From Cyclobacteriaceae bacterium (GTDB lineage: Bacteria; Bacteroidota; Bacteroidia; Cytophagales; Cyclobacteriaceae): a stretch of DNA of 40,266 nucleotides. The notes under the pieces are model-generated. The model searched no databases and was not told the DNA's origin. It saw only the letters and a list, made by a program, of their open reading frames with translations. Positions within the stretch are counted from its first letter, which is position 1, and every line of letters starts with the position of its first letter. Below, in pieces: positions 1 to 40,266 of the stretch. The DNA lies in contig JAEUUE010000119.1 of the NCBI GenBank assembly GCA_016787605.1, forward strand, positions 1 to 40,266, in the 5' to 3' direction. The position numbers were made by a program, and so were the translations under genes.

Positions 1-515
1 ACGCCTACCTCGGCTGCTTCCACAAGTGGATGGGTGCTCCGGCCGGCACGGGGTTCATGTATGTTAAGGCTGACAAGATCAAGGACATCTGGACCACGGT
101 GGCCAGCTACCGCTGGAACCACCACGATGACGAGGGCTTCCGGTTCACCCAGCGGGGTACGGGCAACTTCCCTGTGTTGAAGGGATTGGAGGCGAGCATC
201 GACTTCCACAATGAAATCGGCCCGGACAAAGTGTACGCCCGCATCAAATTCCTCGGCGACCGCCTGAGGGCCGGATTACGGAAGAACAAGAAGGTAAAAA
301 TCTTTTCACCGGCCGACGAGCGAATGAGCGCCGGCATCACCGTTTATAATGTGGAGGGAAGAACCGGCGCCCAGCTTCAAGAAGCCTTTTGGACCCAGGC
401 CCGCATGCGGCCCCGATCGCAGGGCGATGTGTGGGGGGTGAGACACTGCACACACATATTCAATAGTGAGGCGGAGATAGACCGGGCAGTGGAGATTGTT
501 AACGGCTTGTCCTGA
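1..515 (+). CDS. Class V aminotransferase, C-terminal part (cut by window start)
   Basis: The reading frame is open from the first base (first full codon at 3) to the stop at 513-515, so only the last about 170 residues are present. The first visible residues include FHKWMGAPAGTGFMYV. The lysine before WMGAP sits where class V (isopenicillin-N-epimerase/NifS-like) enzymes carry the PLP Schiff-base lysine. The segment SYRWNHHDDEGFRFTQRGT and the following small domain match secreted or cytosolic epimerase-like members of this family. The substrate cannot be told, because the N-terminal half is missing. The ATG at 30 is internal, not a start. A gap of 37 bases separates it from the AraC gene downstream, so co-transcription is possible. 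Confidence 0.85.
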   Translation, partial: AYLGCFHKWMGAPAGTGFMYVKADKIKDIWTTVASYRWNHHDDEGFRFTQRGTGNFPVLKGLEASIDFHNEIGPDKVYARIKFLGDRLRAGLRKNKKVKIFSPADERMSAGITVYNVEGRTGAQLQEAFWTQARMRPRSQGDVWGVRHCTHIFNSEAEIDRAVEIVNGLS

Positions 516-552
516 GCGCAGCTGAATTCCGAAGTAGAACCTGATTGCAGCT

Positions 553-1434
553 TTGTCCTCCAGAACCGTGAAGTCCATTCCCATCCGACGTATCGCTGCA
601 ACGGACAAGGCCCCCGATCTCTCCAGGGTTCTTCGTATCCGTACCGTGGAATCCATCCTCCGTGGGCGCGACTTGGTGCATGACCTTCACCGTCATGATT
701 TCTATTTTGTGCTGGTTATCGGGAAGGGGACTGGCACTCACACGGTTGATTTTTCGGCCTTCGATGTGAAGGGTCGCTCGGTGTTCTTCCTTCGGCCGGG
801 GCAAGTGCATGAGTTGAAACTGAAGGCCGGCTCCACGGGGTTCCTGATGGAATTTTCACCGGCTTTCTGCCGGCATCGGGACCAGGTGTCCAGCCAGTTG
901 CTCAGGCGGGCGAGTAGCCGGAATCATTATCAATTGAGCGTTGACCGCTGTGGCAAGGTCCTCGGTACATTGAAAAGCATATACGATGAGTCCCTCAGCC
1001 TTGAACCAGGCTATGAGGAAGCTATCCGTTCCCACCTGGGTGTTTTCTTCATCGAGTTGGTCCGGGAGCGGCAGCAGCATCAGGATTCTCAAGACAAAGA
1101 GAGAGACAACTACAGCCTGGACCGGCTGGAGGAATTTCAGGATCTCCTGGAGAAGCATGTCTCTGAGCTGAAGAAGGTCACCGATTATGCCGACCGCCTT
1201 CATCTCTCCGCCTACCAACTCAACCAGATCACCAAGACAACCCTGGGGAAGACGGCTTCAGAACTTATCGACGAGTTTGTTGTCCTGGAAGCCAGACGAT
1301 ACCTTTTGGCTACCTCCAATCAGGTGAACCAGATCGCCTACCTACTCGGCTTTGAGGACAGTTCTTACTTCATCCGTTTCTTCCGTAAACACACCGGCCA
1401 GTCACCGGATGCGTTCAGGATGAACTTCAAATAA
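553..1434 (+). CDS. AraC family transcriptional regulator
   Basis: The protein has 293 residues. The N-terminal half (about 40-105) resembles the cupin-like sensing fold of AraC regulators (HRHDFYFVLVIGKG, then FLRPGQVHEL). The C-terminal 100 residues hold the two helix-turn-helix motifs: first around ADRLHLSAYQLNQITK, second around NQIAYLLGFEDSSYFIRFF, ending in the usual RKHTGQSP. The frame is closed by a TAG at 535-537. The first usual start codons after it are TTG at 553 and GTG at 568; TTG is used here, but GTG is equally possible. Its likely targets are the redox genes just downstream (1517-4659), by position only. The effector is unknown. Confidence 0.85.
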   Translation: MSSRTVKSIPIRRIAATDKAPDLSRVLRIRTVESILRGRDLVHDLHRHDFYFVLVIGKGTGTHTVDFSAFDVKGRSVFFLRPGQVHELKLKAGSTGFLMEFSPAFCRHRDQVSSQLLRRASSRNHYQLSVDRCGKVLGTLKSIYDESLSLEPGYEEAIRSHLGVFFIELVRERQQHQDSQDKERDNYSLDRLEEFQDLLEKHVSELKKVTDYADRLHLSAYQLNQITKTTLGKTASELIDEFVVLEARRYLLATSNQVNQIAYLLGFEDSSYFIRFFRKHTGQSPDAFRMNFK

Positions 1435-1483
1435 GTCCTGTTCAATTTTACAATCGTCCTGCACCGATGGAAGGTAAACGCGG

Positions 1484-1491
1484 TACGTTTG
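1484..1491 (+). promoter_or_regulatory. Putative -7 promoter element (TACGTTTG)
   Basis: TACGTTTG is an exact match to the Bacteroidota housekeeping -7 consensus TAnnTTTG and lies 25 bases upstream of the small membrane protein gene at 1517. No clear TTG is present 18-21 bases upstream. The element overlaps a short inverted repeat, TTTGC (1488-1492) and GCAAA (1498-1502), which could be a regulator site, for example for the adjacent AraC protein (inference). Confidence 0.45.
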
Positions 1492-1516
1492 CGTATTGCA
1501 AAACCAAGAAAAGTAA

Positions 1517-1759
1517 ATGCACATGAAAACCAAAATGAGATTGATGGCTTCCCTGAAGATCTGGGTGGTCATCTACCCGTCGATCACCTTGTTTCTGGCC
1601 GCTTTCGGCAACTGGCTGGCCCCGTTGCCACTTTACCAGCGTACCTTCCTCCTGACCATCTCGCTGGTGCCGTGGATCGTTTTTGTTGGCGTACCACTGG
1701 TCGATAAACTGATCGGATGGATTTCCCCCTCTTCGCAGAAGGAGAATGCACCGAGGTGA
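1517..1759 (+). CDS. Small two-span membrane protein, unknown function
   Basis: This is an 80-residue protein (78 if the second ATG at 1523 is used). A basic N-terminus is followed by a hydrophobic span at about residues 11-32 (ASLKIWVVIYPSITLFLAAF) and a second at about 43-65 (LTISLVPWIVFVGVPLVDKL), then a short polar tail. I take it as real because the composition is that of a helical-hairpin membrane protein and it has a -7 element in front. It is also followed closely by the FAD oxidoreductase (69 bases). Similar small integral proteins occur beside redox genes in Bacteroidota (from memory). No catalytic motif is visible and no function can be assigned. Confidence 0.7.
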   Translation: MHMKTKMRLMASLKIWVVIYPSITLFLAAFGNWLAPLPLYQRTFLLTISLVPWIVFVGVPLVDKLIGWISPSSQKENAPR

Positions 1760-1828
1760 TCGATGGAGGGGACTTTTGGCCTCTCTGTTGTCGTTGGTTA
1801 TTGATTTACCACTGCAGAAAAACACTAT

Positions 1829-2779
1829 ATGAATTCAGCGGATCAATTTGATGTAATAATTGTCGGGGGAAGTTATTCAGGCCTTGCGGCAGGTATGGCG
1901 CTGGGCCGCGCAAGGCGCAAGGTACTGATCCTTGACAGTGGGGTGCCCTGCAATCGTCAGACGCCGCACTCGCACAACTTCCTGACGCAAGATGGCCGTA
2001 CGCCTGCGGAGATCGCAACGCTGGCCCGCCAGCAGGTTGAGCGGTATCCGAGCGTTGAGTTTAGGAAGGGAGTAGCGGTAAGCGGCGGAAGGTTAGGGGA
2101 TGGCTTTTCCATCGCTACGCTGGATGGCGGACAGCTGAAGGCGAGAAAGCTGATCTTCGCTACGGGTATCCGGGACGTGTTCCCCGACCTTCCCGGCCTG
2201 GCCGAGTGCTGGGGTATCTCTGTGCTTCATTGCCCGTATTGTCATGGCTATGAGATCCGAGATGAGACGACCGGGGTACTTGGAAATGGCGACTATGCCC
2301 TTGAGTTTACGACGCTGGTTTCAAACTGGACGTCCAACCTCACGGTGTTTACCAATGGGATTCCCCTGCTGTCTCCTGAGCAAATTGCCTTGATCCGCCG
2401 AAATAATATCCGCATGGAAGAGAAGCAAATCGCACGGCTGGAGCACGTGGCGGGCCGGATCCAAAGGGTTGTATTTCATGACGGCAGCCACCAGGTCGTG
2501 AATGCACTCTACACACGGGTTCCTTTCGAGCAGCATTGTACGATCCCGGACTCTTTGGGGTGCCAGAGAGACGAGCAGGGCTACTACATTACGGATGCGA
2601 CGAAGCGAACTTCGGAGCCAGGTATATTTGCAGCGGGTGACAACAGTTCACCCCTACGTACGGTGGCCCAGGCCGTCGCCGCGGGAACAACGGCTGGTAT
2701 GATGGTCAATAAAGAACTAACTTCCGAAGAGTTCAACTCGATTAAAACCACAAGCAATCATGAAGGCAGTTGTTTATGA
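1829..2779 (+). CDS. Thioredoxin-reductase-like NAD(P)/FAD-dependent oxidoreductase
   Basis: The protein has 316 residues, the length of low-molecular-weight thioredoxin reductases. The FAD-binding dinucleotide fold is at the N-terminus (VIIVGGSYSGLAAG, about residues 9-22, a GxxxxG variant). A redox pair CPYC is at C135 and C138 (LHCPYCHGYE), and the second nucleotide loop is GVLGNGDYAL. The flavin-closing motif GIFAAGDNSS is near the C-terminus. The HCPYCHG form is typical of the branch that includes GliT/HlmI-like disulfide oxidoreductases and many uncharacterised bacterial enzymes, rather than true TrxB (CATC). It probably reduces or oxidises a small disulfide or thiol. The last 20 bases overlap the next gene, which suggests translational coupling. 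Confidence 0.85.
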   Translation: MNSADQFDVIIVGGSYSGLAAGMALGRARRKVLILDSGVPCNRQTPHSHNFLTQDGRTPAEIATLARQQVERYPSVEFRKGVAVSGGRLGDGFSIATLDGGQLKARKLIFATGIRDVFPDLPGLAECWGISVLHCPYCHGYEIRDETTGVLGNGDYALEFTTLVSNWTSNLTVFTNGIPLLSPEQIALIRRNNIRMEEKQIARLEHVAGRIQRVVFHDGSHQVVNALYTRVPFEQHCTIPDSLGCQRDEQGYYITDATKRTSEPGIFAAGDNSSPLRTVAQAVAAGTTAGMMVNKELTSEEFNSIKTTSNHEGSCL

Positions 2780-3653
2780 ACGTTACGGGCCTCCGGAGGT
2801 TCTGGAACTTAGGGATATTCCCAAGCCGGTACCCAAGCCCAATGAAGTACTGGTAAAAGTACGGGCCACCACGGTTACGGCGGGCGACTGGAGGATGCGG
2901 AGTGCGAAGCCCTTCCTGGCCCGTCTGTTCAATGGGCTGTTCAAACCTACGCGTGTCAAGGTTTTGGGCTTTGAAGTGTCTGGTGTAATTGAAGAGGTGG
3001 GTTCTGATGTGACCCGATTCAAGGTGGGAGATGAGGTATTTGCCGGATGCGGCTTCCAGTTTGGGGGTTACGCGGAATACAAATGCCTGCCCGTGAATGA
3101 CATGATCGCCCACAAACCCTCAAACGTGACTTTTGAGGAGGCTGCCGCGGTTCCCGTGGGCGGACTCACGGCGTTGCGGCTCTTCGACCAAACCGGGTTG
3201 AAAGCAAGTGACAGCGTGCTGATCTATGGTGCCTCGGGGAGTGTGGGTACCTATGCGATCCAGATCGCCAGGGATAAGGGGGCAGAAGTGACTGCGGTAT
3301 GCAGCACAGCCAATGCCGGGCTGGTGCGATCGCTGGGTGCCGACCACGTGGTGGACTATACAAAGGAGGATGTTACCAAGCTGGAAGCCCGGTATGACGT
3401 TATTATCGATGCTGTGGGCAAAATCTCAAAATCTGCAGGCAAGAAGTTGCTCAAACCCGGCGGAAATTATGCAACGGTAGCCTCTTCGACGAAAGCGGCC
3501 CCCAACGAAATGCTCACGCTGAAAACGATGATGGAAGCCGGCACACTCAAAGCAGTGATCGACCGCCGTTACACCCTCGAACAGATCCGTGAAGCCCACG
3601 CCTATGTGGAGTCCTTCCGAAAGAAGGGAAATGTGGTGGTGAATGTGAGTTAA
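2760..3653 (+). CDS. Zinc-free MDR family NAD(P)H oxidoreductase (quinone-oxidoreductase-like)
   Basis: The protein has 297 residues. The GroES-like N-terminal domain starts MKAVVYERYGPPEVLEL, and the Rossmann domain carries the NADPH motif YGASGSVGTYAIQIAR at about residues 157-172. The zinc ligands of alcohol dehydrogenases are absent, as in quinone oxidoreductases and enoyl reductases. It starts inside the preceding FAD oxidoreductase gene (20-base overlap, different frame). Compared with its paralogue downstream it lacks roughly 25 residues between ATVASSTKAAPNEML and the C-terminal VIDRRYTLEQ segment, which explains its short length. The fold still appears complete. Reduction of quinones or reactive enones is the likely job; the substrate is unknown. 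Confidence 0.85.
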   Translation: MKAVVYERYGPPEVLELRDIPKPVPKPNEVLVKVRATTVTAGDWRMRSAKPFLARLFNGLFKPTRVKVLGFEVSGVIEEVGSDVTRFKVGDEVFAGCGFQFGGYAEYKCLPVNDMIAHKPSNVTFEEAAAVPVGGLTALRLFDQTGLKASDSVLIYGASGSVGTYAIQIARDKGAEVTAVCSTANAGLVRSLGADHVVDYTKEDVTKLEARYDVIIDAVGKISKSAGKKLLKPGGNYATVASSTKAAPNEMLTLKTMMEAGTLKAVIDRRYTLEQIREAHAYVESFRKKGNVVVNVS

Positions 3654-3684
3654 CCTTGTTCCTCTTCTTTACGTTAGCGCAAGC

Positions 3685-4659
3685 ATGAAGGCTGTTGCCT
3701 ACAATCAATACGGCACACAAGCGAATCTGCATCTAATGGATGTGGAGAGACCTATGCCCAAAAAGGATGAGGTCCTGGTACGGATTCTTGCCGTATCGGT
3801 TAATTCATGGGATTGGGATCTGGTGAAGGGGGAGCCGCTACTCGTGCGCATTTTTGGTGGGTGGTGGAAACCCAAATGTCCTATACTCGGCGCCGATATC
3901 GCCGGCATTGTTGAATCCGTAGGAAGCCAGGCCAAAGAATTCAAGGTCGGTGATGAAGTATTGGGGGATATTGCGGAGGCGGGTTTTGGTGGCTTCGCCG
4001 AATATGTGGCTGTTCCCGAACGACTGTTGGCCCGAAAGCCTTCAGCACTTTCCTTCGAACAGGCTGCGGCCTTACCTCAAGCCGGTTTGCTTGCCATCCA
4101 GGGACTTCGCTATGGGAAGGGTATCCAACCCGGGCAGGATGTGCTAATCAATGGCGCAGGTGGGGGTGTGGGTACACTGGCCTTGCAGCTTGCCAAACAA
4201 AAAGGAGCAATCGTGACCTGCGTTGACCTGCCAGAGAAATTTGATCTTCTTCAGTCGCTGGGCGCCGATCACCTGGTTGATTACACCCACACCGACTATA
4301 CCCGCACGGGCAGAAAGTACGATTTTATTCTGGATGTCACCGCTCACCGTTCCATCTTCGACTACCATCGTGCGCTAAAACCTAATGGAACTTTCTCGAT
4401 GATTGGAGGGGCCATGGGTGGAGGACTGCTGCTTCAAATGGTGATTCTCGGAACCCTGATCGCCTTAGTCAGCAATAAGAAGCTTGGCTTGATGGGCTAT
4501 CGTCCATCTCGCGAGGATCTTGATTTGCTGGCGTCGTTTTGTGTGGATGGAAAGCTGCGGTGCATCATTGATAAGGTCTTTCCCCTGGACAAAACCCCGG
4601 CTGCCTTCGACTATTATGCCACGGGTAAAGTGAAGGGTAAGATTGTGATTGTGCCGTGA
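3685..4659 (+). CDS. MDR family NAD(P)-dependent oxidoreductase, paralogue of the upstream gene
   Basis: The protein has 324 residues, the usual length for the medium-chain dehydrogenase/reductase family. It has the GroES-like domain (MKAVAYNQYGTQANLHL) and a Rossmann domain with INGAGGGVGTLALQLAK. LGADHLVDYTHTDY is the typical coenzyme-side segment. It has no structural or catalytic zinc cysteines. It is clearly homologous along its length to the gene at 2760, so the pair looks like an old tandem duplication. A gap of 31 bases separates them. Transcription probably ends at the hairpin at 4679-4704. Its role is probably electrophile or quinone reduction together with the two upstream genes (inference from context). 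Confidence 0.85.
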   Translation: MKAVAYNQYGTQANLHLMDVERPMPKKDEVLVRILAVSVNSWDWDLVKGEPLLVRIFGGWWKPKCPILGADIAGIVESVGSQAKEFKVGDEVLGDIAEAGFGGFAEYVAVPERLLARKPSALSFEQAAALPQAGLLAIQGLRYGKGIQPGQDVLINGAGGGVGTLALQLAKQKGAIVTCVDLPEKFDLLQSLGADHLVDYTHTDYTRTGRKYDFILDVTAHRSIFDYHRALKPNGTFSMIGGAMGGGLLLQMVILGTLIALVSNKKLGLMGYRPSREDLDLLASFCVDGKLRCIIDKVFPLDKTPAAFDYYATGKVKGKIVIVP

Positions 4660-4670
4660 GTATCTCCGCA

Positions 4671-4711
4671 AAAAAAGAAAGGCGGCCCCATTTGAGGCCG
4701 CCTTCACTTTT
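4671..4711. terminator. Bidirectional intrinsic terminator between MDR gene and katG
   Basis: AAGGCGGCC (4679-4687) pairs perfectly with GGCCGCCTT (4696-4704) around an 8-base loop. An A-rich run (4671-4680) lies on the left and a T-rich run (4703-4711) on the right, so each strand sees a GC hairpin followed by a U-tract. It lies between two convergent genes, 21 bases past the MDR stop and 20 bases past the katG stop. Confidence 0.85.
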
Positions 4712-4722
4712 TATGGAACGGA

Positions 4723-8008
<3,286 letters not shown>

Positions 8009-8025
8009 TCCAACCCCGCTATTCC

Positions 8026-8052
8026 ATCCGTGTAAATCCGTGCAATCCGTGG
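8026..8052. repeat. Three near-tandem ATCCGTG units
   Basis: ATCCGTG occurs at 8026-8032, 8036-8042 and 8045-8051, with periods of 10 and 9 bases, in the short gap between the convergent oxyR and thrE-like genes. The units are separated by TAA and CA. I see no promoter or hairpin here; it may be a copy of a dispersed intergenic repeat. Confidence 0.6.
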
Positions 8053-8538
8053 CTACCAGCGGATATTCTTCACCGACTCCTTCCTCAATAAATACATCGG
8101 CAACACCACACCGATCGCGATGACCATCACGACAAACAGCGTGTTCACGGCATTGTAGGTCATCAGCTGAACGGTCGATACAAAGTTCTCGTCGTTGGCC
8201 TTGGTGAGCCGCACGAGGCCCAGCATAGTACGGTAGGCAAATACGCCGGGTACCAGGGGGATAATGGAGGGAATGGAGAACACCACCGGGGGCACATGCC
8301 TCCAGTGCGCCATCGGAATGCTGATGAAACCTACCACGAGCGCGGCCAGGAACGAACTGATAATCACACCCGCCTCGGGCACCAGGCTGAGCACGCTATA
8401 CTTGACCAGCCCGGCCACCACACCGCCGCCGTAAATCGCTACGAGCGAACGGGTAGGGGTGTTGAACAACACGCCAAACCCGATGGCCGCAGCACCGCAC
8501 CAGATCGATTTGAGCAGTATGGTAAGAAAGGCATCCAT
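8053..8538 (-). CDS. ThrE-type threonine/serine exporter, small subunit (DUF3815-like)
   Basis: The 161-residue protein is almost entirely hydrophobic, with about five membrane spans (for example GVVAGLVKYSVLSLVPEAGV and TLFVVMVIAIGVVLPMYLL). The segment VFSIPSIIPLVPGVFAYRTM matches the conserved core of the ThrE C-terminal domain. In Corynebacterium ThrE the two halves are one polypeptide; here and in many Bacteroidota and Firmicutes they are separate genes. The start codon overlaps the stop of the upstream partner by one base (TGATG at 8540-8536), so the two subunits are probably translated together. It probably exports small hydrophilic amino acids; the substrate has not been shown. Confidence 0.85.
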   Translation of the reverse strand: MDAFLTILLKSIWCGAAAIGFGVLFNTPTRSLVAIYGGGVVAGLVKYSVLSLVPEAGVIISSFLAALVVGFISIPMAHWRHVPPVVFSIPSIIPLVPGVFAYRTMLGLVRLTKANDENFVSTVQLMTYNAVNTLFVVMVIAIGVVLPMYLLRKESVKNIRW

Positions 8539-9359
8539 CAGGTATGTAATCCAAACAGGTAGATTAATGTGGATAACCCAAGGGCGATCCCCAGGGCGTG
8601 CATCAGCGCATTCACCCCGCGGTCAATTCCATTGAGAATCTCGCCGTCCATGAGGTCGCTGATGGAGTTAATCAGTTGAACGCCCGGGATAAGAAACAGG
8701 AATGATGTGGTAAGGGCATGCTCCAACCCCAGGGTTTTATCGGCAAACGAGAATAACACGGTAACCAAACCGGCAATCACCGCACTGAAGTAGGTGATCA
8801 GGTACGGGTTGAACTTCTTCTTCACCAGTTCCTGCTTGGCCCATAATCCGCAGAAGGTCGCACCGAATGTAATGGCCATTTCCACAAGTCCTCCTCCGTA
8901 GACAAAACAGAACGCCGAGCCGGCCAATGCGACCACCAGGAGAATGACGACGCGGGGATAGTCGGGCAACGACTTGAGCCGGTCGAGCTCGGCCCAAAGC
9001 TGTTCTTCGGTCCAGGGCTTTTCCACAATCGCCCAGCTCATCCGGCTGATGCCTGAGATGATTTTGAAGTTGATCGCCTGGCCGTGGACCACACGGGTGC
9101 CTGTGAATTGCTGCTCGTGATCGCGGCTTCTCAGGGTGAGCGATAAGGCCCGGGGTTCGATGTGGTCGTCGAGGTGGTAGCCGTAGGTGTCGGCCAGCCT
9201 TCTCAGGTTTGTCCGGATGCGCTTGGTGGCGGCACCGGCGCGCAACAATGCCACGCCCACCTCGAGGAGGTAGGAGCCCAGATCCTGAATACTGACGGTG
9301 GCGGGTAGCTTGTTCAACGGTTTGAAGATCGGTGTCGAACGCCTCTTTTCAAATACCAC
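8538..9359 (-). CDS. ThrE-type threonine/serine exporter, large subunit (DUF1212-like)
   Basis: The protein has 273 residues. The soluble N-terminal part (about 1-125) holds the conserved YLLEVGVALLRAGAATKRIR segment and the region around SGISRMSWAIVEK. Five or so membrane spans follow (for example VVILLVVALAGSAFCFVYGG and TTSFLFLIPGVQLINSISD). This is the N-terminal half of the ThrE family, in which the soluble part shows weak similarity to hydrolases. The start is GTG at 9359; the nearest upstream ATG is in another frame. It forms an operon with the small subunit at 8053. Just upstream is a 175-base gap before the next divergent gene. Confidence 0.85.
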   Translation of the reverse strand: MVFEKRRSTPIFKPLNKLPATVSIQDLGSYLLEVGVALLRAGAATKRIRTNLRRLADTYGYHLDDHIEPRALSLTLRSRDHEQQFTGTRVVHGQAINFKIISGISRMSWAIVEKPWTEEQLWAELDRLKSLPDYPRVVILLVVALAGSAFCFVYGGGLVEMAITFGATFCGLWAKQELVKKKFNPYLITYFSAVIAGLVTVLFSFADKTLGLEHALTTSFLFLIPGVQLINSISDLMDGEILNGIDRGVNALMHALGIALGLSTLIYLFGLHT

Positions 9360-9480
9360 CGTTGGGTTCCAAACACGACTTTTGTCATATGGAGAGGTTA
9401 CCGCAAACGGTTGGGGAAGTCAACTGGGATACCCATATGGGGCTGGGTTGAAGGATCATTGATCGATTTCACCTGTCTTC

Positions 9481-9506
9481 AATTCCGTATTCTGAATTCC
9501 ATATTC
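9481..9506 (+). repeat. 12-base near-perfect direct repeat
   Basis: AATTCCGTATTC (9481-9492) and AATTCCATATTC (9495-9506) differ at one base and are two bases apart. They sit 15-40 bases upstream of the -7 element of the next gene, where an activator might bind. The function is unknown. Confidence 0.5.
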
Positions 9507-9520
9507 TTTCAAGCTTCCCC

Positions 9521-9528
9521 TAACTTTG
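9521..9528 (+). promoter_or_regulatory. Putative -7 element (TAACTTTG) close to start codon
   Basis: TAACTTTG is an exact TAnnTTTG match that ends only 6 bases before the ATG at 9535. If used, the transcript would have almost no leader. No TTG is seen at the -33 distance. Confidence 0.5.
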
Positions 9529-9534
9529 CCGGCG

Positions 9535-9945
9535 ATGTCGAAAGTCACCACGATCGAGCCTCCTGTCAAAGCCAAGCCGTCGGTGGATATGGAGGTGCTG
9601 GCCTCGCTCCACCCGGAGTTGATGGACGACGCGTACGTCTATGTGCACTGTCACTTCGACAACCGCTGGCAGGACATGCTGATCCGGATCTGGAAGACCA
9701 CCTTCCTTGTGGATCGCGACTCGACCACAAAAGCCGAACTGATCCACGCAGAAAACATCTCTTATGCGCCGGTGTGGACCCTCATTCCCGACCGACAGCC
9801 CTATACCTTCCTGCTGATCTTTTCCGGACTTCCCAAGTCATGTCGCGTGTTCGACCTGCAAGAACAAATCCCGGAACCTGGCGGATTCCATATCCAGAAT
9901 ATCCGGCGAAATGAGACGGATGTCTACCATGTAGACCTGGTCTGA
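9535..9945 (+). CDS. Conserved hypothetical protein, 136 residues
   Basis: I do not recognise a named family. The protein is soluble with no signal peptide or membrane span. It is rich in aromatic and acidic residues, with a central stretch YVYVHCHFDNRWQDMLIRIW followed by TTFLVDRDS and a C-terminal IRRNETDVYHVDLV. It reads like a compact alpha/beta domain. ATG at 9535 is preferred over the in-frame TTG at 9526, because that TTG lies inside the -7 promoter element. A gap of 36 bases with a GC-rich stretch and seven T residues (9966-9972 region) separates it from the DUF3667 gene. Codon use looks like the neighbours. Confidence 0.75.
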   Translation: MSKVTTIEPPVKAKPSVDMEVLASLHPELMDDAYVYVHCHFDNRWQDMLIRIWKTTFLVDRDSTTKAELIHAENISYAPVWTLIPDRQPYTFLLIFSGLPKSCRVFDLQEQIPEPGGFHIQNIRRNETDVYHVDLV

Positions 9946-9981
9946 CGATTCGGCTGCCGGCTTTTTTTGTGATCTTTGGAC

Positions 9982-10863
9982 ATGAGCCTTCTCTTCACCA
10001 AACGACCCGACCGCTTCGATTACCAAGCAAGCCGCACTTGCAGGAATTGCGAGTCCGTGTTCCAGGGCAAATTCTGTCCCCGTTGCGGAGAGAAGGTGGT
10101 AGAGAGCTACGAGCGCTCTGTCCGGTATTTCGCCGATGACCTGCTGAATGCATTGACTTCCCTCGATGGAAAGTTCATCACGAGCCTCAAGATGCTGTTG
10201 ACTAACCCGGGGAGAATGTCGGCCGACATCGTTGCTGGAAAACGTGTGCCCTACATGCGGATGGTCAGTCTCTTCTTCGTCGCCAATTTCTTCTACTTTC
10301 TATTCCCGATTTTTGAGGCTTTTAACACCAGCTTCAACTCGCAGTATAGCGTGCAGCCGTACAGCAGTATGATTCGCCCTTGGGTCGATGCCCGGCTGGC
10401 TGCCACCGGCACTTCGATCGAAGCTTACGCGGAGACCTTCAACCAGCAATCATCGAGTAATGCCAAACTTTTGCTGGTCTTCATCGTGTTTGTGTTCTCG
10501 TGGGTGCTCTACCTGATTAATTGGAAGAGGAAAGAGTATTACGCTGACCACCTCACCCTGTCGTTTGAGTTCATGTCCTTCACTATATTCTTTCCAACCC
10601 TCTTGATGTCAACGCTGTTGCTGGTGGCTCTCAAACTGGCGGCGTTGGTGGGGTTGGATTGGAGTCGGCTCTTTTATGACGAGATTATTTCCCCTGTCAT
10701 CCTGCTATTTATCCTCTATTTCTTTGTCCGTGCCCAGGTGACTTTCTATGGGGCCAGTTGGCTGAAAGCCGGGCTGCGGTCGCTATTGATGTTCCTGGGT
10801 TTTGCGGCCACCATGGTGGCTTTTCGATTTGCCCTTTTTCTGGTTACCTACTGGATGGCCTAA
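9982..10863 (+). CDS. DUF3667-type membrane protein with N-terminal zinc ribbon
   Basis: The protein has 293 residues. Near the N-terminus is a zinc-ribbon pattern, CRNC followed 9-10 residues later by CPRCGEK (about 14-33). The conserved stretch ERSVRYFADDLLNALTSLDG comes next, and TLKMLL-like LKMLLTNPGRMSADIVAGKR leads into about five membrane spans (first around YMRMVSLFFVANFFYFLFPI). This layout is that of the Bacteroidota family DUF3667, whose role is unknown. ATG at 9982 is chosen; an in-frame TTG at 9976 overlaps the GATCTTTG promoter-like word at 9971-9978. Downstream the ABC exporter has its own promoter-like element. Confidence 0.8.
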   Translation: MSLLFTKRPDRFDYQASRTCRNCESVFQGKFCPRCGEKVVESYERSVRYFADDLLNALTSLDGKFITSLKMLLTNPGRMSADIVAGKRVPYMRMVSLFFVANFFYFLFPIFEAFNTSFNSQYSVQPYSSMIRPWVDARLAATGTSIEAYAETFNQQSSSNAKLLLVFIVFVFSWVLYLINWKRKEYYADHLTLSFEFMSFTIFFPTLLMSTLLLVALKLAALVGLDWSRLFYDEIISPVILLFILYFFVRAQVTFYGASWLKAGLRSLLMFLGFAATMVAFRFALFLVTYWMA

Positions 10864-10944
10864 AGGTCGTACCCCCGGCAAGGAATTCGTGAATATCCCA
10901 GGTATTCCTGCAATATTCTTCTGGCCAATCCGTCCCCATCTGTG

Positions 10945-10952
10945 TAATATTG
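10945..10952 (+). promoter_or_regulatory. Putative -7 element (TAATATTG) of ABC exporter gene
   Basis: TAATATTG differs from TAnnTTTG at one position and ends 15 bases before the ATG at 10968. No good TTG is seen at -33. Confidence 0.35.
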
Positions 10953-10967
10953 CGACCCCATTTTTCC

Positions 10968-12704
10968 ATGAGTAAAGCTAAAGTCACCATAGGCCAGGTT
11001 TTCACAACCATCGTCTGGCCGCGCCGCAACATGTTGCTGTTGGGGCTGTTCCTGATCATCATCAGTCGTCTTTCGGGGCTTGTCCTGCCCGCCGCCACCC
11101 AGTACCTGATGGACGATGTCATCGCCAAAGGCGATATGGAGATGCTCAAAATGCTGCTCCTGGCCGTGGCGGGATCCATCACCCTGCAGGCGGTGACTTC
11201 ATACTCCCTCACCCAGTTGTTGAGCGTGGAGGCCCAGCACCTCATTTCAGTGCTTCGTGCCAAGGTCGGCAAGCAGGTGCTCCGGCTGCCCATCCGGTTT
11301 TTCGACAACAACAAGTCAGGGGCCCTGGTCAGCCGCATCATGAATGATGTGGAAGGTGTGCGCAACATCGTGGGTACCGGCCTGGTGCAGCTGGTGGGTG
11401 GGGTGCTTACGGCCGTGATATGCCTGATCCTTATGATCCGCATCAGCCCGATGATGACAGCATTCACGCTGGGTCCTATCCTTATTCTTGGATTGATTTC
11501 CCTCAAGGCCTTCGGTAAGATCCGGCCGATCTTCCGCGACCGCGGCAAAATCACCGCCGACGTCACCGGCCGCCTCACGGAGACACTCAATGGTATTCGC
11601 GTCATCAAAGGATTTAACGCCGAAACTCAGGAGATCAAGACCTTCGAGGCGGGTGTGGACAAACTCTTCAAGAACATCAAGGCCAGCCTCACAGCCACCA
11701 GCCTGATCACCAGTTCTGCGACATTTTTGCTCGGCCTTGCCTCCACGGGCATACTCGGTATTGGCGGATACCTCATCATTAACCAGCAGATGACTATTGG
11801 TGAATTGCTGTCCTTCATTGTTTTCCTTGGCTTCCTGGTCGCCCCCATTATTCAAATGAGCAACATCGGCAGCCAGCTGACGGAAGCCTTTGCCGGATTG
11901 GATCGTACGGAAGAACTGATGAACATGTCACCCGAAGACGACGGAACAGTGCGTACGACGAAAATTGGTACCATTCGGGGTGATGTGGCATTTGAAGGCG
12001 TCTCCTTTGCCTACGAGGAAGGTAAGGACGTTCTCCGCAATATCTCCTTCCAGGCCCCTGCGGGATCCGTGACGGCTCTCGTGGGAACCTCCGGATCGGG
12101 CAAGACTACCATTGCTGGCTTGGCTGCTTCCTTCCTGAACCCCCAGAGCGGGCGCATCACGGTGGATGGTATTGACCTGGCCACGGTGTCCCTCGACAGC
12201 TACCGCAGCCAGCTTGGCGTGGTACTCCAGGATGACTTCCTGTTTGAGGGTACCATCCGCGAGAATATCCTGTTTCCGCGTCCCAACGCCACCGAAGACC
12301 AGTTGCAGCGGGCCGTCCACGCGGCTCACGTGGATGAGTTCACCAACCGGTTTGAAGATCGTCTGAATACGGTCATCGGAGAGCGCGGCGTTAAACTCTC
12401 CGGCGGGCAGCGCCAGCGCATCGCCATTGCCCGGGCCATTTTGGCCGACCCCCGAATCCTTGTTCTCGATGAGGCGACATCCAACCTCGACACCGAAAGC
12501 GAATCCTTTATCCAGGAAAGCCTCAAGGGCCTGATGCAAGGCCGCACTACCTTTGTTATCGCTCACCGCCTGAGCACCATCCGCCAGGCCACCCAGATCC
12601 TTGTTGTCGAAGGGGGTCAGATCGTCGAACGGGGAACCCATGACGAACTCATTGAGCGGGAGGGCAGGTATTTCGAACTCTATACCTACCAGGCAAGGAT
12701 CTAA
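10968..12704 (+). CDS. ABC exporter, fused permease and ATPase (MsbA/LmrA-like)
   Basis: The 578-residue half-transporter should act as a homodimer in the inner membrane. The six-span transmembrane domain covers about residues 20-315, with the typical PIRFFDNNKSGALVSRIMND segment. The ATPase domain follows: Walker A GTSGSGKTT (373-381), Q-loop VVLQDDFLF, signature LSGGQRQRIAIARAIL, Walker B ILVLDEATS and H-loop IAHRLSTI. All catalytic residues are intact. This family exports lipids, drugs or lipid A precursors; the substrate cannot be told from sequence. ATG at 10968 is preferred over the in-frame TTG at 10950, which lies in the -7 element. Confidence 0.93.
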   Translation: MSKAKVTIGQVFTTIVWPRRNMLLLGLFLIIISRLSGLVLPAATQYLMDDVIAKGDMEMLKMLLLAVAGSITLQAVTSYSLTQLLSVEAQHLISVLRAKVGKQVLRLPIRFFDNNKSGALVSRIMNDVEGVRNIVGTGLVQLVGGVLTAVICLILMIRISPMMTAFTLGPILILGLISLKAFGKIRPIFRDRGKITADVTGRLTETLNGIRVIKGFNAETQEIKTFEAGVDKLFKNIKASLTATSLITSSATFLLGLASTGILGIGGYLIINQQMTIGELLSFIVFLGFLVAPIIQMSNIGSQLTEAFAGLDRTEELMNMSPEDDGTVRTTKIGTIRGDVAFEGVSFAYEEGKDVLRNISFQAPAGSVTALVGTSGSGKTTIAGLAASFLNPQSGRITVDGIDLATVSLDSYRSQLGVVLQDDFLFEGTIRENILFPRPNATEDQLQRAVHAAHVDEFTNRFEDRLNTVIGERGVKLSGGQRQRIAIARAILADPRILVLDEATSNLDTESESFIQESLKGLMQGRTTFVIAHRLSTIRQATQILVVEGGQIVERGTHDELIEREGRYFELYTYQARI

Positions 12705-12782
12705 TCTAAAAATAACAAGGCTTCTTGGAACCGTTGGGGTTGCGGTGCTATATTGAGGGTATCAACCAACCCCCACTACGTC

Positions 12783-13220
12783 ATGAACTTCTCAGATGTA
12801 CTCAATCTTTTCCGCCAGGGAAAAGGTTCGGCCCGCAGCCATATGAAGAACCTCATCGAAATGGCCGCAGCCGACGGCAACTTCGCTGATGTTGAGTACT
12901 CCCTGCTCAAATCCATCGCCAAGCGAAACAATATCTCTGAGTCCCAGCTGAAAGAAATCCGCAACAATCCCGGATCAGTGCATTTTGAAGTGCCGGCCGA
13001 CAAGACGGAGCGTTTTAACCAGTTGTATGAGCTGGTGCATATGATGACCATCGATACCAGCGTGCACGAGGAGGAGCGTAAACTCTCCAATTTGTTCGCC
13101 ATCAAGTTCGGTTACCCCAAGAACAAGGTGGATGAACTCATCAATGTCATCCAGATGAATATCAAGAACAACCAACCGCCGAATGAAACCATGAAGCGGG
13201 TGGAGATGCTGATGGCCTGA
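12783..13220 (+). CDS. TerB-like (tellurite resistance/co-chaperone fold) protein
   Basis: The protein has 145 residues, all-helical and soluble. The segments MKNLIEMAAADGNFADVEYSLL and MMTIDTSVHEEERKLSNLFA show the two acidic DG/D-x-x-E metal-binding-like helices of TerB and related DjlA-N domains. Many Bacteroidota have free-standing copies with unknown function, usually not tied to tellurite. ATG at 12783 is used. A longer frame from TTG at 12753 is possible, but its extra residues look like leader sequence. It lies 78 bases after the ABC exporter and 24 bases before hrpB. Confidence 0.8.
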   Translation: MNFSDVLNLFRQGKGSARSHMKNLIEMAAADGNFADVEYSLLKSIAKRNNISESQLKEIRNNPGSVHFEVPADKTERFNQLYELVHMMTIDTSVHEEERKLSNLFAIKFGYPKNKVDELINVIQMNIKNNQPPNETMKRVEMLMA

Positions 13221-13244
13221 TCGTTTTTGCTGTATTTTGCGGCC

Positions 13245-15731
13245 ATGTCCGCAGACCTGCCCGTAAGGGAAGTACTCCCAGATCTTCGTAAGAAACTTGA
13301 TGCCCATCGGGTGGTTATCCTGCAGGCGCCTCCCGGTGCAGGAAAATCAACACTTGTACCCCTGGAGCTCCTGGGGGAATCCTGGTTATCGGAAAGGAAA
13401 ATTATCATGTTGGAGCCGCGCCGGCTGGCCACGAAGGCTGTGGCCGAGCGCATGGCGCAGCTCCGGGGTGAAAAGTCCGGCGACACCGTCGGGTATCGCA
13501 TCCGGTTCGAATCCAGGGTCAGCGCAACCACCCGGATCGAAGTAGTCACCGAAGGGATCCTGACCCGCAAGATTCAGACCGACAGCAACCTCGGGGATGT
13601 TGGTCTGATCATATTCGACGAATTCCATGAGCGCAGTCTCCAGGCCGACCTGGCCCTGGCGCTGGCCCTCCAGGTCCAGTCCATCCTGCGCAATGACCTC
13701 CGCATCCTGATCATGTCAGCCACCCTGGATACGACGGCCTTGTCTTCCGTCTTGGGCGGGGCTCCTGTGGTCACTTCAGAAGGAAGGCAATTCCCGGTGC
13801 AAATCAGGTATGCCGATCACGATAGCGACAAGGCGGTGCCTGTCCGCACGGCTCAGGCGATTCGCAAAGCGCTCCGCGATGAGACCGGCGACGTGCTGGT
13901 GTTTCTCCCTGGCGCAGGTGAAATACGCCAGACCGTTCAGCGGTTGGAAGAAGAGCCGATACCCGCCGTGGTTGTTCCCCTGTATGGTGATCTTCCCTTT
14001 CGCGAACAACAAGAGGCGATCCTGCCGCGAACCGATGGCAGAAGAAAGGTAGTGCTGGCCACTTCCATCGCCGAGACCTCGCTGACTATCGAAGGGATTC
14101 GCGTCGTCATCGACGCAGGGTTGTCGCGCGTTCCACGATTTGACCCCCGCAGCGGCCTGACCCGGCTGGAGACGATCAGGGTGACCAGGGATGCGGCAGA
14201 CCAGCGCGCAGGACGTGCCGGAAGGCTTGGCCCTGGGCTTTGCTACCGTCTCTGGACCGAGCCGGTGCAACGCAACCTGTTGCCGCAACGCAAGCCGGAA
14301 ATCCTGGAAGCTGACCTCGCGCCCTTGTTATTGGAGTTGAGGCAATGGGGCACCAACGATCCCAGCGAGTTGACCTGGATGACACCTCCTCCTGCGGGCG
14401 CGGTCAGCCAGGCGAACGACTTGTTGCGCGAGTTGGAGGCCATCGATGACCATGGAATCACGGCACGAGGACGGGAGATGGTGCGTTTTCCCACACACCC
14501 CCGGATCGCCCACTTGCTAAGTCTCGCCAGTCATGGAGAATCGGAGCGGTCTTTGGCGTGCGATGTCGCGGCGGCCCTGGAAGAGCGCGATCCGCTCGGT
14601 AAAGAGGCGGGCGCTGACCTCACCCTGCGCATCGAGGCCCTGAGGCGCTGGCGTTCAGGTGAACGTGTTGCTGCCGATCGGTCCGGACTGGAACGCATGG
14701 AACGCCTGGCAGCGAATTGGCGAAGGTTCCTGGATGTGAAAGCGGATAACGCCATGCCTGCGGATGCTTCGGTGGGAAGACTGCTGGTTGCGGCTTACCC
14801 GGAACGGATTGCTAGACAGAAGTCACGACAGAGCGAATATTATACCCTGACGAATGGATTGGTCGTCAAGCTGCCGCCTCATGATCCGCTCATGCACCAG
14901 GTTTGGCTCTGTTGTGCGCAATTGGATTCCGGGAAGGGCGAAGGAAAGATCTTCCTCGCCGCCCCAGTACACGAAGAAGATCTGTCGGAAATGGCTTCCG
15001 TTCGGGAGATTATCACATGGGACAAGGATGCCGGACGCGTGGTGGGAGCCACCGAGCAGCGGGTGGGAAGTCTGCTGTTGTCTTCCAAACCTTTTCCGCA
15101 GATCACGGATGATCAGGCCATCCCGGTGATCTGCCGGCAAGTAGAGGAGCAGGGGTTGTCTTTATTGGGTTGGGGTGAATCGGAGAAGGAAATGCAATCT
15201 CGACTGCTGAGCTTACGTCGATGGCGCCCCGATGAGGCTTGGCCGGACGTGGCCACCGAATGGCTCACGAAGAATCCATTCAAGTGGCTCGCTCCATTCC
15301 TGGCCGGTGTACGCCGCGAAAATGATCTGAAGAAACAGGACAAGCAGGCGATGCTGCGGGCCTTGGTGCCCTGGGAACTGCAGTCGCGAATTGAAGCGCT
15401 GGCGCCGGCAAAGATCGAGGTGCCAACCGGTTCGATGATTCGTCTCGCCTATGCCGACGACGGTGCGCCGCCAGTGCTGGAAGTCCGCCTCCAGGAGATG
15501 TTCGGACTCCTGGACACACCATCAGTCAATGAAGGCAAGGTCAAGGTGGTGCTTCACCTCTTGTCGCCCGGGTACAAGCCGGTCCAGGTCACCCAGGATC
15601 TTCGCAGTTTTTGGACGAACACTTACGCTGAGGTGAGAAAGGAATTGCGGAGAAGGTATCCGAAGCATTCCTGGCCTGAGGATCCGTGGACTGCCACGCC
15701 GGTGCGCGGAGTTAAGCGCAGGACGGACTAG
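13245..15731 (+). CDS. hrpB: ATP-dependent helicase HrpB (DEAH family)
   Basis: The 828-residue length is close to E. coli HrpB. Motifs in order are: Walker A APPGAGKST (28-36), DEFH box IIFDEFHERS (DEXH class), motif III IMSATLD, motif V-like SIAETSLTIEGIRVVIDAG, and motif VI DQRAGRAGRLGPGLCYRL. The HrpB-specific C-terminal domain follows, ending with FWTNTYAEVRKELRRRYPKHSW. The family is an RNA-type DExH helicase of unclear cellular role. ATG at 13245 is chosen over the in-frame TTG at 13227; the promoter-like TATTTTGC (13232-13239) lies between them. Its stop shares the palindrome CTAG (15728-15731) with the stop of the convergent glycosylase gene. Confidence 0.95.
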   Translation: MSADLPVREVLPDLRKKLDAHRVVILQAPPGAGKSTLVPLELLGESWLSERKIIMLEPRRLATKAVAERMAQLRGEKSGDTVGYRIRFESRVSATTRIEVVTEGILTRKIQTDSNLGDVGLIIFDEFHERSLQADLALALALQVQSILRNDLRILIMSATLDTTALSSVLGGAPVVTSEGRQFPVQIRYADHDSDKAVPVRTAQAIRKALRDETGDVLVFLPGAGEIRQTVQRLEEEPIPAVVVPLYGDLPFREQQEAILPRTDGRRKVVLATSIAETSLTIEGIRVVIDAGLSRVPRFDPRSGLTRLETIRVTRDAADQRAGRAGRLGPGLCYRLWTEPVQRNLLPQRKPEILEADLAPLLLELRQWGTNDPSELTWMTPPPAGAVSQANDLLRELEAIDDHGITARGREMVRFPTHPRIAHLLSLASHGESERSLACDVAAALEERDPLGKEAGADLTLRIEALRRWRSGERVAADRSGLERMERLAANWRRFLDVKADNAMPADASVGRLLVAAYPERIARQKSRQSEYYTLTNGLVVKLPPHDPLMHQVWLCCAQLDSGKGEGKIFLAAPVHEEDLSEMASVREIITWDKDAGRVVGATEQRVGSLLLSSKPFPQITDDQAIPVICRQVEEQGLSLLGWGESEKEMQSRLLSLRRWRPDEAWPDVATEWLTKNPFKWLAPFLAGVRRENDLKKQDKQAMLRALVPWELQSRIEALAPAKIEVPTGSMIRLAYADDGAPPVLEVRLQEMFGLLDTPSVNEGKVKVVLHLLSPGYKPVQVTQDLRSFWTNTYAEVRKELRRRYPKHSWPEDPWTATPVRGVKRRTD

Positions 15732-16435
15732 GCCAACAGATCAATGTACTGCTTGATGTAGGTTTCAAGCTGCTTCCGGCGGTATTGCATGATGAATCGC
15801 GGGTGGGCTAGGGGGATGATCTGGTCGAACCAGTGATGTTCCTGGTTGAGTTCGTGCAGGTAGTCGAAATTTTTTCCCTCCCCGATGCAGTAGCAGACCT
15901 CCCGTTTCAGGCCCATCTCCATGAGTTGACTGATACAACGGGAGGCGAAGGGACGGATCGCCTCCTCCAGTTTCTTGTCGTCGTAGTAGTTGATGTTCTT
16001 CCCGTCGCGGGTGAAACCGAGAGGTGATACTGCCGAGACCAGGTACCTGGCGTAGAAAGTCTCCGGTCCGCCGAAGGCCGCGATCATTCGGTAGATGAAG
16101 TCGGAGGATAGTTCCGGCTTCTTCGGGAGGTGATTGGGAATGCCGCAGACCGTTTCCAGGCGGGTGGGGTCGGTGAATGAAATGCCGGTGGCCCCTGCGC
16201 CGAATCTCCCGGGGTTGATTCCCAGCAGCAGCGTTCGTGGTCGGGAATCGTGGAAAAACTTCCGGTAAAACGCCCGCACGGCATCCATGGTCTCCCGGTC
16301 CTGGTAAGGGTTCATGACCGAAATTCCACGCGGCACCTTCGGCGTTTCCAGCGCGGTGAAGAATTTCACCAGCGCGTCGGCAAGGGTCTTGTGGTTGGTG
16401 GCGGGCATCCGATCAAATGTCAAGTTGAGTTTCAT
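15728..16435 (-). CDS. SMUG2-type uracil-DNA glycosylase family protein (DUF4918)
   Basis: The 235-residue protein is a predicted base-excision repair glycosylase. The active-site motif GINPGRFGAGATG at about residues 92-104 matches the GINPG motif of SMUG enzymes, followed by FTDP. The C-terminal AHPRFIMQY carries the HP motif that closes the uracil pocket. No iron-sulfur cysteines are seen, as expected for SMUG. The gene starts inside the end of the upstream SF1 helicase gene (ATGA overlap at 16435-16432), so the two are almost surely co-translated. It ends in a 4-base tail-to-tail overlap with hrpB. Confidence 0.88.
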   Translation of the reverse strand: MKLNLTFDRMPATNHKTLADALVKFFTALETPKVPRGISVMNPYQDRETMDAVRAFYRKFFHDSRPRTLLLGINPGRFGAGATGISFTDPTRLETVCGIPNHLPKKPELSSDFIYRMIAAFGGPETFYARYLVSAVSPLGFTRDGKNINYYDDKKLEEAIRPFASRCISQLMEMGLKREVCYCIGEGKNFDYLHELNQEHHWFDQIIPLAHPRFIMQYRRKQLETYIKQYIDLLA

Positions 16436-18348
16436 TCCCCGAAGGCGCTTCGGTAGTATTCCCCTTTTTGAACGTAGTCCAGCAACTGCACGTAGAAGGG
16501 GTGGGCCCCCAGGGTCGCGCTGTCACCGACCATGATCAGTTTCTTCCTCGCCCGCGTGATGGCCACATTGGTTCGGCGAATGTCCCCAAGAAATCCCACC
16601 TCCGCCTTGTCGTTGCTGCGGACAAAGCTGATGGCGATGACATCGCGCTCCTGTCCCTGGAAGGCATCGACGGTGTTGATCGTCACCAGCTTGTGCAGGG
16701 GCTCCAGGTAAGAGGAGTGTTCGGCCAGTTTATGGAGCAGGTCCACCTGGGCCCGGTAAGGCGTGATGATGCCCATCGTGATGCCGTCGTTGAGCCAGGT
16801 GTCCGGGCCGATGTCTTCGATGAGTTTTTCGACCAGGCGGATGAGGAGGTGGGCCTCCTGTTCATTGAAGCGGCTCAGCGTTTCCGGATCCTGCGATTCA
16901 TTGTATCCGCAGCCGGCGGTATCCACGAACTCGACGGGTGCGTGATCTCCGCGGAGCAACGCAGACTTTACCGATTCATGGGCGATCAGTTTTCCTTCGT
17001 AGAAATAGTCTGAGGAGAAACGCATGATCGCCTCGTGCATCCGGTATTGGACCTGGAGCATCCGGGAATGGTCGGGATGGCGGCGAATACCTTTTTCAAA
17101 CAGGGTGACAGCCAGGCCTTCGCGCGCAGCTTCGTTGGACTTGATGGTGGGGGGCAATTGCTGGTGGTCGCCGGCGAAGACGGCGCGTTCGCAACGTAAC
17201 AGCGGAATCCAGGAAGCCGGTTCGAGCGCCTGGCCGGCTTCGTCGATGAATGCGGAGCGGTATTTCCGTCCCCGCAGTACCGGGTGGGAACAGCCCACGA
17301 GCGTGCAGCAGATGACTTCCGCTTTTTGAAGCAAGTCATTGACAATATGAAACTCCAGGAGGTCGGCGTCGGCTTTCAGGGCTTTGGACTCCTGGAAAAG
17401 CAGGCGACGTTGTTCTTTTTCTGCATAACCGAAATTTCGCTTGTATTTGTGCGCCATCGATTTGAGTTGCTCCATTCGTTTGCGTAGCGACCGCAACTCG
17501 GGATAATGCACATGGGCTGAGATACGTGCATCCAGCGTCTTGCTCAGGGTTTGTTCGGTTACGCGCGCCGGGTGACCGATTCTTACGACATTCAGTCCTT
17601 TGTCGCTGAGTTTTTCCGCGAGCAAGTCAACGGCCGCATTGCTTGGGGCGGTAACCAGCACCTGGCCTTCCGCTTTAACGGTCTCCGCGATGGCGGCTAC
17701 CAGGGTGGTCGTCTTGCCCGTACCGGGAGGGCCGTGGATAAACGCCACATCACGGCAACGCATCACCATCTGCAGCGCCTCCTCCTGGCTTGGATTTAAA
17801 AAGGAAGTCGTCGGTTGAGGGATCTTCGGGTCAGGTGGCCCGGGGCTGGCTTGTCCAAGGAGAAGTTCACGGAAGGCAGCAACGCGCGACCCGTCGGCCT
17901 TTATCACCTCGCGGAGGGCAAATTCCATTTCCCGGTAGGTCATCTCGTCGAACATGACGTCCACGCCCAGCTGGCCGTCCTCGATCCAGTCGGGGAGATC
18001 ATCACCTGCGAGCGTAATAACCATCGTGTTGTCGCGCACGTAGTTAATGACCCCGTTGACGTGTTCTTTCTCCGGCTTACCCGAGGCATTGCTGAACACG
18101 CTTACCGACTTGCCCGCCTGGAAGGCATGAGGTTGTTCGAGGTGATTGGTGCGCTCCACCTCGATGACCAGCCGTTCGCCGGTACCGATATAATCGCTGC
18201 GAAGCCGGACGGGGTACCAGGTGGTGCCCTCCTGTACCCGCTGGTGGAGGGAGCGGAGAAGCACTTTCTGGCGATAGTACTCCAGGTCGGCTTGCCGTTC
18301 CAGGCGAAGGAGTTCAAAGGTCCGCTTAAGGCTGTCCAGCGAGGTCAT
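16432..18348 (-). CDS. SF1B DNA/RNA helicase, IGHMBP2/Upf1-like
   Basis: The protein has 638 residues. An N-terminal beta-barrel region (about 20-145) resembles the 1B/stalk part of IGHMBP2. RecA domain 1 has Walker A GPPGTGKTT (206-214), motif Ia TAPSNAAVDLL and Walker B FIDEAGQALEP. Motif III GDHQQLPPT follows, then motif IV YRAQVDLL, motif V TINTVDAFQGQERDVIAISF and motif VI NVAITRARKKLIMVGD. These motifs are complete, so it should be an active ATP-driven 5'-to-3' translocase (family knowledge). Coupling to the SMUG2 gene by a 4-base overlap points to DNA repair. It is divergent from the universal stress gene. Confidence 0.92.
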   Translation of the reverse strand: MTSLDSLKRTFELLRLERQADLEYYRQKVLLRSLHQRVQEGTTWYPVRLRSDYIGTGERLVIEVERTNHLEQPHAFQAGKSVSVFSNASGKPEKEHVNGVINYVRDNTMVITLAGDDLPDWIEDGQLGVDVMFDEMTYREMEFALREVIKADGSRVAAFRELLLGQASPGPPDPKIPQPTTSFLNPSQEEALQMVMRCRDVAFIHGPPGTGKTTTLVAAIAETVKAEGQVLVTAPSNAAVDLLAEKLSDKGLNVVRIGHPARVTEQTLSKTLDARISAHVHYPELRSLRKRMEQLKSMAHKYKRNFGYAEKEQRRLLFQESKALKADADLLEFHIVNDLLQKAEVICCTLVGCSHPVLRGRKYRSAFIDEAGQALEPASWIPLLRCERAVFAGDHQQLPPTIKSNEAAREGLAVTLFEKGIRRHPDHSRMLQVQYRMHEAIMRFSSDYFYEGKLIAHESVKSALLRGDHAPVEFVDTAGCGYNESQDPETLSRFNEQEAHLLIRLVEKLIEDIGPDTWLNDGITMGIITPYRAQVDLLHKLAEHSSYLEPLHKLVTINTVDAFQGQERDVIAISFVRSNDKAEVGFLGDIRRTNVAITRARKKLIMVGDSATLGAHPFYVQLLDYVQKGEYYRSAFGE

Positions 18349-18356
18349 TGGCGGCC

Positions 18357-18364
18357 GAAAGATA
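18357..18364 (-). promoter_or_regulatory. Putative -7 element (TATCTTTC) of helicase-SMUG2 operon
   Basis: On the minus strand TATCTTTC has one mismatch to TAnnTTTG and ends 8 bases before the ATG at 18348. It would give a nearly leaderless message. Confidence 0.35.
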
Positions 18365-18394
18365 CTGGCCCCGCGCCGAAAGGCAGGCGGACCC

Positions 18395-18427
18395 TTTGGG
18401 TCTTTTTGCCCGAATTCCCTACATTTA
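18395..18427 (+). promoter_or_regulatory. Putative promoter of universal stress protein gene
   Basis: TTTG (18395-18398), a 21-base spacer and TACATTTA (18420-18427) match the Bacteroidota -33/-7 layout with one mismatch in the -7 element. The leader would be about 27-30 bases. The -33 overlaps a small GACCC/GGGTC hairpin followed by five T residues (18390-18405). Confidence 0.45.
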
Positions 18428-18460
18428 CCCTAATCCGATTGAACGAAACCAAAACCTTCT

Positions 18461-19318
18461 ATGAAAAAGATACTTGTTCCTACTGATTTTTCGAAAGAGG
18501 CTGCCATCGCTACCGACCTGGGCTTTGAGATCGCCCAAAAGTCGGGTGCCGAACTTGTACTGTTCCATGTAGTGGAAGAAGGTTCTGCGACGAGTAGTTC
18601 CTTCAACGTGGAAGGTCAGGTGGCATCCGAGACTAAGGGGATAGACCGTCTGTTCATGATCAAGTTGATTGAGAAGTCGCGCAAACAACTGCAAAAGGCG
18701 GTCAGCGATCCCCGCTATTCCACCGTGAAGGTAGAAGGAATGATGCGCGTGGGTAATCCGTACCATGGCATGCGGACGATTATTGCGGAACAGAAGGCCG
18801 ACCTGGTGATCATGGGTACTGCCGGGCGGACCGGGGTGGAGGGCATGGTAATCGGTTCCAATACCGAAAAGATTATCCGCACCTCGCATTGCCCCGTGCT
18901 TACCGTGCAAAAGAAGCCGGCCAGTTCCGATTTCAAGAATATCGTCTTCGCAACCAGCATGTCTTCCAACGAGGAGGTATTTACCAAGATATTGAAGCGC
19001 ACGCAGGCGATCTATGATTCCACCATTCACCTGGTGCGCATCAACACACCCGGCGATTTCCAGCGCGACTATATCGTGAAGGACTATATGGAAAAGTTCG
19101 CCAAGAAGCTGCAGCTGCGGAACTATACGCTTAACATCTTCAACGACCTTTCCGTGGAGGAGGGCGTCATCCGTTTTGCCGACATGATCAATGCCGACCT
19201 CATTGCCATGGCTACCCATGGACGGTCAGGCTTCGCCCACGTGATTGCGGGCAGCGTGGCTGAGGATGTAGCGAGTCATTCCAAGCGCCCTGTGCTCACC
19301 TTCGTGGTGAAGCGATAA
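18461..19318 (+). CDS. Universal stress protein with two UspA domains
   Basis: The protein has 285 residues, made of two tandem UspA folds (about 1-150 and 155-285). The first starts KKILVPTDFSKEA and has the ATP-binding pattern GTAGRTGVEGMVIGS, a clean G-x2-G-x9-G-S. The second has THGRSGFAHVIAGS, in which the first glycine is replaced by alanine (MATHG), so nucleotide binding there may be weaker. The role is cytoplasmic stress survival; no partner is evident. It is preceded by a -33/-7 pair and followed by a strong hairpin at 19337-19369. Confidence 0.92.
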   Translation: MKKILVPTDFSKEAAIATDLGFEIAQKSGAELVLFHVVEEGSATSSSFNVEGQVASETKGIDRLFMIKLIEKSRKQLQKAVSDPRYSTVKVEGMMRVGNPYHGMRTIIAEQKADLVIMGTAGRTGVEGMVIGSNTEKIIRTSHCPVLTVQKKPASSDFKNIVFATSMSSNEEVFTKILKRTQAIYDSTIHLVRINTPGDFQRDYIVKDYMEKFAKKLQLRNYTLNIFNDLSVEEGVIRFADMINADLIAMATHGRSGFAHVIAGSVAEDVASHSKRPVLTFVVKR

Positions 19319-19336
19319 CGCATACCGATCTCCTGG

Positions 19337-19369
19337 ACAGCCGCGTTATCCTGAGGATGGCGTGGCTGT
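19337..19369 (+). terminator. Long hairpin after usp gene (terminator without strong U-tract)
   Basis: ACAGCCGCG (19337-19345) pairs with CGTGGCTGT (19361-19369) with one G-U wobble. Inside it, TT and GG form two U-G pairs and ATCC pairs with GGAT around a TGA loop, giving about 15 pairs. Only a short TCGCTTTAC follows, so it may be a weak terminator or an RNA-stabilising structure. Confidence 0.5.
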
Positions 19370-19392
19370 TCGCTTTACAGAAGGTTACCTGC

Positions 19393-19400
19393 TACTTTTG
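19393..19400 (+). promoter_or_regulatory. Putative -7 element (TACTTTTG) of J-protein gene
   Basis: This is an exact TAnnTTTG match ending 5 bases before the TTG start at 19406. It suggests a leaderless or near-leaderless transcript. Confidence 0.5.
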
Positions 19401-19405
19401 CCCGG

Positions 19406-20218
19406 TTGAAAGATTATTACAAGATACTCCGCATCTCCCGGTTGGCGTCGGCCGCCGACGTTAAAAGAGCGTACCGACGGCTGGCCGTCTTGTTTCACCC
19501 CGACAAGAACAGTTCACCGGAAGCCCTCCGGCTATTCCAGGAAGTCAATGAGGCCCACGAGGTGCTCTCCGACCCGCTCAAGCGATCCAACTACGACAGC
19601 TTGTTGGATGGCGGCGGCACGGTAGCGCAACCCGCCGCCCCGCCGGGAGGATGGCACCGGGATCCCGCCTACCGGCGTCGGCAGCAACAGGGCTATCGCC
19701 CGGCCAAGCCGGGTCCCTCGGAGAAATTGCTGATGATGCTTCACATGCTTCGCTTTCTCCGGACGGCTTCGCTGGTGGGCCTCGCCTGGTGCCTGTTCCT
19801 GGTCGTCGACTACAGCCTTCCGTCCCGGGTGAGCGCTGAAAAAGTTCTGCCGGAGGGTCACCGGCCGATTTCCTGGCAACTCCACCACGAGCCCAATGTG
19901 ATTGTCACCGACAAGGGTCACCATTTTCCTATTCCCTGGGAGGGCCTCGACTACTTTCCCGTCGGTTCTGAAGTGGAAGTGATCACTTCCCGCGTGCTCA
20001 ATGTGCTGGTCCAGGTGGAAGCTCAGGACGACAAATTTGTGGTGGACAGTCTTGCTTCCATTTACCAGAATATGATGATTGTGCCGATCGTTTTGCTCAT
20101 CCTTTCCCTGGCCGGGCTGCTGGTGAAGCAAGGCATTGAGTTCCGGTTTAACCTGCTGGTGGCCATCGGCATTTTGCTGATCTTCAACCTTATTTTTCTC
20201 CTGTTCTCCATACTGTGA
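19406..20218 (+). CDS. Membrane-anchored DnaJ-domain protein
   Basis: The protein has 270 residues. A complete J domain lies at residues 1-62, starting KDYYKILRISRLASAADVK and carrying the HPD tripeptide at 31-33 (LFHPDKNSS) needed to stimulate an Hsp70. A Pro/Gln/Arg-rich linker is followed by a membrane span at about 117-137, an extracytoplasmic beta-rich region, and two C-terminal spans (NMMIVPIVLLILSLAGLLV and FNLLVAIGILLIFNLIFLL). There is no zinc-finger domain, so it is a class III J-protein. The start is TTG at 19406, the only start that gives the normal J-domain beginning. It probably recruits DnaK to the membrane (inference). Confidence 0.85.
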   Translation: MKDYYKILRISRLASAADVKRAYRRLAVLFHPDKNSSPEALRLFQEVNEAHEVLSDPLKRSNYDSLLDGGGTVAQPAAPPGGWHRDPAYRRRQQQGYRPAKPGPSEKLLMMLHMLRFLRTASLVGLAWCLFLVVDYSLPSRVSAEKVLPEGHRPISWQLHHEPNVIVTDKGHHFPIPWEGLDYFPVGSEVEVITSRVLNVLVQVEAQDDKFVVDSLASIYQNMMIVPIVLLILSLAGLLVKQGIEFRFNLLVAIGILLIFNLIFLLFSIL

Positions 20219-20221
20219 ACC

Positions 20222-20569
20222 ATGAAAAAGAATGACTGGAAAAAACGGGAAGGTGTCGTGTTCTCAACGGACCCATCCTTTAGCTATCAGCATCAATCCG
20301 CTCCGGAGGAGTCGACCCTGCCACCCCAACAACAGCAGCTTCGCGTGGAGCTCGACCGGTCAGGCAGGGCGGGCAAGCAGGTCACGCTGGTGACGGGTTT
20401 TGTAGGCACCCAGGCCGACCGCGAGTCGCTCTGCAAGTTGTTAAAGGCCAAATGCGGTGCAGGTGGATCCGTGAAAGATGGGGATATTCTCATCCAGGGC
20501 GATATGCGCCAGAAGGTGGGGCAGGCCCTGCAAAAGGAGGGGTACAAGGTGAAATTGATCGGAGGATAA
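20222..20569 (+). CDS. eIF1/SUI1-like translation factor (YciH family)
   Basis: The protein has 115 residues. A basic, disordered N-terminus (about 1-38) is followed by the SUI1 fold, with the conserved pattern KQVTLVTGFVGTQADRESL, then LLKAKCGAGGSVKDGDILIQGD and a final GYKVKLIGG. These glycine turns and the KxxCGxGGxVKDG-type segment define the family. In bacteria the YciH type may influence start-codon choice; its exact role is unclear (family knowledge). It begins 3 bases after the stop of the J-protein gene, so the two form an operon. Confidence 0.92.
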   Translation: MKKNDWKKREGVVFSTDPSFSYQHQSAPEESTLPPQQQQLRVELDRSGRAGKQVTLVTGFVGTQADRESLCKLLKAKCGAGGSVKDGDILIQGDMRQKVGQALQKEGYKVKLIGG

Positions 20570-20623
20570 AGCACCCTGCCGCGGTTTCTGATCAGCGGTA
20601 ATTTTCGGCCCCGTTTTTGTACT

Positions 20624-20631
20624 TACCTTTG
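20624..20631 (+). promoter_or_regulatory. Putative -7 element (TACCTTTG) of phosphatase gene
   Basis: This is an exact TAnnTTTG match, 33 bases upstream of the ATG at 20665. No clear TTG is seen 18-21 bases further upstream. Confidence 0.5.
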
Positions 20632-20664
20632 GAAAAATCGAATCCTCCTGTAATCTCTTTTCAC

Positions 20665-22089
20665 ATGCGTCGTGGTCTTTTGCTTTTCTTGCTCCTGACG
20701 AGCTTCGCGGTTTCCGCCCAACGAATTGTTGTACCCCCTTACCTTCAGCCAGGAAATACCTCCTCACTCTCCAAGGAGATGAAAGTGGTGCTTTGGGAAG
20801 TGGACAGTGTGGCGGGCAACTGTAAAGTGGAATTTGTGGAAGGCAAATCCTTTGAAGGGGCGACCAAAATTACCGTCAGCAAGATCACCTCGCAGGCGCT
20901 GACCTTTGGCGGCCGAACTTCCTATCTCTACCGTGCACCCCTGACCGGCCTGAAATTGGATGCCGACTATACCTACCGGGTGTCATTGGGCGACCAGGTG
21001 ATTACTACCGCAACATTCCGCACGCGGACAAAAGGCAATGCGGTCCGGTTCGTGGCGTTTGGCGATATGGGTGCGGGAACGCCGCAACAGGCTGCCATCT
21101 CGTACCAGATGCACCTGCAGAACCCTCAGTTCGTGCTGGCTACCGGCGACATCGCCTACAGCTATGGTCTGGCCAGGGAATTCAAAGCACGGTTCTTCCC
21201 GTACTATACCACCCTGGAACCTTCTCCGGATAAGGGTGCCCCGTTAATGCAGTCGGTTCCTTTCTATCTCTTCCCGGGGAACCATGATTTATATGGCGCT
21301 GATCTCCTGAAGTTTCCCGATGGGATGGCTCTCTACTATTACAGTGATGGCCCGATGAACGCTCCGGTAACCGAGTTTACCACGGAAGTCAAGGGTCCGG
21401 AAGACCGGATCAAAGCCTTCAAGAAGGCGTCGGAGGGCCGGTTCCCGAAGATGAATAATTTCTCCTTCGACGTGGGCAATGTGCACATTGCAGCCCTGGA
21501 CGCCAATTCGTATGTGAATCCACTCGATGGCGCGTTGATTGAATGGCTAAGGCGTGATATCCAGTCGAGCAAAGCCGACTGGAAAGTGGTGACGTTCCAT
21601 CACCCGGGCTTCAATTCCAGCAAGGCGCACTATGACTACCAGCAAATGCGTTTGCTGTCGCCGGTGCTCGAACAACTGGGTGTGGACCTGGTCATCAACA
21701 GCCACGTACACAACTATCAGCGGTCCAGGCCGCTGCGGTTTGCCCCGAAACTGAATGAGGCAGGAGACCGGTACGTGATTAGCCCGGAAGGCCGGGTGGA
21801 TGGCAAGTTTACGCTGGATGAGAAATTTGACGGGGTCAACACTACCAAGGCCGACGGAATCATCTACATCGTCAGTGGTTCGGGCGGCGCCGGGCTTTAC
21901 GATTCTCCCATCAGCAACAACCCGGAGCTTTGGAAGCATGAACCGGCCGACAACTGGGTGCCGTTCACGGTTAAACTGATATCCGACGTTCACTCGTTCA
22001 CGCTCGTGGATGTCATTGGAAAGAGTCTTGTCCTGAAGCAGATCAACCTCAAGGGCGAAGTGCTCGACGAGATCAAGATGACCAAGTAG
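20665..22089 (+). CDS. Secreted purple-acid-phosphatase-like metallophosphoesterase
   Basis: The protein has 474 residues. The signal peptide MRRGLLLFLLLTSFAVSAQ is followed by a fibronectin-like N-terminal domain typical of purple acid phosphatases (about 22-125). The metallophosphoesterase domain has the ordered metal ligands: FGDMG, ATGDIAYSYG, PGNHDLYG, TFHHPGF and NSHVHNYQRS. The set is complete for a di-metal centre. The protein is probably periplasmic or exported and hydrolyses phosphomonoesters or diesters. ATG at 20665 is chosen because it gives the signal peptide; the longer frame from 20617 adds a polar tail before it. Its own promoter-like element lies upstream. Confidence 0.9.
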   Translation: MRRGLLLFLLLTSFAVSAQRIVVPPYLQPGNTSSLSKEMKVVLWEVDSVAGNCKVEFVEGKSFEGATKITVSKITSQALTFGGRTSYLYRAPLTGLKLDADYTYRVSLGDQVITTATFRTRTKGNAVRFVAFGDMGAGTPQQAAISYQMHLQNPQFVLATGDIAYSYGLAREFKARFFPYYTTLEPSPDKGAPLMQSVPFYLFPGNHDLYGADLLKFPDGMALYYYSDGPMNAPVTEFTTEVKGPEDRIKAFKKASEGRFPKMNNFSFDVGNVHIAALDANSYVNPLDGALIEWLRRDIQSSKADWKVVTFHHPGFNSSKAHYDYQQMRLLSPVLEQLGVDLVINSHVHNYQRSRPLRFAPKLNEAGDRYVISPEGRVDGKFTLDEKFDGVNTTKADGIIYIVSGSGGAGLYDSPISNNPELWKHEPADNWVPFTVKLISDVHSFTLVDVIGKSLVLKQINLKGEVLDEIKMTK

Positions 22090-22186
22090 TTCTTGCCGCC
22101 GGGTAATGCCGCGCGTGCATTCCGTTTGTTCGGGTTCGTGAATTCCTATATATTGGTCATCGAACCCCAACCAAACACCTTACCGT

Positions 22187-23176
22187 ATGATGATCCTCAG
22201 GTACGTGGGCTTCTTGGCCTTGGCCGTGGTTATCGGCATTGCAGGATTATTAATCTATCTCAAATTCGGGCTTCCGGACATCGCCGATGCCGAAGAGCTC
22301 AAGATTGAATACACCCCGGAGCGTATCGAAAGGGGGCGCTACCTTGCCAATTCGGTGACGGTATGCATGGACTGTCACTCGACCCGCGACTGGAGTCGTT
22401 TCTCGGGTCCGATCACACCCGGCACCCTGGGGCAGGGCGGTGACCGCTTTGACCAGTCCATGGGATTTCCGGGTGTATTTTTTGCCCGTAACATTACACC
22501 CGCGGGAATCAGCCGGTATACCGATGGCGAATTATATCGGGTGATTACCACGGGCGTGACCAAGGAGGGGAGGGCGATGTTTCCGCTGATGCCTTACCTC
22601 TACTACGGCCGTATGGACCCGGAAGACATCTACAGCATCATCGCCTACGTCCGGTCAATCCCTTCCATCGAGAACACTGTGGATGAGTCGAGGGCTGACT
22701 TCCCGGTAAACTTCATTCTCAACACCATGCCTCAGCCGGCCCATCCTCAGAAGCGCCCGGATACAACGGACATACTGGCTTATGGGGCCTACATGGCCAA
22801 TGCCTCCGGATGCGTCGAGTGCCATACCCGGGTAAGTGGCAAAGGGGTAATCATTGAGGAGGAGTCTTTTTCCGGCGGACGGGAGTTTCTTTTCCCCGAC
22901 AAGTCGGTGCTCCGTTCTGCCAACCTGACCTCCGATCCCGAGACCGGCATTGGAAAATGGACCGAGGAGATGTTCCTGAGGAAGTTTACCATCTACGGGG
23001 ATTCCAGCTACGTGCCGCCCAAAGTGGCCCCGGGTGAATACAATAGCGTCATGCCGTGGACGATGTACGGCCACATGAAGACCAGTGACCTGAAAGCCAT
23101 TTACGCGTACCTGAAGACCATCGCGCCCATCCCCAACCTGGTGACCAAGTTCACGCCGGGGACGGCGGCCCAATAG
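22187..23176 (+). CDS. Membrane-anchored diheme cytochrome c
   Basis: The protein has 329 residues. An N-terminal anchor (about 5-27, VGFLALAVVIGIAGLLIYL) leads into two cytochrome c domains with haem sites CMDCH at 60-64 and CVECH at 209-213. The domains contain FFARNITPAGISRYTDGELYR and SANLTSDPETGIGKWTEEMF, the pattern of gluconate/alcohol-dehydrogenase-type diheme cytochromes. Candidate methionine ligands are in MFPLMPY and SVMPWTMY. It probably passes electrons in the periplasm. No dehydrogenase partner is adjacent. The TPM-domain gene starts 5 bases after its stop, suggesting one transcript. Confidence 0.9.
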   Translation: MMILRYVGFLALAVVIGIAGLLIYLKFGLPDIADAEELKIEYTPERIERGRYLANSVTVCMDCHSTRDWSRFSGPITPGTLGQGGDRFDQSMGFPGVFFARNITPAGISRYTDGELYRVITTGVTKEGRAMFPLMPYLYYGRMDPEDIYSIIAYVRSIPSIENTVDESRADFPVNFILNTMPQPAHPQKRPDTTDILAYGAYMANASGCVECHTRVSGKGVIIEEESFSGGREFLFPDKSVLRSANLTSDPETGIGKWTEEMFLRKFTIYGDSSYVPPKVAPGEYNSVMPWTMYGHMKTSDLKAIYAYLKTIAPIPNLVTKFTPGTAAQ

Positions 23177-23181
23177 CCTAG

Positions 23182-24600
23182 ATGCGGAAATTCTTCCTAG
23201 TCCTTTGCCTGGTCGCGGAGTCCGTCTTCGCGCAACAAACGTATACGGTTGAATCAGTACCGAACGTTAAGGTCGCCGAAAACAGGCTTGTCTCGGATCC
23301 CGAAAAGATTCTCAATGAAGCGACGGTAGCCCGGCTCGATCGGCAATTAGCTGAATTGGAGTCAGCCACAACCTCACAGGTGGCGGTAGTGGTGCTTCCG
23401 TCCATAGGCACGCAGGACATTTTCCAGTTTGCGCAGGAGCTTTTTGTTCATTGGGGTATAGGACAGGCTTCCAATGACAACGGCCTGCTTATCCTTTTGG
23501 TGATGGACCAGCGCACCGTCCGATTTCACACTGGCCATGGATTGGAGGGAATGCTCCCGGATGTCGTGTGCAAGAGAATCCAGGAACAATACATGGTACC
23601 CCTCTTTCGGGAAGGGAAGAATGACGAAGCCCTGATCGCCGGGGTGGAAGAGGTGGTCAGGATACTCACCGACCCGGTTTACGCCGTAGAGATTCGCGGC
23701 CAGGCTGAAGGTCCGCCGCTCTGGGACCTGGTCTACCCGATGGTTCTTTCCGTTGGAGGTCTCGTGCTGCTGATCGTCTTCCTCATCCGCCGGCGCCATT
23801 TTTCCGACTCCCCGAAGGCGCTGTCCACACCCTACAGCGAAATGAGGTTAAGCCGGCTTCAGTGGCTGTTGGAATTTGGCGGGCTCCCGGCACTGATTCT
23901 CGTGGGTCTGGACAACAGCGGGATGGATAGTCCCTGGCTACCGGCCGGTGTTGGCCTCTATGGCTACTTCCTCCTGACCTTGCTTCACAAGCGATTGCGC
24001 ATGCGCACCGTGGTAGACCGGCTGGTCGAACAGAAGAAGTTCAAGCGGACCGTGGAGTTCTTTGAGGAGTATCGGACAGGCTGGCTGGTATCCGCCATCT
24101 TCTTCCCGCTGCCGTTTCTGATTCACTACCCGATGTACCTGCGCCGTATGACCTTTTACCGCAACCATCCCCGTGATTGCGAGAAGTGCGGCAAGCCGGT
24201 CCGAAAACTTGACGAGCGCGCCGACGATGCGTACCTGACCAAGGCAAAGGTATTCGAAGAAGGACTTAAGTCGGTCGATTATGACGTGTGGCTGTGTGAC
24301 CACTGCGGGACCTACTTCGAGCTGATGTATCCCAACCGGTCATCCAAGTATACGCATTGCCCGAAATGCAAGACCAAGGCCTGGTACCTCAAGTCGAACC
24401 GCACCCTCGTGAGTCCTACCACGAGCAGTTCGGGGACCGGCGAGAAGGTACATGAATGCAAGTTCTGCGGTCACCAGGTGGTTTCCAGGTATACGATCGC
24501 GCAACTGTCGGATTCCAGCAGCTCGGGGGGAGGGGGAAGTTCCGGAGGAAGCTTTGGCGGCGGCAGTTCAGGCGGCGGCGGCGCCAGCAGCAGCTGGTAA
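23182..24600 (+). CDS. TPM-domain (YgcG-like) membrane protein with two zinc-ribbon-like CxxC pairs
   Basis: The protein has 472 residues. A signal peptide ends at VFAQQ, and the TPM domain follows (about 30-160; ATVARLDRQLAELE, then SQVAVVVLPSIG and NDNGLLILLV, FHTGHGLEGMLPDV). There is a membrane span at about 186-207, further hydrophobic segments, and then four CxxC motifs (CEKC, CDHC, CPKC, CKFC) between about 333 and 435. The C-terminus is a Gly/Ser-rich tail ending in SSSW. TPM proteins act in photosystem II repair in plants and are mostly of unknown role in bacteria. It shares a transcript with the cytochrome c gene (5-base gap). Confidence 0.88.
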   Translation: MRKFFLVLCLVAESVFAQQTYTVESVPNVKVAENRLVSDPEKILNEATVARLDRQLAELESATTSQVAVVVLPSIGTQDIFQFAQELFVHWGIGQASNDNGLLILLVMDQRTVRFHTGHGLEGMLPDVVCKRIQEQYMVPLFREGKNDEALIAGVEEVVRILTDPVYAVEIRGQAEGPPLWDLVYPMVLSVGGLVLLIVFLIRRRHFSDSPKALSTPYSEMRLSRLQWLLEFGGLPALILVGLDNSGMDSPWLPAGVGLYGYFLLTLLHKRLRMRTVVDRLVEQKKFKRTVEFFEEYRTGWLVSAIFFPLPFLIHYPMYLRRMTFYRNHPRDCEKCGKPVRKLDERADDAYLTKAKVFEEGLKSVDYDVWLCDHCGTYFELMYPNRSSKYTHCPKCKTKAWYLKSNRTLVSPTTSSSGTGEKVHECKFCGHQVVSRYTIAQLSDSSSSGGGGSSGGSFGGGSSGGGGASSSW

Positions 24601-24633
24601 AATCTCTACCGGCGTCTGTATTTCACTTACGGT

Positions 24634-26217
24634 CTATCTTCTCAGGTAATCTGTTCCCCTAAGAACTTTCCCTGCCCGGTTGGGTGTCATGCCACTCGGA
24701 TCCACGGTGATGACTCCGCCGACGATGACGTATTGAATGCCTTGCGGGTACTGGTGCGGCTTTTCGAACGTCGATTTGTCGATCACCTTTTCGGCATCAA
24801 ATACCGTGATGTCCGCCACTTTTCCCTTCTCGATAACGCCGCGGTCGTCCAGGTGAATTCGCTGGGCCGGCAGGGAGGTCATTTTCCGGATGGCCTCCTC
24901 GAGGGAAAGCACCTTTAACTCCCGAACATAGTGCCCAAGGATTCGGGGGAACGTTCCATAGGCCCTGGGGTGGGGGTGATCTTCACCGAACCTGGCCAGG
25001 CCTCCGTCGGAAGCATGCATGGTGAACGGGTGCCGCATGATGCGCACGACGTCCTCTTCACTCATGGCGTGGAAAATGCATCCGGCACCACCCTTCAATT
25101 GCATCTCTACCGTGGCCAGCGCTCCATTTTCGATGTTCGGTTCCTTGCCTTTCATGACCACGTAGTCGTGAAGCGTCTTCCCCTGCAACGTGCTGTCCCA
25201 GGAGACATTGGCAAACTGGATGTTCTTGAGGTCGCCGCCGCCGCGGTCATTGAGGAGATTGAACTTAATGCCGTCGAGGATTTTGGTCAGCTGCTTCTTG
25301 TCGGAGGTGCGTTTCTTGAAGTCGTCGGCAGAGCCTTCGAGGGCCCACGAGGGGATGAGAACACTGAGCCCGGTGTGGCTGGCCGTGTAGGGATACTGGT
25401 CCATCATCACATCCAGCCCTGAGGCGCGGGCGGAGTCAACCAGGGCGGTGGTGATCTTGCTGGCTCCCCACATGGGCTTGCCCATCGCTTTGTGGTGGGT
25501 GAGGACTATGGGGATCTTCGCCTCGCGGCCGATGAGGATGGCTTCTCGTACGCCTGCCAGCAGCCCGAGGCCTTCTTCGCGCAAATGGCTGGTATAGATC
25601 CCGCCCAGGCCCCCGGCCACTTCAGAAAGGGCGATGACTTCGCTGGTTTCAGAGAATGTTCCCGGCAGGTACTTCAGGCCGGTCGACAACCCGAAAGCAC
25701 CTTCGTTCATGGCTCTTCGTACCATCGCTTTCATGGTGTCCAGTTCAGCGGCCGTTGGCTTGCGGTTTTCGTTCCCCATGACGTTCCGCCGAATGGTGTT
25801 GTGCCCGGTGAGGTAGGCCACATTCATCCCCAAAGAAAAGTGGGCAGAAAGGGAATCGAGATATTTGCCGAGGGGCCAGGGTCCGCCACCATCGGGTCCA
25901 CCCAGGGCTGTGGTTACACCTTGTCGTACATGGCTTTCGGCATCAGGCATCCGCATGATGGGTTCGATGTGGGCATGCAGGTCGATGAAGCCTGGCGATA
26001 TCATCAGCCCGGTGGCATCAATGCGTTGGGTCGCCTCTGCGCCGGACAAATTGCCGAGGCCTGCAATACGCCCGTCCTTGATGCCGACATCCGCCATCAC
26101 GGCCGGCGTGCCCTTTCCATCCAGCACGCTGCCGTGTTCGATCACCAGGTCATACTTCTCCTTTGGCGCACACGCCCCAAGAACCGCCAGGCAAAAAACA
26201 ATCCATGTGCCTCTCAT
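24634..26217 (-). CDS. N-acyl-D-amino-acid deacylase-like amidohydrolase, lipoprotein
   Basis: The protein has 527 residues. The signal MRGTWIVFCLAVLGAC has a lipobox (LGAC), so it is likely a lipoprotein. The amidohydrolase metal motif DLHAHIEP is at about residues 78-85. EGAFGLSTGLKYLPG, VLTHHKAMGKP and MHASDGGLARFGEDHPHPRAY follow the D-aminoacylase family order, and the last provides the catalytic aspartate. The C-terminal beta-sandwich (KVADITVFDAEKVID) is typical. It removes acyl groups from D-amino acids or related compounds (family knowledge); the substrate is not certain. It is downstream of the DUF885 gene (59-base gap) on the same strand. Confidence 0.9.
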   Translation of the reverse strand: MRGTWIVFCLAVLGACAPKEKYDLVIEHGSVLDGKGTPAVMADVGIKDGRIAGLGNLSGAEATQRIDATGLMISPGFIDLHAHIEPIMRMPDAESHVRQGVTTALGGPDGGGPWPLGKYLDSLSAHFSLGMNVAYLTGHNTIRRNVMGNENRKPTAAELDTMKAMVRRAMNEGAFGLSTGLKYLPGTFSETSEVIALSEVAGGLGGIYTSHLREEGLGLLAGVREAILIGREAKIPIVLTHHKAMGKPMWGASKITTALVDSARASGLDVMMDQYPYTASHTGLSVLIPSWALEGSADDFKKRTSDKKQLTKILDGIKFNLLNDRGGGDLKNIQFANVSWDSTLQGKTLHDYVVMKGKEPNIENGALATVEMQLKGGAGCIFHAMSEEDVVRIMRHPFTMHASDGGLARFGEDHPHPRAYGTFPRILGHYVRELKVLSLEEAIRKMTSLPAQRIHLDDRGVIEKGKVADITVFDAEKVIDKSTFEKPHQYPQGIQYVIVGGVITVDPSGMTPNRAGKVLRGTDYLRR

Positions 26218-26276
26218 ATAATTCTTCGTTTACTTGGCCTTAAACCTTCAGCTTTTAGCCTTTAGGCTTCTCTCCC

Positions 26277-28058
26277 TCACATGTTCGCCCGCTGAATATA
26301 ACGGTCGATCTTCTGCTCCAGCAAATTCAGGGGCAGCGACCCGGCATCCAGCATTTCATTATGGAACTGCTTGATGTCGAAGCGGTCGCCCAGTTCTTTC
26401 TCGGCTTTGGCACGAAGTTCCAAAATCTTGAGTTGTCCTACTTTGTAGGCTACGGCCTGTCCGGGGTTGGCCATGTAGCGTTCGATCTCAGAAATGATCG
26501 CATTCTCCGGCTGGGGACCGTGCTCCTTGAAATAGTCAATGGCCTGTTCGCGGGTCCATCCCTGCGAGTGCAGTCCGGCATCGACAACAAGCCGGATGGC
26601 GCGGTGCATTTCGCCGGAGAGCATGCCCATGTAGGAGTAAGGATCCTGGTAGAGTCCAAGCTCTTTACCCAGCGATTCGGCATACAAGCCCCAGCCTTCT
26701 GAGAAAACGGTTTCGGAGAGTGCGCGACGGAATTCAGGTAAATCGGTGTTCTCGGCCTTCAGCGCAATCTGGTAGTGGTGACCCGGGATGGCTTCATGGA
26801 CAAAGAGATCTTCCATGGCCATGGTTGAATATTCATTCACGTTGCGCAGGGGAAAGTAGAATATCCCGGGGCGCGATCCGTCGGTCGTGCCCACCATGTA
26901 GTGCGCCGCGGACGTAGCTTCGCGGAATTTCTCGATGGGTCGAACCTCGAATTTCATCTTCGGCACCTTGTCGAACAACCGCTCGAGGTTGGGCTTCATC
27001 TTGTCGTAGATGGCGTAGTAGGCGGCCACCACCTCGTCGCCCGATTTGAAGGGGCGGAGTTCTTTCTTGGTGCGCAGGTGATCGAAGAAGGCGGGCAAAT
27101 CGCCCTTGAAGCCGACCTGCTGCTTTACCTTTTCCATTTCTTCGGAGATCCGTGCCACTTCCTTCTGTCCAAGCGCGAAAATCTCATCGGCGGTCATGTT
27201 GGTGGTGGTGTAGCGCTTGAGCAGGTAGGCATAGAATTCCTTACCCTGGGGAACCCCGTCGATCCCTGACGTTTGGCGGCAGGCCGGGAGGTATTCCGTT
27301 TCCGCGAAAGTGCGGAGTTTCTGGTAAGCCGGGATCACCTTCGATTCGATCATCGTACGATAGGCCGCCGCGAGACGGGCCGTGTCCTCCGGAGAAAAAT
27401 CGGCCGGGAATTTCTTGATGGGCATGTAGTACATGTGGTCCTTCACCGGCCCGTGGTCGAAATTGGCCAGCTGGGGGATCATCTTCTCGGCGTTCACTTT
27501 CGGAATCACGAACCCTGACTTCATGCCTTTGCGCATGTTGGCGATGGCGGAATCGCACCAGGGAAGAAACGCATCCACGCGCTTGATCCAGTTCTCATAG
27601 TCGGTGACGGTCTTGAAGGGCTGGTTGCCGGTCCCGCTCGCCAGCTGGGCCATTTGCGTGGGCAGCGACCGAAGCTGGTTCATGGGCATAAGGTCGTCAT
27701 TGAATTTCAGCCCCTCCAGGCTGATGTCGCACTGGTGCATGAGGATGTCGTAGCTCAGCCGGTCGTTGTCGGAAAGGGTGGACGGATCAAAGGTGAGGAG
27801 CTGGGTCCGGTAACGAGTATAGAATTCTTTCACCCGGTTGCGGTGCTCCTGGGTGATGGTGTTGGGCAGCTGATCATTGTAACGCGGATCGCCCAGGCTG
27901 GTAGCCAGCAGGGGGTTCAGGCGGAGGTAATCCTCATAGTAGGATTTGTACAGGCTGTCTAGCGTAGGGAACTGCCGCCCGCGGGTGGTGGCGTCCTTGG
28001 AGGCACAGGAGGCCAGCACGAGACTGGCGAAGAGTAAAAATGCGAATAGGCGATTCAT
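26277..28058 (-). CDS. DUF885 family putative peptidase, lipoprotein
   Basis: The protein has 593 residues. The signal MNRLFAFLLFASLVLASC carries a lipobox (LASC), so it is likely anchored in the envelope. The DUF885 hallmark HEAIPGHHYQ is present at about residue 418, followed by SEGWGLYAESLG, which gives a metallopeptidase-like HExxxHH plus downstream glutamate arrangement. The rest is helical. Members behave as periplasmic peptidases or are uncharacterised. With the D-aminoacylase-like gene downstream it suggests extracytoplasmic use of peptides or modified amino acids (inference). Confidence 0.9.
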   Translation of the reverse strand: MNRLFAFLLFASLVLASCASKDATTRGRQFPTLDSLYKSYYEDYLRLNPLLATSLGDPRYNDQLPNTITQEHRNRVKEFYTRYRTQLLTFDPSTLSDNDRLSYDILMHQCDISLEGLKFNDDLMPMNQLRSLPTQMAQLASGTGNQPFKTVTDYENWIKRVDAFLPWCDSAIANMRKGMKSGFVIPKVNAEKMIPQLANFDHGPVKDHMYYMPIKKFPADFSPEDTARLAAAYRTMIESKVIPAYQKLRTFAETEYLPACRQTSGIDGVPQGKEFYAYLLKRYTTTNMTADEIFALGQKEVARISEEMEKVKQQVGFKGDLPAFFDHLRTKKELRPFKSGDEVVAAYYAIYDKMKPNLERLFDKVPKMKFEVRPIEKFREATSAAHYMVGTTDGSRPGIFYFPLRNVNEYSTMAMEDLFVHEAIPGHHYQIALKAENTDLPEFRRALSETVFSEGWGLYAESLGKELGLYQDPYSYMGMLSGEMHRAIRLVVDAGLHSQGWTREQAIDYFKEHGPQPENAIISEIERYMANPGQAVAYKVGQLKILELRAKAEKELGDRFDIKQFHNEMLDAGSLPLNLLEQKIDRYIQRANM

Positions 28059-28160
28059 GGCAATCAGGTTTTGGTGGTGAAGGTAAGTCTTCTGCGGCTA
28101 GCCTGACTCGGTCACGACCTGAAATTATGCCAGCGGTAGAACCTCCTGATATCCCTGCAA

Positions 28161-28194
28161 TAAAAAAGGAAATGAACACGGGGTTCATTTCCTT
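28161..28194 (-). terminator. Intrinsic terminator of the S33 hydrolase operon
   Basis: On the minus strand a 12-base stem (28194-28183 with 28177-28166) around a 5-base loop is followed by TTTTTTA (28167-28161). It lies 22 bases past the stop of the gene at 28216. The stem is perfect. Confidence 0.88.
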
Positions 28195-28215
28195 GCTGGC
28201 CGCGTAGGCCTTCCG

Positions 28216-28893
28216 TCAGAATTTTCTTGTTACACCGATGGCACAGTAGAAAGGTATGGTTGGGTTGGTTCTGAAATCCTGCTGGATGACCCGGCCAGCG
28301 CGGATGGTGATATCGGTTTTGGGCAGGGAAAGTCCCGCGCTGATTCCATAATAGAAATTGCCCCCGGTTGCCGGCTTATACCAGCCATCGCGTACGCCCG
28401 GGAAGTCAGCCCGAACCAGGTCGGAATGTTTGAAGTGCGTAACGATGGCCTTGTCAAAGCCGGTTTCGCCCGCGGCAAACCAACGGGGCCGGTAGTAGCC
28501 GGCCGATGCCGACATGTCGCTGCCAAAGTTCAGCATGCGTACATAGTCATTCTGGTACCGACGAAATACTCCCTGGACTTTGAGGCTCACCTGGAAACGG
28601 TTCAGCTGAAGCACCCGTACCTGACCGCCGATCTTGGTCTTGAAGTCATCGAAGAGATCTTCACCGGCCGGTTGAGAAACTTCGACCATGAGGAGCGAAG
28701 GCATTTTGGTACCCAGCTTGCGGGCATATCCAAGTCCGTAGGCAAAGGCATATTCAAAGCCCGCCTGGACGCTGACCAGGTGTTTTTCCTCCGGCTGCAA
28801 GTGTGCCCAGTTGATGGTTTGTGCCGAGGCAGTTGTCAGCAGCAGGGAAGCCAGGCTAATGGCGAGAATCGTTGTTGTTTTCATGGTATTCAT
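28216..28893 (-). CDS. Putative outer-membrane beta-barrel protein, unknown function
   Basis: The protein has 225 residues. A signal peptide ends near TASAQ (residue about 25). The mature part alternates hydrophobic and polar residues (HLVSVQAGFEYAFAYGLGYA, VRVLQLNRFQVSLKVQGVF), and the chain ends in phenylalanine (IGVTRKF), as outer-membrane barrels often do. About eight strands could fit. I do not recognise a family. It starts in an ATGA overlap (28893-28890) with the upstream S33 hydrolase gene and is followed by a clear terminator, so it is the last gene of that operon. Confidence 0.75.
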   Translation of the reverse strand: MNTMKTTTILAISLASLLLTTASAQTINWAHLQPEEKHLVSVQAGFEYAFAYGLGYARKLGTKMPSLLMVEVSQPAGEDLFDDFKTKIGGQVRVLQLNRFQVSLKVQGVFRRYQNDYVRMLNFGSDMSASAGYYRPRWFAAGETGFDKAIVTHFKHSDLVRADFPGVRDGWYKPATGGNFYYGISAGLSLPKTDITIRAGRVIQQDFRTNPTIPFYCAIGVTRKF

Positions 28894-29888
28894 TTTAAGG
28901 CGTTGAGGTATTCCAGCATGACAGGGAAGGTGTTGTTCCAGCCTGCGGGGAAGGTGAGCATATCATGGCCGGCATTCAGGGTTTCAAACAACTGCACGTT
29001 GGGAAACGCGGAAGAAACATGGACCGCATGTTCACGTCCATAGGCCCGGTTGTTTTCGCTGTAGATGAAGAGCACCTTCGTGGTGTACTGGTCGAGTTCT
29101 GTGGTCCAGTCGGGATTTTGCTGGTTGCCGAGTTCGAGGTAGGCATTGAACACCACCGCTCCGCTGCGCCAGTGGGGATTTTTACCGTCGTTACCGGTTG
29201 GTGCTTCGGCGGAATTGCTGGCTGCGGACCAAAGGTCGAAACGGTAGTCCAGCATGGCGTGGTCATTCTGTCCGGCCGTGATGAACTGGTCGAGGTAAAG
29301 GACATCGTTGAGATTTTCACCCATAGGATTGAACTTCCGTGTACGGGCGATATAGTCTTTCACATCCGCCCATGTCAGGCCACCCGGCTCGCCCAGGATC
29401 AGCCCGTCGATCCGGGAGGGATACCGGTTTACGTAGGCCGTGGCGAGCATCGCTCCCCAGGAGTGACCCAGCAGAAATACTTTCTGTGAAGGTGATGACC
29501 GGAAGTAATCGATCACCCCGGCGAGGTCACCGTACATTTCTTCCTGGGTATAGGATTCGAACGGAAACCGCTGCGACAGCCCGGCTCCGCGCTGGTCGAA
29601 GAATACGACCCGGTAGCCATGATCAGCAAAGGCTCTGCAGTTGAGCAGGTAACGATAGTCAAGGCCCGGGCCCCCGTGCAGGATCACCAGCATGGGGTCG
29701 TTGGGGTTGCCGAATGCCTCGGCATGGAGCTGCGCACCGTTGACGGTGATGGAGGGCAAAGAAGGATCCTGGTCAACCGTTCGGGGTACCAGGTTGCCGG
29801 GGTCGTGGACCGACAGTTCTTCTTCGCAACCGGTCATCCACATGACCGTCAGAAGGAGGGCAGTTAGGAGAAGCTTTTGAGTTTTCAT
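28890..29888 (-). CDS. Alpha/beta hydrolase, S33 (proline iminopeptidase-like), lipoprotein
   Basis: The protein has 332 residues. The signal MKTQKLLLTALLLTVMWMTGC has a lipobox (MTGC). The oxyanion loop HGGPGLDYRYL, the nucleophile elbow LGHSWGAMLA (G-x-S-x-G) and a C-terminal histidine in LNAGHDMLTF mark a peptidase S33-type hydrolase. ATG at 29888 is chosen because it starts the signal peptide; the frame is open further, to 29951. It is probably anchored in the envelope and cleaves N-terminal residues from short peptides or hydrolyses esters. It is co-translated with the barrel-like protein downstream (ATGA overlap). Confidence 0.88.
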   Translation of the reverse strand: MKTQKLLLTALLLTVMWMTGCEEELSVHDPGNLVPRTVDQDPSLPSITVNGAQLHAEAFGNPNDPMLVILHGGPGLDYRYLLNCRAFADHGYRVVFFDQRGAGLSQRFPFESYTQEEMYGDLAGVIDYFRSSPSQKVFLLGHSWGAMLATAYVNRYPSRIDGLILGEPGGLTWADVKDYIARTRKFNPMGENLNDVLYLDQFITAGQNDHAMLDYRFDLWSAASNSAEAPTGNDGKNPHWRSGAVVFNAYLELGNQQNPDWTTELDQYTTKVLFIYSENNRAYGREHAVHVSSAFPNVQLFETLNAGHDMLTFPAGWNNTFPVMLEYLNALK

Positions 29889-29976
29889 ACGCGACTTTTT
29901 GATGTAGTATTCGTCGCGTAGCCACCTGAAGTTGGGGCTAAGGAGGTTCATCCGATAAGGTGAAACCCTTTTTTCA

Positions 29977-29999
29977 GGCCAAAACGGTTTTTTTTGGCC
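29977..29999. repeat. 8-base perfect inverted repeat
   Basis: GGCCAAAA (29977-29984) and TTTTGGCC (29992-29999) flank a 7-base loop, 21 bases beyond the AraC gene stop (minus strand). On that strand the hairpin is followed by A residues, not U, so it is not a standard terminator. The rest of the 132-base gap around it shows nothing clear. Confidence 0.55.
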
Positions 30000-30020
30000 G
30001 GGAACGGCTTGGGCTGCAGA

Positions 30021-31112
30021 TCAGTCCTTCAGCAGGATGTGCGATTGGCGAAGGTACTCCGTGGGCGAGAGGCCGGTCGCCTGTTTGAAATTGCGATTGA
30101 AGGACGTTTTGGAGTTGAAACCACAATTATTGGCGAGCCCCAGCAGGGTAAACCGCTGGCTTTCCTCGAGGGGCGCCACCCGCTTGAATTCTTCGATCCG
30201 GAGGGTGTTGACGTAATCGTAGAAAGTCTTCCCTTCGAAAGTGTTGATGACCTGGGACAGGTGGTTGGGGTGGATATTCAGGTCTTTGGCCAGGTCAGAC
30301 AGCGTGAGCTCAGGATCAGTATAGCGCTTGGCGTTGGCCATAAGTTCTTGCAGCGACCGGTGAATTTTTTCAGCACCGGCCTGGTCGAGACTGGATTTCT
30401 GGTACTTGGGCCGGGCACTTGCCGGCTCCATCACCGGGGCAATGGCCGTCGGCTGGGTAAATATGCCTACTTGTTTGATCCCGAAGTAACCCAGGAGGAT
30501 GACATAGACCACAACGATGGTAAAGAGAATGGTGTCCTCCCGAAACGCCATCGAAACCCAGATGACGGCAAGGCCAAATATGAGGTAACGCAACCAGGCG
30601 AGGTTGACTTTCTCCACGCTGGAGTATTGGTTTTGCACGAGTAGCCGGTGACGGGCCAGCGATTGAAGCGAAAGCACCACGTACGTGATTCCGGAGATTA
30701 CGATGGCGATAAGTGTGCCGCCTTTCATCGTCTCGTAGCCGGCGCCTTGATGCTGATAGACATAGATTTTATGATCCGGCGACTCCATCAAGAAGGGGAT
30801 CAAGAGGACATTGACAACAAGGAATGGCAGGAAGTGAGCCCAGCGCGACCAGGCCGGGATGGGTTGCCGGGTAAGCGCTTTAGTGTACAGGAACAGGAAG
30901 GGTCCGTGCAGGAGGGGAAAAGGTATTTCCAATCCCAGCAGGAACGGGTGGCTGTAGGATTGGCCGGAGATGTACAGGTAAAAAGAGGAGAGGTGCAAAC
31001 CCACCGCGGTTAGCCACGCCGCCAGCCAATGGTCAGCCTCGCTCTTTCCTCGCTTTCCGATCAAAAGGGCAGCGAGGAAGAAGGTAACCACAATGCCGGA
31101 GAGATACAGCAT
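30021..31112 (-). CDS. Membrane-bound AraC family regulator
   Basis: The protein has 363 residues. About seven membrane spans fill residues 1-225 (for example YLSGIVVTFFLAALLIG and FTIVVVYVILLGYFGI). A cytoplasmic linker follows, then the AraC DNA-binding domain at about 260-358: DLAKDLNIHPNHLSQVINTF and ANNCGFNSKTSFNRNFKQATG. This architecture is common in Bacteroidota and suggests direct sensing at the membrane. A TACCTTTC element (31147-31140, one mismatch to TAnnTTTG) lies upstream. Likely targets by position are the S33 hydrolase and barrel genes downstream on the same strand. Confidence 0.9.
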   Translation of the reverse strand: MLYLSGIVVTFFLAALLIGKRGKSEADHWLAAWLTAVGLHLSSFYLYISGQSYSHPFLLGLEIPFPLLHGPFLFLYTKALTRQPIPAWSRWAHFLPFLVVNVLLIPFLMESPDHKIYVYQHQGAGYETMKGGTLIAIVISGITYVVLSLQSLARHRLLVQNQYSSVEKVNLAWLRYLIFGLAVIWVSMAFREDTILFTIVVVYVILLGYFGIKQVGIFTQPTAIAPVMEPASARPKYQKSSLDQAGAEKIHRSLQELMANAKRYTDPELTLSDLAKDLNIHPNHLSQVINTFEGKTFYDYVNTLRIEEFKRVAPLEESQRFTLLGLANNCGFNSKTSFNRNFKQATGLSPTEYLRQSHILLKD

Positions 31113-31160
31113 AGTCGTGCGGAGGAAGCTGGTCTACTGGAAAGGTAGGGAAACCGCCAA

Positions 31161-31796
31161 TTAGTTGGGGCTAGGTCCGCCGGATTGATGGCGGGATTTG
31201 GTTGACCGCTTGACCTTCCCCTTCACCCGGAAGAGGGTGCTCGCGGAACCCCGGCAGGTATTGTAGAAGGTCACCAGGCCCACCAGCGTCTTGTCTTTCA
31301 ATGCCACCGCTGTCGCCCTTTGGCTTGCCTCCGGGCAGTCATTCATCAACAGGCTGAGCATGCGGGTGTAATTCCTGGAGCGTTGATCCGGCCGGGGGCC
31401 TTCCTGCATCGGCTCGATCTCGTCGGAAAGTTCGAAAAACACGCTGTCCCCCTTTTCTACAAAATAGATGTCACCAAACTTGAAGAGGTTCATGTACCCC
31501 CGGACAAGGACCTCGAGAAATACATCTGAAGTTCGTCCAATGGAACGCGAATAGTAGTACGCGCCATCGTCGGTACAGAAGCCGTGAATACTCCCGGGTT
31601 CATATTCTTTGGCGGCCGCCTTCCGGTCGGCTTTGAATTGGCAGGAAGACGGCGAGGCGCTACGGGACTGAAATCGGATGAGTCCTTTGACTGTGTCCAA
31701 CCGGTGCGTGAGCAGAAATCCTCCCTGGTATCCTGATGACTGCCCATCGGCCGTGTGGATGACAGTGACCAGGAAAAGGAGGAGGCCGAGGCGCAT
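31161..31796 (-). CDS. Secreted hypothetical protein, Bacteroidota-type
   Basis: The protein has 211 residues. A signal peptide (MRLGLLLFLVTVIHTADGQ) precedes a segment GGFLLTHRLDTVKGLIRFQ, whose L-T-x-x-x-D-T-V-K-G-x-I pattern is common in exported Bacteroidota proteins of unknown role. A C-terminal basic tail ends in SGGPSPN. ATG at 31796 is chosen because it begins the signal peptide. It follows idi on the same strand after 55 bases but has its own promoter-like pair (31801-31832), so it may not be part of the carotenoid operon. No catalytic motif is visible. Confidence 0.75.
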   Translation of the reverse strand: MRLGLLLFLVTVIHTADGQSSGYQGGFLLTHRLDTVKGLIRFQSRSASPSSCQFKADRKAAAKEYEPGSIHGFCTDDGAYYYSRSIGRTSDVFLEVLVRGYMNLFKFGDIYFVEKGDSVFFELSDEIEPMQEGPRPDQRSRNYTRMLSLLMNDCPEASQRATAVALKDKTLVGLVTFYNTCRGSASTLFRVKGKVKRSTKSRHQSGGPSPN

Positions 31797-31800
31797 GGCT

Positions 31801-31832
31801 GAAAAATAGGACACCTTGGCCCGCTTAAGCAA
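31801..31832 (-). promoter_or_regulatory. Putative promoter of the secreted hypothetical gene
   Basis: On the minus strand TTG (31832-31830), a 21-base spacer and TATTTTTC (31808-31801) resemble the Bacteroidota promoter, with one mismatch in the -7 element. It ends 4 bases before the ATG at 31796, so the message would be leaderless. Confidence 0.4.
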
Positions 31833-31851
31833 GTTTGTCGCCCCGGAGATT

Positions 31852-32367
31852 TTAGGAGGCGAGAACACCGGGATGCTGATGTTCGAGGATAAGGCGGAAC
31901 CAGTACGTGTAACGTTCCGGTGAAGCCGCCACATCCTTCAGGAGGTCGGCAACCGGAATGAATTTCCAGTCCTGCACTTCGTCCGGGTTGGCCCGGGGTT
32001 GGCCGTCAAAGGTCGCACGGAAGACATGGTCGACTTCATGTTCCACCAGTCCGTCGCCCAGTTCGACCCGGTAGGTGAACTTGTACAGGAAGCGTGGTTC
32101 GGCCTCGATGCTCATCTCTTCGCGCAGGCGTCGGGCACAGGCGTCGACCATCGACTCATTGGGTCGGGGATGGGAACAGCAGGTATTGGTCCACAGCCCC
32201 GCGCTGTGATATTTGGAGTCTGCCCTCCTCTGGACCAGGATATCCCCGTTGGAGTTATAGACGAGTACAGAAAAGGCGCGGTGCAGGAGTCCCTTGCGGT
32301 GCGCCTCCAATTTTTCCATGGTTCCGATGGCCCGGTCGTTATCGTCAACCAACACCACGTGGTCCAT
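31852..32367 (-). CDS. idi: Isopentenyl-diphosphate delta-isomerase, type I
   Basis: The enzyme interconverts isopentenyl and dimethylallyl diphosphate, supplying the starter for carotenoids. The 171-residue length is typical of bacterial type I enzymes. The catalytic cysteine is in TNTCCSHPRP, and the Nudix-like segment ARRLREEMSIE carries the metal and catalytic glutamates. HRAFSVLVYN and the C-terminal YTYWFRLIL segment (tryptophan near the active site) also match. It starts one base after the stop of crtB, so it is co-transcribed and probably translationally coupled to the carotenoid genes. Confidence 0.95.
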   Translation of the reverse strand: MDHVVLVDDNDRAIGTMEKLEAHRKGLLHRAFSVLVYNSNGDILVQRRADSKYHSAGLWTNTCCSHPRPNESMVDACARRLREEMSIEAEPRFLYKFTYRVELGDGLVEHEVDHVFRATFDGQPRANPDEVQDWKFIPVADLLKDVAASPERYTYWFRLILEHQHPGVLAS

Positions 32368-32368
32368 G

Positions 32369-33211
32369 TCAGATACGATTCAGTTGATGCTTGAGGAATG
32401 AATAGCCGAGGATAGCCAGCTTCCAGCGGTTGCGGACGCGAATACGGCTCTGCATCACCGCGGCAGAGGGAAGTTGCCGGATGCGGTGAAAGAGGGCGAG
32501 GTAATACCGGTAGGCGATATAGACTCCCAGGCGGGCGCCCCGGGGTAATTGCCGGATGCCGCGGAATCCCTGCCTGAAGTCTTCGGCAATGTCGGCCTCG
32601 ATCTTCTTCTTCGTCGCTTCGTCAAAGTTATCCAGGTTCAATCCCGGGAAATACGTTCTCCCCAGGGTTTTGTAGTCGGCCTGGAGATCGCGGAGGAAAT
32701 TGATTTTCTGAAAGGCGGAACCGAGTTTCATGGCATCCGGCTTCAGGCGCTCGTACTCGGCGTCGTTTCCCTGGCAGAAGACACGCAGGCACATCAGGCC
32801 CACGACTTCGGCCGAGCCGAGGATATAATGTTCATAGCCGGCCTGATCGTACCGTTTCTGCTCCAGGTCCATTTCCATACTCGTGAGAAACTGACGGATG
32901 AGATCGTGGTCTATCCCGTACCGGTTGACCGTGAGCTGAAAACTGTGAAGGATGGGATTCAGGCTGATTTGCTCGTCGATGGCGCGCCAGGTATCCTCTG
33001 TGAAGCGCTGCAGTAAGGCTACTTTGTCATGAGTGTGGAAGGTATCCACGATCTCATCAGCAAAGCGTACGAAGCCATAGATGGAATAGATCGGCGTTCG
33101 GAATTCCTTGGCAAGGCACCGGATACCCAGGGAAAAGGACGTGCTGTAGGCGCGGGTAGTCATTCGGCTGGCGCGCTGGCAGACCTGGTCGTAAAGTGAA
33201 ATACTGCTCAT
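32369..33211 (-). CDS. crtB: Phytoene synthase CrtB
   Basis: The enzyme condenses two geranylgeranyl diphosphates to phytoene, the first committed step to carotenoids. The 280-residue protein has both aspartate-rich sites: DEIVD in FVRFADEIVDTFH, and DLQAD in INFLRDLQADYKTLGRTYFP. The N-terminal TTRAYSTSFSLGIRCL is family-typical. ATG at 33211 is preferred to the upstream in-frame ATG at 33244, because the latter adds an unusual basic segment. A weak TACCTTTA element lies upstream within the 40-base gap after crtI. Squalene synthase is the alternative, made unlikely by crtI next to it. Confidence 0.93.
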   Translation of the reverse strand: MSSISLYDQVCQRASRMTTRAYSTSFSLGIRCLAKEFRTPIYSIYGFVRFADEIVDTFHTHDKVALLQRFTEDTWRAIDEQISLNPILHSFQLTVNRYGIDHDLIRQFLTSMEMDLEQKRYDQAGYEHYILGSAEVVGLMCLRVFCQGNDAEYERLKPDAMKLGSAFQKINFLRDLQADYKTLGRTYFPGLNLDNFDEATKKKIEADIAEDFRQGFRGIRQLPRGARLGVYIAYRYYLALFHRIRQLPSAAVMQSRIRVRNRWKLAILGYSFLKHQLNRI

Positions 33212-33251
33212 CCCAATCCTCTTCCGGTGGCTGTAAAGGTACAAAATCAGG

Positions 33252-34727
33252 TCAGATGCGTTCCCGGGCCATGATCTGGTCGGCCACCACCTGCCCCGAA
33301 ATCAGGGAAGGGGGAACGCCGGGTCCGGGCACGGTCAGCTGTCCTGTGTAAAACAGGTTGGTGACCTTTTTGTTTATGATCGACGGCTTGAGATGAGCCG
33401 TTTGCAGAAGGGTGTTGGCCAGCCCGTAGGCATTGCCCTTGAAGGCGTTATAATCGGCAATGAAATTGTTGTGCGCATAGCTCCGCTTGTAGGTCACATG
33501 TTGGCGAAGAGGTTGCCCTGTGAACCGCTCCAGCCGCTCCATGATGAGCGTGTAGTAACGCTCCCGGGTTTCGTCGTTGTCCTCCAAACCGGGGGCTACC
33601 GGGATGAGGAGGACGAGGTTTTCTCCGCCGAGAGGAGCGGCGCCTGGATCCGTTTTGGAGGCGCAGGAAACGTAGAACTGCGGAGCCGTCGGCCACTTAG
33701 GCTCTTCATAGATCTCGTGTGCGTGTTTTGTAAAGTCTTCATCAAAAAACAAGGTGTGATGAAGGACGCCTTCGACCCGCGTATTGAGGCCGACATAGAA
33801 AAGCAGGCTCGAGGGAGCCATCACCCTGCTGTTCCAATAGGATTCAGAATACCTCCGGCTTTCTTTCGGCAGCAAGTTCTGTTCGACGTGATGATAGTCG
33901 GCGCCGGCAACCACGTAATCGAATAACTCTTCCTGCCCGTTGACTACGACGCCGGTCGCCCGTCGGTCCTTGACGGGAATGCGTTCTACCGTGCTGGAGT
34001 ACCGGAAAATTACCCCTTGTTCCCGGGCGAGTTTCTCCATCCCCTTCACGATGGAATACATGCCACCCTGGGGATACCAGGTTCCCAGCGACATGTCGGC
34101 ATAGTTCATCAGGCTGTACAAGGCCGGAGTTTTTTCTGCGGTGGCGCCGAGGAATAGCACAGGGAACTCCAGGAGCTTGATCAGGCGCGGGTGATGAAAG
34201 AACTTGTGGAGATAGCGGGTGATCGACTGAAAAAGGTGTAGCCGGAGCGCCCCGGTCAACACCTCGCGATCGGCAAATTCCAACAGGGACAGGCCGGGTT
34301 TATAAACCAGGGAATTGATTCCTACTTCATACTTGAATTTGCCTTCAGCCAGAAATCGCCGGAGCTGTTTGCTGCTTCCGGATTCAAGTGAATCAAACAG
34401 CCCCTCGAGCTTCTCCATAGAGGCGGGGATGTCCATGAAATCGTTGACCCCGTACCAGATCCGGTAGGAGGGGTCCAGCCTTTTCAACGTATAGTATTGC
34501 GAGGGTTTCTTGCCGAAGCGCGCAAAGTACCGGTCAAACACATCCGGCATCCAGTACCAACTGGGTCCCATGTCGAACGTGAAACCCGCTTCGGAGAACT
34601 GCCTTGCCCGCCCTCCCGGGAGGTCATTCTTTTCGAAAAGCGTTACCTCGAATCCCTCCCGGGCGAGGCATGTGGCAGCGGACAGGCCGGCGAAACCGGC
34701 GCCGAGAACAGCAACCTTCTTCTTCAT
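33252..34727 (-). CDS. crtI: Phytoene desaturase CrtI
   Basis: This FAD enzyme desaturates phytoene towards lycopene. The protein has 491 residues. The N-terminal dinucleotide motif AVLGAGFAGLSAATCLAREG is at about 5-24, followed by FEKNDLPGGRARQF and FDMGPSWYWMP. The C-terminal signature NLFYTGQLTVPGPGVPPSL (about residues 460-478) is the classic bacterial CrtI-type phytoene desaturase pattern. It is 12 bases after the sigma factor gene, so it is part of the same operon. The number of desaturation steps cannot be read from the sequence. No cyclase or hydroxylase gene is seen in the window. Confidence 0.95.
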   Translation of the reverse strand: MKKKVAVLGAGFAGLSAATCLAREGFEVTLFEKNDLPGGRARQFSEAGFTFDMGPSWYWMPDVFDRYFARFGKKPSQYYTLKRLDPSYRIWYGVNDFMDIPASMEKLEGLFDSLESGSSKQLRRFLAEGKFKYEVGINSLVYKPGLSLLEFADREVLTGALRLHLFQSITRYLHKFFHHPRLIKLLEFPVLFLGATAEKTPALYSLMNYADMSLGTWYPQGGMYSIVKGMEKLAREQGVIFRYSSTVERIPVKDRRATGVVVNGQEELFDYVVAGADYHHVEQNLLPKESRRYSESYWNSRVMAPSSLLFYVGLNTRVEGVLHHTLFFDEDFTKHAHEIYEEPKWPTAPQFYVSCASKTDPGAAPLGGENLVLLIPVAPGLEDNDETRERYYTLIMERLERFTGQPLRQHVTYKRSYAHNNFIADYNAFKGNAYGLANTLLQTAHLKPSIINKKVTNLFYTGQLTVPGPGVPPSLISGQVVADQIMARERI

Positions 34728-34739
34728 GAGGGGCTAAAG

Positions 34740-35243
34740 TTACCGATAGCCCTCGAGTTTTGATTGAATTTCCTTCCGGGCGTGGAAGATGCGGTTCTTC
34801 ACGGTTCCAATTGGGATACCCAGCTCCTTGGAAATCTCTTCGTACTTGTAACCCGTGGTGTGCATCTTGAACGGGGTGAGCAGATCTTCCTTAATGGAAT
34901 TCGCATTTTCCCAGATCTCCTTGAACTCCATGGTATCCTGCGGCCGGTTGAAGGTGTGCTCATCTTCCACGTTGAGGTAGTACAGCTCCTTCGAGTTGTC
35001 GCGGGAGGTCTTTTCGCGCTGGGCCTTCCGGTAGTTGTTGATGTAGGTGTTCCGCATGATCGTGAACAACCAACCTTTAAGGTTCGTGTCCTTCCGGAAC
35101 TTGTCGCGGTAAGTCAATGCCCGGAGTAACGTGTCCTGGACAAGGTCCTGCGACTCCTCCTTATTGTAGGTAAACCGGTGAGTAAGAGCCTTGAGCGTAG
35201 GCTGCAAGCGGGTAAGCTCGGCGGTAAACTCTGCTGTGGTCAT
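34740..35243 (-). CDS. ECF-type RNA polymerase sigma factor
   Basis: The protein has 167 residues. Region 2 is at about 10-80 (YNKEESQDLVQDTLLRAL, GWLFTIMRNTYINNYRK), and region 4 is near the C-terminus (YKYEEISKELGIPIGTVKNRIFHARK). Only these two regions are present, as in ECF factors. No anti-sigma gene is adjacent. ATG at 35243 is chosen over 35282, because it starts the conserved part and leaves room for the promoter. It lies between the CarH-like regulator and crtI, so by analogy with LitS/CarQ systems it probably drives light-induced crt transcription (inference). Confidence 0.92.
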   Translation of the reverse strand: MTTAEFTAELTRLQPTLKALTHRFTYNKEESQDLVQDTLLRALTYRDKFRKDTNLKGWLFTIMRNTYINNYRKAQREKTSRDNSKELYYLNVEDEHTFNRPQDTMEFKEIWENANSIKEDLLTPFKMHTTGYKYEEISKELGIPIGTVKNRIFHARKEIQSKLEGYR

Positions 35244-35251
35244 TGTCGTAC

Positions 35252-35321
35252 TGTTTAATCTTTGGCATTTAAGACTAAACAAAAATACGTATCCAAGTAG
35301 ATTTTGGGCTATTTTGTTTAA
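35252..35321. promoter_or_regulatory. Promoter region of sigma-crt operon with three TAAACA words
   Basis: On the minus strand TATTTTTG (35287-35280) is an exact -7 match with no TTG at -33. Three copies of (T/C)TAAACA surround it: 35252-35258 and 35315-35321 in gene orientation, and 35275-35281 inverted, the last overlapping the -7 element by two bases. A repressor at these sites would block transcription. Confidence 0.5.
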
Positions 35322-35337
35322 CGTTATTTGATATTAA

Positions 35338-36225
35338 TTAGACAGCCTTGAGACTTTCAAGGCGGCCCTTGAGCTGCTGCGGATTCTCCAGGATTTGCAG
35401 GTTTTGAGGTATCCGGAGGGCAATTTTGGTCAGGTTCTGACCGGCCGCCAGCACCGGGATCCCGGGGTGGTCCTTGCAGAGTTTTTGAAGGTAAGCTTCA
35501 ACAAGGTTAGGTGCCGGGGAGGTGGTAATGCTGGTAATCATGGCCGCCGGGCGCAGGTTTTGGCAGAACCAAACCACATCCTTGTACGGGGTACGCTGGC
35601 CCATGTAGTACGCCCGGAATCCGGCTTTCTTGACCAGGTAGTAGCTGAACAGCAAACCCAGTTCATGCAATTCCTCATCCGGGAGAAAGAGGATAATCCG
35701 GGGGGCGGCTTTGCCGGCAGGGGGCAGGGTGTCGATGGCCACCAGGATCTTCTGGCGAAGCAGGTTGGTGATGAAATGTTCCTGGACCGGGGTGATGTGC
35801 CCGGTAAGCCAGAGAACACCGATTTTCTCCAGGAAGGGATAAACGATCTCGAGGATGGTCTTCTCGAAGCCAAAACGATGGATGAGCTCGTTGACAATGG
35901 CATCAAATTGTTCTTCATCCAGGTCCACCATCGCGACGACAAGCCGGTCAATGTGAAGGTCCGGGTGGGGCTGGGACTCGCTCAGCTCGCTGACCTTGTG
36001 GGATAATTCTGTCGAGTTGAGTTTGGCGATCTTGGAAATCTTGACCCCATGGTTATTGAGCAGCGAGACCTTGATGATCTTCTTCAGGTCTTCATCCGAA
36101 TAGAGCCGGATATTGGTGGACGTGCGCTTGGGGGCAACGATCCCATACCTTTTCTCCCAAATCCGGATGGTGTGGGCCTTGATTCCCGACAGTTCCTCAA
36201 GTTCTTTGATCGAATATTGAGCCAT
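35338..36225 (-). CDS. carH: CarH/LitR-like MerR regulator with B12-binding domain
   Basis: The 295-residue protein is a predicted coenzyme-B12 light sensor and repressor. A MerR helix-turn-helix lies at residues 3-70 (YSIKELEELSGIKAHTIRIWEKRYG). A four-helix bundle carries the W-x9-EH motif, with W139 and E149-H150 (WLTGHITPVQEH). The cobalamin fold carries ExHxxG at E185-H187-G190 (EELHELG), with H187 the expected lower cobalt ligand. The residue after the capping tryptophan, a histidine in the Thermus protein from memory, is L140 here. It lies upstream of the sigma-crt operon on the same strand, as expected for light control of carotenoids. The light response is inferred, not shown. Confidence 0.9.
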   Translation of the reverse strand: MAQYSIKELEELSGIKAHTIRIWEKRYGIVAPKRTSTNIRLYSDEDLKKIIKVSLLNNHGVKISKIAKLNSTELSHKVSELSESQPHPDLHIDRLVVAMVDLDEEQFDAIVNELIHRFGFEKTILEIVYPFLEKIGVLWLTGHITPVQEHFITNLLRQKILVAIDTLPPAGKAAPRIILFLPDEELHELGLLFSYYLVKKAGFRAYYMGQRTPYKDVVWFCQNLRPAAMITSITTSPAPNLVEAYLQKLCKDHPGIPVLAAGQNLTKIALRIPQNLQILENPQQLKGRLESLKAV

Positions 36226-36249
36226 GGAGTGTCTCCGGTCGCCTTTTCG

Positions 36250-36281
36250 TGTTTAACTTCCCGATTCGGGGATTTGTTTAG
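36250..36281. promoter_or_regulatory. Candidate operator between carH and the Lhr-type helicase gene
   Basis: TGTTTAA (36250-36256) and TGTTTAG (36275-36281) are 25 bases apart, in the same orientation, on either side of a palindrome CCCGATTCGGG (36260-36270). They are the same words found in the sigma-crt promoter (reverse complement TTAAACA/CTAAACA). The 62-base divergent region must hold the promoters of both genes. Confidence 0.5.
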
Positions 36282-36287
36282 GGAGCG

Positions 36288-38732
36288 GTGGAAAAATTAA
36301 CTGAAACGTGCTTTCCGGCCTACCAATGGTTCAACAGCCAGGGTTGGAAGGCTTTTCCCTTCCAGGAGGAAACCTGGCGCCATTACCTGTCCGGCCGGTC
36401 AGGTCTGGTCAATGCCCCAACGGGCAGCGGGAAAACCCACTCCCTGTCGATTCCCATTCTGCTGGAAGGCCTTGCCCTGAAACCCAGGAAAGTCCAGGCC
36501 CTCTGGATCACCCCCATCCGCGCCCTGTCGAAGGAAATACAATCCGCAGTCTCGGAAGCCGCCGAAGGACTTGGCTCTTCCTGGAAGATTGGAGTAAGGA
36601 CGGGCGACACCCGCGTGGCAGAAAAGTTACGCCAGAAGGAGAAGCCGCCGGGACTGCTCATCACCACCCCGGAAAGCCTGCATCAGCTGCTGTCGCAAAA
36701 GGGCTACCGGGATTATTTCGCTGACCTTAAAGCCATCGTCATCGACGAGTGGCATGAATTGATGGGCTCCAAACGCGGGGTGCAGATGGAGCTGGCGCTC
36801 GCCCACCTCAAGGGACTTTGCCCTGGTCTCAAAGTCTGGGGTATTTCAGCAACCATCGGCAACATGGAGCAATCGCTCGAGGTCTTGCTGGGTGCTGATG
36901 CGGTGCGCAACGAGCATCGGGTGGTTCGCGCCGAGGTGGAGAAGCAGGTGGAGGTGATTTCGGTTTATCCCGATAGTGTCGAAACACTGCCCTGGGCAGG
37001 ACACTTAGGCATTCATTTGCTGGATAAGGCGATATCAGTAGTGAAGGAGAGCCAGAGCACGCTCATCTTCACCAATACCCGATCCTTCGCCGAGATCTGG
37101 TACCAGAAGATGCTTGACCGCGCACCGGATCTGTCGGGGCTCATCGCCATGCATCACGGGTCCATCAGCCAGGAGCTGAGGCATTGGGTGGAGGAGCAAT
37201 TGCATGAAGGAAAGCTAAAGGCGGTCATTTGCACGTCCAGTCTCGACCTCGGCGTCGACTTCCGGCCCGTGGAAACGATCATCCAGGTGGGTAGCCCGAA
37301 AGGTGTGGCTCGCTTTCTTCAGCGGGCGGGGAGGAGCGGGCACCGCCCGGGCGCCGTCAGCAGGATCTACTTCTTGCCCACGCATTCCCTGGAACTGCTG
37401 GAAGCGGCGGCCATCCGGCAGGCCGTCAAGGAGAAGGTAGTGGAAGACCGTTTACCATACCTGAGGTCCTTTGATGTGCTGGTGCAGTACCTTGTCACGC
37501 TGGCCACGGGCGAAGGCTTCCATCCTGCTGCTGTTCTGGAGGAGGTGCGCCGTACCTACTGCTTTCAATCCATTACCGACGACGAATGGTCCTGGGCCCT
37601 CAACTTCATCACGACGGGGGGAGCCTCGCTGACGGCGTATGATGAATACCGAAAAGTGGAAATTGAGAGTGGCGCCTACCGCGTGACCGATCGGCGCGTG
37701 GCTCTCCGTCACCGGCTCTCCATCGGAACCATTGTGAGCGACGCTTCGATGCTGGTCCGCTACGTGTCGGGCAAGCAATTGGGCACCATCGAGGAGTATT
37801 TCATTGCCCAGCTCAACCCCGGCGATGTGTTCTGGTTTGCCGGACGAAAGCTGGAATTGGTACGGGTGAAAGACATGGAGGCCCTGGTCAGGAATACCAA
37901 GCGAAAGTCGGGGCGCGTGCCTTCGTGGCAAGGTGGCCGGATGGCGCTTTCCAGCCAACTCAGCGAGATGATCCGGCGCAAGGTGCATGCCGCCGCGATC
38001 GGGCGTGAGGAAGACGAAGAGCTGCATTTTCTCCGGCCCCTCCTGGACCTGCAGCGCAACTTGTCGCTGCTGCCCAGGGACAATGAGTTCCTGATCGAGT
38101 ACTTCGAAACGGCCGAAGGTCATCATGTAGTCATGTACCCCTTCGAGGGCCGGCTGGTTCATGAAGGCCTCGCCTCACTCGTGGCCTATCGCATCGCCCA
38201 GATTTTACCCATTACCTTCTCACTCGCTATGAACGACTATGGGTTTGAGCTCCTTTCCGATCAGCCCATCCCGCTGGAAGAAGCCCTGGAGACCAATGTG
38301 CTCGGTGATGAGAATCTTCTTAAGGACATCCAGGCCAGTATCAACTCGGTGGAGATGGCCCGGAGAAAATTCCGGGATATCGCCAGCATCGCCGGGCTGA
38401 TTTTCAAAGGATATCCTGGGCAGCGTGTCCGCGACAAGCACGTGCAGTCATCCTCCCAGCTATTTTTCAATGTCTTTCACGAATACGACAGCACCAACCT
38501 GCTCTTGTTGCAGGCGTACGAGGAAATGATGGACTTTCAGCTGGAGGAAGCCCGCTTGCGCAAGGCCCTGGAACGGATCAAGGGGCAGAAGATCGTCGTG
38601 CGGTATCCGCAGCGCCCCACACCCTTTGCATTCCCCATCATGATCGACCGGCTAAGCCGTGACCGACTGACCACCGAAAGGCTGGAAGACCGGGTGAAAA
38701 AGATGGCGCTCGAGTGGGAGCAGCAGAAGTAG
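36288..38732 (+). CDS. Lhr-type, ligase-associated DEXH-box DNA damage helicase
   Basis: The protein has 814 residues. Motifs are: Walker A APTGSGKT (43-50), TPIRALSKEI (Ia), TTPESLHQLL, DEXH box VIDEWHELMGS, SATIGN, TSSLDLGVDF (V) and QRAGRSGHRPG (VI). The winged-helix and Lhr-core C-terminal parts follow. The length and motif spelling match the helicase usually found with an ATP-dependent DNA ligase and an MBL-fold exonuclease; neither is in this window. The start is GTG at 36288: an in-frame TAG at 36279-36281 excludes an upstream start and no usual start codon follows soon. It is divergent from carH. It ends 3 bases before the convergent phosphate transporter. Confidence 0.9.
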   Translation: MEKLTETCFPAYQWFNSQGWKAFPFQEETWRHYLSGRSGLVNAPTGSGKTHSLSIPILLEGLALKPRKVQALWITPIRALSKEIQSAVSEAAEGLGSSWKIGVRTGDTRVAEKLRQKEKPPGLLITTPESLHQLLSQKGYRDYFADLKAIVIDEWHELMGSKRGVQMELALAHLKGLCPGLKVWGISATIGNMEQSLEVLLGADAVRNEHRVVRAEVEKQVEVISVYPDSVETLPWAGHLGIHLLDKAISVVKESQSTLIFTNTRSFAEIWYQKMLDRAPDLSGLIAMHHGSISQELRHWVEEQLHEGKLKAVICTSSLDLGVDFRPVETIIQVGSPKGVARFLQRAGRSGHRPGAVSRIYFLPTHSLELLEAAAIRQAVKEKVVEDRLPYLRSFDVLVQYLVTLATGEGFHPAAVLEEVRRTYCFQSITDDEWSWALNFITTGGASLTAYDEYRKVEIESGAYRVTDRRVALRHRLSIGTIVSDASMLVRYVSGKQLGTIEEYFIAQLNPGDVFWFAGRKLELVRVKDMEALVRNTKRKSGRVPSWQGGRMALSSQLSEMIRRKVHAAAIGREEDEELHFLRPLLDLQRNLSLLPRDNEFLIEYFETAEGHHVVMYPFEGRLVHEGLASLVAYRIAQILPITFSLAMNDYGFELLSDQPIPLEEALETNVLGDENLLKDIQASINSVEMARRKFRDIASIAGLIFKGYPGQRVRDKHVQSSSQLFFNVFHEYDSTNLLLLQAYEEMMDFQLEEARLRKALERIKGQKIVVRYPQRPTPFAFPIMIDRLSRDRLTTERLEDRVKKMALEWEQQK

Positions 38733-38735
38733 CGA

Positions 38736-40142
38736 TCAGAAGATCGAGCGGAACAGCAGGAACAACGAGCCGGCCATCATCATCACCACGGGAAGGGTCA
38801 GGAACCAGGCGAGCAGGATGTTGCGAACTGTATCCGGCTGAAGGTTCTTCACTCCCTTGCTGGCTACCATGCTGCCGGCCACGCCGGATGACAGTACATG
38901 CGTCGTGCTGACGGGCAGGCCAAAATAGCTCGACATCCCGATGGTGCTGGCGGCCACCAGTTCAGCGCTGGCTCCCTGGGCATAGGACAGGTGCTCCTTG
39001 CCGATTTTTTCTCCGATGGTCTTCACGATCCGCTTCCATCCGATCATCGTGCCGAGTCCCAACGATAAGGCGATCATCACAATGACCCAGCCCGGCGAGT
39101 AGTCGGTTACTTTGCGCAGTGCTTTCAGGTTGGTCTTGATCACGGCCTGATCGCTGGAGCTGACGCGCACCTCCTCCTTCTTCAGGAGTTTGTTGAGGTT
39201 GCGGTCAAGAACAAGTATTTCTTTCCGGATCTGGAATCGCTCATCGCGAGGCATGGTTGAAACCCGTTGAGTGAGTTCACCCCGGAGTTGCACACCCAGG
39301 GCTTTTGACTCCTCAAGCATCTTGCGATCGGCCTCGGAAAGAGGAGCTGGATCAATGCTGCCCATGACCTGCTCCAGCCGGTGCAGGGGTTCGCCAAGTT
39401 TGGAGGTGTCGAAGTCAGCATTGAGGGCAAAGTAGCCGGGCACGATGCCGATGAGGATGAGCATGACCAAACCCACGCCTTTCTGGCCATCGTTCTGTCC
39501 ATGAAAGAAGCTGACTCCCGTGCAGGTGAGCAACAGGATCGAGCGGATCCAGGGCGGAGGAGGGGTGTTCTTTTTGGGTTCTTTAAACAGATCTTCGCCG
39601 TACGCTTTCTTCCGGGTGGCCACGCGCAGGAAATACATCAGCACGATAGTAACGCTGAAGCCAAAGAGCGGGGAAATCAGCAGTGACATCCCGATTTCCG
39701 TGGCTTTGGTCCAGTTGACTGCGGCGCCTGCGGCATCGGGAAGAAACGAATAGGCGATGCCCACGCCGAGAATGGAACCGATCAGTGTATGGGAACTCGA
39801 ACAAGGGATACCGAAATACCAGGTGAGCAGGTTCCACGAAATGGCACTGATGAGCAAGGCCCCTATCATGGACAAGCTGTGGGCGATGTTTTGGTCAATC
39901 AGGGTTTCTACGGGCAGGAGGTTCACGATCCCCATGGCCACAGAAATGCCGCCGAGGAAAACCCCAAGGGCATTCATCATTCCCGACCAGATCACTGCCG
40001 CCCAAGGTTTCATGGAATTGGTGTAGATCACCGTTGCCACGGCGTTGGCGGTGTCGTGGAAGCCATTGACAAACTCAAATCCGCACGCAGCAACAAGGCA
40101 TACCACTAGCAGAACGCTATACGACAATTCGAGCTCAAACAT
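38736..40142 (-). CDS. pit: PiT family inorganic phosphate transporter
   Basis: The 468-residue protein is a low-affinity phosphate:cation symporter. The two inverted PiT signatures are present: FVNGFHDTANAVAT at residues 24-37 and, in the C-terminal repeat, QGASAELVAASTIGMSSYFGLPVSTTH. About ten to twelve membrane spans are visible (for example VIWSGMMNALGVFLGGISV). A cytoplasmic charged loop of about 100 residues sits in the middle (QRVSTMPRDERFQIRKEILV), which the typical E. coli Pit has in a different form. No PhoU gene is next to it. A promoter and TTAAC direct repeats lie upstream, which suggests phosphate control. Confidence 0.93.
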   Translation of the reverse strand: MFELELSYSVLLVVCLVAACGFEFVNGFHDTANAVATVIYTNSMKPWAAVIWSGMMNALGVFLGGISVAMGIVNLLPVETLIDQNIAHSLSMIGALLISAISWNLLTWYFGIPCSSSHTLIGSILGVGIAYSFLPDAAGAAVNWTKATEIGMSLLISPLFGFSVTIVLMYFLRVATRKKAYGEDLFKEPKKNTPPPPWIRSILLLTCTGVSFFHGQNDGQKGVGLVMLILIGIVPGYFALNADFDTSKLGEPLHRLEQVMGSIDPAPLSEADRKMLEESKALGVQLRGELTQRVSTMPRDERFQIRKEILVLDRNLNKLLKKEEVRVSSSDQAVIKTNLKALRKVTDYSPGWVIVMIALSLGLGTMIGWKRIVKTIGEKIGKEHLSYAQGASAELVAASTIGMSSYFGLPVSTTHVLSSGVAGSMVASKGVKNLQPDTVRNILLAWFLTLPVVMMMAGSLFLLFRSIF

Positions 40143-40186
40143 GGGAGGTGGACGTTAGGTCAGGTAGGTAAAAATGCGGAATTTTG

Positions 40187-40232
40187 GCAAGATAGAAGGT
40201 CTTTTTTATACGCAAGGTTAAGCCAATGTTAA
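40187..40232 (-). promoter_or_regulatory. Putative pit promoter with Pho-box-like TTAAC direct repeats
   Basis: On the minus strand TTAACA (40232-40227) and TTAACC (40221-40216) are direct repeats with an 11-base period. They are followed immediately by TTG (40215-40213), an 18-base spacer and TATCTTGC (40194-40187). The repeats are placed as a response-regulator site touching the -33 element. The remaining upstream bases to 40266 show nothing more. Confidence 0.45.
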
Positions 40233-40266
40233 CAAAATCCCGGCCTTGCCCGGATGTGGAAATTTG

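Follow-up and report, generated by a model that had tools for sequence, protein, structure and literature searches.

What switches the carotenoid genes of a Cyclobacteriaceae bacterium, given that they lie in line with genes for a B12-binding regulator and an ECF sigma factor? By the window, we mean the whole stretch of DNA that was analyzed, 40,266 bases in length. On its minus strand, reading from 36225 to 31852, are genes for a MerR/B12-binding_2 protein, an ECF sigma factor, CrtI, CrtB and Idi. The original prediction had proposed this order on one strand, and Pfam and NCBIfam matches confirm it. The genes are as follows.

35338..36225, minus strand: carH-like regulator of 295 aa, with a MerR DNA-binding domain, a four-helix bundle and a Rossmann B12 domain
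34740..35243, minus strand: ECF sigma factor gene with an ATG start (Sigma70_r2, Sigma70_r4_2), heading a putative operon
33252..34727, minus strand: crtI-family desaturase gene (NCBIfam CrtID; NF058655, 728.5 bits, cut-off 640)
32369..33244, minus strand: crtB, phytoene/squalene synthase family (SQS_PSY)
31852..32367, minus strand: idi, type I isopentenyl-diphosphate isomerase (NF002995 and TIGR02150 above cut-off; NUDIX/IPP isomerase)
36288..38732, plus strand: ligase-associated DEXH helicase gene (TIGR04121, 1092 bits, cut-off 850)

The helicase gene is divergent from carH and is counted as a neighbour rather than as a member of the module. For the ECF gene, the ATG at 35243 is the most likely start; a longer frame that begins with TTG at 35282 touches the edge of the candidate operator described below. 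No anti-sigma gene was identified among the genes next to the ECF gene, where the open reading frame at 31161-31934 has no Pfam match.

The regulator has a MerR-type N-terminal DNA-binding domain (MerR_1, 2.7e-15), and its predicted model shows a four-helix bundle and a Rossmann B12-binding fold. Class I LitR proteins are defined in PMC8156234 by the motifs Wx9EH and ExHx2Gx41SxV/Tx22-27GG. The window protein has the first of these (W139, E149-H150), as do all 141 homologs of the order set. Its second motif reads ExHx2G (E185, H187, G190)-x41-SxT-x26-AG, with the first G of GG replaced by A261. The strict second motif occurs in none of the 141 homologs, the Gly190 position being Ser in 96 of them; the histidine of ExH is kept in all 141, and the histidine that follows the tryptophan in Thermus, which takes part in the bis-His light state, is absent from all 141. 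The NCBIfam CarH equivalog NF052513 gives 109 bits, under its cut-off of 400. A cobalamin adenosyltransferase is encoded in the same genome.

Candidate operators in the window

The original prediction held that the word (T/C)TAAACA, found five times in the two short promoter regions of the module, is a shared candidate operator word. All five words are where it placed them, and the window has a sixth at 39583. A total of six is ordinary (shuffle mean, 4.6), but five within about 156 bp of promoter is a clustering far above chance (Poisson P of about 7e-10, the rate being set by the 10 TAAACA/TGTTTA words that the window contains; such P values, like all counts in this report, ignore the kinship of genomes). 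These five words fall into more than one class, as the following features illustrate.

35252..35281, unstranded: operator O1, TGTTTA-N18-TAAACA, exact, ending 8 bp before the ECF ATG
35315..35344, unstranded: operator O2, TGTTTA-N18-TAGACA, its far arm overlapping the last carH codons and both arms fitting TnnACA
35280..35287, minus strand: TAnnTTTG element, merging into an arm of O1
36250..36256, minus strand: TTAAACA word in the carH promoter, outside any palindrome and unsupported as an operator
36275..36281, minus strand: CTAAACA word in the carH promoter, in direct orientation 25 bp from the TTAAACA word, and likewise unsupported as an operator

The words at 35252 and 35275 are the two arms of a single 30-bp inverted repeat. 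The word at 35315 is one arm of a second repeat, whose partner arm, TAGACA at 35339-35344, had been overlooked. O1 and O2 are 63 bp apart. The window has two sites when at most one mismatch is allowed and four when at most two are allowed, against 0.56 expected for the latter. Across the 3.98-Mb assembly, no exact match other than O1 was found.

The two words in the carH promoter form a direct repeat with no palindromic partner in the window, and we rejected them as operators. The carH promoters of the window and the six best-matching loci (L036-L041) together have 10 words, where a mostly coding background would predict 0.7. However, the reversed word also turns up five times in those AT-rich gaps. 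Moreover, the palindrome occurs in just four of 52 ECF-linked carH promoters (reversed control, 0/52), which tells against these two words as operator sites. What survives of the shared operator word is thus TAAACA as a half-site in the ECF promoter, and not the form of operator first envisaged or either word upstream of carH. The looser pattern nnTnnACAnn, which the original prediction gave for Thermus CarH operators, is too permissive to serve as evidence: TnnACA occurs 212 times when the two strands of the window are counted together.

The TAnnTTTG element resembles the Bacteroidota -7 consensus; no TTG is present at the expected -33 position upstream of it. Such an element abuts an arm of the site in eight of 52 loci, as compared with none of the 52 in a mirrored control.

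Elsewhere in this genome, the site is scarce. Five sites with at most one mismatch are present, no commoner than in the control (nine). A wide regulon in this genome was considered and rejected: three 1-mismatch sites lie outside the window, of which two (C42, C172) are inside open reading frames, and the third (C149) is just upstream of a 244-aa frame. No rhodopsin was found in the genome. Its tested PTPS locus (L397) has no site, and its second PTPS gene is C151. The window is a small case of the system that relatives reveal.

Recurrence of the site in relatives

CarH homologs were detected in 237 of 291 genomes of the order (E 1e-20). We fetched 140 of the 149 carH loci among the matches listed, passing over nine and excluding the window's own. 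In these loci and the window, TGTTTA/TAAACA inverted pairs are spaced by N18 68 times and by N19 13 times, and no other spacing from 0 to 60 occurs more than five times. A second set of 80 loci from named genomes, which shares some contigs with the first, gave 62 pairs at N18, six at N19 and at most two at any other spacing (0-40); 49 of these 80 loci have an exact site in their flanks, and 31 do not. Among 25 loci from other orders of the class, N18 was found 20 times and N19 once, with an exact site in 14 loci and none in 11.

The position of the site, between carH and the ECF gene, is conserved as well. An ECF match was found in 53 loci, one of which, with its ECF gene on the opposite strand, was excluded. 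In the remaining 52 carH-ECF gaps, window included, a site with at most one mismatch is always present (52/52; 43 exact), as compared with one of 52 for the reversed control. In the named set, three of 51 loci with an ECF match (L312 among them) were dropped by a position cut-off, and 44 of the remaining 48 gaps have a site at this threshold (four do not; control, 2/48). Ten named Algoriphagus loci combine carH-ECF-crtI-crtB with an exact site. As the original prediction had proposed to check, TAAACA is conserved in the same intergenic regions of relatives, namely as a half-site.

Sites in these gaps are often paired, as in the window. Tandem pairs in the 52 gaps are 43-45 bp apart in 22 cases and 63-65 bp apart in 14, and 11 further pairs each have a distance of their own. 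In a logo of 59 exact sites, positions 9-11 and 18-20, between the hexamers, are nearly restricted to A and T, and are perhaps wing contacts. The comparative evidence supports the DNA pattern well, as a long inverted-repeat site found repeatedly in a large class of bacteria.

The site also co-occurs with carH. Exact N18 sites number 537 in the 237 genomes with CarH, against 271 for the reversed control, whereas the 54 genomes lacking a CarH match have 34 against 37. Some families with CarH show no genome-wide excess over control, namely f2 (11 vs. 26), f4 (32 vs. 33) and f5 (20 vs. 17). A CrtI search covered 20 chosen genomes of the 54 without CarH, and 14 of these 20 had CrtI; at five of the 14 crtI loci, an ECF gene precedes crtI. 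In three genomes that are 99-100% complete (G286, G208, G258), ECF-crt genes are present, CarH is not detected (E 1e-20) and the site is absent. Two others, G033 (84% complete) and G082 (75%), retain the site before ECF-crtI and may simply miss the contig that carries carH. At the other nine crtI loci, no ECF gene was seen adjacent to crtI, and allowing one mismatch revealed no site. Where carH is not linked to an ECF gene, the site lies within 200 bp upstream of carH itself in 22 of 88 loci (66 lack it; control, 1/88). The site is probably the landing place of a vitamin-B12 light-sensor protein.

Rhodopsin and pterin genes near the site

When the surroundings of other exact sites were inspected, PF01036 rhodopsins, PF01242 PTPS proteins, ECF sigma factors, and fasciclin and DUF4397 proteins emerged as possible targets. 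This gene list is a lead, because the 40 stretches were picked by eye (AT-rich spacers, shared flanks) from the listed pattern matches. For the regulon tests, loci were instead fetched by gene family, without regard to the motif, and scored for a site with at most one mismatch within 250 bp; for both rhodopsin and PTPS, the top 30 matches that a search gave as loci were taken. Rhodopsin genes have a site in 13 of the best 30 matches in the order (control, 1/30) and in 15 of the best 30 in the class (control, 0/30); genome G156 is one in which the rhodopsin has the site. For PTPS genes in the family, the figure is 13 of the best 30 matches (17 without; control, 1/30).

Rhodopsins divide according to their helix-C triad. 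Those with DTE, which we read as the proton-pump type, have the site in 27 of 47 loci and lack it in 20, whereas those with NDQ, DTA, DSA or DTS have it in none of nine; four of the 60 rhodopsin loci (L252, L417, L431, L441) were left out of this count, and of these L417 has a site. At L252, L392 and L431, start codons are misplaced as a result of contig-end cuts or misreading, and these loci are kept in the totals as misses. The loci L432 and L442, from two genomes of other orders, were also scored as rhodopsin misses, although a single palindrome precedes the PTPS gene of a whole PTPS-folE-rhodopsin-carH operon; in L442, a crtI-like gene comes next. In five PTPS loci that we inspected, a folE-like gene and then an SDR-like gene lie downstream of PTPS, and both were confirmed by Pfam in L206. 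The original prediction, which was confined to the carotenoid module, thus underestimated the reach of the site, as rhodopsin and pterin genes of relatives are also preceded by it.

A proposed light switch and its relation to known systems

We consider it likely that the MerR/B12 protein is a Bacteroidota light sensor of the CarH/LitR type that acts with B12 at the inverted-repeat operator. In the dark, the adenosylcobalamin-loaded sensor, as a dimer or higher oligomer, would bind 30-bp TGTTTA-N18-TAAACA inverted repeats. The window would offer two of these, separated by 63 bp or about six helical turns, in the gap that runs from the carH stop codon to the ECF start, and the bound sensor would block the promoter of the ECF-crtI-crtB-idi operon. 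In the light, the Co-C bond would break, the oligomer would dissociate, the operon would be transcribed and carotenoid would be made. Because no anti-sigma gene was identified beside its gene, the ECF sigma factor would be gated by transcription, and at further promoters it may serve to amplify the response. In relatives, the proton-pump rhodopsin, the PTPS-folE-SDR pterin operon and carH itself would be put under the same switch. The light chemistry of this model derives from knowledge of the family, and the operator from comparative evidence. B12-dependent light control of the module, as originally predicted, is plausible. Repression is the more likely direction of control, though a less certain step than the pairing of sensor and operator. 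The broadest version, that across the class Bacteroidia one CarH/LitR-like B12 photoreceptor with an inverted-repeat operator switches proton-pumping rhodopsin, carotenoid (via an ECF sigma factor) and pterin synthesis, has in our judgment an even chance of being correct.

Several other explanations were weighed; they overlap with one another and with the preferred one, and their probabilities need not sum to one. The palindrome could be the operator of the carH product even if that protein has lost its role as a B12 light sensor and, like CarA of Myxococcus, binds DNA free of B12 and answers to another signal or partner protein. The non-canonical B12 motif and the missing bis-His residue are consistent with such a loss, as are four of the 80 named homologs: EN replaces EH after the tryptophan in three Saprospiraceae MAGs (L315, L333, L355), ExQ replaces ExH in these and in L328, and the fetched flanks of all four have no exact site. 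We nevertheless regard this loss as unlikely, because Wx9EH and the ExH histidine are invariant in the order set, an adenosyltransferase is encoded in the genome, and the genes that follow the site, for rhodopsin, carotenoid and pterin synthesis, are sensible targets of light control. It is very improbable that another co-inherited regulator, or the ECF sigma factor itself, recognizes the palindrome. The two incomplete assemblies that keep the site where CarH was not detected would fit this idea. However, two-fold symmetry is unfit for a sigma factor, the near-complete genomes G208, G258 and G286 have the ECF gene with neither carH nor site, the half-site fits TnnACA, and carH itself is targeted in a quarter of unlinked loci (22/88).

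The sensor might also activate rather than repress, by reshaping a long-spaced promoter from the palindrome as many MerR regulators do. Its MerR fold, and a pair of half-sites flanking a long spacer, would suit this role; in addition, TAnnTTTG abuts only eight of 52 start-proximal sites, so the position of the promoter is mostly unplaced. Against activation, which we judge quite improbable, the start-proximal site all but reaches the start codon, with O1 ending 8 bp short of the ATG, which is odd for an activator, and the characterized CarH (PMC8156234) and class II LitR (PMC9758184) proteins repress, according to the available portions of these papers. The operators first proposed, namely Thermus-type tandem 11-bp direct repeats of TnnACA drawn from all five words, are scarcely credible. 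The five words are present, but neither promoter of the window has a TnnACA pair at 11 or 22 bp, and with TnnACA as the unit the 52 intergenic regions have the inverted N18 arrangement 91 times and the direct period of 11 only twice.

If the preferred reading of a B12-dependent CarH/LitR-type sensor is correct across the class, the photoreceptor would be the regulator of proteorhodopsin that has been missing for these bacteria, a regulation that PMC3587595, in the text available, stated to be open for flavobacteria in 2013. If B12 is the chromophore, a large class of aquatic bacteria would need a supply of B12 both for carotenoid and for rhodopsin, and rhodopsin phototrophy would be linked to that supply. 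With a candidate regulator, an operator and a list of targets, the question is directly testable in cultured relatives. The inverted, long-spaced operator would represent a new mode of DNA binding that can be set against the tetramer of Thermus CarH, and would provide optogenetic design with a different part. In the open-access literature (subscription journals and preprints being mostly outside this scope), we found no paper describing this system, none that combines CarH, Bacteroidetes, carotenoid and an ECF sigma factor and, among the matches listed, no title joining CarH with control of bacterial rhodopsin.

Several known systems share parts of this one. In Streptomyces, the gene for the sensor LitR lies beside that for the ECF sigma factor LitS, which directs the carotenoid genes. 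The window likewise has its sensor gene adjoining ECF sigma and crt genes, but in a different phylum and with the ECF and crt genes arranged as a single operon.

With CarH of Thermus thermophilus and Bacillus megaterium, the window protein shares the MerR domain, the four-helix bundle and the Rossmann B12 domain (here predicted) and, as far as the available sources go, the Wx9EH and ExH motifs and carotenoid targets. TAAACA also fits the CarH half-site, given as TnnACA in the accessible part of PMC9304148. However, the Thermus and Bacillus operators are 11-bp direct repeats of nnnnTnnACAn, whereas here hexamers are inverted with 18-19 bp between them. As compared with Thermus CarH, the wing residues are TNIR instead of GGHR, the histidine after the tryptophan is lacking, and GG reads AG.

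Class II LitR proteins of Pseudomonas (PplR1, PmlR2) also use an operator of two hexamers (PMC9758184, in the sections available, as for what follows from this source). The Pseudomonas promoter P6650 has two LitR sites, one of them between the transcript start and the start codon, and the light-induced folE/folM genes are comparable to the PTPS-folE-SDR operon of relatives. Membership of class II is contradicted by the predicted Rossmann fold and the N18 spacing: class II LitR keeps the four-helix bundle only, its operator is TGTACA-N12-TGTACA, and the light signal of PmlR2 comes from a LOV protein.

The parallel drawn earlier with Myxococcus holds in part. CarA and CarH of Myxococcus xanthus are MerR/B12 proteins that control crt genes by light; as described in the available text of PMC9304148 and PMC8156234, however, they work directly on the crt promoter that RNAP-sigmaA uses, with the ECF factor CarQ in a separate branch, held by the anti-sigma factor CarR. 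At the Myxococcus crt promoter, inverted repeats were proposed and later reread as direct repeats (PMC9304148, same portion). Set beside these systems, the module of the window is a typical representative of a system spanning the Bacteroidota, one whose new parts would be the form of the operator and its reach to rhodopsin and pterin genes.

Loss of the cobalt ligand in CarH homologs

The B12-binding region of CarH carries two motifs, Wx9EH and ExH, and the His of the latter is the cobalt ligand. Among 80 named homologs, ExQ replaces this ExH in four loci of Saprospiraceae MAGs (L315, L328, L333 and L355), three of which (L315, L333 and L355) also have EN in place of the EH of Wx9EH. Judged from these motifs, these four homologs are proteins in which the B12 ligand has been lost naturally. 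The exact palindrome TGTTTA-N18-TAAACA, the candidate operator of the CarH-like regulator, is absent from the fetched flanks of these loci (0/4).

Neighboring genes in the window

36288-38732, divergent from carH, ligase-associated DEXH helicase

The same divergent pair is found in six of the seven nearest named relatives (L276-L281); the seventh, L293, has no divergent DEXH helicase at carH. A DNA-damage helicase is adjacent to the gene for a putative light sensor. Elsewhere in the window, two adjoining genes (4723-7368 and 7076-8008) look by eye like those for a catalase-peroxidase and a LysR/OxyR-like regulator.

Genes preceded by the palindrome

Two relatives' loci (L432 and L442) combine PTPS, folE, rhodopsin and carH in a single compact cluster, with one palindrome each, 5' of PTPS; in L442, a crtI-like gene follows carH. 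The palindrome also precedes fasciclin-domain genes (L207, and L213, assigned by similarity) and DUF4397 genes (L221; L224, by similarity; L235/L236, by eye), which are possible additional regulon members. Sites 5' of four rhodopsins (loci L257, L260, L269 and L270, family f13) have N19 rather than N18 between the hexamers, perhaps a lineage-specific change in spacing.
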